From positions 1-64,000 of the forward strand of contig JAOARU010000064.1 in NCBI GenBank assembly GCA_025210675.1: a DNA stretch of 64,000 nucleotides, written 5' to 3'. Every line of letters begins with the position of its first letter. Position 1 is the stretch's first letter. Source of the DNA: Candidatus Altimarinota bacterium. GTDB lineage: Bacteria; Patescibacteriota; Gracilibacteria; CAIRYL01; GCA-016699755. The notes beneath the pieces are model-generated. The model saw only the letters and a program-made list of their open reading frames with translations. It had not been told where the DNA came from and made no database searches. Both the position numbers and the translations under genes were made by a program. This document shows, one piece after another, positions 1-64,000 of this stretch.

Positions 1-388
1 CAACCGTCCCGGTTGACGTAGCGAAGGACGATTCTGCCTCTGGCCCCCATCTCTCAGCGAGAAAAGACGGTGCTAAGCGGAATGAATGAGCGAAGCGAAT
101 GAATGGAGCGGTGCAAGATTTTTGCAGAAAACTTGGAATTTTTAATTCCTAGTTTTTAAGAAAATCTAGACTTTTCCCTAAGTTAGCTCTCAGCGAGGAT
201 TGTGACCGGAGACGAAGCAATCGAACAAAACCCATACCAAACTTACAAAGGGTTATTTTAAATAATGACAGGACTAAAAAGTGAGTAAATAGTTTGCTTA
301 TGATATTACTTAGGGGATTTTTCAAAAACAAACTCAACCCGAGACACTTTTCTTACCAAGGAAGACTACAAAAAAACATTTTACATAA
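1..388. other. Gene-free region with short decayed repeats
   Basis: I see no convincing gene here. The first 230 bases are more GC-rich than the surroundings. They hold two copies of the 9-mer TCTCAGCGA (52-60 and 188-196) and a short imperfect tandem repeat around GCGGAATGAATGAGCG (77-92 and 95-110). A third TCTCAGCGA copy lies at 31156 behind tRNA-Ser. A 62-codon minus-strand open frame at 149-337 has no recognisable domain and no clear start signal, so I do not call it. No terminator hairpin is obvious downstream of the surface-protein gene that ends at 389. Confidence 0.5.
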
Positions 389-3070
389 TTAAGACTCCCT
401 ACTCAACAAAATATTTGCATATATTATACCAAGATCATCAACAGAAATTCCTATGCCCACATTTTCCCACTGATCTTCCAGGAGTGAATTATCATAAGCA
501 TCATCACCTGAACCAATTTTTTCATCTTTTAATCCACCTAAAAAATCATAAAAACTAGTATTGTTCATGAGCATACCACTCGAAACTCCTTCTATACCTG
601 CATCATCTATGTATTCCTGCAATTTTTTGCCATCAGGTGCAACAAAATCCAAAAATTCTTCTTTTGCCATCTTGCTGGACCACACTTGAGCTACTGCATT
701 TAATTTTGCATTTGGCAATAATGGTTTTTCACGTTTTCCATTAATTGCTTCGAGAATTTGATCCCTGTAAGTCTCAAGTTCATTTTCTTCAAATACCTCT
801 TCACTAAATATCTCAACAAGTAATATTTCTCCTGATTCACGCTTTGCAAGCCCTATTCCAAGCCTGCTCCATTTTGGGTTTAGTATATTTTTCATATGAA
901 TAGGACTTGCCATTAGACCCTCATGAGCAAGGTATAAATTTGAATCCATTGATATATTTTCCCCCACACTTGCTTTAATACCGTACTCAACAGTGTAATC
1001 TTTTGCGAATTTGCCTCTTTTATCCTGATGAGCAAAATAATTTTCATCTCGCATATCTTCCGCTCTAAACTGAGCCAAATTACCCAATTTTTCATCAATT
1101 TCAAGCTCATTTAGCCCTTTTGTCTTACGTTCTTTGTTAATATAAGTCAGTATCACCTTTGCATCTCTTTTTATATCAACTACCTCCAGTGCTTCATTAT
1201 GTCCCATCTCTCTATGATTAGGATTAAATGGAACAAAGCCTTTTGTATAAATAGGTGCATTTATCAGGGCAATTCCTGTGTCTAAATTTATTTCAACTAT
1301 ATAAGCACCCATTTTCTCAGGAGTAAATAAAAGCTCAAACTTACCATCTTCAATACTTAAATCTATTTCTGTGATTTCTCCGTCAGGATCTACGATTACT
1401 GCTTTTTCTTTGAGTTTTTTTGTAGTTTCACCTGACACTTTTATTTTTTTGCCAAGTTCATAAAATGCTGGCAATTGCAACTTTTCAATGCTCTCATCAA
1501 CTTGTCTTATATGCCTGTCGAGTGCGTAAAATTTAATACTTTGTCCTTTTTTGAAACGCTTTAATTGACCAAGTGAAGAATTATTTAAAAGCGGTGCTCC
1601 ATATATATCAAGATTGACTATACCTTCTGAAAATTCTCTAAAAAAATCAGCGGGTGGATGAAATTTATTTTGACTATTTACATAAACAATTACTTGCTTT
1701 TCACCATTTGTAAAAACTAATTTAAACAACTTATTCCATTCATCATTCCAAGAAAAATAAGCATCTCCTGCTATATTTTCTATTATCAAATCACTTGGCA
1801 TGCTTTCTGATTGCTCATCAAAATTTGGATCACAAATTGGCTCTATGACCTGAATTTTTTTAAAAAAACTACTGCCCTCTTGTCCTTTTATAATTCCTAT
1901 TTCAAATTTTCCTTTTTCTGGAAAATACAAATCTATACTAAATTTACCTTCTGAGTCTGTTTTTTTATTAAAATACCTTCCAGATAAAAACACTGTAATA
2001 TTTGATTCTGTTCTGCTATCTAATTGCCCCTCAAGCTTATAGACTTCATTTAAACGAAATGCCGTCGGGAGTGGCTGATCCAATGTGATATTTTTATAAA
2101 AATCCTTTGCAATAAAATCATCTAAGACACCCTTGAAGCAAACTTTTGAATCAGGTGAGCCAAGTGGGGTTTTTTTTGAAATTTCTTTTATTTGAACATT
2201 TAAGACACCTCTATCTAATGAATCAAGTTTTTTAAATGCTTTTTTGGTTAGATCTATTATATTACCCTCTGCATAAGGACCCCTGTCATTTACCCTAACC
2301 ACAACTGATGTGTTTTTTTCTGGGTATTCCACCAATACACGTGTATCAAATGGCAATGTCTGATGAGCACATGTGTAATCATCATGAGAAAATATCTCTC
2401 CATTGGCTGTTTTGCGTCCCACAAACATATCAGCTAAATAAGTCGCTCCTCCTTCATCAGGATGATGATTATTTTTATAATCTTCAACCCGATAAATAAT
2501 CTCTGCAAATTCTCCACGTGTTATTTCAGCATTTGGATTGATATAACTAGGCTCGTCAAATATGCTGTTGTCTTTTGCAAATGCAAAATAAGGAGCAAAC
2601 CACTCGTCTTTTTTAACATCAAGATAGGGATTTTTTTTGGCTTCTTTTATATCAATTCCATTTATTAGAAGTGCCATTTTGATAGCCTCTGCCTTGTTAA
2701 GTGTTCTTGCTGGTTCAAATTTGCCTTCTTTTGTACCTTTTACTACACCCAAATTCATCGCAGTCTTTACATAAGGAGCAAACCACTCGTCTTTTTTAAC
2801 ATCTGGAAACGGATTTGTCTTTGGAATAGAATCAGCCTTCATAAATGCTCCAAGAATCAACATCTTTACTGATTCTGCCCTATTTAAATCCTGATCAGGA
2901 CGAAATGTCCCATCACTAAAACCATTAACTATGCCATCTTCTGTTAATGATATGATACTGATAAAATTATCGTGATTGGGCATCACATCACTATAAAAAA
3001 TAGCCCCAGCATTTTGTACTCCTAAGCAGAGAAATAATCCTACACAGGCTAGTGTTTTGTATTTTGCCAT
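389..3070 (-). CDS. SLH-anchored surface protein with RlpA-like and CAP domains
   Basis: This 893-residue exported protein probably acts at the cell surface. A signal peptide (about 1-23) is followed by three S-layer homology repeats (about 27-75, 88-135, 148-195), which in other bacteria bind wall polymer. An RlpA-like double-psi beta-barrel follows (about 208-297) with the family signatures TANGE, AH and VRVNDRGPY; RlpA proteins cleave peptidoglycan glycan strands. The middle is beta-rich and unassigned. A CAP/SCP domain (roughly 640-760) contains RAEDM and HMKNILNP, and a more divergent CAP-like copy fills the C-terminus. SLH repeats 2 and 3 share an identical 33-bp DNA segment encoding VKKDEWFAPY. 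The gene is monocistronic and divergent from pilT. Substrate and catalysis are inferred; the domain calls are firm for SLH, RlpA and the first CAP. Confidence 0.85.
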   Translation of the reverse strand: MAKYKTLACVGLFLCLGVQNAGAIFYSDVMPNHDNFISIISLTEDGIVNGFSDGTFRPDQDLNRAESVKMLILGAFMKADSIPKTNPFPDVKKDEWFAPYVKTAMNLGVVKGTKEGKFEPARTLNKAEAIKMALLINGIDIKEAKKNPYLDVKKDEWFAPYFAFAKDNSIFDEPSYINPNAEITRGEFAEIIYRVEDYKNNHHPDEGGATYLADMFVGRKTANGEIFSHDDYTCAHQTLPFDTRVLVEYPEKNTSVVVRVNDRGPYAEGNIIDLTKKAFKKLDSLDRGVLNVQIKEISKKTPLGSPDSKVCFKGVLDDFIAKDFYKNITLDQPLPTAFRLNEVYKLEGQLDSRTESNITVFLSGRYFNKKTDSEGKFSIDLYFPEKGKFEIGIIKGQEGSSFFKKIQVIEPICDPNFDEQSESMPSDLIIENIAGDAYFSWNDEWNKLFKLVFTNGEKQVIVYVNSQNKFHPPADFFREFSEGIVNLDIYGAPLLNNSSLGQLKRFKKGQSIKFYALDRHIRQVDESIEKLQLPAFYELGKKIKVSGETTKKLKEKAVIVDPDGEITEIDLSIEDGKFELLFTPEKMGAYIVEINLDTGIALINAPIYTKGFVPFNPNHREMGHNEALEVVDIKRDAKVILTYINKERKTKGLNELEIDEKLGNLAQFRAEDMRDENYFAHQDKRGKFAKDYTVEYGIKASVGENISMDSNLYLAHEGLMASPIHMKNILNPKWSRLGIGLAKRESGEILLVEIFSEEVFEENELETYRDQILEAINGKREKPLLPNAKLNAVAQVWSSKMAKEEFLDFVAPDGKKLQEYIDDAGIEGVSSGMLMNNTSFYDFLGGLKDEKIGSGDDAYDNSLLEDQWENVGIGISVDDLGIIYANILLSRES

Positions 3071-3081
3071 ATTTTTTAATC

Positions 3082-3110
3082 TTGTAAAAAACGTGTTTAT
3101 AGTTTATAAT
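3082..3110 (+). promoter_or_regulatory. Sigma-70-type promoter of pilT
   Basis: TTGTAA (3082-3087) and TATAAT (3105-3110) are separated by 17 bp. Transcription would start near 3117, leaving a leader of about 22 nt made almost only of A and T (AAAAATAAAAATAAAAATT) before the ATG at 3139. No Shine-Dalgarno sequence is present. The same 68-bp gap must also hold the promoter of the divergent surface-protein gene. Confidence 0.6.
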
Positions 3111-3138
3111 AAATAGGTAAAAAATAAAAATAAAAATT

Positions 3139-4218
3139 ATGGATTTTGATATTTTTCAAATACTTACCGAGGCAAATGAGGTTGGTGCTTCTGATATTCA
3201 TATCAGTACGCATGAAATGCCTGCTTTTCGTGTAAGTGGCTCTACAAAGTTACAGGAAAAATACCCTGTGCTTACTTATGAAATGGCTCGAGAGCTCATA
3301 GAGCAAACAATGGACGATGAACAAAAAAAGTGCTTTGACGATGAAAAAGACTTAGATTATGCCATCGAGATTCCAAACGTAGCTCGTTTTCGTGTTAATT
3401 CATTTTTTACCACAAAGGGTGTAAATGCTGTTTTTCGTATTATCCCTTCTGAAATTATCCCTTTTGAAAATCTTGGTCTTCCAGAATCCCTGCGAAAGAT
3501 TATGAATCTCAAAAAAGGACTAGTTTTGGTCACAGGCCCAACAGGTAGTGGCAAATCAACAACTCTTGCTGCTATTATTGATCTATTCAACAAGACCAAG
3601 CAAGGTCATATTTTAACAATCGAAGATCCGGTTGAATTTGTACATCAACCAAAACAATGCCTAATTACTCACAGAGAAGTAGGCAAACATTCAAAATCAT
3701 TTTCCTCTGCACTTAGAGGAACAACACGTCAAGATCCAGATATCGTATTAGTGGGAGAAATGCGTGATCTTGAAACTATCTCTCTTGCCTTAACAGCAGC
3801 AGAATCAGGTGCTCTTGTTTTCGGAACATTGCACACATCTTCAGCAGCTAAAACCATAAATCGTATTGTTGATGTTTTTTCTGCCGAAGAACAAGAGCAA
3901 ATCCGCTCAATGTTGGCTGATTCTGTTCAGTATATTGTTGCTCAAGCCCTATTAAAAAAGAAAGGCGGGGGCAGAGTTGGTGCTTACGAAGTATTGATAG
4001 GTACTGACGCTATTAGAAACCAGATTCGCAAAAACGAAATTCACCAAATTCCACTTTCTATTCAAAGTGGTAAAGATATCGGCATGCAAACAATGGATCA
4101 ATGCCTAATTGACCTAATTAGATCGGACAAGGCGGAATATAAGGAGGCTATTGTACACGCCATAAACAAAGATCTTTTTGATCAATTTAAACCCCAAGAA
4201 GCCAATTCTCTAATTTAA
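3139..4218 (+). CDS. pilT: Type IV pilus retraction-type ATPase (PilT family)
   Basis: This 359-residue secretion-superfamily hexameric ATPase would power type IV pilus retraction at the inner face of the membrane. The N-terminal PAS-like region has the typical ASDIHIS motif. Walker A is GPTGSGKST (133-141), Walker B lies in DPDIVLVGEMRD (199-210), the His box is GTLHT (229-233), and the C-terminal AIRNQIR matches the PilT hallmark AIRNLIRE. Length is normal for PilT. A second PilT-like gene follows after 10 bp, so the two are probably cotranscribed from the promoter at 3082. No pilB, pilC or pilin gene is in the window. Confidence 0.92.
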   Translation: MDFDIFQILTEANEVGASDIHISTHEMPAFRVSGSTKLQEKYPVLTYEMARELIEQTMDDEQKKCFDDEKDLDYAIEIPNVARFRVNSFFTTKGVNAVFRIIPSEIIPFENLGLPESLRKIMNLKKGLVLVTGPTGSGKSTTLAAIIDLFNKTKQGHILTIEDPVEFVHQPKQCLITHREVGKHSKSFSSALRGTTRQDPDIVLVGEMRDLETISLALTAAESGALVFGTLHTSSAAKTINRIVDVFSAEEQEQIRSMLADSVQYIVAQALLKKKGGGRVGAYEVLIGTDAIRNQIRKNEIHQIPLSIQSGKDIGMQTMDQCLIDLIRSDKAEYKEAIVHAINKDLFDQFKPQEANSLI

Positions 4219-4228
4219 AAAATGCACA

Positions 4229-5680
4229 ATGGCAAAAAATATATATTTTCACATATTTGGTAACAGACAAAAAAAAGATGATACTCATTCACCTTTTATA
4301 GATCAGGCACAAATCTCAACTCAACAAACTGACAACCTTCAGACCAACATTCCAACAGATACCCCTGAATCTACCACACCCACAGAAGGAGGCATAAGCT
4401 TTTCAGAGCCTACGCCTGCAGAACCTACGCCTACAGAACCACAATTTAATACTCCTGAGCCACAAATCAATGAGCCTCAGGGTATCAGTTTCAATCAACC
4501 TGAACCAGCTCAGGAATCAGGAGGCATATCATTTAATGAGCCTATTGCTCAAACAGAAGCACAAATCAATGAGCCCCCACAAGCGATACCTCAAGTTTCA
4601 GCTGAAATCCAAGAGGGATCAGGCATTATTGAACTTGAAGAAATTATTAAATACGCCAAAGATCACAATGCATCTGATATTCATATTTCTACCGGAGTCA
4701 TGCCAAAAATGCGTAGATTTGGTGAAGTATACGACATGAAAGGCTGGAAACCTTTAAATGAAGAAGAGGCACTAAAAATAATCTATGCGACAATGGACAA
4801 AGAAGTTCGTAAAGAATTTGACGAAACAGGTGATGCTGATTTTAGCTTTCATTGTCCTACAACAGGACAGAGATTGAGATGTAATGCACTTCAAAACCTT
4901 AGAGGTCCTGCAGCAGTATACAGAATGATATCAGACCACATTATGAGTTTTGATGAATTATGCCTACCAAAAAGCATCGCTAGCATTAAAGACTACAAAA
5001 AAGGCCTAGTATTAGTAACTGGCCCTGCTGGCTGTGGTAAATCAACAACTCTAGCAACATTGATAGACATGGTAAATGAGCATGACGAAGGGCATATCTT
5101 AACCATCGAAGACCCAGTAGAAATCCTGCATAAATCAAAAATATCAATAGTTAACCACAGGGAAGTTCGTAGCAATACAAACTCATTTGCAAGAGCTCTT
5201 AAATCAGCACTAAGGGAAGATCCCGACAGTATCATGATCGGAGAAATGCGTGATCTTGAGACCATCTCTCTTGCCCTAACAGCTGCCGAAACTGGACACT
5301 TAGTATTTGGAACACTCCATACAGCAAGTGCTCACAAAACCATAACACGTATCATTGACGCCTTTCCTCCTGGTGAGCAAGGGCAAATCAGAGCCATGAT
5401 CTCTGAATCAATACGTTGTGTTATCTCGCAAGTTTTATGCAAAAGAAAAGACGGCACAGGACAAGTTGCTGCATTTGAAATAATGTTTGGAACATCAGCT
5501 ATTAAAAACTTAATCCGTACAGATAAGGTTTTTCAAATTCCATCAAGCATTGAAATAGGCACAAGAGAAGGTATGCAAAGCCTAGATCAAGCCCTCACAA
5601 AACTAGTAAGAGATAATATTATAGACAAAGAAGAAGCCAAGAAATACGCCAGAAGCCCAGAAGACTTTAACAATTTATAA
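4229..5680 (+). CDS. PilT-like ATPase with Pro/Glu/Thr-rich N-terminal extension
   Basis: This is a paralogue of the preceding PilT. Residues about 1-130 are a low-complexity Pro/Glu/Gln/Thr region with three GISF(S/N)(E/Q)P repeats; a PilT core follows (ASDIHIS, Walker A GPAGCGKST near 265, GEMRDLETISLALTAAE, GTLHT, AIKNLIR). The Walker A loop has Ala and Cys in place of the Thr and Ser seen in the first copy. The extension is probably disordered and may bind a partner or membrane-complex component (inference). It is the second gene of a two-gene operon and ends 26 bp from a convergent gene. It could be a PilU-like accessory motor. Confidence 0.85.
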   Translation: MAKNIYFHIFGNRQKKDDTHSPFIDQAQISTQQTDNLQTNIPTDTPESTTPTEGGISFSEPTPAEPTPTEPQFNTPEPQINEPQGISFNQPEPAQESGGISFNEPIAQTEAQINEPPQAIPQVSAEIQEGSGIIELEEIIKYAKDHNASDIHISTGVMPKMRRFGEVYDMKGWKPLNEEEALKIIYATMDKEVRKEFDETGDADFSFHCPTTGQRLRCNALQNLRGPAAVYRMISDHIMSFDELCLPKSIASIKDYKKGLVLVTGPAGCGKSTTLATLIDMVNEHDEGHILTIEDPVEILHKSKISIVNHREVRSNTNSFARALKSALREDPDSIMIGEMRDLETISLALTAAETGHLVFGTLHTASAHKTITRIIDAFPPGEQGQIRAMISESIRCVISQVLCKRKDGTGQVAAFEIMFGTSAIKNLIRTDKVFQIPSSIEIGTREGMQSLDQALTKLVRDNIIDKEEAKKYARSPEDFNNL

Positions 5681-5706
5681 AAAACAACCAATAAAAGCCT
5701 GTATTT

Positions 5707-6963
5707 TTAAATCATAGGCCTAAGATCAATAAAAAATTCTTTATCACCAACCTTAAACCTAAAAGACTTTGAAACTATCAAGGCGTCTCTGTTTTTTGGG
5801 ATTTTGATCCTTTTTTTATCAGAAATAAAAACTCTTTGCTTTTTTCTGATCATAGAACCATATTCATTCATACATGAATACTCTATCATTAAAAATAAAT
5901 CAGGACTTACTCTATTGGTACTAATAATTATTTCGTCATAATCACTATTTGTCCTATCAAGACTCCAATGTATATGTGTTTTTTGCAACTCAATAGCAAC
6001 ACTATCAAATGTCTCGGCTGTAACTTGACGAGACAACAAGGCCTCTAAGGCAAGCTCTGGATCAGAAAATAATCGTGGATTGGACTCTATTTTTTTCCTA
6101 AGGATATGCTCTCTTACAAAGAGAGACTTTGCAATAACATTAGCTACTCTAACAGTAGCAATATTTACACCCGCAACAACAACCAATCCTGCAGCAACTA
6201 TGGATAATATTTTTTTATATATAGCACCTCTTGTCTGACTTATATCAACACTTAACCCTTCAGTAACAGGCTCTTGATTTTCCATAACATGAACCCTTGC
6301 TATTAAGACCCTGATTTGATTTATCGCACCTGATATATCCACACTATTAAGCTCTTGTTTGTTTTTTAAAGCCTCCTCGTCAATTCCATCTCTAAGAATA
6401 CCCTCTAGTTCATCAAGGAGCTTTTCTGCTCTTTGTTTTAATTTGTTGTTATTTTCTACAAGTTTATTAATCTTGGCTTGTAGATTTTTATCTTCTGTCT
6501 TATTTTCAAGCTCAGCAATCAAATCACCCCTAAAAGACTCTTGCTTAAGATAAGCTTTTTTTAAATTAAAAATTTTATTTTTAATTTCACAAAAATATTT
6601 CAACAAACAAGTAGTTTCAGAGCCATTTGCAAGCTGATCCTCAGCCTCATTACTAACAAAGCTTATCTCATCTTCTCCAGCAATACTTAGTCCTCCTACC
6701 TTTGTATTCCAAATTTCACGAACTTTATTTCTAAATTCATTACCAACTTCTGAAATTATAGAATCAACTCCAATCTCAGGAGCTTGTAGTTGATTAATTG
6801 TTTTTTGTGGGTCTTCTTTATTTAAAGTAATCTCAGTGATAGAATCCATATCAGCAATAGCCTTTAAAAAAATAAAACTTTCTGTTTTAAAAAAAGCAAT
6901 TAAGTTATCTAAAACCTCTCCATAGCGCTGTCTTTCCAAACTGTCTAAGCTTTGTTTTTCCAT
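5707..6963 (-). CDS. Unknown coiled-coil single-TM protein
   Basis: I do not recognise this 418-residue protein. Residues 1-230 are strongly alpha-helical with coiled-coil stretches (about 140-195). A hydrophobic membrane segment lies at about 251-275 and is flanked by Arg/Lys. The C-terminal 130 residues look mixed alpha/beta and soluble. There is no signal peptide, so the N-terminal half is probably cytoplasmic and the C-terminal domain outside, or the reverse if inserted the other way. It stands alone on the minus strand between the convergent pilT-like gene and a divergent yjdF-like gene. A link to pilus motors is only positional. Confidence 0.6.
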   Translation of the reverse strand: MEKQSLDSLERQRYGEVLDNLIAFFKTESFIFLKAIADMDSITEITLNKEDPQKTINQLQAPEIGVDSIISEVGNEFRNKVREIWNTKVGGLSIAGEDEISFVSNEAEDQLANGSETTCLLKYFCEIKNKIFNLKKAYLKQESFRGDLIAELENKTEDKNLQAKINKLVENNNKLKQRAEKLLDELEGILRDGIDEEALKNKQELNSVDISGAINQIRVLIARVHVMENQEPVTEGLSVDISQTRGAIYKKILSIVAAGLVVVAGVNIATVRVANVIAKSLFVREHILRKKIESNPRLFSDPELALEALLSRQVTAETFDSVAIELQKTHIHWSLDRTNSDYDEIIISTNRVSPDLFLMIEYSCMNEYGSMIRKKQRVFISDKKRIKIPKNRDALIVSKSFRFKVGDKEFFIDLRPMI

Positions 6964-7014
6964 AAACTAACAATAGGATTCAGATATTAACATAAATTTA
7001 TTTTTTATCAAAAC

Positions 7015-7611
7015 ATGAAAAAACTAAATCTACCAATTATCTTGGCAATAATTTATTTAATTTTTTGGACTATTTTGGCTATAAATCCAGTCAATCGTGA
7101 TGTGTGGTGGGCAGAAAACCTGCCTCTTGTTGGAGTATTTTTACTACTTATCTTTACTTATAAAAAATTTCGATTTTCTAATCTGTCGTATATCTTTATG
7201 GCATTTTGGCTTTTTTGGCATACGATTGGGGGACACTATACATTTGCAAATGTTCCATTTGATTTTGTAAATGATTTATTTGGATTTTCTAGAAATCATT
7301 TTGATCGCTTTGGGCATTTTTTTATTGGATTTTATGCCTATCCAATGGCTGAAATTTTATTTAGAAAAAATCTTTGCTCAAAGGGCTTAGCAATGCTTTT
7401 TGGATTATTTTTTATGATGTCAGTAGCTTGTGCTTATGAGATAATAGAATGGCTTTATGCAGCCATAGAAGGTGGTAATGCAGGTATAGAATTCCTAGGA
7501 AGTCAAGGTGATATCTGGGACGCCCAAAAAGACATGGCAATGGACACATTTGGAGCAATTTTTTCTCTCATTTGTTTTTATTTTTTACAAAAAAAGCCTC
7601 ATAAATTATAA
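7015..7611 (+). CDS. YjdF-like (DUF2238) membrane protein
   Basis: This 198-residue integral membrane protein has about five to six hydrophobic helices. It carries the DUF2238/YjdF signatures DRFGHFFIGF, AYEIIEW and GDIWDAQKDMAMDTFGA, with acidic and His residues inside or near membrane helices. The biochemical role of the family is not established. RidA follows 24 bp downstream, and the 22 bases across the two start codons (7000-7021 and 7621-7642) are identical, which suggests a duplicated translation-start region. Confidence 0.8.
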   Translation: MKKLNLPIILAIIYLIFWTILAINPVNRDVWWAENLPLVGVFLLLIFTYKKFRFSNLSYIFMAFWLFWHTIGGHYTFANVPFDFVNDLFGFSRNHFDRFGHFFIGFYAYPMAEILFRKNLCSKGLAMLFGLFFMMSVACAYEIIEWLYAAIEGGNAGIEFLGSQGDIWDAQKDMAMDTFGAIFSLICFYFLQKKPHKL

Positions 7612-7635
7612 TTTAATTTGATTTTTTATCAAAAC

Positions 7636-8013
7636 ATGAAAATTATAAATGCAGAAAAAGCACCAAAAGCAATAGGGCCCTACTCTCAGGCTATCATCGC
7701 AAATAATATGCTATTTGCATCAGGCCAAATCGCACTAAACCCAGAGACTATGAAGATCACAGGCGAAAATGTAAAAGCACAAGCAAAACTTGTTCTTCAA
7801 AATATCCAAGCCATCTTAAATGAGGCAGGACTCACAAAAGAAAACATTGTAAAAACAACAATTTTTCTTAACGATATGGGCGATTTTGCTCAAGTAAACG
7901 AGGTTTACAGTGAGTATTTTCAGGACCACAAGCCCGCTCGTTCAACAATCGAGGTTGCTCGCCTTCCGTTAGATGCCCTTGTTGAGATTGAAATCGTTTG
8001 TGTAATTTCTTAA
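7636..8013 (+). CDS. ridA: RidA family enamine/imine deaminase
   Basis: This 125-residue cytosolic protein of the YjgF/YER057c/UK114 family hydrolyses reactive enamines and imines released by PLP enzymes. It has the expected KAPKAIGPYSQAI start, SGQIALNP, the Arg-containing PARSTIEVARLP motif and the terminal VEIEIVCV strand. I chose ATG 7636 over an upstream TTG at 7618 because it gives the canonical family N-terminus. Its last 146 bp overlap, in antisense, the end of the putative anti-sigma gene. Confidence 0.93.
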   Translation: MKIINAEKAPKAIGPYSQAIIANNMLFASGQIALNPETMKITGENVKAQAKLVLQNIQAILNEAGLTKENIVKTTIFLNDMGDFAQVNEVYSEYFQDHKPARSTIEVARLPLDALVEIEIVCVIS

Positions 8014-8734
8014 TCATCTTTTTTTTGTGCATCATACAATTTGGACAATCATGTTTCTGCCAAGGTGCAATAATCTTGGCGGAAAATTTGTCGTCTTCCA
8101 TTTTTTTACCAATTACTCTAATCATTTGCCCCTCTTGAACAGGTTTTATAAATGTAGCCTTTTTAATATTTACCTCCCATTCTTTTTGAGACAAGTCCAA
8201 TAAGATCAAAAATTGATCATTTACTTTAACAACCTCTCCAGCTATAAACCCCCTATCTCCCCTGAGATAAATCATCATCTTAAAATGCTCTGCGCCTTTG
8301 TAGTGTTCTATTTTTTCCTCAAAAATATTATCCAACCTTTCACCTGATCCTAAATAATAAGCACCTGCACCAAAAGCAAAATTTAAAACCAAAACCAAAG
8401 TAAAGACGCTAACAAATGAGTATTTATAAGCTTTTTTGGTATGCTTTATGCCATAAAGTCCAAGCATCAACACAAGCAGCATAAAACCAATCCAAAAAAA
8501 AGGTGTGATTAATATTAAAGCCTCCATAGCACTAGTTCTATTTTCCCAAAGTAATAAAAAATCAGCCTCGACGATCACATAAAGCATGACTGAAAAAGCA
8601 ATCGCACCAAACAAAGATCCAAGTAGAAACAGGGCCCAAAAAGCTATATTTTTGAGTATAAATAGCCACTTAGACTTAGGTTTTAAGTCTTTCTTTTTAA
8701 TCTTTGCCAATACTTGATCTGAAATCTTATTCAT
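7868..8734 (-). CDS. Three-TM putative anti-sigma/sensor protein
   Basis: This 288-residue membrane protein is encoded directly after an ECF sigma factor, with start and stop overlapping by 8 bp. That arrangement and its layout suggest an anti-sigma factor (inference). About 27 basic N-terminal residues precede three TM helices (about 28-52, 72-97, 107-130). With the N-terminus inside, the following 120-residue beta-rich domain would be outside. Near its end lies HDCPNCMMH, a Cys/Met/His cluster suited to metal or thiol sensing. The final 48 residues are read from the strand opposite ridA. I see no zinc anti-sigma motif (HxxxCxxC) in the N-terminus. It could alternatively be a general membrane stress protein. 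Confidence 0.65.
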   Translation of the reverse strand: MNKISDQVLAKIKKKDLKPKSKWLFILKNIAFWALFLLGSLFGAIAFSVMLYVIVEADFLLLWENRTSAMEALILITPFFWIGFMLLVLMLGLYGIKHTKKAYKYSFVSVFTLVLVLNFAFGAGAYYLGSGERLDNIFEEKIEHYKGAEHFKMMIYLRGDRGFIAGEVVKVNDQFLILLDLSQKEWEVNIKKATFIKPVQEGQMIRVIGKKMEDDKFSAKIIAPWQKHDCPNCMMHKKKMIKKLHKRFQSQQGHLTEGEQPRLLNERACGPENTHCKPRLLEQNRPYR

Positions 8735-9290
8735 ATTTAAAGTCAATCTTTTCCAATTTTTCTTTGAGTTGCTTTTTTGCCCTATTGAGCATGGTAGCAA
8801 CTGTGCCTTGAGGTTTTTTGATGATGTCTGATATTTCATCATAGCTTTTTTCCTCTAAATATCTTAACACGAGTATTTCTCTATATTTGATTTTTAAATT
8901 ATACAAAGCCCTGGCTAATATTTCTTGATTTAGCTTTGTATTTGTTTGCTTTACCAGATCTATTTCTGATCCTAAATTTTCAAAGAGCTCATTTTCTAAA
9001 TCTACTTTTTTATCATAAGCACGTGATTTTGCTTTACGAAATTCTGAAATTGTTTGATTGTGGACTATTCTATAAATCCAAGAGGAAAACTTAATATCTT
9101 GATCAAAATCATTAAGATTGCTCCATGCCTTTATAAATGCTTCTTGCAATATCTCCTCTGCTTCTTCTTCTGAAAAACTAGAAATCCTTAATATGTATCT
9201 CAAAAGTGGCGCTTCATATCTCTTTATAAGCTCTGCAAAACATTCTATATCATTACCCAATGCCTTCTGTATAAGCTCTAAGTCAGTCAT
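8727..9290 (-). CDS. ECF-type RNA polymerase sigma factor
   Basis: This 187-residue sigma-70 family member carries only regions 2 and 4, as ECF factors do. Region 2 includes the FSSWIYRIVHNQ segment, which contacts the -10 element and core polymerase. Region 4 has the helix-turn-helix YDEISDIIKKPQGTVATMLNRAKKQL. I chose ATG 9290; an upstream in-frame ATG at 9317 lies inside the loop of an 11-bp hairpin and gives an unconserved extension. The gene is second in an apparent operon: secreted Met-rich protein, sigma, putative anti-sigma. Such operons are usually autoregulated by the sigma factor; the target promoter was not identified. Confidence 0.92.
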   Translation of the reverse strand: MTDLELIQKALGNDIECFAELIKRYEAPLLRYILRISSFSEEEAEEILQEAFIKAWSNLNDFDQDIKFSSWIYRIVHNQTISEFRKAKSRAYDKKVDLENELFENLGSEIDLVKQTNTKLNQEILARALYNLKIKYREILVLRYLEEKSYDEISDIIKKPQGTVATMLNRAKKQLKEKLEKIDFKYE

Positions 9291-9302
9291 TTTATGGTCA
9301 TT

Positions 9303-9333
9303 ATAGCACAGACCCATAATGAGTCTGTGCTAT
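9303..9333 (-). promoter_or_regulatory. 11-bp hairpin just upstream of the sigma factor start
   Basis: ATAGCACAGAC and GTCTGTGCTAT form a perfect 11-bp stem around a 9-nt loop. In the minus-strand transcript the hairpin ends 12 nt before the sigma factor ATG (9290) and begins 16 nt after the stop of the upstream secreted-protein gene. No U tract follows, so it is not a typical terminator. It could limit ribosome access to the sigma gene, act as an RNA-processing site, or set expression differences inside the operon. Confidence 0.6.
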
Positions 9334-9349
9334 TTTATGATTTTTATTA

Positions 9350-9799
9350 TTACTGTTGTTTATAGGAACAATCATGCATATCACCTTGTCTATTCATCAT
9401 TCCGTTCATTCCTTTCATCATACTGCGTCCCATTCCTTTGTGTCTTCTTATAAATCCATTTTCTAACCTATCTGCTCTATTATGTAATCTTTCAAGCATG
9501 TCTTCATCTTCAGTTGTAATTGTAATCACCACACCATTTTCAATATTTTCTACCACATGAGTTACTAATTCATTTTTCGAACCAGGCCTGTCTTTTGCTT
9601 GCAGATACTCAACTACTTCTTCATCTTCTGATGCAACTGTCATCTTGATGCCATTGTCGATTTTTTCTACTGTACGGTCAATTTGTGGTCTATACATACG
9701 TCTTTGTGTGTCATCTTCACTGTCGGCACTAGCCACCGGAACTACTGCGAGCCCAAGAAGAAGAGAAAATGCTAGTAAAAGTGATTTTGTTTTTTTCAT
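9350..9799 (-). CDS. Secreted Met-rich protein with a duplicated motif
   Basis: This 149-residue exported protein has a signal peptide (1-25, cleavage near VASA-DS). The mature part has two copies of one motif, VEKIDNGIKMTVASEDEE and VENIENGVVITITTEDED, each followed by a short helix. The tail is rich in Met, His and Gly (HKGMGRSMMKGMNGMM) and ends in MHDCSYKQQ. Met/His-rich tails of this kind often bind copper or other soft metals. It is not a recognisable CpxP/Spy protein. It is the first gene of the sigma/anti-sigma operon and a likely target of that sigma factor (inference). Confidence 0.7.
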   Translation of the reverse strand: MKKTKSLLLAFSLLLGLAVVPVASADSEDDTQRRMYRPQIDRTVEKIDNGIKMTVASEDEEVVEYLQAKDRPGSKNELVTHVVENIENGVVITITTEDEDMLERLHNRADRLENGFIRRHKGMGRSMMKGMNGMMNRQGDMHDCSYKQQ

Positions 9800-9876
9800 A
9801 GTGTTTTTAAAAAAGGAAAAAATATCGCGAGAGATAAATAATACTCTCTCTGGTAGACTTCAATTTATATACTTAA

Positions 9877-9890
9877 TGAAACGTATTTCA
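9877..9890. promoter_or_regulatory. Candidate operator: TGAAA/TTTCA inverted repeat
   Basis: TGAAACGTATTTCA has perfect 5-bp arms around CGTA. It lies about 80 bp upstream of the Met-rich secreted-protein gene and 115 bp upstream of dus, in the divergent promoter region. No well-matched ECF -35/-10 pair could be fixed by eye. Confidence 0.25.
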
Positions 9891-10004
9891 GTGTTGAAAT
9901 CTATTGTTTAAATTTAAAAGTTCAATTTGCTTTTGCGATCGCTGGCACCCCTTATTACGCAAAAGATTTTTTTTTCTTTCATTTTTTTTTATAATATTTT
10001 TGTT

Positions 10005-10958
10005 ATGACTAAATTTAATTGGAAAAAAACGGCAAAACCCGTAATCATACTTGCTCCAATGGACGGCTGGAGTAACAGTCCCATGCGACAAGCCATTAAA
10101 AAAATCACCCCTGAAGTGATAACTTTTACTGAATTTGTATCAGTAGACGGATTAACACACAAGAATCGCAGTAAAAACCTACTCCAAAAGGCTATCTATC
10201 ACGAAAAAACAGAAAAACCACTCATAGTGCAATTATTTGGCAAAGATCCTGAAAAATTTGCCCTAGCCTCATCAATGATGGAAGAAATGGGTGCAGGAGC
10301 AATAGACATTAATTTTGGTTGTCCTGCTCGCAAAGTAGTTGGGCACAAAAATGGTGCCTACCTATTACAAGAGCCTGATTTGGCATATGAAATAGTACGT
10401 CAAACCAAAGCAGCCACAAATCTTCAGGTATCAGTCAAGACTCGCCTAGGCTGGGATAATCCTGAGCAAATTTTTGATTTTGGAGAATTAATGATAAAAG
10501 CTGGAGCAGATGCTCTAACAATCCATGGACGTACTGCTAAACAAGCTTTTACAGGTGAAGCAGATTACACAAACATATACAAATTCAAAAAACTTCATCC
10601 TGATTTTATAGTAATCGGCAATGGTGACATAAAAGACCGCACAAAATCCATGGAGCTTGCATCAAAACTAGACGGATTTATGATAGGACGTGAGGCAAAT
10701 GCAAATCCTTTTATTTTTAAACAAATACTTGAGCCTGATTTTACACCTAGCCTAAATGACAAAATAGAGCTAGTCTTATTTCAAGCTCAACTAGCCCAAG
10801 AACAAAATGGTCAAGCAGGCGTGATAGCTATGCGAAAATTTTTTGCTTTTGTGGTTAGAGGACTAGAGGGAGCTTCTGAATATCGTAAAGAATTAATGCA
10901 AGTTGATAATATTGATGAAGCTCGGAGGATTTTTACTAAAATAAAAAATGAATTTTGA
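10005..10958 (+). CDS. dus: tRNA-dihydrouridine synthase
   Basis: This 317-residue FMN-dependent enzyme reduces uridine to dihydrouridine in the D-loop of tRNA. It has the family N-terminal LAPMDGWSNSPMR segment, the catalytic cysteine in INFGCPARKV, KTRLGW, IHGRT and the FMN-phosphate region IGNGDI followed by GFMIGREANANPFIF. ATG 10005 is chosen because upstream in-frame codons do not extend the conserved domain. It overlaps ftsW by 11 bp, so translation is probably coupled. It is the first gene of dus-ftsW-murG. The paralogue type (A, B or C) is not clear from sequence alone. Confidence 0.93.
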   Translation: MTKFNWKKTAKPVIILAPMDGWSNSPMRQAIKKITPEVITFTEFVSVDGLTHKNRSKNLLQKAIYHEKTEKPLIVQLFGKDPEKFALASSMMEEMGAGAIDINFGCPARKVVGHKNGAYLLQEPDLAYEIVRQTKAATNLQVSVKTRLGWDNPEQIFDFGELMIKAGADALTIHGRTAKQAFTGEADYTNIYKFKKLHPDFIVIGNGDIKDRTKSMELASKLDGFMIGREANANPFIFKQILEPDFTPSLNDKIELVLFQAQLAQEQNGQAGVIAMRKFFAFVVRGLEGASEYRKELMQVDNIDEARRIFTKIKNEF

Positions 10959-12132
10959 AAAAATAGATCGCTGGCTTTTTTTTACTATTATAGGTCTCGT
11001 GATCTTTGGAGTTGTGATGATCTCATCAGTTAGCACTTACGAATCATTTAATTTAATGGTAAAAATCCACGGTCAAGAGTATTGCGCACCTGAGACAGGC
11101 AATAATTGTAATAGTTTTTATCTAGTCAATCATATAATTAGAGTGATTTTATCTTTAGGGCTTTTCTTTTTGGGCATTTTTGCTCCTGTTAAATTTTACA
11201 AAAAAATAGCTCCAGGATTTTTTCTGTTATCTTGGATTTTATTAGTATCTCTTTTTATTAAAGGAATCGGCTCAGATTACGGAACAGCAAAAAGCTGGAT
11301 TGACGTACCTTTTCTACCTTCTATTCAACCTTCTGAGATTATGAAACTGGCTATTATATTTTATTTTGCCTTGTGGCTTGAAAGAAAAGAAAAAGAAGTC
11401 AAAACCTTTGAAGGTGGCTTTCTTCCTTTTGTAATACTTTTGTCGCTAGCACTTGCCCCAATAGCCTTGCAGCCTGATTTTGGCTCTGTACTAGTAATTG
11501 GAGCCATATCTGTATGTATGCTTATTGTAGCAGGTGGAAGATTTTTGCATATTGTTACTGGTGGCACAATAGCCTCATTGATTGCTTGGCCAATTATCCT
11601 ATCCCATGATTATATTCGTGATCGTTTTTTGGCTTTTTTGCACCCTGACTCAAACTCTCCAGACATGCAAGATGCCTTATTTCAAATCAAACAATCTCTT
11701 ATTGCTGTTGGTAGTGGCAAATTTTGGGGAGTTGGTGTAGGAGAAAGCGGACAAAGAAACGGCTGGCTACCAGAAATACAAGGAGACACAATCTTTGCAG
11801 CAGCAGCAGAAGAGCTTGGATTTATTCGCATTGCCATATTTATAGGTGCATTTTTCTTGATTGCTTATCGTGGCTTAATGATCGGCGAAAAAACCAACGA
11901 CAGATTTCTAAAATTAGTTGCCGTTGGCATCACTTCTTGGGTTGTATGCCAAGCTCTAATTAATATCTGTGTAACAATAGCACTTATGCCCTTAACGGGC
12001 ATTACTTTGCCTTTTATCTCTTATGGTGGTACTTCACTTTTAATGATGATGTTTGCTTCTGGAATTCTCTTAAACATTTCTATGGAGCGTGAATCTGGAA
12101 GATTTTTCTATAAAAAATCTCGCCTAAAATAA
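10948..12132 (+). CDS. ftsW: FtsW/RodA-type lipid II polymerase (SEDS family)
   Basis: This 394-residue polytopic SEDS glycosyltransferase polymerises lipid II into glycan strands with a partner class b PBP. About ten membrane helices are visible. Conserved SEDS segments include QPSEIMKLAIIFY, LQPDFGS, GVGVGESGQRNGWLPEIQGDTIFAAAAEELGF and PLTGITLPFISYGGTS. An unusual first periplasmic loop carries two cysteines (EYCAPETGNNC). The gene sits directly before murG (stop/start overlap TAATG), which argues for the division protein FtsW rather than RodA. Confidence 0.9.
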   Translation: MNFEKIDRWLFFTIIGLVIFGVVMISSVSTYESFNLMVKIHGQEYCAPETGNNCNSFYLVNHIIRVILSLGLFFLGIFAPVKFYKKIAPGFFLLSWILLVSLFIKGIGSDYGTAKSWIDVPFLPSIQPSEIMKLAIIFYFALWLERKEKEVKTFEGGFLPFVILLSLALAPIALQPDFGSVLVIGAISVCMLIVAGGRFLHIVTGGTIASLIAWPIILSHDYIRDRFLAFLHPDSNSPDMQDALFQIKQSLIAVGSGKFWGVGVGESGQRNGWLPEIQGDTIFAAAAEELGFIRIAIFIGAFFLIAYRGLMIGEKTNDRFLKLVAVGITSWVVCQALINICVTIALMPLTGITLPFISYGGTSLLMMMFASGILLNISMERESGRFFYKKSRLK

Positions 12133-13154
12133 TGAAAAATTATATCCTCTTTGTGGCTGGTGGCTCTGGTGGACATATCACTCCTGCAATCGCCGTAGCG
12201 CTTAAATTAAACAAAAAAGATGTTTTTTTTATCTGCTCAAAATCAGATCTTGATAAAAACATAATTAAAAAATACGACTTTAAATACAAACAAATATCAA
12301 CAGGCAAATTGAGACGATATTTTGATTGGCAAAACTTTTTAGACATTGGCAGATTATCTTGGGGGCTTGTAGAAAGTTTTTTATTTTTAGTTTTTAATCG
12401 TCCGAGAGTCATATTCTCAAAAGGTGGCTTTGTATCACTTCCTGTTGGCATTTCTGCTTTTTTACTAAGAATTCCTTTCGTCTTACATGAAAGTGATAGC
12501 ATAATGGGTCTTGCAAATCGTATACTCAGTAGACTATCAAACCAAAAACTCAGCGCATTTCAAATTCAAGATGCCACAGAGGTTGGCACACCAATTCGTC
12601 AAGATGCCCAAAAAGCAGATCCAAAAAAAGCTAATGATTTTTTAAATTTCAAATACAAAAAGCCGATACTTCTAGTTATTGGTGGCTCTCAAGGGTCAAG
12701 CTTTATCAATAATTTAATCAAAAATCAGCTAAAAAACCTAAAATCATTCAATATAGTTATTATAAAAGGAAAAAATCAACTTAATCTTAAAAATTCAGAC
12801 TCAATTAGAATTTTTGATTTTTTATATGATGAATTTTTTGACGTACTCAATGTAAGTGATTTTGTTATATCTCGCTCAGGTGCAAATTCTATTGCTGAAA
12901 TTGCTTATTTTAAAAAACCTGCGATTCTGATCCCTCTTAAAAATTCAGCCAACAATCATCAATACCTAAATGCAAAAAATCTTCAAAAACAAAAACTTTG
13001 CCTTATGCTAACGGAAGATGAAGTAGAAAAAAATCTTCAAAAAACCATAAAAAAGCTCCAAGAAAACAAGGAATTATTTAGTAAAAATATCTCAAAATTA
13101 AGCTCTAATGAATCAGCAGAAAAAATCGCAAAAATAATCAAAAAATATATCTGA
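12132..13154 (+). CDS. murG: UDP-GlcNAc:lipid I N-acetylglucosaminyltransferase
   Basis: This 340-residue GT28 glycosyltransferase transfers GlcNAc to lipid I at the inner membrane to make lipid II, the substrate of the FtsW encoded just upstream. It has the N-terminal glycine loop VAGGSGGHITPA, a second glycine motif GGSQGSSFIN and the donor-binding region ISRSGANSIAEIAYFKKPAILIPL. It starts on the last base of the ftsW stop, so it is translationally coupled. It ends in TGA. Confidence 0.95.
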   Translation: MKNYILFVAGGSGGHITPAIAVALKLNKKDVFFICSKSDLDKNIIKKYDFKYKQISTGKLRRYFDWQNFLDIGRLSWGLVESFLFLVFNRPRVIFSKGGFVSLPVGISAFLLRIPFVLHESDSIMGLANRILSRLSNQKLSAFQIQDATEVGTPIRQDAQKADPKKANDFLNFKYKKPILLVIGGSQGSSFINNLIKNQLKNLKSFNIVIIKGKNQLNLKNSDSIRIFDFLYDEFFDVLNVSDFVISRSGANSIAEIAYFKKPAILIPLKNSANNHQYLNAKNLQKQKLCLMLTEDEVEKNLQKTIKKLQENKELFSKNISKLSSNESAEKIAKIIKKYI

Positions 13155-13170
13155 TAAAAGCTCATTTATT

Positions 13171-13199
13171 TTGACAATAAGCTACTTTTTTGATATAAT
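13171..13199 (+). promoter_or_regulatory. Consensus sigma-70 promoter of the NBR1-like gene
   Basis: TTGACA (13171-13176) and TATAAT (13194-13199) match the bacterial consensus in all 12 positions with the ideal 17-bp spacer. The predicted leader is only about 14 nt, A-rich and without a Shine-Dalgarno sequence, before ATG 13220. The match predicts strong constitutive transcription of the downstream envelope genes. Confidence 0.8.
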
Positions 13200-13219
13200 T
13201 ATACGATATAAAAATAAAA

Positions 13220-14167
13220 ATGAAAAAAGTGGCTTACGCATTATTTTTTATGACTCTATTTAGTCTTCATGCTCATGCCGAGGCACCTCTTTTTGATGCC
13301 ACGTTTATTGAAAGCAACCTAAATTATGAGCTAGAACCAGGGGAAAATTTCTTAGCTGAATTTACCTTTAAAAACACAGGCAAAAATTCATGGGAAACCA
13401 TAAGAGGTGAAAATCCTGTATTTCTAGGGATCAAAGAAGTATCAGATGAAGCTGATTTTTCAAACTCATTTCAAAATTGGGGCTGGAGCAATGAAAGATT
13501 GATTAAATTAAGCGAAAAAAAGACAAGCATAAAAGGCGATCAAATAGCTGTTTTTTCAGCCTATTTTAAAGCACCAGACCAAGAGAGAAATTATCACATC
13601 AAACTACAACCAATTGTAAAAGGCGATGATTTTTCTGATTTTTTTGGCGAAGAAGTGGTTTTTGACATCAATGTAAAATCAAGCCTTATTGGAGAAGCAA
13701 CAGAAGATGCTACTGTGGATTTTACGGTATTTGAAGACACAGAGCCAGTCAAAACCTCGGCTGAAGTGCAAAGAATCTATCAAGCTAAAAATGAAATTAC
13801 TGAAAAAGAGCGTACTTTTGAACAAAAAATAGAAAAATTAGAGGAAAATTTAAATATAATCGAAGAAAAAATAGAAAAAACAGACTCAAAAAAAGAAAAA
13901 ATACTCATAGGACAGGAACTTAAACACATACAAAAACAAAAAGACATGATGTATCAAAAAATGGAAGAATTACAAAATAAAATAGAAAAAAATCAAGAAA
14001 TTCTCTCAGCAAATATCCAGAAAAGCATTGATCATAAAAGCATAGACAGTGAAAAAAAAATCATGTGGATATTTATAGGAGTTTTTACACTTTCATTTGT
14101 GTTTGTGCATCTTTTTGTCACTAAAAGATTTTTCAAAAATGCCGAAGAAAAAGAAAAAACAAGTTAA
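13220..14167 (+). CDS. Exported NBR1-like Ig-domain protein with coiled coil and TM anchor
   Basis: This 315-residue envelope protein has a signal peptide (1-21) and then an Ig-like beta domain (about 22-155) resembling the central NBR1 domain, with PGENFLAEFTFKNTGKNSW and YFKAPDQERNYHIKLQP. A long charged coiled coil follows (about 185-270), then a C-terminal TM helix (about 280-298) and a short basic tail. The Ig domain would therefore be exposed outside and anchored by its C-terminus. Function is unknown. It overlaps or abuts the next gene, which is also a membrane-anchored surface protein, so the two may act together. Confidence 0.7.
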   Translation: MKKVAYALFFMTLFSLHAHAEAPLFDATFIESNLNYELEPGENFLAEFTFKNTGKNSWETIRGENPVFLGIKEVSDEADFSNSFQNWGWSNERLIKLSEKKTSIKGDQIAVFSAYFKAPDQERNYHIKLQPIVKGDDFSDFFGEEVVFDINVKSSLIGEATEDATVDFTVFEDTEPVKTSAEVQRIYQAKNEITEKERTFEQKIEKLEENLNIIEEKIEKTDSKKEKILIGQELKHIQKQKDMMYQKMEELQNKIEKNQEILSANIQKSIDHKSIDSEKKIMWIFIGVFTLSFVFVHLFVTKRFFKNAEEKEKTS

Positions 14168-15158
14168 AAAAGGCATGTTTAAAAGCATTCAAGAAAAGGT
14201 CTTTAGTGGAATTTCTAAAGGCATAGAAGATGCTGTCAAAAAATTTACCGTATCTATACTAAGTGCGTTTTTTGTGGCTATTGGTGTGCTTTTTTCGACC
14301 TATGGCACTGATGTATTTAAGGCAAGTGTAGTAGACACCACGGAAACTCTTCAAGATCTCATAGACAAAACCCAAAATAATCAAGAGCTAGATATTTCAA
14401 ATCTATCATTTACAGGTAGTTTTACTATCAATAAAAATATTCATCTAAAAGGTAATAACAAAACCATCTTATCATCAAGCGATAAAAATGGTGTGATTTT
14501 GACAATAGAAAACAATGCTCAAGTTGAAATTGATGGAATCATGTTCAAAGGCGCAAAGAAAGCTGTCTATGCCAAAGAAGACTCTGCTCTAAATGTCAAA
14601 AATTCAATTTTTACTGACAATCAAGTAGGCATATACATCTCAAATGCCTCTGATATAAATATAGAAAATAGTTTTATAGAGGGGTCTTCTGATCATGCAA
14701 TCTATATATCAGGTTTGATAAAAGGAAAAATATACAAAAACACACTTTCAAAAAATCGTATTGGAATAAGGCTAGAAAATTCAAGTATAAACATAACAGA
14801 AAATCTAATAAAAAACTCAAACGACAATGGGTTATATCTATTTTCAGATTCATCAAATATCTACAAAAATTACCTAAACAGAATCTACTACGGCTCTGGT
14901 GTTAATTTTCGTAAAGGTACTCACTCAACAAAAATTTACGAGAACACGATCGCATCATCAAATATCGGTATCTACTCTGTGTCTAGTGCTGATACAAGCT
15001 CTGTATCAGCATATAAAAATAATTTTTTAGATATTTCTGAAAATGAGATTATTGTTAAAGATAAAAACAGCGAAAATTTCTATGAAAATCAAGCTTTGGA
15101 TGAAAATGATGAGCTTTCAGTAGAAAATTTTGGTTGTTATATGGAAATATGCTTATAA
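14139..15158 (+). CDS. Membrane-anchored right-handed beta-helix protein
   Basis: This protein of about 340 residues has a Lys-rich N-terminus (MPKKKKKQVKK), one TM segment (about residues 33-55 from this start) and a right-handed parallel beta-helix built from short repeats such as IYISNASDINIENSFI and IYKNTLSKNRIGIRLENSSINITENLI, like NosD/pectate-lyase-fold proteins. The start is uncertain: ATG 14139 overlaps the upstream gene by 29 bp, whereas ATG 14175 begins 7 bp after its stop. Such helices usually bind or cleave polysaccharide, but no catalytic set is recognisable. Confidence 0.75.
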   Translation: MPKKKKKQVKKGMFKSIQEKVFSGISKGIEDAVKKFTVSILSAFFVAIGVLFSTYGTDVFKASVVDTTETLQDLIDKTQNNQELDISNLSFTGSFTINKNIHLKGNNKTILSSSDKNGVILTIENNAQVEIDGIMFKGAKKAVYAKEDSALNVKNSIFTDNQVGIYISNASDINIENSFIEGSSDHAIYISGLIKGKIYKNTLSKNRIGIRLENSSINITENLIKNSNDNGLYLFSDSSNIYKNYLNRIYYGSGVNFRKGTHSTKIYENTIASSNIGIYSVSSADTSSVSAYKNNFLDISENEIIVKDKNSENFYENQALDENDELSVENFGCYMEICL

Positions 15159-15165
15159 TAAAGAT

Positions 15166-15663
15166 ATGCACAAAATAAACAATCAAAAGAAGGCTTATAA
15201 TTTTATAAATGCAGGAGATTTGTGCAGTTTTTCAGGTAAATTAATTCTAATTAGAGATCAAAGCTTAGAACGACTAAAAAATGAAAAAAAACCACCAATT
15301 TCCTTTGAAAATGCGGTAGTTTTTTTCTGTGGTCCCACCCCAACACCAAAAAGCAAAATTACAGGCTCAATAGGTCCTACAACTACAGAACGCATGCAGG
15401 ATTATTTTGAAATGCTATTTAAACTTGGAGCAATCTCACTAATCGGCAAGGGGGGGATCAAAGACAAATATATAAACATATTTAAAGATAAAGGCTGTCT
15501 AATGTCTGTAACAGGCGGCGTTGGCGCTTTTCTTTCAAAAAAAGTCATATCATCTAAAATTCTTGCATATGAAGATCTACTAGCAGAGGCAATTCGAGAA
15601 ATGGAAGTAGATGATTTGCCATGCGTTTGTGTAGTTGATAAAAATGGCAAAAAAATAATTTAA
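15166..15663 (+). CDS. Class I fumarase/tartrate dehydratase beta-domain protein
   Basis: This 165-residue protein matches the C-terminal (beta) domain of Fe-S fumarase and L-tartrate dehydratase. It has GDLCSFSGKLILIRDQ, CGPTPTPKSKITGSIGPTTTERM, LIGKGGIKD and SVTGGVGAFL. In two-subunit enzymes this domain binds substrate together with a separate 4Fe-4S alpha subunit. No alpha subunit is encoded in this window. The partner must be elsewhere, or the lone domain has another role. ATG 15166 was chosen because upstream codons overlap the preceding gene and are not family-like. It lies between envelope genes. Confidence 0.85.
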   Translation: MHKINNQKKAYNFINAGDLCSFSGKLILIRDQSLERLKNEKKPPISFENAVVFFCGPTPTPKSKITGSIGPTTTERMQDYFEMLFKLGAISLIGKGGIKDKYINIFKDKGCLMSVTGGVGAFLSKKVISSKILAYEDLLAEAIREMEVDDLPCVCVVDKNGKKII

Positions 15664-15708
15664 TTTTTTGTGAAACTAAAAAAGATTTTTTGCGTTAAAA
15701 AATATATA

Positions 15709-17082
15709 ATGACAAAATTTTTTAAATCAATTGTAGGGCTTGTTTTGTTTTTAGGATTATGTCCACTTGTTCATGCTGCAAGTATTGCTGACTTAACCAC
15801 TACAAGCACCGTAGACGATGGGCAAAAGTCATTTCTTGAGATGTATCAAGATATTGTCAAAGAACAAAACAAGCTTACAAAAGCTGAAATTGATCTAAAA
15901 TTTTTAAAAGAAGACTTTAAAAACACAGCAGAAAAAGAATTAACAACAAAGCAAACCGAAAAAGAAATACTGGAAAATGAACTAGAAAAACTCAGAAAAG
16001 ACAAAGAGCGCTTTGCGGGAATAGAAGATGAAAACAATATCTTTCTAGAAAATATTAATAAAAAAGAGAAAGAATTAATTGAAAAAATTGATTTTATTGA
16101 ACTTGAGATAGCAAAACTTAAAAAAAGAAAAAACGAATTAGAACTAGAACATAAGACCAAAATCAATGAAAAAGAAACTCAAATCAATGAATTCAGATCA
16201 AATATAGAAAAAAATAAAGAAATCTTAAAACAAGATTTTACAGCTTTTTTGATTAGGCTACTGTTTTTTGGAGGTACTATTTTGGTGGCTTTATTTTTTA
16301 GCAATATAGCCAAAAGCACCATTAAGCGTCATGGCAAAAACTTACCGATTAGACGCAGAGAGGTTTTGTTTAGAGTTGTAAATGTATTTACATATTCAAT
16401 TGTAGGAATCATTATCTTTGCTACTTTATTTGCCCAGTTTGCAGTCTTGCTGCCATTCTTGGCATTGCTAGGTACTGGTCTCGCATTTGCTGTGCGTGAT
16501 GTTATTTCATCATTTTTGGCATGGTTTTTTATTGGAATGCGATACGGCTATAAAATTGGTGATTTGATTGAAATTGGCGGAGCAAGAGGACGTGTAAAAG
16601 AAATCAGCCTAATCCATACAATCATTAGAGAAACAGGAGAAAGGGGTCCAACAGGAAAAATCCTCACCATTCCAAATAAAATGATCTTTCAGGAGAAGAT
16701 GAGAAATTTCTCTGCAATGTATCGTTTTACCTGGATTATCACTGATTTTTTACTAGAAAGAAATTCAAATATTGAAAAAGTTAGACAAATATTAGAAGAA
16801 GTTATCGAGGAAAACACAGCTCAAGACACGGAAGAAATCAAGAAAGCACTTCCAGCAATGGGTGCAAAATTTTCCCTAACTGAAGAAAACACTAAGCCAC
16901 AAATATTTGTAGAATTAACTGAATATGGCATATTGGTTAAAACAAAGGTGTTTTGTCGCTTAGAAAAAAGGCATACACTAAAAACTGCAATATCTCAGGA
17001 TTTCTTGAGTAAAATAAGGGAAGAGCACGATATTGTAATGAGATTTTTAAATTATGGCTCAATCGGCACATCTTCTCATTAA
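15709..17082 (+). CDS. MscS-family mechanosensitive channel
   Basis: This 457-residue channel would release solutes on hypo-osmotic shock. A signal peptide (about 1-23, ending VHAA) is followed by an extracytoplasmic coiled coil (about 45-165), three or so TM helices and the MscS core: the pore-helix-like FLALLGTGLAFAVRDVISSFLAWFFIGMRYGYKIGDLIEIGGARGRVKEI and the TIPNKMIFQEKMRNF beta domain. The long periplasmic coiled coil is atypical for MscS and may sense the wall. I chose ATG 15709 over GTG 15670 because it gives a clean signal peptide. Confidence 0.88.
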   Translation: MTKFFKSIVGLVLFLGLCPLVHAASIADLTTTSTVDDGQKSFLEMYQDIVKEQNKLTKAEIDLKFLKEDFKNTAEKELTTKQTEKEILENELEKLRKDKERFAGIEDENNIFLENINKKEKELIEKIDFIELEIAKLKKRKNELELEHKTKINEKETQINEFRSNIEKNKEILKQDFTAFLIRLLFFGGTILVALFFSNIAKSTIKRHGKNLPIRRREVLFRVVNVFTYSIVGIIIFATLFAQFAVLLPFLALLGTGLAFAVRDVISSFLAWFFIGMRYGYKIGDLIEIGGARGRVKEISLIHTIIRETGERGPTGKILTIPNKMIFQEKMRNFSAMYRFTWIITDFLLERNSNIEKVRQILEEVIEENTAQDTEEIKKALPAMGAKFSLTEENTKPQIFVELTEYGILVKTKVFCRLEKRHTLKTAISQDFLSKIREEHDIVMRFLNYGSIGTSSH

Positions 17083-17289
17083 TTATAAATTAGCTAAATG
17101 TAGTTAAGGTGGGAGTTTTTATAAGAGAGCAAAACGAAATAGCGGGGTAATACAAAATTTTCTCTAAAAAACTATTTAACAATACAGCCTATTAAACCCT
17201 AGGAAAGGCGTTTTTTGAGTAGCACAAACACATTATAGTGCAATGTTTTTGAGACGAGTTAAGCTCACTTAATGGTGAGCGTGCGAGCG

Positions 17290-17316
17290 AAAAAAACACA
17301 CTGACGAAGCAGTGTG
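17290..17316 (-). terminator. Intrinsic terminator of the ssb-aroB operon
   Basis: Read on the minus strand, CACACTG-CTTCGT-CAGTGTG forms a 7-bp stem closed by a UUCG-type loop and followed by seven T residues. It lies 20 bp downstream of the dehydroquinate synthase stop. A second hairpin, GCTCAC/GTGAGC (17263-17280), follows without a U tract. Confidence 0.8.
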
Positions 17317-17336
17317 CAGTTTTCATAAGCAAGAAG

Positions 17337-18344
17337 TTATTTTTCATTAATAGTCTCCTTAACCTCCTGTCCAAAATGACGACCTGTTTTGTCTCCAAAA
17401 TGCGCTAGGACCTGGTCTCCTTTTTGAATTTTTGTAACTGAGATTGGGTGACCATCTGGTGATGTTAGACGGATTGTCTCTGCATTTTGCATCACTAAAG
17501 CCACTTTTCTACCATCTTGACTCTCTGCCTCAATTAACATCATTGGTCGGCGCTCTATTTTATTGCGACCAATTGCAACCACTCTGGTATTTCCATCTTT
17601 ATCACAAGTCAAGACCTCATCAGCAGATGAAACCTCACATAAATATTTTGTTTTATTATTTGGAAGCTTAATATAAGCATGCACTGCACCAGCATTTACC
17701 CTAAATGGACGAGCTGCACAAAATGGACTTTGGACATTTTCATTGTGCACTAAGAAAAAAGCACTTGCAGTATTGCCTATCAACATACCCTCACCTGGAG
17801 CAAGCATGGAAGTAGTATCCATACAGCATCTATCACTCATTGTGACGATTTTTGTATCAGTGATTTTTACTTTTTCCAGCTTAAGATTTTCATTGTTCGC
17901 CATTTCAATAATCTGCGCTGTCTCCTTAATATCGTTCAATGTTTCAGGAATAAGCAAAATCCCGTCTGCACCTTTTTCCATTGTCTCAAGAGCAATTTTT
18001 GCCTCAAGAGGTGTTTTTACACTTTGAATAAGATTTGTGGTTTTGGAAATCAAATTTTCAAGCGGAATGATTGTCCAGTCAATATTTTCAATTACAACAG
18101 GTATTTCTCCTTTTATTTTAACAACATCATCTTCGTCTTCTTTTTTTGTGATTTTCACAACTTTTAGGTCTTTTCCAACTTGCATATCACCTTTTTTTTC
18201 ACCAATTATATTAACTTTGGCAAGATTTTTTGCCTCTTCAAAATACTCATCATCAACCCATATTGCATCAACCCCACTTTCAAGAGCAATTGATACCATT
18301 TTTTTATCAAATGGTGATATTTTCACCCAAAAAATTTTTTTCAT
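17337..18344 (-). CDS. Archaeal-type 3-dehydroquinate synthase (DHQ synthase II)
   Basis: This 335-residue enzyme of the AroB' family makes 3-dehydroquinate from 2-amino-3,7-dideoxy-D-threo-hept-6-ulosonate, the alternative entry to aromatic amino acid synthesis known mainly in archaea. It has the start KIFWVKISPFDKKMV, the DAIWVD segment, MSDRCCMDTTSMLAPGEGMLIGNTASAFFLVHNE, RPFRVNAGAVHAYI and LCEVSSADEVLTCD. Length fits the family. The partner enzyme ADH synthase (AroA') is not in the window. The gene follows ssb by 7 bp, so the two are probably cotranscribed, and it ends at a clear terminator. Confidence 0.92.
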   Translation of the reverse strand: MKKIFWVKISPFDKKMVSIALESGVDAIWVDDEYFEEAKNLAKVNIIGEKKGDMQVGKDLKVVKITKKEDEDDVVKIKGEIPVVIENIDWTIIPLENLISKTTNLIQSVKTPLEAKIALETMEKGADGILLIPETLNDIKETAQIIEMANNENLKLEKVKITDTKIVTMSDRCCMDTTSMLAPGEGMLIGNTASAFFLVHNENVQSPFCAARPFRVNAGAVHAYIKLPNNKTKYLCEVSSADEVLTCDKDGNTRVVAIGRNKIERRPMMLIEAESQDGRKVALVMQNAETIRLTSPDGHPISVTKIQKGDQVLAHFGDKTGRHFGQEVKETINEK

Positions 18345-18351
18345 CTGCTAA

Positions 18352-19176
18352 TTAAAAAGGTAAATCTTCAGGATTTATTTCGCTTTCATAGCTAATCTCT
18401 GGCACTTCTGGTGCTTGTGCTGATTGGCTAGCTTGTGTTGATGATACATCACCAGAAAAACTATCTGCCATATCGCTCATTGCACCAAGCAATAACACTT
18501 TGTCAGCTATTATCTCACTTGTATAGCGCTTTTCTCCTTCTGGTGTCTCCCATGAACGAGTAGTAAAAGCTCCTTCTACATAAATTCTCTGGCCTTTTTT
18601 GATTGTTTCTGCGCTCTCCCTCGCAAGATTGCTCCATGCCACAATATTGTGAAACTCTGTTTCCTCTTGAACACCTGCATCTCCTTGCCATCTCATATTT
18701 GTCGCCACTCCAAAACTACATACGCTTTCACCGCCCGGAGTCTGTCTAAGCTCTATATCACGTGTCATATTGCCGATTAAACTAACACGATTAATTCCTC
18801 CAAAGTTTTCTGATCTCTCTGGAACAGCTGCTATTTGATTTTTTGCATCAAGCATAATGATTTCTCTCGCTATTACTTTTGCCTTGCGTCTTTTTTGACC
18901 TTTATCGTCTTCCCATTCATCTGTTTTTAGGCGTCCTGCAATATATACCTGCGATCCTTTTAAAAGATATTGATCTACTATCTCTGCCTGCTTATTCCAA
19001 AGCACAACAGTATGATAAGAAGTTGTTATCTGAGTTTGATTATTGTCATTTCTAGTAAACTTGTACTTTACTTGAAGATTTAAATCTGTGACTGACTTTC
19101 CTGATGTGGTTTGTCTGAGTTCTGGTTTTTCTGTCACATGACCAATGAGGATGATATTATTTAGTGAAAAAGCCAT
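18352..19176 (-). CDS. ssb: Single-stranded DNA-binding protein with two OB folds
   Basis: This 274-residue protein contains two SSB-type OB folds in tandem (about 1-110 and 128-230). Both show the family pattern: NNIILIGHVTEKPELRQT...SYHTVVLWNKQAE in the first and NRVSLIGNMTRDIELRQT...EFHNIVAWSNLA in the second. A flexible tail ends in the acidic NPEDLPF tip that recruits replication proteins. Two OB folds per chain is the Deinococcus-Thermus layout and suggests a functional dimer rather than a tetramer. The gene is not next to rpsF-rpsR (36.7-37.4 kb), unlike the common bacterial order. Confidence 0.93.
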   Translation of the reverse strand: MAFSLNNIILIGHVTEKPELRQTTSGKSVTDLNLQVKYKFTRNDNNQTQITTSYHTVVLWNKQAEIVDQYLLKGSQVYIAGRLKTDEWEDDKGQKRRKAKVIAREIIMLDAKNQIAAVPERSENFGGINRVSLIGNMTRDIELRQTPGGESVCSFGVATNMRWQGDAGVQEETEFHNIVAWSNLARESAETIKKGQRIYVEGAFTTRSWETPEGEKRYTSEIIADKVLLLGAMSDMADSFSGDVSSTQASQSAQAPEVPEISYESEINPEDLPF

Positions 19177-19224
19177 AATTAAAACTAAAAAAGTACCTTC
19201 ATAATATATGATTTTTTATTAGGC

Positions 19225-19252
19225 TTGCAATAAGAAATTAATAAAATATAAT
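19225..19252 (+). promoter_or_regulatory. Putative sigma-70 promoter
   Basis: TTGCAA (19225-19230) and TATAAT (19247-19252) are 16 bp apart. A start near 19259 would give a leader of about 23 nt before the ATG at 19282. Confidence 0.5.
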
Positions 19253-19281
19253 ACTCTATGCTTTTAGTAATTTAATAAAAA

Positions 19282-19647
19282 ATGGAAACAATAAAAAGAG
19301 GCGTGCAGGAACTTATGGATAAAGGACGAAGGTTTGTATTAACCATAGATTACACAGAAGGTAATAAAGATATTTTATATCTATGTAGAGCTGATTTAAA
19401 TATAAAATTTCTTTCATTTATAGATGGTGGGTATTTAAAGGAAATTAAGCATATGAGTATAACAAGTGAAAACGATAGATTTATAGATTTAACGGGAGAT
19501 AATTTAAAAATAATCATAGATATTGCATTACGTATCCGAGACAAATTAGCTACAAAAGGCATAAGCCTGTATGATGATGGTGATGATGATTTTGAAAAGA
19601 TCCTAGCAAAAGTTAATGAAACTGCATTAATAGATATGGGATTATAA
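19282..19647 (+). CDS. Small protein of unknown function
   Basis: I do not recognise this 121-residue soluble protein. It has no signal peptide or TM segment. The N-terminus has alternating hydrophobic strands (RFVLTIDYTEG, ILYLCRAD), then a helix (IIIDIALRIRDKLAT) and an acidic DDGDDDFEKI stretch, suggesting a small alpha/beta fold. It has its own promoter, lies divergent from ssb, and is followed by a small broken reading frame. Coding potential is supported by length, promoter and normal start. Confidence 0.6.
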   Translation: METIKRGVQELMDKGRRFVLTIDYTEGNKDILYLCRADLNIKFLSFIDGGYLKEIKHMSITSENDRFIDLTGDNLKIIIDIALRIRDKLATKGISLYDDGDDDFEKILAKVNETALIDMGL

Positions 19648-19648
19648 A

Positions 19649-19750
19649 ATGAGCGCTATTAAAGATCTTTCCTTAGAAAATACCAAAGAAATAAGCCCAT
19701 AATACCTAGTTCGTCCAAGCGACCCAATGAGCAATAAAGATGGCTTATAA
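19649..19750 (+). pseudogene. Short interrupted reading frame, possible gene remnant
   Basis: An ATG at 19649, 1 bp after the previous stop, opens a 17-codon frame (MSAIKDLSLENTKEISP). It ends at TAA 19700 and continues in the same frame for 15 more sense codons (YLVRPSDPMSNKDGL) to a second TAA at 19748. This may be a decayed small gene or a very short peptide. The rest of the gap to gyrA shows nothing else. Confidence 0.25.
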
Positions 19751-19852
19751 AATTAAAAAAATCAAAAAGCCATTAACTACGTGTCTTCTTCTTTATCCCT
19801 TGAATAAAAAACCTAATTGTGGCATCATCAATAAGAATTGTTTTAGTAATAG

Positions 19853-22375
19853 ATGGATAAAGAAGAAAATCAAGGCACACTACTAGAGACCTTTCCAGAA
19901 AAAGAAATCAGTAAAGAAATGCGTGAGAGTTATTTGAGTTACGCTATGAGCGTGATTGTTTCTCGTGCACTTCCTGATGTTAGAGACGGACTCAAGCCAG
20001 TGCATAGACGCATCCTATACGCTATGCACAAACTTGGCTTAACCAGTGGTGCAAAATATAGAAAATCAGCAGCTGTTGTTGGTGAAGTACTTGCCAAATA
20101 CCATCCACATGGCGATAGTGCTGTATATGATTCAATGGTGCGTATGGCGCAGAATTTCTCAATGCGCTATATGCTTGTTGATGGACAGGGAAACTTTGGT
20201 TCGATTGACGGAGACAATGCAGCTGCCATGCGTTATACAGAGGCAAAGATGCAAAAAATCTCATCAGAAATGCTATCAGACCTTGAAAAAGAAACAGTTG
20301 ATTTTAGAGATAATTACGACGGCACACAAAAAGAGCCATCTGTACTCCCAACAAAAATCCCAGGATTATTATTAAATGGTGGTACAGGTATTGCTGTTGG
20401 CATGGCAACAAACATACCCCCACATAATTTAGGTGAAGTACTAGATGCTGTAACACATCTTTCAAATAACCCAGAAGCCACTATTGAAGACCTGATGCAA
20501 TTTATAAAAGGTCCTGACTTTCCAACAGGTGGCAATATTTACGATACAAAAGTAATCCAGGAAGCATACACTACTGGTAGGGGGTCTATTATTATGCGTG
20601 GTGTTGCAGAAATCACAGAAGAAAAAGGCAGACCATCAATTATAATCACTGAAATTCCATACCAAGTAAACAAAGCCAATTTAGTAACAAAAATAGCAGA
20701 ACTAGTAAGAGACAAGCAGATTGTTGGTATCACAGATATTCGAGATGAATCATCAAAAGGAAAAATTAGAATAGTTGTCACACTTAAAAGAGACAGCTTT
20801 CCAAATAAAATCCTCAATCAAATCTACAAATTAACACCATTACAATCATCATTTGGTTGCAATTTTATTGCTTTGACTGATGGAGGAATTCAGCCTAGAC
20901 TACTTGATCTCAAGTCAATCTTGGAAGAATTCATTGCTCACAGAAAAATAGTCATCACAAGACGCACAGAATACGAACTAAAAATCGCAAAAGCCAGAGC
21001 GCATATACTAGAAGGCCTTAAAAAGGCGCTAGATCATATTGATGAAATTATACGCATCATTAAGTCATCAGAAACAAAAGAAATAGCCAGAGACAATCTA
21101 ATTGACGCATTTGGATTCACAGAAATTCAAGCAAATGCGATCTTGGCAATGAGACTTTCTACACTTGCTGGACTTGAAAGAAAAAAAATAGAAGATGAAT
21201 TAAACGAAAAAATGCTTTTGATTGCTGATCTTGAAGATATTTTAGCAAAACCAGAAAGAGTACTTTTAATAATGCAAGAAGAAACACAAGAAGTAAGAGA
21301 TAAATACAGCGACGAAAGAAGGACTCGTGTTATTCCACATGCACTCGGCAAAATGGAAGCACTAGATACTATCCCAAATGAAGAAAAAATAATTACAATC
21401 ACCCAAGCTGGCTGGATTAAAAGAATATCTCCTGCCTCATTCCGTACTCAGGGCAGAGGAGGAAAAGGACTAAAAGGATCAGTCGCAAAAGCAGACGATG
21501 AAATGAACATTGTTCTACACACCCAAAATCACAACAACCTACTCTTTTTTACTAGCCATGGGCGTGTATTTAGACTCAGAGCCTATGAAATCCCAGAATC
21601 ATCTCGCACCTCAAAAGGTCAGGCTCTTGTAAATTTCTTGTCATTAAATCAAGATGAGCATGTAACTGCACTTCTTGATGAGACAGCCAACAATGGATCA
21701 TATCTCACAATGGCAACTGAAAAAGGCGTAATCAAAAAAACAAGCATCGAAGACTTTAAAAACGTTAGAAGAAGTGGACTAATTGCGATCAAGCTCAACG
21801 AAGACGATCTATTGAGATGGGTATCATTTACTAGCGATGGAGACGATATAATGATTATTACAAAACATGGTAAATCAATCCGCTTTGACCAAGATGATGT
21901 TAGATGTATGGGGCGTCCTGCTATGGGAGTACGTGGCATAAGCCTTAAAAATACTGACAAAGTTATAGAAATGGACGTAGTATCATCAGGTGATGAAAAC
22001 TCACAACTACTTGTAGTTATGGAAAACGGACTCGGAAAAATGACCAAAGTGGCAGATTTCCGTAAACAAAAAAGATCAGGAAGCGGCGTAAAAGCAGCAA
22101 ACATTACTCGTAAAACAGGCGATATAGCAGGAGCAAAAGTTGTATCAACTGACTTTAGCGGAGACTTAATCCTGACAACAAAACTAGGACAATCAATCCG
22201 CATGAGCATTGAGGATATTCCTTCCATTGGACGCTCAACGCAAGGTGTAATCTTGATGAGACCTTCAGAAGGAGACCTGCTTTCAGGTGTTTCTTTGATA
22301 AAAATCGAAGAAACAACAATGAATGAAAAACAAGAAAAACCAGAACAAGACAAGAATCTCCAAATGGATATTTAA
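19853..22375 (+). CDS. gyrA: DNA gyrase subunit A
   Basis: This 840-residue type IIA topoisomerase A subunit introduces negative supercoils together with GyrB, which is not in the window. The winged-helix/tower domain has the catalytic tyrosine at about 128 (AAAMRYTE). The quinolone-determining region reads [11 protein letters not shown] with Ser89 and Asp93, the wild-type residues. The C-terminal beta-pinwheel contains the GyrA box QGRGGKG, which distinguishes it from ParC. The gene ends at a strong terminator. Confidence 0.97.
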
Positions 22376-22381
22376 AACAAT

Positions 22382-22412
22382 AAAAAAACCTGTTAAAAAA
22401 ACAGGTTTTTTT
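22382..22412 (+). terminator. Intrinsic terminator of gyrA
   Basis: AACCTGTT and AACAGGTT pair around a short A-rich loop, with an A run before and seven T after. It begins 7 bp past the gyrA stop. Confidence 0.85.
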
Positions 22413-22445
22413 ATTTGTGGCTTCAAAAAAACAAAAACATAACTA

Positions 22446-22474
22446 TTGACTTATGTAGAATTTTGTTATAAAAT
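22446..22474 (+). promoter_or_regulatory. Putative promoter of the FecR-domain gene
   Basis: TTGACT (22446-22451), 17 bp, then TAAAAT (22469-22474), located 44 bp before ATG 22518. Confidence 0.5.
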
Positions 22475-22517
22475 AATATGAAAAATAAATTTATACAATA
22501 ATTTTATAAAAAAGCAA

Positions 22518-25463
22518 ATGACACCAGAAACAAAAACAAATTTTCAAGTTGCAAGTTTTGATCAAATACCAAAACAAAAACCTCCTCAAAAAAAACAAGA
22601 TGCAGTCAACAGACACTCTAGTATTCATAGATTTATGCACTTTAGCTTTGCCATGGTCTTGGCAGTTATTACGATTGCTTTTTCTATATTTTTTAGCGAA
22701 AATTCTGAAACTCAAGCCTCAGAAAACCAAATGACCGCAGAAATTGAGGGTCGTGCTTTTGTAACAGATGAATTTGGCGAATCAAGAGAAATAGTCTCAG
22801 GCTCAAAAGTTTTTACTGGTGAAAAAATAGAAACAGTCAAACGCTCAAATGCAACAATTACACTTTTTGATAAATCTGAAGTTAGATTAGCCGAAGAAAG
22901 TATTATTAAAATCAAAAATAAAAACGAAATTGAACTATTAAAAGGTCATGCTTGGGTATTTGCACACAACGAAAAACAGCTAAATATGTCAAAAATATCT
23001 TTTCTTTTAGAAAATGCTTCTGGCGACTTCGTAAGAAAAGAAAAAACATTTGAAGTAACCTCATGGAGACACAATATCGAAACAGTAATGCACTTTCCTG
23101 ACGGAGAAAGTAAAAATTTCATTATACCAATTGGATCAAGAGTAATTATGTCAGATTCCTTAATCCAGCCACAAATTAAAAAACTTCGCTTCTCTAAGCT
23201 TAAAAAAGAAGTAAAAATGCACAATGCCGAGCTTACAGACTGGGAAAAAACAAATATAGAAAAAGACAAAACATCTTTATTTCACATTGGAGAAGATTAT
23301 TTTATTGATATTCAATCAGATGAGTCTTTCTCATCTAACCTACTAGGACTTAGGCAGTTTTTAGCTGTACTTCCAGAAAAAAGGCAGGAAGTTAAAAAAG
23401 ACAACATGGAAACTCGCAAAGATGATTTTTTTACATACCTACAAAGTCAAGATATGGATATGGCAAAAAAGATACTTCTAAATAGCCGTTTTTCATACGA
23501 TGAGCTATTAGATTTATGGCAAACTACATATTATCTATCAAGTGATATCTCATACCTAAGGGCACATCACGAAATAGAATACTTACTACTTGAAGAAGCT
23601 CAAAATGACCCAGAAGTAACAATTGCCATACTTAGAAGCTCATTATCATTGATGGAAGACTTTATCAAACAAAGAAATAATGAACTATTCATAGCAGAGG
23701 CCAATTATTTCCGCACTTTATGGTCTGACTTTGAATATGCTGATCTAAACTCAGAATTATCAAATCACAGAGAAGTGTTATTCAAAATTGCACAATTTTA
23801 TTCTGACAATATCACGCCAACACTTCTTACTACAAACGAATGGATAAATGACCTAGCACTGGCCAATGAAGACCAAGAAAATCAAGCTCTTCTAAAAATG
23901 GAAATTGCGCAAAAAAGCCTTGATCTAACTGATTCACTGCTTAACAACAAGCGTTATGACTTAGCAAAACAAGCTATTGATAGCTCACAAGTACGTTTTG
24001 AACTTGAAACAGTACCAGAAATGTTCGGTGTAAAAGAAAAAATCATGGAACAAAGCGATATTATTAATAAAAAACTCGCATACCTCGAAAATAATACATC
24101 ATTTAATGAAGGCGACTTTGAAAAACACCTAGAAGACATGGAAAAAGCAGAACAACTACTTGAAGAGCTTTATAAAATTGAAAAAGGTGAAGATCAAAGC
24201 GAAAGTGCAGAAGAAAAACGTACAAAACTACTTGCAAGTGTCAGAGATGAATTTGCAAAAGAAGACATAACTATTATTTCACATGACCTACAAGGAGACT
24301 CTGAAAATATATTTATCATTCATAGAGCAATTCTACCAAATAGCCACTCTTTATCAGGCACATACAACAAAGGCAATAAATCAATTTCAGGAATAACATT
24401 TGACAACGGAGTTGAATATCCAGGTGGTGTATCTCTTACACAAGTAACATGGCTAGTTGATAAGCTTGCAGAGACTCCAGGCAAAGAAGACAATAAAAAC
24501 AAAAACGAAGATGGATCAACAATGCATGCATCTGCAAACGAAGAAGAAGCCTCAAAAGAAGTTAGCTCAACACTCGCATCACTTCTAAAAAAAGTAGCAA
24601 AGAAAAAACTAGACAATTCAGGCATCACTGTTGAAACAAGAGATATTTTACCAATATCTTCAAATAAAGTAAGAATTAAAAACGCAACAATAGAAAACTA
24701 CCCTGAAGAAATCACATTTATATTTAATGTAGACGAGCTTGTATGTACAAATATTAAAATCGAAGACTTTGAGCTACCTGACTCAGACTTTGAAGATTTA
24801 GTAAAAGCAGCAAAACAAGCATTGAGCGACAGAGAAGATATTAGAAATCTTCAAAAAGCAGTAGAAGAAGATTTTGGAAAACTAAAATTCACATACGACA
24901 TCAAGAAGAATATTGCACTAGACACAAAGACAAATACAGCTAGATTTAGCAGAATATCCTACGAAAACCACAAAGGAATCTTTGTCTTATCAGGTATTTA
25001 TGATATTGATGCAAAAACATTTTTGACTATTGCCGAAGAAAAAAAACAACTAAAACCGCTAAATGGTGTTGAAATGGACGACTTTTCAAAAGAAATCTTT
25101 GAAGCTTATATTGAACCAGAAAAAAACGAAGAAGAAGCCTCAACACTAAGTTTAAATGAAAATAAAGACGCTCAAGAGGTCTCAAGAAATATCGAAGAAG
25201 AAAAAAAAGCACTCATAGAACTAAAAAAAATCTTTGGGCTATATGAATGCAACCACACAAGAGCCAGTTTTAGTATCTCATCAGTAAATAAAACAATCAC
25301 ATTTGGAAATGTGGACCTAAAAAGATACGGGATCAAGATCGCAGGAAAATACGACTACAAGAGCGATATCTTTCTAAAAATCACATCAAGCGTATTCGGA
25401 GTTAGGGAACACATCACATTTGACCAGCTAGATGGAGAATTGTTTGCAAAATACGGAAATTAA
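22518..25463 (+). CDS. Large membrane-anchored FecR-domain protein
   Basis: This 981-residue protein has a short cytoplasmic N-terminus and one TM helix (about 39-60), so most of it is outside the membrane. A FecR-like beta domain follows (about 70-190), with SGSKVFTGEKIETVKRSNATITLFDKSEVRLAEESIIKI. A long helical region (about 270-580) and repeated alpha/beta modules at about 590-700, 700-880 and 900-980 complete it. FecR domains in signal systems sense outer-envelope states, but here there is no adjacent sigma gene, so this is probably a structural or scaffolding surface protein. The repeated C-terminal modules (for example ITFDNGVEYPGG and ITFGNVDLKRYG) are unassigned. It is the sole gene between two terminators. 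Confidence 0.7.
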   Translation: MTPETKTNFQVASFDQIPKQKPPQKKQDAVNRHSSIHRFMHFSFAMVLAVITIAFSIFFSENSETQASENQMTAEIEGRAFVTDEFGESREIVSGSKVFTGEKIETVKRSNATITLFDKSEVRLAEESIIKIKNKNEIELLKGHAWVFAHNEKQLNMSKISFLLENASGDFVRKEKTFEVTSWRHNIETVMHFPDGESKNFIIPIGSRVIMSDSLIQPQIKKLRFSKLKKEVKMHNAELTDWEKTNIEKDKTSLFHIGEDYFIDIQSDESFSSNLLGLRQFLAVLPEKRQEVKKDNMETRKDDFFTYLQSQDMDMAKKILLNSRFSYDELLDLWQTTYYLSSDISYLRAHHEIEYLLLEEAQNDPEVTIAILRSSLSLMEDFIKQRNNELFIAEANYFRTLWSDFEYADLNSELSNHREVLFKIAQFYSDNITPTLLTTNEWINDLALANEDQENQALLKMEIAQKSLDLTDSLLNNKRYDLAKQAIDSSQVRFELETVPEMFGVKEKIMEQSDIINKKLAYLENNTSFNEGDFEKHLEDMEKAEQLLEELYKIEKGEDQSESAEEKRTKLLASVRDEFAKEDITIISHDLQGDSENIFIIHRAILPNSHSLSGTYNKGNKSISGITFDNGVEYPGGVSLTQVTWLVDKLAETPGKEDNKNKNEDGSTMHASANEEEASKEVSSTLASLLKKVAKKKLDNSGITVETRDILPISSNKVRIKNATIENYPEEITFIFNVDELVCTNIKIEDFELPDSDFEDLVKAAKQALSDREDIRNLQKAVEEDFGKLKFTYDIKKNIALDTKTNTARFSRISYENHKGIFVLSGIYDIDAKTFLTIAEEKKQLKPLNGVEMDDFSKEIFEAYIEPEKNEEEASTLSLNENKDAQEVSRNIEEEKKALIELKKIFGLYECNHTRASFSISSVNKTITFGNVDLKRYGIKIAGKYDYKSDIFLKITSSVFGVREHITFDQLDGELFAKYGN

Positions 25464-25483
25464 CATTTCAAATAATTTTACAT

Positions 25484-25516
25484 AAAAAGAGGCTCTACAC
25501 CTAGCCTCTTTTTTTT
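25484..25516. terminator. Bidirectional terminator between convergent genes
   Basis: AAAAAGAGGCT and AGCCTCTTTTT form a stem with an A run on one side and a T run on the other. It can serve both the FecR-domain gene (plus) and the ion-transporter gene (minus), which end 20 and 5 bp away. Confidence 0.85.
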
Positions 25517-25520
25517 ATTA

Positions 25521-26807
25521 TCAGGTATAAAATACATATAGATATATAGCAGCAATTACAACACCTATCATCATAAGCGGAAATGCATATGAAAAATATT
25601 TTTTAAATGTTAGGGGAATCTCGTTTTGTTCAGCTATACCAGCAACAACCAAGTTACAACTAGCACCAACAAGCGTACCACTACCACCTATACATGCACC
25701 AAGCGCCAATGACCAAAAGAGTGGCTCTGTCGGCATACCTGTCTCATGTCCTAATTTAAAAATAATTGGGATCATAGCAGTAGCAAATGGGATATTGTCT
25801 ACAAAAGCTGAAAAAACAGCCGAAGCAAAAACCATAACCATCATCAACAAAGCTTGATTTTCACCAAATACATCAATAATCTGCTCTGCCAATATATCAA
25901 TAACACCTGTGATCTCAAGTGAACCAATCAATGTAAAAAGTCCAACAAAAAAGAACACAATAGGCCACTCGACTAATTGAAATGCCTCTTTTGGTTCTTT
26001 TTTCGTTAAAATCAAAAGCAACATCGCTCCGCTTAAAGCAATTACACCATTTTCAACACCAATAAAATCATGAAAAATAAAGCCACAAATAACCATAGAC
26101 AAAACACCTAAGCCTTTTTTCATTAAAACAGGATCAGAAATCCATTTCTGCCCTTTTAGTTCATCCATTTGATCTTTGCAGGCATTTTTTAAATCCTTTC
26201 TAAATATAAAAGTAGCCAAACCAGCAACAACAAAAGCTATAACCATAACCACTGGCGCTAAATTTACAACTACATGATTAAAACTAAAACCAGCCTTACT
26301 AGCAATAATGATATTTGTCATATCACCAACAGGAGTAGCTGTACCACCAATATTTGAAAGCAATATTTCAGTTATAAAAAATGGCAAAGGATTGATATGA
26401 AAACGATAACAAATCACTAAAAAAACAGGGGTCAAAATCATCACAGTTGTTACATTGCTGAGCAAAGCAGTCATAACCGCAGTCAGTATCATCAAAGAAA
26501 AGAAAATCAACTTCATGTTGCCCTTTGTAGCCTCAACAATCTTCATTGCTAAAAAGGTAAATACGCCTGATTTTTCCGTAATACGCACTATAATCATCAT
26601 GCCAACGATTAGCGACAACACATTGAAGTCAATAAAATGCAGCATATTGTCAAATTGTCCTTTTGAGCCATGATTATTATAGACTCCAAATAATGCAAGA
26701 AAAAAACTAGCCAAAATCACAATAATAGTCTTGTGAATCTTTTCTTGCACTATAAAAAAATAAGCCACAAGAAATGTGCTTACTGATAGAATTGAAAGAG
26801 AGTTCAT
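25521..26807 (-). CDS. ArsB/NhaD-type ion transporter
   Basis: This 428-residue polytopic permease of the ArsB/NhaD (ion transporter) superfamily has about 11 membrane helices. Family segments include LIVGMMIIVRITEKSGVF, LLSNVTTVMILTPV, LLSNIGGTATPVGDMTNIIIA in the first half and DNIPFATAMIPI plus GACIGGSGTLVGASCNLVV in the second. The repeated GG-T pattern marks the two re-entrant substrate loops. The substrate could be Na+/H+, arsenite or an organic anion; sequence alone does not decide. It overlaps the upstream CBS-domain gene by 4 bp (ATGA), so the CBS protein probably regulates it. Confidence 0.85.
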   Translation of the reverse strand: MNSLSILSVSTFLVAYFFIVQEKIHKTIIVILASFFLALFGVYNNHGSKGQFDNMLHFIDFNVLSLIVGMMIIVRITEKSGVFTFLAMKIVEATKGNMKLIFFSLMILTAVMTALLSNVTTVMILTPVFLVICYRFHINPLPFFITEILLSNIGGTATPVGDMTNIIIASKAGFSFNHVVVNLAPVVMVIAFVVAGLATFIFRKDLKNACKDQMDELKGQKWISDPVLMKKGLGVLSMVICGFIFHDFIGVENGVIALSGAMLLLILTKKEPKEAFQLVEWPIVFFFVGLFTLIGSLEITGVIDILAEQIIDVFGENQALLMMVMVFASAVFSAFVDNIPFATAMIPIIFKLGHETGMPTEPLFWSLALGACIGGSGTLVGASCNLVVAGIAEQNEIPLTFKKYFSYAFPLMMIGVVIAAIYLYVFYT

Positions 26808-27265
26808 GTTTCTTTTGAAATATTAAGTTGTTTTGCAATAATCTCTCTCAAAATTGTCCTATTAATGACACCGATCACCTTGCCCTCATCATCTACAACA
26901 GCTAAACGATAGTTTTCATCTTGTAAGCTATTTGCAGCGATTTCGATAATTTTTGTGTCAAGTTTGACTCTAGGTACCTTTGTGCACATGATATCTTGAG
27001 CAGTTAAATGCTTTTTGTTTTCGATAAGGTGTGCAAAAAGGCACCCAGATGCAACAGCTGAGAGATCTGGATTTTCTTTTAAAGATTTTGGAATAATTGC
27101 TTCAAGGATATTGAAAATGCTTACCAAACCTTCAAGCCTGCCTTCATTATCAATAATAAAAATACCGTTTGTACCCTTTTTAATTGAAATTTCAATTAAT
27201 TGATACAGCTCTGCATCTTTATGAGCAGTAGCAAAATCCTTCAGATAAAAATCCCTGACTTTCAT
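26804..27265 (-). CDS. CBS-domain pair protein
   Basis: This 153-residue cytosolic protein consists of two CBS motifs forming a Bateman module (about 8-65 and 88-147). The typical ends GIFIIDNEGRLEGLVSI and RLAVVDDEGKVIGVINR are present. Such modules bind adenine nucleotides and tune transporters or enzymes. Its stop overlaps the start of the ion transporter by 4 bp, which suggests translational coupling and a regulatory subunit role (inference). It follows prfA after 41 bp. Confidence 0.85.
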   Translation of the reverse strand: MKVRDFYLKDFATAHKDAELYQLIEISIKKGTNGIFIIDNEGRLEGLVSIFNILEAIIPKSLKENPDLSAVASGCLFAHLIENKKHLTAQDIMCTKVPRVKLDTKIIEIAANSLQDENYRLAVVDDEGKVIGVINRTILREIIAKQLNISKET

Positions 27266-27301
27266 GTCAAAACCATAAAATCAAAATCACTATCCTCCTT
27301 T
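27266..27301 (-). promoter_or_regulatory. Displaced strong Shine-Dalgarno and possible leader peptide before the CBS gene
   Basis: On the minus strand AAAGGAGG (27294-27301) is an unusually strong ribosome site, but it lies 28 nt before the CBS-gene ATG, too far to serve it. A GTG three bases after it opens a 7-codon frame (MILILWF) that stops with TGA one base before that ATG. The site may drive a leader peptide with reinitiation at the CBS gene. Confidence 0.3.
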
Positions 27302-27306
27302 GATTT

Positions 27307-28332
27307 TTATTTGTCAAACTTTTTTAATTCATCAATAATTTTGTCCATATTTCCCTCCATAATCTCTTTTATTCCGAAAAAACTTTTTTTAATTCTGTGA
27401 TCTGTAATGCGATCTTGAGGAAAATTCCAAGTACGAATTTTTTCACTTCTGTCTCCTGATTTTATTTTACTACGACGTTCTTCACCTAATTTTTTGGCTT
27501 CTTCTTCATTTTTTTGCTCAATAACTCTCGATATCAATATACTATAGGCCTTTTCTTTATTTTTATGCTGTGATTTTTCATCTTGGCAACTAGCAACAAT
27601 ACCTGTCGGTATATGTGTAATCCTTACAGCAGAATCAGTAGTATTTACATGCTGACCTCCTGCACCAGAAGCTCTAAATGTATCTATTTTTAATTCATTA
27701 TCAGGTATTTCAATTTCTTCGGCATCATGCTCAGGACAGGCATAAACAGTGGCAGCAGAGGTATGTAGTCTACCTTTTGATTCTGTTTTTGGCACTCTCT
27801 GAACCCTATGTACCCCGCTCTCATAAGTAAAATACGAATAAGCATTATTTCCCCTTACAGCAAAAGAGACTTCCTTAACTGCTCCTGTCTCAGTTTCATT
27901 TTTTTCTATCATCTCAACTTTAAATCCCCTCAGCTCAGCATAACGCATATACATACGTGCTATTTCTCCTGCAAACAAACCCGCTTCATCGCCTCCTGTA
28001 CCAGCCCTGATCTCAACAATAGCATCTTTATGAGCATCTGGATCTTTTGGTGAAAGTAGCTCAATAATTTCTAGTTCTAATTTTTCATTTTCAATTTTTA
28101 GACCAGAAATCTCCTCTCTGGCAAGATCTGCCAATTCTTTATCTTTTAATAACTCCTGATTTTCCTCTATTGCATTTAAATTATCAACAAATTTCTTGAT
28201 CTTCTCATAAGAAGGCCTCATGTAGGAGACTTTTTTAGAAATCTTGCGCATCTCATCAGGATCAAGCTGTCCTATAAGCTTTTGCTCTAATTCTTCGTAT
28301 TCGCTGATTATTTTTTGCCATTTTTCATTCAT
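27307..28332 (-). CDS. prfA: Peptide chain release factor 1
   Basis: This 341-residue protein terminates translation at UAA and UAG. It has the catalytic GGQ (about 225-227, in ASGAGGQHVNTTDS) and the tripeptide-anticodon region PKT at about 181-183, fitting the RF1 PxT pattern rather than the SPF of RF2. I chose ATG 28332, which overlaps the secA stop in ATGAATGA; an upstream in-frame ATG at 28371 would add 13 unconserved residues inside secA. Many genes here end in TGA, so an RF2 gene must exist elsewhere. Confidence 0.95.
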   Translation of the reverse strand: MNEKWQKIISEYEELEQKLIGQLDPDEMRKISKKVSYMRPSYEKIKKFVDNLNAIEENQELLKDKELADLAREEISGLKIENEKLELEIIELLSPKDPDAHKDAIVEIRAGTGGDEAGLFAGEIARMYMRYAELRGFKVEMIEKNETETGAVKEVSFAVRGNNAYSYFTYESGVHRVQRVPKTESKGRLHTSAATVYACPEHDAEEIEIPDNELKIDTFRASGAGGQHVNTTDSAVRITHIPTGIVASCQDEKSQHKNKEKAYSILISRVIEQKNEEEAKKLGEERRSKIKSGDRSEKIRTWNFPQDRITDHRIKKSFFGIKEIMEGNMDKIIDELKKFDK

Positions 28333-30916
28333 GCTTACCGCAACATTTTTTGTATTTTTGGCCACTTCCACATGGACAAGGATCGTTTCTTCCTGTTTCA
28401 GATGTGTTTTTTATCGTTCTAGTTATGGTTTTTACTTTTTTCTTTGGCTTAAAACTTTCTTGGGCCCCAATCTCATCTTGATTTGTATTTACTTCTTTTG
28501 GCGCTTCTTCTCTAACTGGCATCTGGATATTAATTTTAACCTTAAACAAAGCATTTACAGTCTGTGAATCAATATTTTTTAATAATTCTTTAAACTTAAT
28601 AAATCCCTCTTGTTTAAATTCAAGAAGTGGATCTTTTTGAGCATAACTACGAAGAGATACGGTCTCACGAAGATGCTTCATCTCATCTAAGTGAGCAGGC
28701 CAAGCAGTATCAATAATATGTAGATACACCAACCTCTCAACATCAGAAAACCGCTCCGGATCAGGCAAATCAGCCTTTTTAACCTCTAGTTCACTCCTTA
28801 GATAATTAAAAGCAGACTCCTTTAATTCCTCTTTTTTTTCAAGTTGATTAATTTTTTCCTGTGAAAGCCTTTCAGGATTACTATGTATTGCCATAAGAGA
28901 CTCATAAATCTCTTTGCGATCCCACTCCTCAGGCTTTAAAAGCGTATTGTTCTCAACTATCTCATAACTTGTAGTCTGAAGCATATTCATTACATCTTCA
29001 TGTAAATTTTTATTTTCAAGAATTTTACGCCTTCTTTTATGAACAATCTCTCTGTGCTTATTAGTAACATCATCAAATTCCACAACATGCTTTCTAATAT
29101 CAAAATTACGTCCTTCTACCTTTTTTTGAGCATTTTCAATTGCACCTGAGACCATACGACTCTCAATTGGCATATCATCTGGAATATTGAGAGTATTCAT
29201 CATATTTTGCAACTTATCAGAACCAAAAAGCCTCATAAGTGGATCTTCGAGTGATACAAAAAACCTTGACTCACCTGGATCACCTTGACGACCAGCACGA
29301 CCCCTAAGCTGATTATCTATACGACGAGATTCATGACGCTCAGAACCTATTATACAAAGACCACCAAGCGCTTTTACTTCGTCATTTATCTTGATATCAG
29401 TACCACGACCCGCCATGTTTGTCGCAATAGTTACAGCACCTTTTTGTCCTGCATTTGCAACTATCTCAGCTTCTTTTTCATGTTGCTTAGCATTCAAAAC
29501 AGAATGATTGATACCAGCACGAGCAAGCGCCCCACTTAATGCTTCGGATTTTTCAATACTGATAGTGCCTATCAAGACTGGCTGACCTTTTTCATGACGA
29601 GACTTAACCTCATTTGCAATAGCTTGAAATTTACCATTTTCATTTTTATATACAAAATCCTTCTGATCTGTTCTTTGGATAGGCTTATTAGTAGGAATAG
29701 GTAAGGCATCAAGCCCGTAAATCTTAGCAAATTCCTCGGCCTCAGTCATAGCAGTACCTGTCATACCAGACAGTTTATTATACATACGAAAGTAATTTTG
29801 AAATGTAATTGTTGCCATTGTTCTACTCTCCCTCTTAATCTCAACATTTTCTTTTGCCTCAATCGCTTGATGAAGCCCTTCAGAATACCTACGACCCTCC
29901 ATCAAACGCCCTGTAAATTCATCAACAATTATTACTTCACCATCTTTAACTACATAGTCTGTATCCTTTTGGTAACATGTCTTAGCTCGCAAAGCATGCT
30001 CAATATGCCTAACCTCATCAAGACCAGCATCAACAAAAATATTTTGCACACCTAGCAACTCTTCCATCTTAGCAACACCCTCTTCTGTTAATGTTGCTGT
30101 TTTTTGTTTCTCGTCAATATTGTAATGTGTATTTTCTTGTAAATTTTGAATCAACTGAGCATAACGAGAATATTTTTGTGTAGACTCTTCAGCAGGCTGA
30201 GAAATAATCAAAGGCGTTCTGGCCTCATCAATTAAAATAGAATCAACCTCATCAATAATCGCATAATGCAAATCTCTCTGCACCATATGATCCAAATGAG
30301 AAACCATACCATCACGCAAAAAATCAAAACCAAGCTCATTGTTAGTAGCATAAGTAATATCAGCACTATAAGCCTCTTTGCGCTCATCAGGACTCATATC
30401 ATGAGTTATAACACCACTTGTAAGACCAAGAAAATCAAACAATGGCTTCATCCACTCACGATCACGACGAGCCAGATAGTCATTTACAGTAACTGCATGC
30501 ACACCCTTGCCGCTTAAAGCATTTAAAAAAATCGGCAAAGTGCTTACAAGTGTCTTACCTTCACCTGTTTTCATTTCTGCAATACGTCCTTTATGCAAGA
30601 CTATTCCACCAATTAACTGCACATCATAAGGCACCATTTCCCAGATAAACTCACCATTAAGTAGGGGGAATTTTTGTCCTGAAATACGCCTGCAAGCATT
30701 TTTTACTACTGCAAATGCCTCTTGTAGCAAATCATCTTCTGTTTCCTTGTTTTTTAAACGTTCTCTAAATTCATCGACTTTTGCCCTAAGTTCATCATCT
30801 GTTAATGATTGATATTCATTTTCTATTTGATTGATTTTGTCGACTATTTTTTGAAGTTGGCTTATTTCTTTTTGTACTGGATCACCAAATACTTTATTAA
30901 TTAACTTTTGGATCAT
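28325..30916 (-). CDS. secA: Preprotein translocase ATPase SecA
   Basis: This 863-residue motor drives unfolded preproteins through SecYEG. It has Walker A in EMKTGEGKTLVS (near 115-124), VNDYLARRDREWM, DEVDSILIDEARTPLIIS and helicase motifs GRGTDI and RGRAGRQGDPG. A C-terminal SEC-C zinc motif (CPCGSGQKYKKCC) binds SecB-like partners or ribosomes. Length is typical. It is the first gene of secA-prfA-CBS-transporter; the 8-bp overlap with prfA implies coupling. Confidence 0.97.
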   Translation of the reverse strand: MIQKLINKVFGDPVQKEISQLQKIVDKINQIENEYQSLTDDELRAKVDEFRERLKNKETEDDLLQEAFAVVKNACRRISGQKFPLLNGEFIWEMVPYDVQLIGGIVLHKGRIAEMKTGEGKTLVSTLPIFLNALSGKGVHAVTVNDYLARRDREWMKPLFDFLGLTSGVITHDMSPDERKEAYSADITYATNNELGFDFLRDGMVSHLDHMVQRDLHYAIIDEVDSILIDEARTPLIISQPAEESTQKYSRYAQLIQNLQENTHYNIDEKQKTATLTEEGVAKMEELLGVQNIFVDAGLDEVRHIEHALRAKTCYQKDTDYVVKDGEVIIVDEFTGRLMEGRRYSEGLHQAIEAKENVEIKRESRTMATITFQNYFRMYNKLSGMTGTAMTEAEEFAKIYGLDALPIPTNKPIQRTDQKDFVYKNENGKFQAIANEVKSRHEKGQPVLIGTISIEKSEALSGALARAGINHSVLNAKQHEKEAEIVANAGQKGAVTIATNMAGRGTDIKINDEVKALGGLCIIGSERHESRRIDNQLRGRAGRQGDPGESRFFVSLEDPLMRLFGSDKLQNMMNTLNIPDDMPIESRMVSGAIENAQKKVEGRNFDIRKHVVEFDDVTNKHREIVHKRRRKILENKNLHEDVMNMLQTTSYEIVENNTLLKPEEWDRKEIYESLMAIHSNPERLSQEKINQLEKKEELKESAFNYLRSELEVKKADLPDPERFSDVERLVYLHIIDTAWPAHLDEMKHLRETVSLRSYAQKDPLLEFKQEGFIKFKELLKNIDSQTVNALFKVKINIQMPVREEAPKEVNTNQDEIGAQESFKPKKKVKTITRTIKNTSETGRNDPCPCGSGQKYKKCCGKHE

Positions 30917-31010
30917 ATTTTTTATAAAGCTAGATCATTGTGCCACGAATGATGTCAAAAGTGAAGAGATGAAAAAAAGATTGAAATGAATCTAAAAATC
31001 AGGCAAAATA

Positions 31011-31039
31011 TTGTGCGTAATTATCTTATATAGTATATA
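31011..31039 (+). promoter_or_regulatory. Putative tRNA-Ser promoter
   Basis: TTGTGC (31011-31016), 17 bp, TATATA (31034-31039). The start would fall about 14 nt before the mature tRNA 5' end. The -10 lies in a 17-bp palindrome CTTATATAGTATATAAG. Confidence 0.45.
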
Positions 31040-31060
31040 AGAATGAATATATAAAATTAC

Positions 31061-31511
<451 letters not shown>

Positions 31512-32786
31512 ATGGACAAAATTCAAAAGATACATGCGAGGGAAGTCCTTGATTCGAGAGGCAACCCCACTATTGAAGTAGAAATTTTTTTGACCAATGG
31601 TCTTAAAACAAATGCTATAGTACCAAGTGGTGCCTCAACTGGCTCTCATGAAGCTGTTGAGCTTCGTGATGGTGACCTAGATCGCTACCTTGGCAAGGGT
31701 GTTTTAAAAGCAATTAGCAATGTAAATACTATCATTGCAGATGCAATAGAAGGCATGGATCCGACTGATCAAGAAGCGATTGACCAAAAAATGATCGAAC
31801 TTGATGGCACAAAAAACAAATCAAAACTAGGAGCAAATGCAATTCTAGGAGTATCGCTTGCAGTTTGTAAAATAGGAGCAATGAGTAAGCGTACTAGTCT
31901 TTTTCAATATTTTGCAAATATTACCAAAAAAGGTTTTGCTACAAAACTTCCAACGCCTTTTATGAATATTATAAACGGAGGAGCACATGCTGACAGCGGA
32001 CTTGAGATTCAAGAATTTATGCTTGTTCCAACTGGTGCAGCTGATTTTTCAGAAGCACTTAAAATAGGCGCTGAGACATTTCATAATTTAAAAAAAATAC
32101 TCAAAGATGAAGGCCATGTAGTAGCAGTTGGCGACGAGGGCGGTTTTGCTCCACACTTAAAAACCAACGAAGAAGCTATTGAAATCATTTTAAAAGCAGC
32201 TGAAAAAGCAGGACACAAGGACAAGGTAAAAATAGCACTTGATGTGGCTGCAAATGAATTTTACGACGAAAATAAAAAATCCTATATTGTAAAAGGTGAA
32301 GCTAAAACAGCAGACGATATGGTTGATTTTTATACTGATTTAGCAAACAAGTATCCTATTATTTCTATTGAGGATCCTTTTATTGAAGATGACTTTGAGT
32401 CTTGCGCAAAATTAACAGCTAAAATTGGCGACAAAGTACAAATTGTGGGCGATGATTTATTGGTTACAAATATTGAACGTATTGCAAAAGGCATTGATAT
32501 GAAAGCAATGAACGCTGTTTTGATTAAATTTAATCAAATAGGCACAATCACAGAAACCATCAAAGCTATTCAAATGGCTCACGAGTCTGGCTGGGAAGCT
32601 ATGGTATCACATAGGAGCGGTGAAACCGAAGACACAACAATAGCTGATTTATGCGTAGGACTCTCAACAGGACAGATTAAAACAGGCTCACTCTGTCGCT
32701 CTGAAAGAATAGCTAAATACAATCAACTTCTTAGAATAGAAGAATCACTTTCAGGAAAGGCAACTTATCAAGGAGAAATTAAATAA
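31512..32786 (+). CDS. eno: Enolase
   Basis: This 424-residue glycolytic enzyme converts 2-phosphoglycerate to phosphoenolpyruvate. It has AREVLDSRGNPTIEVE, VPSGASTGSHEAVELRD, the catalytic Glu region GDEGGFAPHL, the Mg ligand segment ISIEDPF and the signature VSHRSGETEDTTIADL. Length is normal. It is monocistronic, with a palindrome directly upstream, and its last 8 bp overlap the convergent O-antigen-ligase-like gene. Confidence 0.97.
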   Translation: MDKIQKIHAREVLDSRGNPTIEVEIFLTNGLKTNAIVPSGASTGSHEAVELRDGDLDRYLGKGVLKAISNVNTIIADAIEGMDPTDQEAIDQKMIELDGTKNKSKLGANAILGVSLAVCKIGAMSKRTSLFQYFANITKKGFATKLPTPFMNIINGGAHADSGLEIQEFMLVPTGAADFSEALKIGAETFHNLKKILKDEGHVVAVGDEGGFAPHLKTNEEAIEIILKAAEKAGHKDKVKIALDVAANEFYDENKKSYIVKGEAKTADDMVDFYTDLANKYPIISIEDPFIEDDFESCAKLTAKIGDKVQIVGDDLLVTNIERIAKGIDMKAMNAVLIKFNQIGTITETIKAIQMAHESGWEAMVSHRSGETEDTTIADLCVGLSTGQIKTGSLCRSERIAKYNQLLRIEESLSGKATYQGEIK

Positions 32787-33963
32787 AAAACTTCTTCAAC
32801 AAACCATGCTCTTCTTTACGAAAAAACAATCCCATAAAAATAGCAAGGAGCATTAACCCCGTATAGATACTCCATAAAAAATGATCAAAAAGCCCAAAGA
32901 CAAAGAAAACCATAATCAAACTTCTTTGGGCTTTGTTTTTAATAAAAGCCAATACAAAAAACAAGAACATTACAACACCAGCCAAGACACCCACCTCAGC
33001 GCTTATTAATAAAAATAAACTGTGAACAGGTTGCATACTCCATGGCGCTATATCTTGCAAATACAAGATATAATTTCTAACACCTACTCCCCATGGATAA
33101 TCTCTAATTATAAAAAAAGCATCATCAAATCCACCCAATCGCTCAGTTAAAGAGTCTCCCAAAACAAGCCTCTCCATTAAAAGCTCACGAACAGGTGCAT
33201 AAATTAAAAAAAGCAAAATTAATAACAGTGCCCACAAAAAATCCTTTTTCTTAAATAAAAGCCCACAAAAAAGCGCCAAAATACCAGTCCTAGAAAAAGT
33301 CAGAACAATCGGAATAATCAATAAATACCTTAAATAAAACCACGGTTTTTTTATAAAATCTCCCAGAAAAAAACTCAAAACAAGAAAAAAGCTTAAAATA
33401 TTTGGATGCAAAAAAGTACCACTAGCCCTCAAATGATCTGCAAATTTAGGCATGCCCGCATCTATTGCGTTGAGTGACTGCTCCCTAACAAAACCAAGCC
33501 CCGCACTATGACCTATAATAAATTGCGTCACACCAAGCGCTCCCTGAAAAAGAGCTACACAAAACAATATCCAAGCAATATTTTTAAAAGGATATTTAGA
33601 ACTATATATAAAAACACCAGCCAAAAATGCCTCAAAAACTTTTAATGCACCAAGGAATGCTAATTTTTGCTCAACAGCAAAAATACTAGCCACCTCAAGA
33701 CTCAAAAAAAACCCAAGCAGTAAAAAAAGAAAACTTTTTTGGGTTGTTGTGTTTTTTTTAATAAAAGCAAAAAACAAAAAACTGAACCCTAAAAAAATCT
33801 CACTTATCTCAAAAAATATAGTTAAATACTCAGAAAAAAATCCCGTCATAAAGCTCATATCTCCATAAATAATCTTGCGAACTGGAAAGGTGCAAGTCAA
33901 TAAAAACAAGCTAAAAAACCAATATGAGATTTTTTCTGCCGAAATTAATTTTAATTTTTTCAC
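32779..33963 (-). CDS. O-antigen ligase-like (Wzy/WaaL) membrane protein
   Basis: This 394-residue polytopic protein has about 12 membrane helices and a large loop before the last ones. Family features are the helix with FSRTGILALFCGLLF, the loop with GDSLTERLGGFDDAFFIIRDYPWGVGVRNYI and QPVHSLFLLISAEVGVL. Such enzymes transfer or polymerise lipid-linked glycans on the outer membrane face; in a lineage without LPS it may act on S-layer or wall glycans (inference). It starts with GTG at 33963; no ATG lies nearby in frame. Confidence 0.8.
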   Translation of the reverse strand: MKKLKLISAEKISYWFFSLFLLTCTFPVRKIIYGDMSFMTGFFSEYLTIFFEISEIFLGFSFLFFAFIKKNTTTQKSFLFLLLGFFLSLEVASIFAVEQKLAFLGALKVFEAFLAGVFIYSSKYPFKNIAWILFCVALFQGALGVTQFIIGHSAGLGFVREQSLNAIDAGMPKFADHLRASGTFLHPNILSFFLVLSFFLGDFIKKPWFYLRYLLIIPIVLTFSRTGILALFCGLLFKKKDFLWALLLILLFLIYAPVRELLMERLVLGDSLTERLGGFDDAFFIIRDYPWGVGVRNYILYLQDIAPWSMQPVHSLFLLISAEVGVLAGVVMFLFFVLAFIKNKAQRSLIMVFFVFGLFDHFLWSIYTGLMLLAIFMGLFFRKEEHGLLKKFFI

Positions 33964-34034
33964 ATCTTAATTCAATTAAATACTTGCATTTTTTGCAAGC
34001 TTTTTTCAAAATAAACCTGATATTTAACTTTAAA

Positions 34035-34616
34035 ATGAATAAAAAAATACTCTTTCTATTATCCTTTATCTTGTTTACACCGCTTTGTACCGCTGAATGT
34101 GTAGATCAAGATAAGGATCGCTTTTATGCTGATGATGGATTTGGGTGTGAAGAAGAAGATTTAGGACTTGGTTCAAAAGGCATGGAGGAACTTAGGTGTG
34201 ATTTTGCAACAATTGATGTAGAAGACCCTGAGCAGCCAGATGCCAACAAGGTCTATAATCCTGATATTGCTGGCAAAAAAACCATTAAAGGAAATACTAT
34301 TAATCCAAATCAAATCGAAAAAATGGACAACGGTATTGATGAAAACTGTGATAGCGAAGACGGTCAATTAGGCTTTGGAGGAGAAGACAAAGACCTAGGC
34401 AGCATGATTGATAAAATCGCTACTATCCTAGGCAACCTTGTAGGTGGAATCTCTGTAATAATTGTAATCTGGGGAGGAATCATGTTTGCAACTGCAGCAG
34501 GCGACGAAGAGCGTACAGCAAAAGCAAAAAAAGCAATTATAGGAGCATTGATTGGTGCTATTATTGGCTTCTTGGCTCCATTTATCGTAGGATATGTAAT
34601 TACAAATTTTGCATAA
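34035..34616 (+). CDS. MopE-like metal-binding motif fused to TrbC/VirB2-like membrane domain
   Basis: This 193-residue exported protein has a signal peptide (about 1-19). The segment starting CVDQDKDRFYADDGFGCEEED and ending NPNQIEKMDNGIDENCD matches the repeat called the putative metal-binding (MopE) motif: an Asp-rich loop, then a proline-flanked NGIDENCD. Four cysteines lie in this half. After it come two TM helices (about 122-145 and 165-190) around a charged loop GDEERTAKAKKA, as in TrbC/VirB2-type proteins. I infer a membrane subunit with an extracytoplasmic metal-binding head. I chose ATG 34035 because it begins a clean signal peptide. It ends at a terminator and is a single-gene unit. 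Confidence 0.7.
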   Translation: MNKKILFLLSFILFTPLCTAECVDQDKDRFYADDGFGCEEEDLGLGSKGMEELRCDFATIDVEDPEQPDANKVYNPDIAGKKTIKGNTINPNQIEKMDNGIDENCDSEDGQLGFGGEDKDLGSMIDKIATILGNLVGGISVIIVIWGGIMFATAAGDEERTAKAKKAIIGALIGAIIGFLAPFIVGYVITNFA

Positions 34617-34625
34617 TAGACATCT

Positions 34626-34657
34626 AAAAAAAGCCTCACAAACTTGTGAGGCTTTTT
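34626..34657 (+). terminator. Intrinsic terminator after the MopE/VirB2-like gene
   Basis: GCCTCACAA and TTGTGAGGC form a perfect 9-bp stem with a 2-nt centre (AC), with an A run before and five T after. It starts about 10 bp past the stop. Confidence 0.85.
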
Positions 34658-34802
34658 AATTATTAAATCTAAGCCCAAAACAAAAAAGATATGACCGACC
34701 TTATGTTTTATGTCTTATCTTACTATTGGATCTTGTATTTTTTGCATTTGCTTTATTTTATCAAAAAAATAAGTAATATATAAAAGTGTTTTTATTTTTA
34801 AA

Positions 34803-35504
34803 ATGAACGAATTAATATTTTTAGGACTTTTTATCATACTGGCTCTTACTGCACTCTGGTGTAACAAAAAAGGCGAAGGCTATCTATATGCCCTTATTGC
34901 TGCTCTTAGTATGATGCTTAATATTTTTGTAATTAAGCCATTTGATTTATTTGGATTAACAACATATGGCGGAAACGTGATTTGTGGTTGTATTTTTCTA
35001 GCAACAGACCTACTTAATGAACACCACGGAAAACAAAAAGCTCTCAATGGCGTAAAAATAGGATTTTTTAGCTTATTGATCTACTTTGTAGTCTCACAGG
35101 CTTATCTTAATATGCAAATAGCACCACTTGATGGATCTGAGGAAATCCAATCCAGCCTAATGACTGTTTTTGCTCCTGCATTTGGTATAGTAGTAGCTAG
35201 CCTTTCAGCATTTTTGATTAGCAATACAACAGATGTATTTATCTACAATCTCATATACAAAAAAACAAAAGGCAAATATCTATGGCTCAGAAACAACACC
35301 TCAACGCTTGTAGCTCAATTTTTAGATACAGTGGTTTTTTCTTTTATTGCTGTTGGATTTGGATTTTTTGAGATAAGCATTGTTTGGGAAGTGATATTGT
35401 TTGCATATATTTTTAAAGTAGCTGTATCTATCTTAGATACACCTTTTGTTTATTTATCGCATTATGGCATTTTTCGAAGTAATCAAAAAAGACAAGAAAA
35501 CTAG
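34803..35504 (+). CDS. yhhQ: Queuosine precursor transporter (YhhQ/VUT family)
   Basis: This 233-residue membrane protein has six to seven TM helices and the family markers CGCIFLATDLLNEHHGK, ALNGVKIGF, ISNTTDVFIY and VAQFLDTVVFSFIAV. It imports queuine or preQ1-type bases. The tRNA-guanine transglycosylase gene overlaps its 3' end by 41 bp, which supports a salvage pathway. The upstream 180-bp gap holds a terminator and an A/T-rich leader. Confidence 0.92.
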   Translation: MNELIFLGLFIILALTALWCNKKGEGYLYALIAALSMMLNIFVIKPFDLFGLTTYGGNVICGCIFLATDLLNEHHGKQKALNGVKIGFFSLLIYFVVSQAYLNMQIAPLDGSEEIQSSLMTVFAPAFGIVVASLSAFLISNTTDVFIYNLIYKKTKGKYLWLRNNTSTLVAQFLDTVVFSFIAVGFGFFEISIVWEVILFAYIFKVAVSILDTPFVYLSHYGIFRSNQKRQEN

Positions 35505-36639
35505 AGCAAAAGCAGGTGTCATAAACACTCTTCATGGACCACTAGAAACTCCGATGATTATGATTGTGGGCACAAAAGCCACAGTTAAAGGCATCACCCC
35601 CGCTCAACTTAAAGAAATCAATGTGCCTTGTGTACTTTGTAATACTTATCACTTGTACTTAAATCCGGGTCAAGATTTAATAGCTCAAGCAGGGGGTCTG
35701 CATGGATTCATGAAATACTCTGGACCTATGTTTACAGACAGTGGAGGTTTTCAAATATTTTCAATGGGACACGGAACTATTTCTGACGAAATAAAAGGCA
35801 AAGGTAACCGCAATCGTCAAAAAACATTATTAAAACTCAATGAAAAAGGTGCAATATTTAAATCATACCTTGATGGCAGCCTTTATGAGCTTACACCTGA
35901 AAAATCAATTCAAATTCAGCACAAACTAGGAGCAGATATGATTGCTGTGCTTGATGAATGCACGCCTTTTCATGTCACAAAACGCTACACAGAACGCTCA
36001 ATGCACATGACTCATCGCTGGCTTGATCGCTGTATAATCGAACACAAGCGCCTCAAATCCAAACAAGCTCTTTATGGCATAGTACAGGGTGGAATCTATC
36101 CAGATCTACGTAAAATATCTTGTGAATACATTGCCAATAGTGGAACTCCGGGGATTTGTATTGGTGGATCACTCGGCAAAGACAAAGCCCAAATGGACGA
36201 AACCGTTAAAATGTGCCACGATATAATAGGTGACACAAAACCCGTACATTTATTGGGCATTGGTGGAGATTTAATCGACTTAATGAGAGGTGTAGAAAAT
36301 GGAATGGATACTTTTGATTGTGTTGCTCCAACTCGCAATGCTCGTCATGGCTCACTTTTTCACACAAAAGCCCCAAACAAAAAAATTAATATTACACGCT
36401 CAGAATACCGCAACGACATGTCTCCAATTGACGAAGATTGTGATTGTTATGTGTGTCGTAATTTTTCAAAAGCCTATATTAATTACCTACTAAGAGCCAA
36501 AGAAATGCTTGGGGTTGAACTTTGTTCCTATCACAACATATATTATATAATTAATTTTATGCGAAAAATTCGCCAAGCAATCCTGGAAGACAGGCTTGAG
36601 GAATTCAAAATTAGTTTTTTTGGTGAAGAATTAACTTAA
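35464..36639 (+). CDS. tgt: tRNA-guanine transglycosylase
   Basis: This 391-residue enzyme exchanges guanine-34 of GUN-anticodon tRNAs for a queuosine base. It has NTYHLYLNPG, FTDSGGFQIFS with the base-binding Asp, GIVQGGIYPDLR, the C-terminal VAPTRNARHG and the zinc ligands CDCYVCRN with a later His. I chose ATG 35464 (MAFFEVIKKD); the ATG at 35446 adds six residues not typical of the family. It overlaps the transporter by 41 bp, so both genes are probably one operon. Confidence 0.96.
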   Translation: MAFFEVIKKDKKTRAKAGVINTLHGPLETPMIMIVGTKATVKGITPAQLKEINVPCVLCNTYHLYLNPGQDLIAQAGGLHGFMKYSGPMFTDSGGFQIFSMGHGTISDEIKGKGNRNRQKTLLKLNEKGAIFKSYLDGSLYELTPEKSIQIQHKLGADMIAVLDECTPFHVTKRYTERSMHMTHRWLDRCIIEHKRLKSKQALYGIVQGGIYPDLRKISCEYIANSGTPGICIGGSLGKDKAQMDETVKMCHDIIGDTKPVHLLGIGGDLIDLMRGVENGMDTFDCVAPTRNARHGSLFHTKAPNKKINITRSEYRNDMSPIDEDCDCYVCRNFSKAYINYLLRAKEMLGVELCSYHNIYYIINFMRKIRQAILEDRLEEFKISFFGEELT

Positions 36640-36664
36640 AAAATCCCAAATTAAATCTATATAC

Positions 36665-36694
36665 AAAAAACACCCCAGTAGCCTGGGGTGTTTT
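36665..36694. terminator. Terminator shared by tgt and rpsR
   Basis: CACCCCAG-TAGC-CTGGGGTG forms an 8-bp GC-rich stem, with six A on one side and four T on the other. It can end transcription from both convergent genes. Confidence 0.85.
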
Positions 36695-36705
36695 AATTAT
36701 CAAAT

Positions 36706-36918
36706 TTATTTTACAAATGGTAAAAGTGCTAAATGTCTTGCTCTTTTGATCGCAACAGCAAGCTTTTTTTGATGGCGCAAACAAGTACCTGTATAATATC
36801 TTGGTTTGATTTTTGAAAAATAAGTGATGTATTTTTTCAAAAGTGATACATTTTTGTAATCAATATGTTTGATTTGTTCTTGGCAGAACTCACATTTTCT
36901 ATTTTCGTATGTTGACAT
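36706..36918 (-). CDS. rpsR: 30S ribosomal protein S18
   Basis: This 70-residue ribosomal protein binds the 30S platform next to S6. It has YKNVSLLKKYIT, the conserved IKPRYYTGTCLRHQKKLAVAIKRARHLALLPF and a Cys pair (CEFC) with a further Cys and His, indicating the zinc-binding form. It follows rpsF by 16 bp. Confidence 0.97.
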   Translation of the reverse strand: MSTYENRKCEFCQEQIKHIDYKNVSLLKKYITYFSKIKPRYYTGTCLRHQKKLAVAIKRARHLALLPFVK

Positions 36919-36934
36919 GGTAAATCAAAAAAAA

Positions 36935-37354
36935 TTAAACATTTAAATCAGAATCATCTAAAACCTTATCGAGTTTTGAAGATTTTTTTGGAGCTGATTT
37001 TTTAGGCGCACCCCTTCTTGCAGGCTTTTTTTCTTCTTCTTTTTCATCTACAAGAGCTTGTCTCTCCTGAGTTTCCATCAAGACAACAAGATGTCTGATA
37101 ATGTCTTTATTGATCAAGAAATCTCTATCAAATCCTTGAATTTTTGCTCCATCTATTTCCATTTCATATAGGAAATAGTATCCGCTTGTATGCTTCTTAA
37201 TCGGATAAGCAAGCTCTCTAAGACCCCAAAAATCCTCGTATGAGATTTTTGCGCCCTCAGTTTCAAGATGAGCTTTAATTTTTGCTGCACTGTCTTGTGC
37301 TTCCTTCTCTGTATTTTCTGGAGATAGGATGATTACTAGTTCGTATTTTTTCAT
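36935..37354 (-). CDS. rpsF: 30S ribosomal protein S6
   Basis: This 139-residue protein has the S6 core (YELVIILSPENTEKEAQ, WGLRELAYPIKKHTSGYYFLYE, RDFLINKDIIRHLVV) and a charged Lys/Glu/Ala C-terminal extension of about 40 residues. It is in an operon with rpsR, without the ssb gene that usually lies between them. A hairpin 19 nt before the start is a candidate autoregulatory site. Confidence 0.96.
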   Translation of the reverse strand: MKKYELVIILSPENTEKEAQDSAAKIKAHLETEGAKISYEDFWGLRELAYPIKKHTSGYYFLYEMEIDGAKIQGFDRDFLINKDIIRHLVVLMETQERQALVDEKEEEKKPARRGAPKKSAPKKSSKLDKVLDDSDLNV

Positions 37355-37373
37355 CTTATTTGGACTAAATGTA

Positions 37374-37391
37374 TTCCCAAAATACTGGGAA
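37374..37391 (-). promoter_or_regulatory. Hairpin in the rpsF leader
   Basis: TTCCCA-GTATTT-TGGGAA (minus strand) forms a 6-bp stem 19 nt before the rpsF ATG. S6:S18 complexes are known to bind leader hairpins of rpsF mRNA in several phyla; this one lacks an obvious CCG bulge, so the link is weak. Confidence 0.3.
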
Positions 37392-37413
37392 CAATAAGAA
37401 AAGCCCTCTTATT

Positions 37414-37659
37414 TTACAGATATTTTTCAAAATTGCAAGCAAAATCAAGAATAGCGCTATACTTACACAGCCACTTCCGCAGAAAAACATAAAAACTAAG
37501 CTCGATTTTTATTTTAAACCACTCTAATGACCATCTTGCCCTAACATCTTCAAAGGCAACGGCCAGTCGTCTAACTTTTAGACAAGCCCTACCAGCAATT
37601 TCATGACCAAATCCTAAAGCCTCTTCTTTTTTTTGATAATATTTTTTAGTAAACTTAAT
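37414..37659 (-). pseudogene. 81-codon open frame without a standard start codon
   Basis: From TGA 37660 to TAA 37414 the minus strand stays open for 81 codons with no ATG, GTG or TTG. The frame is richer in GC and in Trp, Arg and Ala than neighbours (for example GFGHEIAGRACLKVRRLAVA, RARWSLEWFKIKIE), unlike random AT-rich spacer. It ends just before a small hairpin (37393-37413). It may be a gene fragment, a horizontally acquired remnant or a gene using a rare start (ATT or CTG). I do not recognise the family. It starts opposite the first codon of tlyA. Confidence 0.35.
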
Positions 37660-37661
37660 TC

Positions 37662-38381
37662 ATGAGATTAGATAAATTTCTAAAAGAACAAGGTCTTATA
37701 AACTCAAGGGAAAAAGCAACAAAAGCAATTAAAGAAGGGCTTATTGCTGTAAATCAAAAAATCATCACAAAACCAAGCCATATCATAAACCTCGAAGACA
37801 AAGTAAAAATTCAAGGAGAAATATCGCACTATGTAGCCAGATCAGCCTACAAACTACTTCATGCCCTTAACCACTGGAAAATCAACCCAAAAAACAAAAT
37901 ATGCCTTGATATTGGTGCGTCGACTGGAGGTTTTTCTCAAGTTTTACTTGAGCAAGAAGCCAAAAAAATCTACGCCATAGACGTTGGTACAAATCAACTT
38001 GCAGATCAAATAAAATCAAACCCTAAGGTGATTTCCATAGAAAAAACCAACGCCCGCCATCTCCAAAAATCTATGTTCACTGAGCCGATTGAATTTATAT
38101 GTATTGATGTGTCTTTTATTTCACTTGAATTAATCCTACCAACAATCAATAAAATCATAAATCACGGCGAAATAATTGCCCTAATAAAGCCACAATTCGA
38201 AGCAGGCCGAAATGCTCTTAATAAAAATGGCATAATTAAAAATCCTGAAATACACAATCAAGTGTGCCAAAAAATAGAAACCTTTTCCAAAAAAATTGGG
38301 CTTAAATCATTAGGCATAATCCCGTCTCCAATTGAAGGAGGAGATGGCAATAAAGAGTTTTTGATTTACCTAAAAAAATAA
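37662..38381 (+). CDS. tlyA: TlyA-type rRNA 2'-O-methyltransferase
   Basis: This 239-residue protein has an N-terminal S4 RNA-binding domain (MRLDKFLKEQGLINSREKA) and an FtsJ/RrmJ-type methyltransferase domain with the SAM motif CLDIGASTGGFSQVLL and IALIKPQFEAGRN. TlyA enzymes methylate cytidines in 16S and/or 23S rRNA; some members were first described as hemolysins. It is monocistronic and convergent with gatB. Confidence 0.93.
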   Translation: MRLDKFLKEQGLINSREKATKAIKEGLIAVNQKIITKPSHIINLEDKVKIQGEISHYVARSAYKLLHALNHWKINPKNKICLDIGASTGGFSQVLLEQEAKKIYAIDVGTNQLADQIKSNPKVISIEKTNARHLQKSMFTEPIEFICIDVSFISLELILPTINKIINHGEIIALIKPQFEAGRNALNKNGIIKNPEIHNQVCQKIETFSKKIGLKSLGIIPSPIEGGDGNKEFLIYLKK

Positions 38382-38404
38382 AACCCCTCTAAATTAAAGA
38401 GGGG
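38372..38404 (-). terminator. Terminator of gatB
   Basis: CCCCTCT-TTAATTT-AGAGGGG (minus strand) is a 7-bp stem followed by TTTTATTTTTTT. It begins 6 bp past the gatB stop. On the plus strand the same hairpin follows tlyA but lacks a T run. Confidence 0.8.
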
Positions 38405-38410
38405 CTTAGA

Positions 38411-39826
38411 TTAGCTCATTAATTTTCTTAAAATATCATTTACCATTGGAGGTGATGCTTTTCCTTGAGTTTTTTTCATAACTTGCCCTACCAATCCACC
38501 AATTGCTTTTTCCTTTCCACCTTTAAAATCCTCGACCATTTTTGGATTTTCACTCATTACTTCTTGGCAAACAGTTTCTAATTCACCTGTGTCTGACATT
38601 TGAATTAAGCCCTTTTCTTCTACGTATTTCTCTGGATCTAAGTCTGATTTAGAAATTTCCGGCAAAATCTCTTTGGCAATTTTTGATGAAATTTTCCCCT
38701 CGTCCATTAATTTTATGATTTTTGCTAAATTTGCAGCACTTATATTTACTTCTTGCTCTTTTTGTAAAGCTAAATAATCACCCAAAATTAAATTAGCTGC
38801 TTTTTGAGGATTATTTGATATTTTTACAACTTCCTCAAAAAATTCTGCCAATTCTCTCTCCCAGGACAAAGTAGAAGCGTGCTTAAAAGGCAATTTAAAA
38901 TCATTTATAAATCTAGTTCTTTTTTGAGCTGACAACTCAGGAACCTCTTTTTTATAGGCATCAAGCTCGGCATTATCCAGGATCACAGGTGGCAGATCAG
39001 GCTCAGGAAAATACCTATAATCTGCACTTTCCTCCTTGCTTCTTTGAGACACAGTGATCTCCTTATCATCAACCCAGCCTCTTGTCTCTTGAATTAATTT
39101 TTCACCTTTTTCTACTGCCTTTACCTGACGCACAAATTCATAATCAAGCGCTTTTTTGATATTATTAAATGAATTCATATTTTTAATTTCTACTTTTGTG
39201 CCAAACTCAACAGCCCCTTTAAGACGAATTGAAATATTGGCATCACAACGCATCATGCCTTTTTCCATATCTGCATCAGATGTACCCAAAAACCTAAGTG
39301 TCCTTTGAAGTTCTTTTAAAAACTCAAAAACATCTTCAGAAGAGCGAAAACAAGGCTCTGTAACCATTTCAATTAAAGGCGATCCTGCCCTATTTAAATC
39401 CACAAGAGAGGAATGATTTTCATGTGTCAGCTTACCAGCATCATTTTCCATATGTATGCGGTTAAACTGAAATGTCTTTTTTTCTTCACCAACATACACT
39501 TCCAACTCACCACCCTCACAAATTGGCTCATCATATTGAGAAATCTGAAATCCAGAAGGTAAATCAGGGTAAAAATAACTCTTTCTATCAAATTTTGAGA
39601 ATTTTTTAACATCACATTTAAGGGCCAATCCTGTCTTGATAGCCATAGAAAGCGCCTCCTTATTTAACACAGGCAAAGCACCAGGAAAACCAGCACAAAT
39701 AGGGCAAATCAAAGAATTAGCTTCTTTTGAAAAAGTATCATTTGAACAACTACAAAATAATTTTGTCTGAGTCTTTAATCTTGCGTGAATTTCAAGTCCA
39801 GCGACAAGTTCATATTTATCATACAT
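38411..39826 (-). CDS. gatB: Asp/Glu-tRNA amidotransferase subunit B
   Basis: This 471-residue subunit binds misacylated Glu-tRNA(Gln) (and Asp-tRNA(Asn)) for amidation by GatCAB. It has GLEIHARL, the zinc/cysteine region CPICAGFPGALPVLN, KSYFYPDLPSGFQISQYD, MRCDANISIR and the C-terminal YqeY-like helical domain. gatA and gatC are not in the window. The start lies 35 bp from the divergent RNA methyltransferase. Confidence 0.97.
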   Translation of the reverse strand: MYDKYELVAGLEIHARLKTQTKLFCSCSNDTFSKEANSLICPICAGFPGALPVLNKEALSMAIKTGLALKCDVKKFSKFDRKSYFYPDLPSGFQISQYDEPICEGGELEVYVGEEKKTFQFNRIHMENDAGKLTHENHSSLVDLNRAGSPLIEMVTEPCFRSSEDVFEFLKELQRTLRFLGTSDADMEKGMMRCDANISIRLKGAVEFGTKVEIKNMNSFNNIKKALDYEFVRQVKAVEKGEKLIQETRGWVDDKEITVSQRSKEESADYRYFPEPDLPPVILDNAELDAYKKEVPELSAQKRTRFINDFKLPFKHASTLSWERELAEFFEEVVKISNNPQKAANLILGDYLALQKEQEVNISAANLAKIIKLMDEGKISSKIAKEILPEISKSDLDPEKYVEEKGLIQMSDTGELETVCQEVMSENPKMVEDFKGGKEKAIGGLVGQVMKKTQGKASPPMVNDILRKLMS

Positions 39827-39860
39827 GGTTTTTTACTTAAAATCGTGGCAGAATTATCGC

Positions 39861-41270
39861 ATGAAAAATATTTTTTTTCCACAGGCTTTTTGTGAAAAAT
39901 ATGAAAAAATCCTACCAAAAGAGGATTTTGAAAAGTTTTTAAAATACTCAAAAAAGCCCCTCAGAAAAAGCATAAGAGTAAACACTCTCAAAATAAGTGT
40001 CAATGATTTTAAAAAAATCGCTCAAGATAAAAAATGGGAACTAACACCTATTCCTTGGTGTGATGAAGGTTTTTGGATTGACCGAGAAGACCGCACAAAA
40101 CCCCTCGGAAAGAGCATAGAGCATATTTTGGGGTTATTTTTTATCCAAGAATCATCAAGCATGATGCCCCCGAGTATTCTTGGATCAGGACAAAAAATAT
40201 TAGACATGTGTTCTGCACCAGGCTCAAAAGCAACTCAACTTGCAGGGCTTATGCAAAATCAAGGCATATTAGTAGCAAATGACGCATCAGCTAGCCGCAT
40301 AAAAAAACTAACATTTAACAATCTGCGTTGTGGTGTAAAAAACTGCATTGTTACTAATAAAAGCGGTGAAAAATTTGCCTCTGATACACCTGAATATTTC
40401 GATAAAATACTTATTGATGCCCCATGTACAGGCGAAGGTACGATCAGAAAAGACAATGATGCACTTAAGCACTGGCACGACAACGAAAGTAAAAAAATCT
40501 CAGCTATTCAAAAATCGCTCATCAAGTCAGGGTTTTTAGCACTTCAAGAAGAAGGGGAAATGGTATATTCAACCTGCACACTCGCACCAGAAGAAAATGA
40601 AGAAGTGGTCAAATACCTACTTGATGAATTTCCTCAAGCTGAGCTAATGGAGTTAAAATATAGTTTTGATGGTGCAGAAAAATGCTCTGCACTTCAAAAA
40701 TATGGGTCTGAAATAAGTCAAAAATGTCTTAGGATATGGCCTCATGTTTTTAATTCTGAAGGATTTTTTGTAGCCAAAATCCGCAAGAAAAAATCAATAA
40801 AAATTGATAATTGGACTAAAAAATCAGACAAATTAAAATATATATCCAAAAAAGACTACAAGATTTTAGAAAAATACTTCATTGATGAATTTGGAATTGA
40901 CTTATATCCATACAAAAACTGCCTATTTGTTCACAGAGACAAAAAAACCATCTTCATGATTCCAAAAAATTTTAATTTATCTTTTGAATTTGACAGAGCT
41001 GGATTTAGCCTTGCAGAAATACACAGGGACACTGTTCGGCTCGATTTTGAGGGAGCTTATCTACTTGGTGATCAATTTACCAAAAACACCCAAGATTTAA
41101 ACCTAGAACAAACCAAAAACTACCTAAAAGGTCAAGATCTAGAAAACACACTAAAAATAAAAGGATCCCAAGTTGTCTTTAAATACAAAAATCTAGCAAT
41201 AGGTAACGCTAAAATTATGGGATCAAGACTTAAAAACCTAATTCCTAGGAAGTTTATTGTTGACTTTTAA
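39861..41270 (+). CDS. RsmF/NSUN-type RNA 5-cytosine methyltransferase
   Basis: This 469-residue NOL1/NOP2/Sun-family enzyme has the SAM loop MCSAPGSKATQLA, the DAPCTGEG motif and STCTLAPEENE with the catalytic Cys. A C-terminal PUA-like RNA-binding region (about 330-469) resembles RsmF, which methylates 16S rRNA. ATG 39861 was chosen over 39825 because the latter would overlap the gatB start and adds non-family residues. It overlaps the convergent FmdB gene by 4 bp. Confidence 0.9.
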   Translation: MKNIFFPQAFCEKYEKILPKEDFEKFLKYSKKPLRKSIRVNTLKISVNDFKKIAQDKKWELTPIPWCDEGFWIDREDRTKPLGKSIEHILGLFFIQESSSMMPPSILGSGQKILDMCSAPGSKATQLAGLMQNQGILVANDASASRIKKLTFNNLRCGVKNCIVTNKSGEKFASDTPEYFDKILIDAPCTGEGTIRKDNDALKHWHDNESKKISAIQKSLIKSGFLALQEEGEMVYSTCTLAPEENEEVVKYLLDEFPQAELMELKYSFDGAEKCSALQKYGSEISQKCLRIWPHVFNSEGFFVAKIRKKKSIKIDNWTKKSDKLKYISKKDYKILEKYFIDEFGIDLYPYKNCLFVHRDKKTIFMIPKNFNLSFEFDRAGFSLAEIHRDTVRLDFEGAYLLGDQFTKNTQDLNLEQTKNYLKGQDLENTLKIKGSQVVFKYKNLAIGNAKIMGSRLKNLIPRKFIVDF

Positions 41271-41470
41271 TCACCCTCTTTCTTACAACAATTTCCAGAG
41301 CATTTATGATCAGATGCGAAAAATCCTTTACCTTTAAACTGGATATTTGGTACCGAAAAAATCTTTTTTGCTTTTGATCCACATTTACAATTCACTTCAG
41401 TAACACCTGCATTTACCAGATTTGAAAAAGTTTTTCCGCATTTTTCACATTTAAAATCAAATGTAGGCAT
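41267..41470 (-). CDS. FmdB-family zinc ribbon protein
   Basis: This 67-residue protein begins MPTFDFKCEKCGKTF and has a second CKCG pair, forming a four-Cys zinc ribbon. A tail with four more Cys (HKCSGNCCKK) follows. The family is a putative regulatory zinc-ribbon group of unknown role. It diverges from valS and converges on the RNA methyltransferase. Confidence 0.88.
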   Translation of the reverse strand: MPTFDFKCEKCGKTFSNLVNAGVTEVNCKCGSKAKKIFSVPNIQFKGKGFFASDHKCSGNCCKKEGD

Positions 41471-41528
41471 TTTCTTTGAAAAAAAAGCAAAAAAAAGATA
41501 CCATAATCAGGAAAAATTTAAAAGAATC

Positions 41529-44078
41529 ATGGAAAAAAACTACGATCCACAGAAAGTTGAACAAGATATTTATAAAAAATGGGAATCTGCCGAAGCTTTT
41601 AAGCCTAGTAAAGAGGGGGATTCTTATACCATTGCTATACCACCACCAAACGTAACAGGAACTCTACATCTTGGACATGCCATCATGCTAGCTGTTGAGG
41701 ACACGCTAATTCGCTATAAACGTATGAAAGGGCATTCTGCTCTTTGGATCCCAGGTACTGATCATGCTGCTATTGCCACTGAAAATGTAGTTTTGAAAAA
41801 CATAGGAGCAAAAAGTCGTGAAGAGTTTTCTCGTGAAGAGTTTTTAAATCATTGTCAAGACTGGACAAAGAAATCTCATGCCAGAATAACAGAACAAATC
41901 CGCCGTATGGGATCTTCATGTGATTGGAGCAGGGAGGCTTACACTTTTGATAATGAGCGTAATCATGCTGTAAACACTATATTTGAAATGCTATACAATG
42001 ACGGATTAATTGTGCGTGGAGAGCGTATGGTTAATTGGTCTGTCGGAGCTGAAAGTGTGCTTTCTGATGATGAATTAGACTGGAAAGAGCAACAAAGCCC
42101 TCTTTATTATATAAAATACGGTCCTTTTACGCTTGCAACTGTACGTCCTGAGACAAAATTTGGTGATACAGCCATAGCAGTAAACCCGAAAGATCCTCGT
42201 TATCAAGAGTGGATTGGTAAAGAAGTGGAAATTGATACAGTCTTAGGAAAAAGCAAACTAAAAGTAATATCTGATGATTATGTAGATATGGAATTTGGAA
42301 CAGGTGTAGTAAAGATTACCCCAGCCCATGATCCAAATGATTTTGAAATAGGAAAAAGACACAAGCTAGAAATAAAACAAGTTATTGAAAAAAACGGCAA
42401 AATGAATCATCACGCTGGCAAATTTGCTGGCATGGATAGATTTGAAGCCCGTAAAAAAATAATCGCAGAAATGAAAACAAAAGGCTTGATCGAAAAAATA
42501 GACGAAAACTACATAAATAGAGTTGCCTATTGCTATCGTTCTAATACAGTAGTCGAACCAATGCTTTCTAAGCAATGGTTTATTGCAGTAGAAAAAGAAT
42601 TTACAGATAAATTTACAGGCCAAAAAACCACCCTAAAGAAACTAACCCAAGAAGCAGTTAGACAAGATCACATTCAAATAATTCCCGAAAGATTTGAGAA
42701 AATTTACTTTAACTGGATTGATAACCTAAAAGACTGGTGTATATCTAGACAAATCTGGTGGGGTCACAGGATACCTGTTTGGTATTGTGATGACTGTGAA
42801 GCTGAGATTGTATCAAGCCCTGAGATAGAAAACTGCCCAAATTGCCAAAGCAAAAACCTAAAACAAGACGAAGACACTCTTGATACCTGGTTCTCATCTG
42901 CTCTTTGGCCTTTTTCTGTTTTGGGCTGGCCAAATGAAAAACACTCAGATTTTAATAAATTTTATCCAACTGATGTTTTAGAAACCGGGCATGATATTTT
43001 ATTTTTTTGGGTAGCTCGTATGATTATGTTTGGTCGCTATGCAACAGGTAAATATCCATTTCATACTGTGTATTTACATGGACTTGTTTGCGATAGCAAA
43101 GGACAAAAAATGAGTAAAAGCAAAGGCAATGGGATTGATCCATTGGACATGATTGAAAGATTTGGCACTGATGCTGTTAGGCTTAGTCTTATGATTGGCA
43201 CAACACCAGGCAATAATGTAAATCTAGGAGAAGAAAAAATCTCAGGCTGTCGTAATTTTTGTAATAAATTATGGAACATAGCCCGCTTTATAACAATGCA
43301 AGAAAGAAATGAAGAGCTTGGTAAATTAGACACCGACCTCCAAAAATGGATATATACACTAACTCAAAATCTTATTAAAGAAGTTGAGGAAGATATTGCA
43401 AAATATCGCCTTGGCGAAGCACTACAAAAACTTTGGGATTTTACATGGAATGAGCTTGCAGATTGGGCAGTAGAAGCTGCAAAAGCAGAAAACAACACTC
43501 AAACAAATACTGTAATTTTTGAAACACTTAAAACTCTTTTAAGATTACTACACCCATTTATACCATTTGTAACAGAACAAATCTGGTCAGAAATAGGCAA
43601 AAAAGACATGCTTATAGCCAATAAATATCCTCAATCTCAAGATATTTTTAAGGAACTTGATTTTGAAACCGTAAAAAATGTAATTACTCAAATCCGTTCA
43701 ATTAGAGCAGAGCACAAAGTAGAACCAGCCAAAAAAATAACTGCATACATAGGAGGTAAAACAGAAATAATTAAAAACAATGAATCTATTTTAAAATTTC
43801 TAGCTCGCATAGAAACAGTTAAATACAACAAACAAGAGGAAGAAGTAATACACAGCTTTGTTGATGGTGTGGATATTATCTTACCAATGAGTGGAATGAT
43901 TGATAAAGCCAAAGAGGCTCAAAGAAAAGCCAAAGAAATAAAAGATGCCAAGAAAAAACTAGCCATTATAGAATCAAAGCTTAGCAATAAAGGATTTACA
44001 GAAAAAGCACCAAAAGAGTTGATTGAAAAAACCAAAAAAGAACAACAGGAACTAACCGAAAAAATAAAAAATCTATAA
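41529..44078 (+). CDS. valS: Valyl-tRNA synthetase
   Basis: This 849-residue class I synthetase has the HIGH-type motif in PPPNVTGTLHLGHA (about 37-50), a long editing domain, WCISRQIWWGHRIPVWYCDDC, the KMSKS loop GQKMSKSKGNGIDP near 525, an anticodon-binding domain and a C-terminal Lys/Glu coiled coil. Two CxxC pairs near 420-440 suggest a zinc site. It is monocistronic, starts 58 bp from divergent FmdB and is followed by a 151-bp gap. Confidence 0.97.
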   Translation: MEKNYDPQKVEQDIYKKWESAEAFKPSKEGDSYTIAIPPPNVTGTLHLGHAIMLAVEDTLIRYKRMKGHSALWIPGTDHAAIATENVVLKNIGAKSREEFSREEFLNHCQDWTKKSHARITEQIRRMGSSCDWSREAYTFDNERNHAVNTIFEMLYNDGLIVRGERMVNWSVGAESVLSDDELDWKEQQSPLYYIKYGPFTLATVRPETKFGDTAIAVNPKDPRYQEWIGKEVEIDTVLGKSKLKVISDDYVDMEFGTGVVKITPAHDPNDFEIGKRHKLEIKQVIEKNGKMNHHAGKFAGMDRFEARKKIIAEMKTKGLIEKIDENYINRVAYCYRSNTVVEPMLSKQWFIAVEKEFTDKFTGQKTTLKKLTQEAVRQDHIQIIPERFEKIYFNWIDNLKDWCISRQIWWGHRIPVWYCDDCEAEIVSSPEIENCPNCQSKNLKQDEDTLDTWFSSALWPFSVLGWPNEKHSDFNKFYPTDVLETGHDILFFWVARMIMFGRYATGKYPFHTVYLHGLVCDSKGQKMSKSKGNGIDPLDMIERFGTDAVRLSLMIGTTPGNNVNLGEEKISGCRNFCNKLWNIARFITMQERNEELGKLDTDLQKWIYTLTQNLIKEVEEDIAKYRLGEALQKLWDFTWNELADWAVEAAKAENNTQTNTVIFETLKTLLRLLHPFIPFVTEQIWSEIGKKDMLIANKYPQSQDIFKELDFETVKNVITQIRSIRAEHKVEPAKKITAYIGGKTEIIKNNESILKFLARIETVKYNKQEEEVIHSFVDGVDIILPMSGMIDKAKEAQRKAKEIKDAKKKLAIIESKLSNKGFTEKAPKELIEKTKKEQQELTEKIKNL

Positions 44079-44174
44079 TTATAAATACAGACAACTTTAA
44101 ACCTACATTTTATTATTGATTTACCCAACAAACAAAAAACTTGCTTTTTATATAAAAAGAATGCAAAATCAGAC

Positions 44175-44203
44175 TTGAAATATCAAATTAATTTTGATAT
44201 AAT
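44175..44203 (+). promoter_or_regulatory. Promoter of the VirB2-like gene with overlapping inverted repeat
   Basis: TTGAAA (44175-44180), 17 bp, TATAAT (44198-44203). The spacer and -10 are covered by an inverted repeat, ATATCAA-ATTAATT-TTGATAT (44180-44200). Its arms equal those of the ArsR-gene palindrome at 45152-45171, with one extra centre base. A repressor bound here would block the promoter. Confidence 0.65.
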
Positions 44204-44229
44204 ATAATGAAAATTTAAAAAAAGAAAAA

Positions 44230-44610
44230 ATGAAAAAAATTAAAAATCTTCTTTCTTCACCACTTACTATTGCTATTTGTGTATTGTGCGTAGGTCTCTT
44301 GATGCCAGAAATCGTTTCTGCTGAATCAAGTCATCTTATTAGTGATAGTGTTCGCCCTGATGCTGCTGTAAGCTCTAGTTTTTCTGATGCAGTTCGTTCA
44401 TTTATTAATTATTTCCTTACATTTCTAGGCCTTATCGCTGTTGTGTTTGTGATTTACGCAGGTATATTAATGGTTACTGCTCAGGGTGATGATGATAAAA
44501 TCTCTAAAGGTAAAGATATTCTTATTTGGTCTGGTATTGGTATCGTATTAATCATGCTATCATACTCAATCGTAAGAATGATTATCGGAGCAGGTGACTC
44601 AGTTGCTTAA
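44230..44610 (+). CDS. TrbC/VirB2-like small membrane protein
   Basis: This 126-residue protein has a signal peptide (about 1-32), a short exported segment, and two TM helices (about 60-84 and 98-118) separated by a charged turn (GDDDKISKGKD). This is the TrbC/VirB2 pilin-like layout, frequent in CPR genomes where its function is unclear. It resembles the C-terminal half of the MopE-motif protein at 34035. No type IV secretion genes are nearby. Transcription begins at a near-consensus promoter and ends at a hairpin 24 bp past the stop. Confidence 0.75.
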   Translation: MKKIKNLLSSPLTIAICVLCVGLLMPEIVSAESSHLISDSVRPDAAVSSSFSDAVRSFINYFLTFLGLIAVVFVIYAGILMVTAQGDDDKISKGKDILIWSGIGIVLIMLSYSIVRMIIGAGDSVA

Positions 44611-44631
44611 TAATTAAACAGAAAAAGATTT

Positions 44632-45102
44632 TCAAAAAGCACCTTTAGGTGCTTTTTTTATTTCCTTTTTTATTGTATCCAAAAACTCTTTTATTTTATT
44701 TTCTTCATTAAGAATAATTTTATTGCCAGATATTGCAAAAATATCCTTAATATCAAATATTCTTTTTTGCACCTTAATAAAACCAAAAAAGCCTTTTTTT
44801 GACTCTACTGACAACACCTGAGTTAAGTTTTTATCAAAATAAAGATTACTTACATAGCCCAAGTTTTTATTATCCCTGTTTACAACCTTATAATTAAGCC
44901 AATTTCCCCCTTTTTGCACCTTTAACCTGCGTCCAGTACATATTTCTGTATTATCAAAAACAACACTATCTATACTAAAAAAATCACCCCTATTATTAAT
45001 TATTCCTGTTATTTTTGCATTTGCATTATCCACCAAAAAAACCTTCAAAAAACCATTATTCTTAATTGGCCTATTTTTTATATCCATAAAAGATATTTTC
45101 AT
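44632..45102 (-). CDS. PRC-barrel-like protein
   Basis: This 156-residue protein has no signal peptide or TM helix. Its central part (LKVQKGGNWLNYKVVNRDNKNLGYVSNLYFD, then RIFDIKDIFAISGNKIILNE) resembles PRC-barrel domains, small beta-barrels that occur in RNA-processing and photosynthetic proteins. The N-terminal half may be a second barrel-like copy. Its exact role is unknown. It is divergent from the arsR-permease operon; its C-terminus is encoded within the terminator of the facing gene. Confidence 0.65.
   Translation of the reverse strand: MKISFMDIKNRPIKNNGFLKVFLVDNANAKITGIINNRGDFFSIDSVVFDNTEICTGRRLKVQKGGNWLNYKVVNRDNKNLGYVSNLYFDKNLTQVLSVESKKGFFGFIKVQKRIFDIKDIFAISGNKIILNEENKIKEFLDTIKKEIKKAPKGAF
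44634..44659 (+). terminator. Intrinsic terminator inside the opposing gene's 3' end
   Basis: AAAAAGCACCT-TT-AGGTGCTTTTTTT forms a strong stem with a T run for the VirB2-like gene. The same bases encode the last residues (KKAPKGAF) of the minus-strand PRC-barrel gene. Confidence 0.85.
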
Positions 45103-45150
45103 AAAAATAAAATCTCACAAAATACTTGAAATGTCTATTGATTTTGTTAT

Positions 45151-45172
45151 TATATCAATATATATTGATATA
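45151..45172. promoter_or_regulatory. Perfect palindromic operator of the arsR-permease operon
   Basis: ATATCAATATATATTGATAT (45152-45171) is a perfect palindrome, extended by one matching base pair on each side. It ends 1 bp before the arsR ATG and overlaps the expected start of transcription from a weaker promoter (TTGAAA at 45126, TTATAT-like -10 near 45150). ArsR/SmtB repressors bind such AT-rich dyads at their own promoters, so autorepression relieved by metal is likely. Confidence 0.7.
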
Positions 45173-45173
45173 T

Positions 45174-45437
45174 ATGGAAATCATCTTAAAAGCACTAGCC
45201 GACAAAAATCGCTTAAAAATAATTAATTTTATTAAAGACAAGCCCAAATGTGTTTGTGAAATCTACCCATTTTTAGGGATTACTCAAAATTTAACATCAC
45301 ACCATTTATCAGCATTAAAAAATGCTAATCTTATAAAATCAGAAAAAAAAGGTCGTCATATATACTACAGTCTAAACAAAAAAACCTTCTACAATATTAG
45401 GAATTTTTTTGATAATTTTTTAATCAGTTTTTATTGA
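45174..45437 (+). CDS. ArsR/SmtB-family metal-responsive repressor
   Basis: This 87-residue winged-helix repressor has LKALADKNRLKIINFI, the Cys pair in KCVCEIYPFL (the ArsR-type ELCVCDL metal site), the recognition helix QNLTSHHLSALKNANLI and the wing KKGRHIYYSL. It would release its operator on binding arsenite, cadmium or a similar soft metal. I chose ATG 45174; the ATG at 45126 would place the operator inside the coding region. It starts 1 bp after the palindrome and precedes a permease by 3 bp, so the pair is one operon. Confidence 0.9.
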   Translation: MEIILKALADKNRLKIINFIKDKPKCVCEIYPFLGITQNLTSHHLSALKNANLIKSEKKGRHIYYSLNKKTFYNIRNFFDNFLISFY

Positions 45438-45440
45438 TAT

Positions 45441-46385
45441 ATGTTTTTTAAAATAGCACAATACATAAGCTTTGAATTACTTAATTTAGACCCAGAATCA
45501 AAATGGGCACATATGAGCTTGTTTTTCTTTGAAGATTCATTAAAAATTATTGCCTTAATACTAATAATGACCCATATTATGAGTCTTTTTAGGTATTATT
45601 TAAATATTACAAAAATTCGCAACTTCCTTCAAAAAAGAAATTTATATGGACTAGATTATTTTATCGCATCATTTTTTGGAGCTATTACGCCATTTTGCTC
45701 ATGCTCGTCATTACCTTTATTTATTGGCTTTGTTCAATCTGGAATACCACTTGGGATAGCATTTTCATTTTTAATAACATCACCCCTAATTAATGAAGTA
45801 GCTATCGGAGTATTTCTGGGTGCATTTGGCTTAAAAATGACCATGGTCTATGTAGGATTTGGTATATTAATAGGTGTTTTTGGGGGTTTTATATTAGGTA
45901 AAATGAACCTTGAAAATCACATAGAACCATTTGTAAAAGGTCAAGATTTTACAGAAAAAACAAATGAACCATTTCAAAATATACTCAAAAAAACATCAAA
46001 AGAAGCTCGTGGAATCTCTAAGAAAATAATTCCCTATATTCTACTTGGTGTGGGGCTTGGAGCCTTTATACATGGATTTGTACCAGACGGTTATTTTGAA
46101 AATATATTAAACAGGGCTGGTATTTGGGGTGTACCCATATCTGTAATCCTGGCTGTGCCACTATACTCAAATGCAAGTGGGACAATACCAATTATTCAAT
46201 CATTAGTTACAAAAGGTGTCCCTCTTGGTACCGCTATTGCTTTTATGATGGCCATTGTAGGAATTTCTCTACCCGAAGCTATTATCCTTAAAAAAGTAAT
46301 GAAAATTAAATTATTAGCTATATTTTTTGGAATAGTAACAATAGGAATAATTATTATTGGGTATTTATTAAATTGGTTATTTTAA
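45441..46385 (+). CDS. ArsP/SO_0444-type (COG0701) permease
   Basis: This 314-residue permease has about eight TM helices in two halves. It has the Cys motif TPFCSCSSLPLF (Cys86, Cys88), SFLITSPLINEVAIG, and the second-half SNASGTIPI with GISLPEAIIL. Relatives export organoarsenicals (ArsP) or copper/zinc (SO_0444-like). Being cotranscribed with a Cys-pair ArsR repressor supports soft-metal or arsenical efflux. The exact substrate is not determined by sequence. Confidence 0.88.
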   Translation: MFFKIAQYISFELLNLDPESKWAHMSLFFFEDSLKIIALILIMTHIMSLFRYYLNITKIRNFLQKRNLYGLDYFIASFFGAITPFCSCSSLPLFIGFVQSGIPLGIAFSFLITSPLINEVAIGVFLGAFGLKMTMVYVGFGILIGVFGGFILGKMNLENHIEPFVKGQDFTEKTNEPFQNILKKTSKEARGISKKIIPYILLGVGLGAFIHGFVPDGYFENILNRAGIWGVPISVILAVPLYSNASGTIPIIQSLVTKGVPLGTAIAFMMAIVGISLPEAIILKKVMKIKLLAIFFGIVTIGIIIIGYLLNWLF

Positions 46386-46448
46386 TATTTTAAAATTCAT
46401 ATATACCACTTTAAAAACACTTTAACCTTAAAAATTAAAATGTTTTAT

Positions 46449-46534
46449 TGGTGCCGAGGGCGGGAATCGAACCCGCACGAGCGCTAGCTCAAAGGATTTT
46501 AAGTCCTTCGTGTCTACCATTTCACCACCTCGGC
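46449..46534 (-). tRNA. tRNA-Leu (UAA)
   Basis: Minus strand; acceptor GCCGAGG/CCTCGGC, discriminator A, encoded CCA (46449-46451). The anticodon loop CTTAAAA gives anticodon TAA (46499-46501). A long variable arm (class II) and T-loop GGTTCGATTCC are present. It lies 16 bp downstream of tRNA-Cys. Confidence 0.97.
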
Positions 46535-46550
46535 AGCATATTTGTAGTAA

Positions 46551-46625
46551 TGGAGGCGATGGGCGGATTCGAACCGCCGAATCAAGGCTTTGCAGGCCCC
46601 TGCCTTACCACTTGGCTACATCGCC
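46551..46625 (-). tRNA. tRNA-Cys (GCA)
   Basis: Minus strand; acceptor GGCGATG/CATCGCC, discriminator T, encoded CCA (46551-46553). The anticodon loop contains GCA (46591-46593). The T-arm CGGTTCGAATCCG is intact. It probably shares a transcript with tRNA-Leu. Confidence 0.97.
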
Positions 46626-46665
46626 CTAAATTATAGGGTCCTACCTATTTTACCAGAAAATTAGA

Positions 46666-47208
46666 TTATTTAAAGTGAAAACTCTTAAAAATATCTTTTA
46701 TTTTATCTTTTTCTGCTTGATTTACATCAGTCGCATAAATCGCTGTTATCACATAAGCTTTTTGATTTTTTACCAAATAAGTCTGTATAAACTCAAGTGA
46801 TTTTTCATTTATACTTCTTTTTCCAAAAAAATTAAAAATTATTGTTTTTTCACCACTTATTTCCACCTCCTCTTCTGATATTTTTTGAAAATCTTTTAAA
46901 TGAAAACTACCTTGTTCAATGTTATATTTGGCATATTTTAAACTATTTATATCACTTTTAACGCCTTCTTGAATTATAGATATATTTGTAAAAATACCTG
47001 ATTGATCTTCAGGTGTTCTAAACACTACCATTGATCCTTTTGGTGCCTCTTTTAAATCATCTCCATCTACAACTTGCCATAATTTTGGATAATTTATAAT
47101 AAAATTATCAGCTTGGTACTCTAACTCATCTTTTATAGCAATATCTGTAGCATCACCACAAGATGTAAGTAAAAAAACTGCAAATAAAACATTAAGTAAT
47201 TTTTTCAT
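46666..47208 (-). CDS. Lipoprotein with PsbP-like domain
   Basis: This 180-residue protein has a lipoprotein signal with lipobox LLTSC (Cys17), so it would be attached to the membrane surface. The mature part (NFIINYPKLWQVVDGD at the start, then KTIIFNFFGKRS and YVITAIYATDVNQAEKDKIKDIFKSFHF at the end) resembles PsbP/Mog1-type alpha-beta sandwiches common in small bacterial lipoproteins. Function is unknown. It overlaps the end of mfd by 17 bp. Confidence 0.7.
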   Translation of the reverse strand: MKKLLNVLFAVFLLTSCGDATDIAIKDELEYQADNFIINYPKLWQVVDGDDLKEAPKGSMVVFRTPEDQSGIFTNISIIQEGVKSDINSLKYAKYNIEQGSFHLKDFQKISEEEVEISGEKTIIFNFFGKRSINEKSLEFIQTYLVKNQKAYVITAIYATDVNQAEKDKIKDIFKSFHFK

Positions 47209-50200
47209 TCTTCTTTTTTAAAAGACAAACTGCATTAATCAACTCATCAAACCAATTAAATCCTAAATCTTTAACGTTTATTTTAAGTTTTTCGCCTGAT
47301 ATTTGCCATTTATCATTATATTGAAGTAAATTCATTATCTCAATAGCTGTTGTATATTTAGAAAGATGTATTTGTATTTCTTTACCATCTTGACCAAGTG
47401 GTACAGAACGAATAGAAACAAGCTTTGCCTCTCTTGTATGAAGTTTGAGTTTAAGAATTTTAAGTAAATTTCTAACCTCTTTAGGTAGTCTACCAAATTC
47501 CTCTTCAAGATCTTTAGTTATCTCATCAAGAGCATCAAAACCCTTCACACTTGCTAATTGTTGATATGCAAGAATTTTTTCTTTTTGATCTGTAATAAAA
47601 GTACTTGGGATATATGAATCAATTGGTATTTCTATAATTACATCTTTTTCTTCTTCTTTTAATCCTTTTGAGTTTTGTTTAATTTCTTCAATGGTTTGAT
47701 TTAGTAATTTTAAAAAATGATGCACACCAACACTGTTTACTGTTCCATGCTGGTTTACACCAAGTACATCTCCTGCACCCCTGATTTCTAAATCTTTCAT
47801 AGCAATTTGAAACCCACTTCCAAGATCTGATGCTTCCGCAATTGCTCTTAATCTTTTTTTGGCTTCTGGTTTTAATTTTTGAGTCTGATAAAGAAAATAA
47901 GCATAAGCTTGAACCTTACCACGCCCAATACGTCCTCTTAATTGATACAACTGAGCAAGTCCAAACTGCTCAGCATTTCTAACTATAAGTGTATTTGCAT
48001 TTGGTAGATCTATTCCATTTTCAATAATTGTTGAAGAAATAAGCACATTATATTCTTTATTTTTAAACGCCATAATTCGATCTTCTAAATCATGTGGTTT
48101 CATTTGACCATGTGCTACCACAAACCTTACATTTGGCATTATAGTACGTAATTTTTGAGCTATTGATTCTATTGTTTCAACACGATTATGTAAAAAGAAA
48201 ATTTGACCACCTCTTTCCATTTCTTTTTCTATTGCTGTTTTTATAAGCGCATCTGAGTACTTACGAATCTCCGTCATCACAGGTAAGCGACCTGGTGGAG
48301 GAGTTGTAATTGTTGTTATATCCCTAAGTTTATGTAAAGCAAGATTTAAAGTACGAGGAATAGGTGTTGCTGACATTGTTAGTATATCTATCTCTTTTCT
48401 TAATTGTTTAAAGCGTTCTTTTTGCTTAACTCCAAATCTCTGCTCTTCATCAATAACCACAAGTCCTAGATTAAAAAATTTTATATCTTCTTGTAATAAC
48501 CTATGTGTACCTATAATTATATCTATTTTTCCTTTTTTTAAATCTTCTATAATCCTTTTTTGCTCAGATACACCTTTAAATCGTGAGAGCATTTCTATTT
48601 TCACTCCAAAAGTATCCATTCTTTTTTTAAATGACTTATAATGCTGATCTGTAAGTATTGTTACAGGTGATACAATAGCTACTTGTTTTTGATTTTCAAC
48701 AGCCTTAAAGGCTGCTCTCATTGCTACTTCTGTTTTTCCAAAACCAACATCACCACAAATCAATCTATCCATTGGTTTTATATTTTCCATATCAGATTTT
48801 GTGTCCATTATAGCCTTAATTTGTCCAGGAGTTTCTTCATATGGAAATGTTTTTTCAAATTCCTTCTGACGTTCTGTGTCCTCTTCAAATTGACAACCCT
48901 TAGCTTGAGATCGCATAGCTTGAATTTTTAATAATTCTTTAGCTATTTTTTCTGTTTCTTTTCTTGCGCCTTTACAAATATTTCTCCATTCCTGACTACC
49001 TAACCTGGTTATTTTTGGCTCTACTCCATTATCAGCTACAAACCTAGCTACCTTGTCAGCCTGATCAATAGGGATAAATAATTTATCATTACCCGCATAA
49101 GCTATTTCTAAAAATTCTCTTTTAATATTATCTATTTGCTGCTCACATATCCCAAAAAATCGACCAATACCATGATCTGTATGTACTACAAAATCTCCTG
49201 ATTTTAAACTAGTAAGAAATTCTAGATTTACATTTTCTATAGCTTTTATCTTACGAGATTTACGTATTTGAAAAATCTCCCTATCAGTTAATAAAAGTAT
49301 TTTTTCTTCTTGGTTTTGAAATGATGATGGTATATGTTTTAAATCTTTTGCATCAAGTAAATAAACTCCTTTGTCTTTTTTTTCTGTATTAAATAATATT
49401 TTTTCTTCTTGAAATATGTTTTTTAACTCATCTATTCTTTTAGTTAATATTACTATTTCCCATTCTTTTTGAATTTTTGTTCTAAGATCATTAATTAAAT
49501 CAAATAAATTAAAAAATTTTAAAACAGATAAATACCTAAGATGAGATACAGTATCACCTTCAGAGTCAATAAATGAAGTAAAATTTATATTTAAAGCTTG
49601 TGTTTTATTAATTTTATCCTCTATTAATTCTACATCTTCTAAATCATCAATTATTAAAACATCATCTTGTTTTAAAAACTCAAAAAAGAAGTGTTTTTCT
49701 TTTTCAATATGACATGGATATATATCTATTTTACTTAATTTTTTACTTAATTTCTTTTTTTCTGGTAAATATTCATAAATTGACAATATTTTATCAAATT
49801 CAATTTCTATTTTTACTGGTTGATCTTCTCCTATTGGAAAAATATCAAGTATATCACCACTTCTCCTGTGTTGTGCTTTTTGTAATAATACATCCTGAGA
49901 AGCCTCAAATCCTTTTTCTATAAGTGAATTAAATGTATTTAATATATTTATTTTCTCATTTTCAAAAAACATTATTTTTTCCTTTTCTAAATAATCCATA
50001 CTTGGAAATTTTTCAATAATATCTTTTTGTGTAAATAAATATATTATATTTTTATTTAAATCTTTATTTAAATTAATTACCCATTCTATTTTTTCTATCT
50101 CCTTATTTTCAATTGAAAATGTTTTTATTTCCCATTCTTTAGGATTTAAAAATAAATTAAGTGTTTCTTTAATCTCAATAATATCATTTTTATTATTTAA

Positions 50201-50368
50201 TACCCATATAAAATTTCTTTTTTGTTTTTGTTTATTATTAAAAATTGATGATACAAAAAAAGCTTTAGCTGTTTTATTAGCTAAACCTGAAAAAGTAGAC
50301 TTCCTATTTTTAAATATATTTTTTTCAATAGAAAGTAGGCTGTGATTAAAAATATCACTAAGTAACAT
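47192..50368 (-). CDS. mfd: Transcription-repair coupling factor
   Basis: This 1058-residue SF2 translocase releases RNA polymerase stalled at lesions and recruits UvrA. The N-terminal UvrB-like module is divergent. The RNA polymerase-binding (CarD-like) domain contains DFVVHTDHGIGRFFGI. The RecG-like motor has Walker A CGDVGFGKTEVAMRAAF, DEEQRFGVKQKE, MSATPIPRTL, IENGIDLPNANTLIV and the TRG region QLYQLRGRIGRGKVQAYAYF, with a C-terminal TRCF domain. It is somewhat shorter than the E. coli protein (1148 residues). It follows dnaN by 6 bp. Confidence 0.95.
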   Translation of the reverse strand: MLLSDIFNHSLLSIEKNIFKNRKSTFSGLANKTAKAFFVSSIFNNKQKQKRNFIWVLNNKNDIIEIKETLNLFLNPKEWEIKTFSIENKEIEKIEWVINLNKDLNKNIIYLFTQKDIIEKFPSMDYLEKEKIMFFENEKINILNTFNSLIEKGFEASQDVLLQKAQHRRSGDILDIFPIGEDQPVKIEIEFDKILSIYEYLPEKKKLSKKLSKIDIYPCHIEKEKHFFFEFLKQDDVLIIDDLEDVELIEDKINKTQALNINFTSFIDSEGDTVSHLRYLSVLKFFNLFDLINDLRTKIQKEWEIVILTKRIDELKNIFQEEKILFNTEKKDKGVYLLDAKDLKHIPSSFQNQEEKILLLTDREIFQIRKSRKIKAIENVNLEFLTSLKSGDFVVHTDHGIGRFFGICEQQIDNIKREFLEIAYAGNDKLFIPIDQADKVARFVADNGVEPKITRLGSQEWRNICKGARKETEKIAKELLKIQAMRSQAKGCQFEEDTERQKEFEKTFPYEETPGQIKAIMDTKSDMENIKPMDRLICGDVGFGKTEVAMRAAFKAVENQKQVAIVSPVTILTDQHYKSFKKRMDTFGVKIEMLSRFKGVSEQKRIIEDLKKGKIDIIIGTHRLLQEDIKFFNLGLVVIDEEQRFGVKQKERFKQLRKEIDILTMSATPIPRTLNLALHKLRDITTITTPPPGRLPVMTEIRKYSDALIKTAIEKEMERGGQIFFLHNRVETIESIAQKLRTIMPNVRFVVAHGQMKPHDLEDRIMAFKNKEYNVLISSTIIENGIDLPNANTLIVRNAEQFGLAQLYQLRGRIGRGKVQAYAYFLYQTQKLKPEAKKRLRAIAEASDLGSGFQIAMKDLEIRGAGDVLGVNQHGTVNSVGVHHFLKLLNQTIEEIKQNSKGLKEEEKDVIIEIPIDSYIPSTFITDQKEKILAYQQLASVKGFDALDEITKDLEEEFGRLPKEVRNLLKILKLKLHTREAKLVSIRSVPLGQDGKEIQIHLSKYTTAIEIMNLLQYNDKWQISGEKLKINVKDLGFNWFDELINAVCLLKKKNEKIT

Positions 50369-50374
50369 TATATA

Positions 50375-51484
50375 TTAAACTTTTAAAGGCATAATTACAT
50401 GAATAAATTCTTTTTGATTTTTTCCATGTATAACAACTGGAGATAATTTTTCAGCTATTTTTATAATAATTTCTTTATCTGGGATAATATTTAACACATC
50501 AAGTAAAAATAAACTATTTAAAGCAGTTTGATTATTACTACCACTAAGTTTTATTTCCACCTCTGATTCTTCTGTACCTATTTCTGTATTATTTGTGGTT
50601 ATTAAAACCTTATCTCCCTCAAAATTTAATTTTATATTATTATTATTTTCTCTAGCAAAAATACCCACTCTTTTAATTGAAAGTATAAAATCCTCTTTAT
50701 TTATTTCGATAATACTTTTTTCTGTTTTTGGAATAATTTGATTATATTCTGGAAACTTACCTTCAATTAAACGAGATATTATCTCAATATTATCTATTTG
50801 AAATAATATTTGATTTTGAGATGTTATTATTTTTACTTCTTTTTCTTTATCTTTCACACCTGATAAAACCCTTTCAAGTTCAATCATTGTTTTTGATGGA
50901 ATAATTATATATATATCATTTTCTATTTTTTCTTTTAGTTTAATTCTTCTTTCTGATAAACGATAACTATCAGTTGCAACAAGGTGTATTATATCTTTTT
51001 TATTTTGCATTAAAACACCTGATAAAACAGGTCTTATATTTGAATGAGAACAAGAAAAACTTACTTCATTTATTGCATCTTTTAAATCTTTTATTGATAT
51101 AAAAAATTCATTTTCTTTTTCAATTTTAGGTATAATAGGAAAATCATCAGCTGATACTCCTTTTATTTTTGTTTTTGCATCACTTGTTTTCAAACTTACC
51201 GAATCACCTTCTTCTATTTTTACTTCTATTTCTCCTTGTTTACAAAAGTTTACCCAATTTGTAATAACTCTAGAAGGAATAGTAATACTTCCTTCATTTT
51301 TTAAATCAATCGGAATATTAATCTGAATACTTACTTCTAAGTTTGTAGATGTAAGTATTAATTTTTGACCTTCTGCTTTAAGTAAAACATTACTTAAAAT
51401 TGGTAAAGTGGGATTAGAACTAATTGCTTTTTGTGAGACTGTTAATGCTTTTAAAAAGTCTTGTTGATCACAAGTGAATCGCAT
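50375..51484 (-). CDS. dnaN: DNA polymerase III beta sliding clamp
   Basis: This 369-residue protein consists of three clamp domains that dimerise into the replication ring. Recognisable parts are LKALTVSQKAISSNPTLPILSNVLL, VATDSYRLSERRI and the C-terminal ending HGKNQKEFIHVIMPLKV. It is the first gene of dnaN-mfd-lipoprotein. dnaA is not in the window; the upstream gap is AT-rich with a 47-bp direct repeat. Confidence 0.96.
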   Translation of the reverse strand: MRFTCDQQDFLKALTVSQKAISSNPTLPILSNVLLKAEGQKLILTSTNLEVSIQINIPIDLKNEGSITIPSRVITNWVNFCKQGEIEVKIEEGDSVSLKTSDAKTKIKGVSADDFPIIPKIEKENEFFISIKDLKDAINEVSFSCSHSNIRPVLSGVLMQNKKDIIHLVATDSYRLSERRIKLKEKIENDIYIIIPSKTMIELERVLSGVKDKEKEVKIITSQNQILFQIDNIEIISRLIEGKFPEYNQIIPKTEKSIIEINKEDFILSIKRVGIFARENNNNIKLNFEGDKVLITTNNTEIGTEESEVEIKLSGSNNQTALNSLFLLDVLNIIPDKEIIIKIAEKLSPVVIHGKNQKEFIHVIMPLKV

Positions 51485-51626
51485 TCTTTTGTATTAGAAA
51501 AATTTCTTTCAAATAATCTCAAATAATTCATAAAAAATCAATATGTATTTTTATTTTATGGGTTTTATTTATTTATATTTATTAATAAAAAGGTGTATTT
51601 TAGTTTGTTTTTTTATTATATAAATA

Positions 51627-51673
51627 TATTGTTTTGGTTTATTGGCTTTTTGATCGACTTTTTATTTGTTTAT
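51627..51673. repeat. 47-bp direct repeat, copy 1
   Basis: Identical over 47 bp to the copy at 51763-51809; unit spacing is 136 bp. The core includes TTTTTGATCGACTTTTT. Confidence 0.9.
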
Positions 51674-51762
51674 GGTTATTTTTTTTATACATTTAAGGTT
51701 GGTTTTTTGTTAATCTTTTAAAGTTTGTTGTTTTTTTAAGTTATTTTTTTATATTTTATTTT

Positions 51763-51809
51763 TATTGTTTTGGTTTATTGGCTTTTTGATCGACTTTTTA
51801 TTTGTTTAT
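51763..51809. repeat. 47-bp direct repeat, copy 2
   Basis: Second identical copy, ending 8 bp before the stop of the GlmU-like gene. Confidence 0.9.
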
Positions 51810-51817
51810 TTTTTTAT

Positions 51818-53125
51818 TCATTGTGAATAAGTATCTCTTTTTTGTGATTTATTTTTATTTTCTTTTTGTGTTAATTGGTTTTGAGTTTTTATAAAGGTGT
51901 TTTTTGGGATATTTTTATCCACAATTATTCCTGATGAGATAAATACATCATCTCCTATTGTCAAACCTGGCATTATTGAGGTGTTTATACCTATTCTTAC
52001 ATTTTCTCCAATAAAAGAACCCAGTTTATTTATACAAGAGTTAATTTTTTGTTCTTTTATTTGCATGGATATATTTTCTTCATCCAATCTAAGATTCGCT
52101 GTACGACAACCTGCACCAAGTGAGATATTTGAACAAAAAAATGAATCACCTATAAAATTTTGATGTGTCCAATTAAAATCACCTATATAACTCCTGCAAA
52201 TCTCAGTTTGCCCACCAATTACACATTTTTCTCCTATATGAGAATTTCTTATTAGGGCATGGTTTCCAATTATAGAATTTTTTCCAATATATGAATTTTT
52301 AATTACAGAAAAGTCCATTATGTTCACATTTTCTTCAATATATGAGTTTTCTATAATACAATTTTTTGGTGGTTTTACAGATTTATGAATAACATTTTTA
52401 TCCAAATTATCCAAAAAGTGTTTCATTAAGGCAAGTGTGTGAAATGGATATTTAATAGCTTGCCAAAATCCTTGATATTCCACGCATAAAGCATTTTTTT
52501 CTTGTTTAAAAATTATATCTAAAACTAATTCATGTGCATCATCTTGAGAGTTTTCAACTTGTTTATAGGTTGATAATAGTTTTTTTGGATTTTTAAATAA
52601 TTGAATAACTAGTGCTACTAGGTCGCTTGGTTCTGTGCCTTTTTTTGGTTTTTCCACAATAGACTCAATGTGGTTTTGAGAGTTTATTTTCATATAACCA
52701 CCAGGGAAGTAGTTTTCCACATTTTTCCCCACAATTAATGTTTCAGATTGTGTTTTTTTGGCTTCATTTAATAGTTTTTTAAAGATATTTTTTTCCACAT
52801 AATCATTTGAGCTAATTATTAGAAGTGGTTTTTTTTGGCTTAAAATAATATTTTCTGCACTCATTACTCCTCCTTTTATTCCTTCAGATAAATCTTTCTG
52901 AATACAAAAGTTTATATTTTCTTTTCTATTTTTAAATAAAGCCTTTATTTTAGACAAATTTTCCTGATTACACACTATTACAAAATCTTTTAACCCAATA
53001 TCTACCAAATTATCAAATTGATGCATTAAGATTGGTTTTCCGAGATAGGAAATCAACATTTTATTTTTAATTGGACGCATTCTTGAAGATGTTCCAGCAC
53101 AAAGAAGTAATACTAATGGATTCAT
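51818..53125 (-). CDS. GlmU-like nucleotidyltransferase/left-handed beta-helix protein
   Basis: This 435-residue two-domain protein has an N-terminal sugar-1-phosphate nucleotidyltransferase fold (about 1-245) with the signature LLLCAGTSSRMRPIKNKML, then a left-handed beta-helix of hexapeptide repeats (about 255-410; for example IIENSYIEENVNIMDFSVIKNSYIG). This layout resembles GlmU and archaeal bifunctional sugar-1-P nucleotidyl/acyltransferases, which make UDP-GlcNAc or related activated sugars. The beta-helix includes GAGCRTANLRLDEE, seen in the archaeal-like group. The substrate is not defined. Its start overlaps the upstream MBL gene by 4 bp. Confidence 0.82.
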   Translation of the reverse strand: MNPLVLLLCAGTSSRMRPIKNKMLISYLGKPILMHQFDNLVDIGLKDFVIVCNQENLSKIKALFKNRKENINFCIQKDLSEGIKGGVMSAENIILSQKKPLLIISSNDYVEKNIFKKLLNEAKKTQSETLIVGKNVENYFPGGYMKINSQNHIESIVEKPKKGTEPSDLVALVIQLFKNPKKLLSTYKQVENSQDDAHELVLDIIFKQEKNALCVEYQGFWQAIKYPFHTLALMKHFLDNLDKNVIHKSVKPPKNCIIENSYIEENVNIMDFSVIKNSYIGKNSIIGNHALIRNSHIGEKCVIGGQTEICRSYIGDFNWTHQNFIGDSFFCSNISLGAGCRTANLRLDEENISMQIKEQKINSCINKLGSFIGENVRIGINTSIMPGLTIGDDVFISSGIIVDKNIPKNTFIKTQNQLTQKENKNKSQKRDTYSQ

Positions 53126-53979
53126 TTTTGAGAAGTAAATAAGATGTCCCCCTTAGGGTTAATAATAAAACTAATATCACCTTTTTCTTTGGTGATTTTA
53201 TTTTGTATTCCAATATTATTAATACGATCTACAACTTCTTTATAAGGGTGTTTATATGGATTTTCAGCCCCCGCAGAAGTAATAGAGTAGGTAGGTAGTG
53301 TAGCAAGTAAAAAATCCTCAATAGATGAAGTTTTTGAGCCATGGTGAGATATTTTTAATAAATCTGATTTAAGTGAAACATCACTCATTAACAACTCTTT
53401 CTCAATTGATTTTTCTATATCTCCACCTGTGAAAATTGTCTTATTTTGTGTTTTTATTTTAAAAACAATTGATGAATTATTATCTTTTTTTTCTATTTTA
53501 TTTGGATTTAATGTTTCAAAATAAATATTTTTAAGTTTTAAGTCCTGAGTATTATTTAAATAATAAACAGGCACATTTTTTTTCTGAGCTTCACTTAAAA
53601 AATCAATATAAACCTGTTTATTACTTTGATTAATCGGTAAAAATATTTGTTTTACAGGAAAGTGTTTAAGTACGCTATACGCACCATTTATATGATCATA
53701 ATCAGTATGTGTTACAACAAGCGCATCAACTTCTTGATTAAAATAAGTTTTTTCTTTGTTTAATTTTTCTAAAATCACATCATTTTTTATACCCCCATCA
53801 ATCAATATATGGTGGTTTTGAGGAGTTTTTATTAAAATAGCATCTCCAACTACATGAAATGCCTTAAAAACAAAATTTGAATTTAAAAAATAAACTCCAA
53901 GATATATAAAAAAACACAAAAAAAGAGTTTCTAATGCGAAAATCATCAGCCACTCTTTTTTGCTTATATTTTTATACAT
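53122..53979 (-). CDS. ComEC-like membrane-anchored MBL-fold hydrolase
   Basis: This 285-residue protein has one N-terminal TM helix (about 11-32) and a metallo-beta-lactamase domain with the metal motif VVTHTDYDHINGAY, TGGDIEK and KISHHGSKTSS. It matches the C-terminal hydrolase domain of the competence protein ComEC, without the channel. It may process DNA or nucleotides outside the membrane (inference). It lies 3 bp after thyX and is coupled to the GlmU-like gene by ATGA. Confidence 0.85.
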   Translation of the reverse strand: MYKNISKKEWLMIFALETLFLCFFIYLGVYFLNSNFVFKAFHVVGDAILIKTPQNHHILIDGGIKNDVILEKLNKEKTYFNQEVDALVVTHTDYDHINGAYSVLKHFPVKQIFLPINQSNKQVYIDFLSEAQKKNVPVYYLNNTQDLKLKNIYFETLNPNKIEKKDNNSSIVFKIKTQNKTIFTGGDIEKSIEKELLMSDVSLKSDLLKISHHGSKTSSIEDFLLATLPTYSITSAGAENPYKHPYKEVVDRINNIGIQNKITKEKGDISFIINPKGDILFTSQK

Positions 53980-53982
53980 TTA

Positions 53983-54678
53983 TTAGATACGATTTTTAAG
54001 TTCAGCACCTTCTATCGCTTTCCACTTACCGCAATTCATATCTCCTTCCCAGCATATTTTCTGGGTTTCACAGCTTGGACCAGCGTGTTCAAAAATCTCT
54101 GGGCAAATAGGCTTAACAACCTCAAGCATTTTTACGGCCAACATGCGTATTTCCCATTGTGCTCTAGTGCAAAGTCTTTTTTCAAAAAAATGCAGTAACT
54201 CACGAGCATTCATTGTTAACACGATATTTGTTTTTGTGCCTTGTGGTGTAAAAAAACGTACATCTTCACTTTTAAAACCTAATTCTTTTAAATCATTTAT
54301 GGTTTGATCTAAATTTTGATTATAACGCTCAATAATCTCTTGAGCTTTAGGGTTATTTTTTATAACAGGAGGGATCACATAATCAGTATGAGTTTTATTA
54401 TAACGACCAGATTTAATAGAATAACTAGCCATTCTGTGTCTCACAAGTTGTACTTCTGTCACCCTAGATACACCAGAAATAGAAAAAGTAAAACTAGCAT
54501 GCTCAACAGTTGATAAATGCCCAGAAGACATTACAATACTAAGCAACCTTTTTGCTTTATCAGTCGGAATATCCTCTTGTAACTCTTTACCAGTTTTAGG
54601 TGAATAACACTGATTAATTGCAGCTGCAATAGTTTTTAATGGTTTAGAGGTGTGATCTATTAAATGTACTTCAATCAT
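53983..54678 (-). CDS. thyX: FAD-dependent thymidylate synthase
   Basis: This 231-residue enzyme makes dTMP from dUMP with FAD and methylene-tetrahydrofolate. The ThyX motif RHRX7S is present as RHRMASYSIKS followed by GRY. Other conserved parts are SSGHLSTVEHASFTFSISGVSR and TMNARELLHFFEKRLCTRAQWEIR. It lies 1 bp after the STAS gene. It replaces ThyA in this organism or supplements it. Confidence 0.95.
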   Translation of the reverse strand: MIEVHLIDHTSKPLKTIAAAINQCYSPKTGKELQEDIPTDKAKRLLSIVMSSGHLSTVEHASFTFSISGVSRVTEVQLVRHRMASYSIKSGRYNKTHTDYVIPPVIKNNPKAQEIIERYNQNLDQTINDLKELGFKSEDVRFFTPQGTKTNIVLTMNARELLHFFEKRLCTRAQWEIRMLAVKMLEVVKPICPEIFEHAGPSCETQKICWEGDMNCGKWKAIEGAELKNRI

Positions 54679-54679
54679 T

Positions 54680-55039
54680 TTAAAAATCTAAAGAATCAAT
54701 AGCCTCTTGAATTGTATTATGATATTCAGCAAGATTCAAGAATCCTACTAACTCAAGAATATCTAAAATCTGATCATTTCCTTCTGCGAGAATTAATTTG
54801 CGGTTTTCTTGATTTAAATTTGAAAAAACCTCAGCCAAATATCCAACCACCATAGAATTAATAAACTCTAAGTCTCTTAAAAATAAAATAAAAGTATCAA
54901 TATTTTGATTTTTTAGATATATTCCTACTTCTTTTTTAAACTCATCTAAACACAATTCATCTATTTCACCCCCTACATGAATTACTCTAACGTTTGGTTT
55001 TTCTGACACCGGAAGAAGTCTTATTTGAAAATTGGCCAT
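54680..55039 (-). CDS. STAS-domain protein
   Basis: This 119-residue single-domain protein has the STAS fold of anti-sigma-factor antagonists: RVIHVGGEIDELCLDEFK, FLRDLEFINSMVVGYLAEVF and a final helix. The usual phosphorylated Ser/Thr position lies in the INSM segment. Neither a partner kinase nor an anti-sigma factor is nearby. It is flanked by ftsH (19 bp upstream) and thyX (1 bp downstream), apparently in the same operon. Confidence 0.8.
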   Translation of the reverse strand: MANFQIRLLPVSEKPNVRVIHVGGEIDELCLDEFKKEVGIYLKNQNIDTFILFLRDLEFINSMVVGYLAEVFSNLNQENRKLILAEGNDQILDILELVGFLNLAEYHNTIQEAIDSLDF

Positions 55040-55058
55040 TTTGTTTTAAAAAAATAAA

Positions 55059-56867
55059 TTATTTAAAAAATGTTTTAAACTCACCTGAATCAAGAGTTTC
55101 TTTTTCTAAAAGCGCCTCAGAAATCTCTTTTAGTATATTTTTATTATCTTTAAGGATTTTTTCAGTTTTTACTAAAGCTTCATTTACAATTCCATGCACT
55201 TCTTTGTCTATTTTTTTTGCCGTTTCTTCTGATATGTCTTGATGTATTCCGTTTTCAACACCCAAGAAACTATTTCCACTATCACTAAATGATATAGGCC
55301 CAATTGAGCTCATACCAAATTTTGTTACCATGTTTTTAGCTATTTTTGTGGCTCTTTCCAAGTCATTTGTAGCTCCTGTTGCAGGCTCGCCAAATGTTAA
55401 GCTTTCAGCAACAAATCCTCCCAAAAGCACACAAATCTCCTCTTTTAACTTAGTTTTTGTGTAGTTAAATGATTCACCCTCAGGTATACTCCAAGTAGAG
55501 CCAAGCGACATACCCCTTGGAATAATAGTAACCTTATGAACAGGGTCAGGTGTCTCAAGTAAATGCGCCACAATAGCATGTCCTGCTTCATGATATGCTG
55601 TTACTTTTTTATCTTTCGAATTTAAAATACGTGATTTTCTTTCAGGTCCCATAATCACCTTTTCGGTAGCTATTACTAAATCTTTTTGAGAAATAGATTT
55701 TTTACTTGATTTGCCTGCATATATAGCAGCTTCATTCATAATATTTGCGAGTTCTGCACCAGCAAAACCGGCTGTCATTTGTCCTATTTTTTCTAAATCA
55801 ATATTTTTACCCATTTTTTTACCCTTTGTATGCACTTCTAAAATTGCAATGCGATCTTTTAAATCAGGCTTATCTATTATCACCCTACGATCAAAGCGCC
55901 CAGGTCTCATAAGTGCCTTATCAAGCACATCAGGGCGATTTGTAGCAGCCATAACTATCACATTTGCATTATCCTCAAATCCGTCCATTTCAGACAAAAT
56001 TTGATTAAGTGTCTGCTCTCTTTCATCGTGTCCACCTGACATTCCACCCACGCCTCTTTGGCGACCTACTGCGTCAATTTCATCAATAAAAATAATTGCA
56101 GGCGAGTTTTTCTTGGCTTTTTCAAACAAATCCCTTACACGACTTGCTCCAACACCTACAAACATTTCTACAAACTCAGAACCAGATATAGAAAAAAAAG
56201 GCACATTTGCTTCACCAGCAACAGCTTTTGCAAGTAGTGTCTTACCTGTACCGGGACTACCAACCAGCATCACACCTTTTGGTATCTTTGCGCCAATATC
56301 TGTGAATTTTTTAGGATGTTTTAAAAAATCCACTATTTCTTCAAGCTCATTTTTAGCTTCTGTGCAGCCCGCAACATCTTTAAATGTTGTTTTTTTGCCT
56401 TTTACTGAAAAAAGACGAGCTTTTGATTTTGCAAAAGAAAAGTTATTTCCAGCTCCTTTTTGAACCTGTTTCATCATAAAAACCAGGATTGCTACAATAA
56501 TAACAAATGGCAAAATATCTCCTAGTATCCCCACAAAAAACTCACTAGCACTTGTATCAACAACTTCAACTTGAGTGTCTACATCATCTCTTAATAGTCC
56601 CAAATCTGAAATATTTTGATTTTCTTCTTTGAAGGTTTTTTTAATTTCACCATCTTTTAACTTAAAGGCTATCTCTTTGCCTTTTACTTCGATTTTTTCA
56701 ATCTTATTTTCACTATATAACTTGGTCATTTCTGAGACTGATACGGTCTCTATTTTTTTTTGTTCAGCAAAAAAATCTTCAGGCTTGAGAGTAGCCCACA
56801 ACGCAGTAAGCACAAAAATTACAGCTATAAAAGTAAACCAAGGACTTTTTGAATTTTTATTTTTCAT
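55059..56867 (-). CDS. ftsH: ATP-dependent zinc metalloprotease FtsH
   Basis: This 602-residue inner-membrane AAA+ protease degrades misassembled membrane and regulatory proteins. It has two N-terminal TM helices (about 9-27 and 111-132) around a periplasmic domain, Walker A GSPGTGKT (203-210), [15 protein letters not shown], the second region of homology [20 protein letters not shown] and the zinc site HEAGH near 427. It heads the minus-strand operon ftsH-STAS-thyX-MBL-GlmU-like. Confidence 0.97.
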
Positions 56868-56941
56868 CGTATTAATTTTCTCAAATAATTACAAAAATAT
56901 CAAGTTAAGAAGTACTTTCTAAGCTTATTATAAATCAAAAA

Positions 56942-56969
56942 TAAAAAACTGCCATACAATAATGACAGT
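56942..56969 (-). terminator. Terminator of topA
   Basis: On the minus strand ACTGTCA-TTATTGTA-TGGCAGT pairs with one G-U wobble and is followed by TTTTTTATTTTT. It lies 10 bp past the topA stop and separates topA from ftsH. Confidence 0.8.
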
Positions 56970-56979
56970 TTTTTTAAAT

Positions 56980-59181
56980 CTACTCTGCTTTTGGTTTTTC
57001 CCATGAGGAATAATCACAATCAGGATACCTCTCGCAACCCCAAAACACCTTACCTCTTTTGCTTTTTTTCTCTACTATATCACCTTTTTTGCAGGCTGGG
57101 CATTTGACACCAATAGATTTCAGAATCGGTTTTGTGGTTTTGCATTTTGGATAGCCTGAGCAAGCCAAAAACGTACCAAAACGACCCTTTTTGACAACCA
57201 TTTTTTCGCCACATTTTTCACATTTTTCATTTTCAAACTCTTTTTCCAATAATTCCATCTCTTTTTCTGCTTCTGGATCTTCATGAAGAGGTTTTGCATG
57301 TTTGCAATCAGGAAATCCGGTACATGATAAAAATTTACCAAAACGAGAAAGCTTGATTTCCATTGGTTTACCACATAACTCACAAACTTCATCTGTTTTT
57401 TCGCTAATTATATCGCTTTTTTTAATTTCTTTATCTTTTACACCAATCAAATCATGAAAAGGCTTGTAGAAATTATTTAAAAATTCTATATAGTCATTAT
57501 TTTCTGTGGCTATTTTATCAAGATCTTCTTCCATATTAGCTGTGAACTTTAAATTAACAATATTTTCAAAATGTTTTTCTAATAATTCAGTAACCACAAA
57601 AGCTGTATCAGTAGGAGATAGAGCTTTTCCATCTTTTTGGACATAACCCCTTGATTGCACAGTTGAGATAGTTGGTGCATAAGTTGATGGACGACCAATG
57701 CCCTCTTCTTCCATTTTTTTAACCAAAGACGCCTCAGTGTATCGTGCAGGCGGTTTTGTAAAATGTTGTTTTGGCTCTATTTTGTCTGCTTTTAGCATTT
57801 CGCCCTCGTTTAGTTCTGGGATTTTTTTCTCAAAATCCTTTGCAGTTTTTTCATCATCATTGTCAGTGTCTTCACCTTCGATATATAGTGCTAAAAATCC
57901 AGGAAAAACAACCCTCTGCCCTGTTGCTCTAAATGTATAGGTTTTATTAGCTTTTACACCTAGGTCAACAGCAGTGTTTTTGAGCTTTGCTTCTTGCATT
58001 TGGCAAGCCACCGTTCTTTTCCAGATCAAATCATACAATTTCAACTCATCAGCTGTTAATTTACTTGCAATATCATCAGGTTTTACAGAAATCTCAGTAG
58101 GGCGAACAGCCTCATGAGCTTCTTGCGCACCTTTTTGTTTTTTCTTATAAATACGTGGGCTTACAAGCGAATAATCTTTACCAAATTCTTTTTCAATTAC
58201 ACTCTTGGCATCTTTTAAGGCTTTATCAGACAGACTAGTTGAGTCTGTTCTCATGTATGTGATCAGACCTGTTCCTGTGCTACCCCCTTCATACAACTTC
58301 TGGGCTACTGTCATCGTTTTTTTAACTGAAAACCCCAATTTTCTCGAGGCTTCCTGCTGAAGTGTAGAAGTAGTAAAAGGTGCAGCAGGACTTCTTTTTG
58401 TATCTTTTTCAGTTATACCACTTACTTCAAACTGCTTACCCTTAATTGCATCAAGTACTGCATCTGATTCTGCTTTATTTTTTGGGACAAATTTTTTGCC
58501 ATCTATTTTTTGAAACTGAGCTTTAAAGTTAATCTTGTCTTTATTAAACAATCCATCAATAGTCCAGTATTCTTCAGCATTAAAAGCCTGAATTTCACGT
58601 TCACGATCCACTATTAACTTTACAGCCACACTTTGAACACGTCCTGCCGACAATCCAAAACGGATTTTTTTCCAAAGAAGAGGAGATAGCTCATAACCCA
58701 CCAATCTATCCAAAATACGACGAGCTTGTTGAGAAAAAACCAAACTTTCGTTGATTTCACGAGGTGTTTCAATAGAGTGCAATATTGCATCACGAGTAAT
58801 CTCATGAAATACAATTCTTTTTACATCATTTGTCTTTTTTGGCTTCAAGACTTGTAATAAATGCCAACCAATAGCCTCTCCTTCACGGTCCTCATCCGTT
58901 GCGATCCACAACGTGGTGTCCGCTTCAAAGTGTTTTTTTATTTCGCCCAATTGTTTTTTTTGACGAGGAAGCGTGATATATAAAGGTTCAAAATTATTTT
59001 CAACATCAATAGCCAGAGACGCATAAGGCAGCGTTCTTTTTGATGGAGGTAGGTCAGCTTTTTTGGTTGGCAAATCTCTAATATGACCATACGAGCTAAG
59101 CACCTTATAATCCTTACCAAGAAATTTTGAAATAATCTTGGCTTTTGTAGGGGATTCCACTATTACTAAATTTTTTGCCAT
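56980..59181 (-). CDS. topA: DNA topoisomerase I
   Basis: This 733-residue type IA enzyme relaxes negative supercoils. It has an N-terminal TOPRIM domain (KNLVIVESPTKAKIISKFLG, ATDEDREGEAIGWHL), the catalytic tyrosine in GLITYMRTDSTSLS near residue 308, and three C-terminal four-Cys zinc ribbons (CELCGKPMEIKLSRFGKFLSC, CEKCGEKMVVKKGRFGTFLAC, CPACKKGDIVEKKSKRGKVFWGC). It is monocistronic with its own terminator and is divergent from HU. Confidence 0.97.
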   Translation of the reverse strand: MAKNLVIVESPTKAKIISKFLGKDYKVLSSYGHIRDLPTKKADLPPSKRTLPYASLAIDVENNFEPLYITLPRQKKQLGEIKKHFEADTTLWIATDEDREGEAIGWHLLQVLKPKKTNDVKRIVFHEITRDAILHSIETPREINESLVFSQQARRILDRLVGYELSPLLWKKIRFGLSAGRVQSVAVKLIVDREREIQAFNAEEYWTIDGLFNKDKINFKAQFQKIDGKKFVPKNKAESDAVLDAIKGKQFEVSGITEKDTKRSPAAPFTTSTLQQEASRKLGFSVKKTMTVAQKLYEGGSTGTGLITYMRTDSTSLSDKALKDAKSVIEKEFGKDYSLVSPRIYKKKQKGAQEAHEAVRPTEISVKPDDIASKLTADELKLYDLIWKRTVACQMQEAKLKNTAVDLGVKANKTYTFRATGQRVVFPGFLALYIEGEDTDNDDEKTAKDFEKKIPELNEGEMLKADKIEPKQHFTKPPARYTEASLVKKMEEEGIGRPSTYAPTISTVQSRGYVQKDGKALSPTDTAFVVTELLEKHFENIVNLKFTANMEEDLDKIATENNDYIEFLNNFYKPFHDLIGVKDKEIKKSDIISEKTDEVCELCGKPMEIKLSRFGKFLSCTGFPDCKHAKPLHEDPEAEKEMELLEKEFENEKCEKCGEKMVVKKGRFGTFLACSGYPKCKTTKPILKSIGVKCPACKKGDIVEKKSKRGKVFWGCERYPDCDYSSWEKPKAE

Positions 59182-59561
59182 TTGCTTTTGTTTTATAAAA
59201 ATCTATTATAAATTGCTAAAAAATTTTAAATTTTGCAAATTTTTTTTATCACTATTATATATAGTAGTGAATTTTAGATCATTATTTATTTAAATAATTA
59301 TTAATCAATAATACGGCTTAAATAAGTCATATTTAATAATTATCTATATATATTTTATAACATAAACAAAAATAGTCAATAATCAACAAAAAACCGCTTT
59401 ACAAAGCCAATAAAGATTTTTAAATAAATTTTTAATATCAATTTTTACAGTATTTTTTTGGCTTAAAAAAGCCACTTGACGAAAGAAAGCCCAAATACTT
59501 GACTTCGTATTTTTAAAAAGTTAAGATATTTTTGAATTTTTTAACTTTTTTGACATTAACC
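59182..59561. other. AT-rich divergent promoter region of topA and HU
   Basis: No gene is present. A near-perfect palindrome spans 59249-59270 (TCACTA arms, two mismatched centre positions) and a TATAAT on the minus strand lies about 29 bp before the topA start. A small stem TGGCTT/AAGCCA (59458-59475) precedes the HU promoter. Both neighbours act on DNA topology and architecture, so shared control is possible. Confidence 0.5.
59499..59527 (+). promoter_or_regulatory. Promoter of the HU gene
   Basis: TTGACT (59499-59504), 17 bp, TAAGAT (59522-59527). The start would be near 59534, giving a leader of about 28 nt that is T-rich and lacks a Shine-Dalgarno sequence before ATG 59562. Confidence 0.65.
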
Positions 59562-59837
59562 ATGACAAAAGGAGACCTTATCAACGCAATTGCTGCTGGT
59601 GCAGGAATTACAAAAAAAGCTGCTGGAGATGCTCTTCAGGCCTTAATTGATGCTGTTACAGCTGAACTTAAAAAAGGCGGAACAGTTACAGTAACAGGTT
59701 TTGGTACTTTTCGTGTATCAAAAAGAGCTGCTAGAACTGGTGTAAACCCAAGAAACCCAAATGAGAAAATCAAAATTCCTGCAATGAACCTTCCAACTTT
59801 CAAAGCAGGTAAGGCTCTTAAAAACGCAGTTAGATAA
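59562..59837 (+). CDS. HU-family DNA-binding protein
   Basis: This 91-residue nucleoid protein bends and compacts DNA as a dimer. It has MTKGDLINAIAAGAGITKKAAGDALQALIDAV, GGTVTVTGFGTFRVSKRAARTGVNPRNPNEKIKIPA with the DNA-intercalating RNP, and KAGKALKNAV. ATG 59562 is the family start; the ATG at 59532 falls at the predicted transcription start. It has its own promoter and terminator. Confidence 0.96.
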   Translation: MTKGDLINAIAAGAGITKKAAGDALQALIDAVTAELKKGGTVTVTGFGTFRVSKRAARTGVNPRNPNEKIKIPAMNLPTFKAGKALKNAVR

Positions 59838-59858
59838 TCAGCGTTGATATTTTAATTA

Positions 59859-59889
59859 TAAAAGTCCTCCGTAAAAAGAGGACTTTTTT
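59859..59889 (+). terminator. Terminator of the HU gene
   Basis: AAAGTCCTC-CGTAAAAA-GAGGACTTT forms a 9-bp stem followed by a T run. It lies about 22 bp past the HU stop. Confidence 0.85.
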
Positions 59890-60004
59890 AGTATTTAAGC
59901 CATTTTGATTTAATTTTTTTTATATATCTTTACAAAAAAAGTAAAAACCACCCTTGAATAAAAAGCCAAAAACTGGCAAAATGTCTACTGTTTTATTCAA
60001 AAAA

Positions 60005-62359
60005 ATGAAATTATCCCTTTCTTGGCTTAAAGATTTCATTGATCTCAAAGAGCAAGACCCTCAAAAAATAGAAGCAAAACTCACAGAATCCATTGCAGAA
60101 GTTGACGGTTTAGAGGATTTTTCTCAGAAATTTGACAAAATATTAATTGGTGAAATATTGGAAATTTATCCTCATCCTGAGGCTGATAAAATCCAGATCA
60201 CAAAAACAATAGCAGATAAAGAGCGTACTATTATATGTGGCGCTACCAATATTAAAGTTGGACAAAAAATTCCTACATGTATTCCAGGAGCAAAAATAGG
60301 CGATTTCGTGATTGGAGAACGCAAAATGCGTGGTGTGATGTCAGAAGGCATGCTTTGTTCTGAGCGAGAGCTTGGGATTTCAGATGAAGGCGAGGGAATC
60401 ATGATACTTGACTCCGACTTAAAAGTAGGAGAGCCTTTTGCAAAAAGCGTAGGGCTTGATGATATTGTTTTTGAGATAGACAACACAGCAATAACCAACC
60501 GTCCTGATTTATTTGCTCAATATGGTTTTGCTAGAGAGCTTGTTTCTGCAGGCCTAGCTGAATGGAAAGACGACAAAAAGACTTATGTTGAGCAATTAGA
60601 CAAAAAATCAACTGAATATGAAAAAAACTCAGAAATACATTTTAATGTTGAAATAAAAGACCCAGCACTTTGTACAAGATGGTGTGGTATAGAGATAGAG
60701 GGTGTCCAGATAGAACCTTCGCCTGATTGGATACAAAAAAAACTACTTACTGCTGATATTCGTCCCATTAACAATATTGTTGATATTACAAACTATGTGA
60801 TGCTTGAGCTTGGTATGCCAATGCACGCTTTTGATAAAGACAAGATTGTAGGCACTGATTTAACAATGCGTGAATCAAAAAAAGGCGAAAAGATAACATC
60901 ACTCGACGACAAAGTACATGAACTAGACGAGGGAGTGATAGTATTTGAAGATGGACAAGGCTTATTTGATCTTTGTGGTTTAATGGGAGGTGCTTCTTCT
61001 TGTATCGAAGACACCACAACAAATCTCTTAATACATGCTCCTATATATGATCCTGTCAAAATTCGCAGAAATGCGATTAAACTAAACCATAGGACTGATG
61101 CAGCAGTGATTTATGAAAAAACAGTACCAAATTCAGTGGCAATGGCAGGACTAATGTTGACAGTAAAATTAATTGAAGATCTTTGCCCTGAAGCAAAAGT
61201 AGCCTCAAAAGTAAAAGACATTAAAAACTACAAAGACCAAGAAAGAATAATTGATTTTGATATAACACTAATTACCAGAATGATCGGCAAAGAGATTCCA
61301 GAATCTCAAATTAGAGATATATTGGAAAATCTTGGCTTTGAAATAGACACCAATTGGAACATAAAAATCCCAAGCTTTAGACATAGAGACATAGAAATCC
61401 CAGAAGACATAGCAGAGGAGGTAGTGCGCATGTATGGACTTAACAACATCGTTGAGGCAGCACCATCTATTCAAATGTCAAAATTTACAAAAGAACCAAA
61501 AAAAGCTCTTCAAGATAAGCTTTCTCAAAAACTGGTTGAACATGGTTTTTGTGAGGTGATTAATTTTGCATTTTTAGGCGAGGAATTACTCGCAAAATGT
61601 TCTCTTGAGAAAAATAGCCATACTATTGAAGTTCTAAATCCTATCTCAAGTGAGACAGAACTAATGAGACAAGATTTATTGCCTAGGATTTTAGAAAATG
61701 CTGAGAAAAATATTCGTCATAAAAAACAGTTTGCACTATTTGAATGCGGAAAAATATTCAATATTTACTCAAATACCAAAGAGGAAAAAACCATGATCCA
61801 AGGACTTATGGTTGGTACAGATTTTTATACTACAAAAAATATCATTAACAATGTTTTGAGTAGTCCAAAATTCAAAGAAGCCAAAAATAAGCCAAACTAT
61901 GCACACAAAGCTCGTGTAACGGATATTTATATTAATAAAAAATTAATAGGTCAAATTACAGAATTATCTAATAAAATCATTAAAAATTTTGACCTACCTG
62001 AGACTTGCACAATGTTTAGTATTGATCTTGATACACTAAGCAATATCCAAAAATCACTAATGACATATTCCAAGATTGCACGTTTTCCGAGTGTAGAATA
62101 CGATGTGTCATTTCTTGTTCCAGAGCAAGAAAAAGCTCAAAAAGTGCTTTTATGCCTAGACAATCTCGATAAATTAATCATAAAAAAAGAAATCATAGAA
62201 ATTTACCAAGGCAAAAGCGTTCCTGAAAATATGAAAAGTATCACGCTTGGATTTGAATTTAGGGCAGATGACAGGACTCTTGAGGAAAAAGACATAAAAC
62301 TCCTTGAAAAAAAAATAATTTCCACTTTGGAAAAAAACAATTTCAAAAAAAGATTTTAA
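60005..62359 (+). CDS. pheT: Phenylalanyl-tRNA synthetase beta subunit
   Basis: This 784-residue beta subunit carries the B1-B8 modules. The start MKLSLSWLKDFIDL is canonical, so I chose ATG 60005 over the upstream TTG 59954. An EMAP-like tRNA-binding domain follows (about 39-150, ILIGEILEIYPHPEADKIQ), then the B3/B4 editing domain, B5 and the catalytic-like core, and a C-terminal anticodon-binding ferredoxin fold (YSKIARFPSVEYDVSFLV). pheS, normally directly upstream, is not in the window. lysC follows after 9 bp. Confidence 0.96.
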   Translation: MKLSLSWLKDFIDLKEQDPQKIEAKLTESIAEVDGLEDFSQKFDKILIGEILEIYPHPEADKIQITKTIADKERTIICGATNIKVGQKIPTCIPGAKIGDFVIGERKMRGVMSEGMLCSERELGISDEGEGIMILDSDLKVGEPFAKSVGLDDIVFEIDNTAITNRPDLFAQYGFARELVSAGLAEWKDDKKTYVEQLDKKSTEYEKNSEIHFNVEIKDPALCTRWCGIEIEGVQIEPSPDWIQKKLLTADIRPINNIVDITNYVMLELGMPMHAFDKDKIVGTDLTMRESKKGEKITSLDDKVHELDEGVIVFEDGQGLFDLCGLMGGASSCIEDTTTNLLIHAPIYDPVKIRRNAIKLNHRTDAAVIYEKTVPNSVAMAGLMLTVKLIEDLCPEAKVASKVKDIKNYKDQERIIDFDITLITRMIGKEIPESQIRDILENLGFEIDTNWNIKIPSFRHRDIEIPEDIAEEVVRMYGLNNIVEAAPSIQMSKFTKEPKKALQDKLSQKLVEHGFCEVINFAFLGEELLAKCSLEKNSHTIEVLNPISSETELMRQDLLPRILENAEKNIRHKKQFALFECGKIFNIYSNTKEEKTMIQGLMVGTDFYTTKNIINNVLSSPKFKEAKNKPNYAHKARVTDIYINKKLIGQITELSNKIIKNFDLPETCTMFSIDLDTLSNIQKSLMTYSKIARFPSVEYDVSFLVPEQEKAQKVLLCLDNLDKLIIKKEIIEIYQGKSVPENMKSITLGFEFRADDRTLEEKDIKLLEKKIISTLEKNNFKKRF

Positions 62360-62368
62360 TTATTCCCA

Positions 62369-63739
62369 ATGATTGTCATGAAATTTGGAGGAACCTCTAT
62401 GGGCTCTTCCGTAAACATCAAAAATGTTGCAGACATAGTCTTAAAAGCCAAAAGAAAACCAATAGTGGTGGTTTCTGCTATGACAGGTGTCACAAACATG
62501 CTGCTTGAAGCATCAAGCAATGCAATTAGCAAGAAGTCTTTTGCTTCTACTAAAAACATAGTCAAAAAAATCAAAGAAAAACACAACAAAACAGCCTCAG
62601 AACTAGTTTCTGACAAGGCTATTTTGTCAGACTGTGTTGATTATATTGATTCTGAACTTGATCATTTGGAGAATTTTTTAGAAGCACTTTCTTTTATTAA
62701 AGAACTTACTCCGACATCATACGACAAAATTGTCGCAATAGGAGAAAAATTATCAGCAAAACTACTAGCTTCACATATTAAAAACAGAGGCAAAAAAAGT
62801 GAATACGTCAATTTGGAGCAAGTTATACAAAGAGAGCACAAGCGTGTAGACAATGCCTTTTATGTAACACTTGAGAAACGCATGAATGAAAAAATCACCT
62901 CAATCATGGTAGACCAAGGCGCAATACCTGTTTGTACTGGATTTTTTGGAAAAATTCCAGGAGGCATTATTTCAGCTGTTGGAAGAGGTTATTCTGATTT
63001 TTGTGCAGCAATACTTGGCTCAGCATTTAAAGTAAAAGAAATCCAAATCTGGACAGATGTTGACGGAATCATGTCGGCTGATCCAAGAGTAGTTGATAAG
63101 GCAGTTATTCTTGATGAGGTATCATTTAATGAAGCAGCAGAAATGTCTAGCTTTGGAGCAAAAGTTATTCATCCGCAGACTATTTGGCCTGCTGTAAAAC
63201 GCAATATTCCTGTGTGCATCAAAAACACCATGAATCCTATCGCAAAAGGCACCTTGATTACCCAAGATGGTAAATTATCAAACAGAATCTGCAAAGCTAT
63301 TACAGCCAAAAAAGGTATAAATATAATTACCATCATGTCTTCTCAGATGCCAAACAAGCATGGCTATATGCGTAGTGTGCTGGAGATTTTTGACAAATAC
63401 GAGATCAGCATAGACATTATTGCTACATCTGAAATAGCAGTTTCTTTTAGTATTGAGCGTTCACTCAAAGACCTTGATGTAAAGCATGCACTGATAGACC
63501 TAAAGAAATTTGGAAAAGTTCTCACAGCTCAAAATCAAGCGATAGTTGCCTGTATTGGTAATGAAATGGGTGAAAGAATTGGTAGCGGATCAAGTATCCT
63601 CAAATCAATTGCATCACAAGGCTTAAATGCCAGTGTGATCTCAAGAAATGCACTCAAAACTAATATTTCTTGCGTAATTGAAGAAAAAATGGCTAATGAA
63701 GTCGTAAAAACTTTACATAAAGATATTTTAGAATCTTAA
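62369..63739 (+). CDS. lysC: Aspartate kinase
   Basis: This 456-residue enzyme phosphorylates aspartate in the first step to lysine, threonine and methionine. It has MKFGGTSMGSS at the start, VVVSAMTGVTN, GRGYSDFCAAILG, WTDVDGIMSADPRVV and two C-terminal ACT domains (about 315-456) for feedback control. It is immediately followed by asd (gap 1 bp), so the two first steps of the pathway are cotranscribed. Confidence 0.96.
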   Translation: MIVMKFGGTSMGSSVNIKNVADIVLKAKRKPIVVVSAMTGVTNMLLEASSNAISKKSFASTKNIVKKIKEKHNKTASELVSDKAILSDCVDYIDSELDHLENFLEALSFIKELTPTSYDKIVAIGEKLSAKLLASHIKNRGKKSEYVNLEQVIQREHKRVDNAFYVTLEKRMNEKITSIMVDQGAIPVCTGFFGKIPGGIISAVGRGYSDFCAAILGSAFKVKEIQIWTDVDGIMSADPRVVDKAVILDEVSFNEAAEMSSFGAKVIHPQTIWPAVKRNIPVCIKNTMNPIAKGTLITQDGKLSNRICKAITAKKGINIITIMSSQMPNKHGYMRSVLEIFDKYEISIDIIATSEIAVSFSIERSLKDLDVKHALIDLKKFGKVLTAQNQAIVACIGNEMGERIGSGSSILKSIASQGLNASVISRNALKTNISCVIEEKMANEVVKTLHKDILES

Positions 63740-63740
63740 T

Positions 63741-64000
63741 ATGAAAAAAATCGGAATAATTGGAGCAACAGGAGTAGTAGGACAAGAAATGATCAATTGT
63801 CTTTATGATAGAAACTTTCCTATGTCAGAATTGAGACTGTTTGCTTCTGCAAGGAGTGCAGGCAAAAAAGTCTCAACACCAAAAGGAGAGCTTACAATTG
63901 AAGAATTTAGTGTAGAAGAAGCTAAAAAATCAGACATAGTACTGATGGCTGTTTCAGGTAGTTTCGCCAAAGAATACGCACCTCAAATCACAGAGGGTGA
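63741..64000 (+). CDS. asd: Aspartate-semialdehyde dehydrogenase (partial, runs off the window)
   Basis: The first 86 codons are present. MKKIGIIGATGVVGQEMI is the NADP-binding Rossmann start. LRLFASARSAGKKV and DIVLMAVSGSFAKEYAPQI follow as in Asd. The enzyme reduces aspartyl phosphate made by LysC, whose gene ends 1 bp upstream. The 3' part lies beyond the window end. Confidence 0.93.
   Translation, partial: MKKIGIIGATGVVGQEMINCLYDRNFPMSELRLFASARSAGKKVSTPKGELTIEEFSVEEAKKSDIVLMAVSGSFAKEYAPQITEG

Follow-up and report, generated by a model that had tools for sequence, protein, structure and literature searches.

The locus examined here raises the question of what a small pilin-type membrane protein does when it is built with an exported head rich in aspartate and cysteine. 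The role of many VirB2-like pilins of Patescibacteria is described as unexplained in the text of a 2025 survey (PMC12102498), which also reports, from a single experimental analysis, that type IV secretion system (T4SS) genes are essential for the epibiotic growth of these bacteria. In the 64,000-nucleotide stretch of DNA that we analysed (the window), the MopE-pilin gene, as we call it, lies on the + strand at 34035..34616 and encodes 193 amino acids plus a stop, as defined by ORF translation, Pfam matches and homologues. The mechanical ORF begins upstream, at 33924; we take the ATG at 34035 as the start because the homologues and the signal peptide favour it, and the coordinates 34035-34616 given in the preliminary description are correct. 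Residues 1-20 (MNKKILFLLSFILFTPLCTA; 34035..34094, + strand) read as a signal-peptide-like N-terminus with a hydrophobic centre at 13-15 and no good lipobox, its putative cleavage site being placed by reading the sequence. The Kyte-Doolittle hydrophobic centres of the protein are this one and two more at 134-148 and 173-184.

These last two centres belong to a T4SS_pilin domain (PF18895) at 34401..34598 (+ strand), whose two hydrophobic helices are seen in the Pfam match, the hydropathy profile and the AlphaFold helices, and whose intervening loop (about residues 156-166) is rich in lysine and arginine. The window protein passes the PF18895 cut-off of 26.6 comfortably (54.2 bits, E=1.6e-14) and stays below that of the TrbC/VirB2 model PF04956 (23.8 bits against 27.9, E=5.4e-5). 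Between signal peptide and hairpin lies the exported MopE-type head (residues 22-109; 34098..34361, + strand), with four cysteines at 22, 38, 55 and 105 and, in the 94-residue stretch examined, 25 Asp plus Glu residues. A DxDxD half-motif (residues 24-28; 34104..34118, + strand) stands near its beginning, and the three aspartates are invariant in a 10-row alignment. Its end, DNGIDENCDSED (residues 98-109; 34326..34361, + strand), is that of a PF11617-type motif according to Pfam and profile matches, and it contains the NGIDENCD (residues 99-106) in which the Asp/Cys-rich segment had been said to finish. The fusion of such a segment with a pilin-type membrane part of two transmembrane helices, as proposed in the preliminary description, is therefore real.

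Is the head of MopE type? The window protein matches PF11617 (MopE) with 17.6 bits (E=0.0048) and does not reach the cut-off of 27, so the MopE reading rests on the homologue family. All ten homologues in alignment A1 match both PF18895 and PF11617 at E<=1, with a best PF11617 E-value of 9.6e-6. Moreover, a canonical-MopE-repeat profile, made from nine repeats of L068, an unrelated protein of the class that contains many of them, gives 12.5-23.9 bits to all 19 heads tested (G350 is left out, its head not having been extracted by the pattern), and every shuffled head scores lower (1900 made, 1813 scored; best 11.3 bits). The window head obtains 16.0 bits with this profile, compared with 2.3 bits for the best reversed head. 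When a nine-row head profile was run against all PDB sequences, MopE (2vov) came first at residues 24-50 with a weak E=0.0068, and the next match had E=1. The homologues share the motif order DxDxD ... CD ... P ... D.xCD, its cysteines and aspartates being conserved, and the variant in which the third cysteine is replaced (DNGIDENCDG; EIPNNGIDENCDG) is also found inside L068. These data bear out the MopE character first claimed for the head. Of the two outcomes named beforehand as refuting, neither occurred: PF18895 scores significantly, PF11617 is matched by the homologues, and the Asp/Cys segment is conserved among them. AlphaFold models of the window protein and one relative from three-row alignments give helices and no head fold (mean pLDDT 47.7 and 46.7).

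The head is also conserved, which bears on what it may do. The aligned homologues show no variation at Asp 24, 26, 28 and 102 or at the pair Cys55/Cys105; the window's Cys38 is mis-aligned both in the 10-row alignment and in the 17-row conservation count, the latter omitting G341, G344 and G350. Four cysteines are kept in 18 of 19 heads and the remaining one has six. In six same-family pairs (G349/G350 omitted) the heads are 68-93% identical with dN of 0.04-0.26; four of them allow an estimate of head dS, which is 1.7-3.5 and gives dN/dS of about 0.04-0.15, and in the other two dS is saturated with dN of 0.04 and 0.13. The low ratios show purifying selection on the head. The window head itself has diverged, having CDS for CDG, Arg in place of the Gly at the sixth position of the DxDxDG loop, and no GNYSPEEW insert of the kind seen in the large family; this Gly is missing from the two nearest relatives, G001 and G002, as well. 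Its loss, together with the retention of the cysteines, would suit an adhesin or spacer that is disulphide-bonded and has Asp-rich loops that have ceased to bind metal. We regard this as unlikely, however, given the invariance of the four aspartates and of Cys55/Cys105 and the purifying selection on the head as a whole.

Which metal the head might hold is a separate matter, and the preliminary description had offered calcium or copper. Similarity to the secreted MopE speaks for a copper-binding, copper-acquiring domain, as does the weak Cu(II) binding for which residues near the N-terminus of MopE* are implicated in the published account (PMC3423442). The Cu(I) ligands of MopE described there, however, are His132, His203 and kynurenine-130 (oxidised Trp130), which lie away from the PF11617 motif and outside the matched residues 24-50. 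The window head has neither His nor Trp and so lacks the His/His/kynurenine site, and His is scarce in the other heads too (0-1 across 19 heads). Copper is thus disfavoured on sequence grounds as the head's metal, copper binding was rejected as the main reading, and a copper-acquiring head seems very improbable to us. The PF11617-like part corresponds to roughly the N-terminal 50 residues of MopE*, 46 of which are invisible in the crystal, and the same source describes MopE* as shielded from degradation by Ca2+ (PMC3423442). In addition, a conserved Ca2+ in CorA, a relative of MopE, is presumed in its description to stabilise the structure (PMC3912023), although that site is not equated with the PF11617 motif. 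By analogy, Ca2+ would be the natural guess for the head's metal; the missing Gly of DxDxDG in the window protein and its two nearest relatives counts against it.

Where the fusion occurs, it is as one copy per genome. Of the 353 class genomes, 20 carry it, namely the window's genome (G000), G001, G002, G018 and 16 of the 18 members of one family (f10). G000 and G001 are the sole two genomes seen of their family; the other six genomes seen of G002's family (G003-G008) are without the fusion. At E<=0.001 the head profile matches 24 of the 353 genomes, the additional four being weak matches to non-fusion proteins (L068-L071), in whose examined stretch no pilin domain was detected; its sensitivity for unlike heads is limited because all nine rows come from the 20 fusion genomes. 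A sampling of the phylum (379 genomes) yields matches only in G000, in G016 and, as a non-fusion match and the sole one outside the class, in G564. In the class to which G564 belongs, 13 of 380 genomes have weak matches, confined to the end portion of the head profile, in large frames of 372-1034 aa. Ten of these 13 were examined with a 16-head profile, the one also used for scanning gene order, and no pilin domain was found in the stretch covered; G870, G969, G1013 and a second match in G975 fall outside that check. No relative of the fusion was confirmed in viral contigs, and tblastn gave no match in plasmids and phages.

Where the fusion gene stands in an array, the gene order is conserved. 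The order in f10 is VirB6/TrbL, a tandem double pilin, a single pilin and, in last place, the MopE-pilin, and profile scans recover this cassette in 15 of 17 array-type loci (14 of the 16 in f10, and G018, whose genes were read with UGA as glycine). Both exceptions end at contig ends: G344, where the array begins about 130 bases from the contig end, retains double pilin, single pilin and MopE-pilin, and G348 retains single pilin and MopE-pilin. Some cassettes have an extra frame inside them, for example of 199 aa in G349 and of 533 aa in G342. The G018 genes (L079) are open only when UGA is read as glycine, with 22 in-frame TGA codons in the VirB6 gene and zero in the MopE-pilin gene. The headless single pilins at L076, L077 and L079, that of G018 included, have a small cysteine motif, C.DG...DP..GC, ahead of the hairpin.

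Eight of nine cassette VirB6 members match PF04610 at E<=0.1 (best 1.5e-12), and two f10 partner proteins pass the cut-off of 25.9 with 27.4 and 29.3 bits; it is not reached by the VirB6 of G002 (17.8 bits), by that of G001 or by the fragments in the window's genome. There, PF04610 gives no match at E<=1, and the VirB6 subtype, lying in two pieces at the ends of contigs C4 and C31, is visible only to the profile built from the cassette proteins. The same survey describes VirB6 homologues as scarce in Microgenomatia and absent in Gracilibacteria, and suggests extreme divergence (PMC12102498). The class analysed here is probably Gracilibacteria or close kin of it, one of its members (G018) reading UGA as glycine. 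A nine-row profile of the subtype finds strong matches (E<=6.5e-18) in 18 of the 353 class genomes, the next genome following at 1.1e-9, and all 18 carry the fusion, including G000, G001 and G002, in which VirB6 is present and not adjacent. The fusion genomes that have no strong match are G344 and G348, both cut at contig ends. Among the fusion-less genomes of G002's family, G003-G006 have no match to the subtype and G007 and G008 a weak one over 46 residues. Hypergeometric probabilities for the co-occurrence are 2.6e-28 (genomes) and 7e-19 (genera), both overstated by kinship; since 16 of the 20 fusion genomes come from one family, the association amounts to few independent events, and at least 18 weak-match genomes outside the 20 (1.1e-9 to 0.001) are uncounted. 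Three of the nine cassette VirB6 proteins match DUF11 (PF01345), which suggests that the cassette VirB6 carries its own exported domain.

The arrangement in the window is a different one, and it supplies the case for treating the pilin-type hairpin as a mere membrane anchor that displays the head on the cell surface outside any secretion machine or pilus. The MopE-pilin gene is solo among other genes in G000, G001 and G002. Just past its stop in the window is a 13-bp hairpin with a U-rich 3' arm (34628..34657, + strand; -18.7 kcal/mol, z -7.26), which is probably an intrinsic terminator that closes a unit of this one gene; it is absent from the list of the consensus terminator scan, and the consensus promoter scan found no + strand promoter. 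The neighbours of the gene, named from sequence reading, are a gene for an O-antigen-ligase-like membrane protein on the opposite strand and a set of housekeeping genes downstream, among them tgt and a queuosine-transporter-like gene. An ArsR-like regulator and, after it, an ArsP-like permease, named in the same way, occupy 45126-46385 of the window. The anchor idea also draws on how freely the hairpin is used in this 0.98-Mb genome: a 1725-aa protein with PKD and collagen-like repeats bears a pilin-type domain, and PF18895 has 16 matches altogether (13 over the cut-off; contigs C12, C17, C25, C40, C48, C51, C53 and C58). Nevertheless, an anchor standing apart from the machine would be hard to reconcile with the strict pairing with one VirB6 subtype, non-adjacent genes included, or with the conserved gene order in the arrays, and we hold it to be a less likely alternative.

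The 1725-aa exported protein of the window's genome (L096:2465-7642, contig C51) is a second case of a head borne by a pilin hairpin, with the hairpin near the N-terminus, followed by collagen-like matches and seven PKD matches; PF18895 scores 23.6 bits on the whole protein, below the cut-off, and 31.2 bits, over it, in another scan. Pilin-like matches are also present in frames of roughly 1640-1680 aa in G022, G031, G040, G048 and G055. Tandem pilin domains within one protein are encoded, for example, by two genes on C40 (287 and 306 aa, three domains each), and a pilin-like protein on C17 (L094:9353-9880) has a C-terminal cysteine-rich tail, CLAVGQVCTSDNDCCSGDC, its gene being one of three consecutive pilin genes. 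The pilin domains of the fusions form one clade (support 98/96) containing all 18 fusions (of the 20) that were entered in the tree, apart from the single pilins, the double pilins and all other entered pilin domains of the window's genome. This tree rests on 77 columns, is weak in the rest of its topology and omits G341 (cut domain) and G350; the clade was read from the printed tree because the tool's count of nine label changes was spoiled by eight double-entered fusion genes. The double pilin on C58 groups with that of G018 (support 93/90 for one domain and 99/82 for the other). A second VirB2-like protein without the head had been noted at 44230, and it is indeed there (44230..44610, + strand; 126 aa; PF18895 41 bits, no PF11617 match at E<=10). 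It belongs, however, to a different pilin subfamily, its nearest neighbour in the tree being the pilin domain of the 1725-aa PKD protein and not the fusion. The window's genome also encodes a VirB4-like ATPase at C29 (P-loop_TraG, PF19044, 87.8 bits).

We therefore favour the reading that the MopE-pilin is a dedicated VirB2-type subunit of a Patescibacteria type IV secretion machine, with a head of calcium type. This is probably correct, in our judgement from sequence, because the cassette order is fixed and the VirB6 subtype pairs with the fusion even when the genes are not adjacent. The protein would be exported by the Sec route and, after signal cleavage, would leave a hairpin in the membrane that keeps its basic loop on the inner side and exposes the head on the outer. 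The fold of the head would be fixed by two disulphides and by one or two Ca2+ bound at DxDxD and DNGIDENCD. The VirB6/VirB4 machine would then put the subunit in the pilin assembly, or at its tip or base, and the head, facing the surroundings, would probably serve host-cell contact or docking. That each genome has a single copy alongside headless pilins might hint at a specialised subunit, perhaps a minor or tip one, as opposed to bulk filament. More tentatively still, the module of VirB6, tandem pilin, pilin and MopE-pilin may be this class's specialised host-contact machine, with a headed pilin, stabilised or switched by calcium, capping or decorating a mixed VirB2-type assembly, and the VirB2 hairpin may be a wider chassis for heads (MopE, PKD/collagen, extra pilin units). 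Because its relatives keep it beside a secretion-machine gene, the MopE-pilin looks like a specialised part of the surface machine that these tiny host-dependent bacteria are thought to use. A handle on which pilin does what is now given by a named VirB6 subtype, a fixed cassette and a single pilin whose head is of metal-binding type.

No paper on the fusion was found in a search of the open-licence literature, and a term search of the main text of PMC12102498 returned no mention of MopE or metal. The MopE-pilins resemble the PF18895/VirB2-like pilins described there in being exported two-helix hairpins with multiple paralogues and arrays beside T4SS genes (the survey counts 441 arrays of 2-11 pilin genes), but differ in the MopE-type head of about 85-130 residues that precedes the hairpin. 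The Mbov_0395 family of pilin-like conjugal transfer proteins (NF045849) is similar in its hairpin (29.9 bits, E=3.2e-7); the window protein nevertheless falls below the cut-off of 40, and the 80-residue model has no head. The canonical multi-repeat MopE-motif proteins of the class, such as L068, share the motif, the variant with the third cysteine replaced included, but have many repeats and, as far as the examined stretch goes, no pilin domain. MopE of Methylococcus capsulatus (2vov), finally, is a secreted protein with the same order of Asp/Cys motifs (DxDGDG...DC...HPGA.E...DGVDSNCDG), whereas in the MopE-pilins the copper domain is absent, the motif is split by inserts, and the head is joined to a membrane hairpin.
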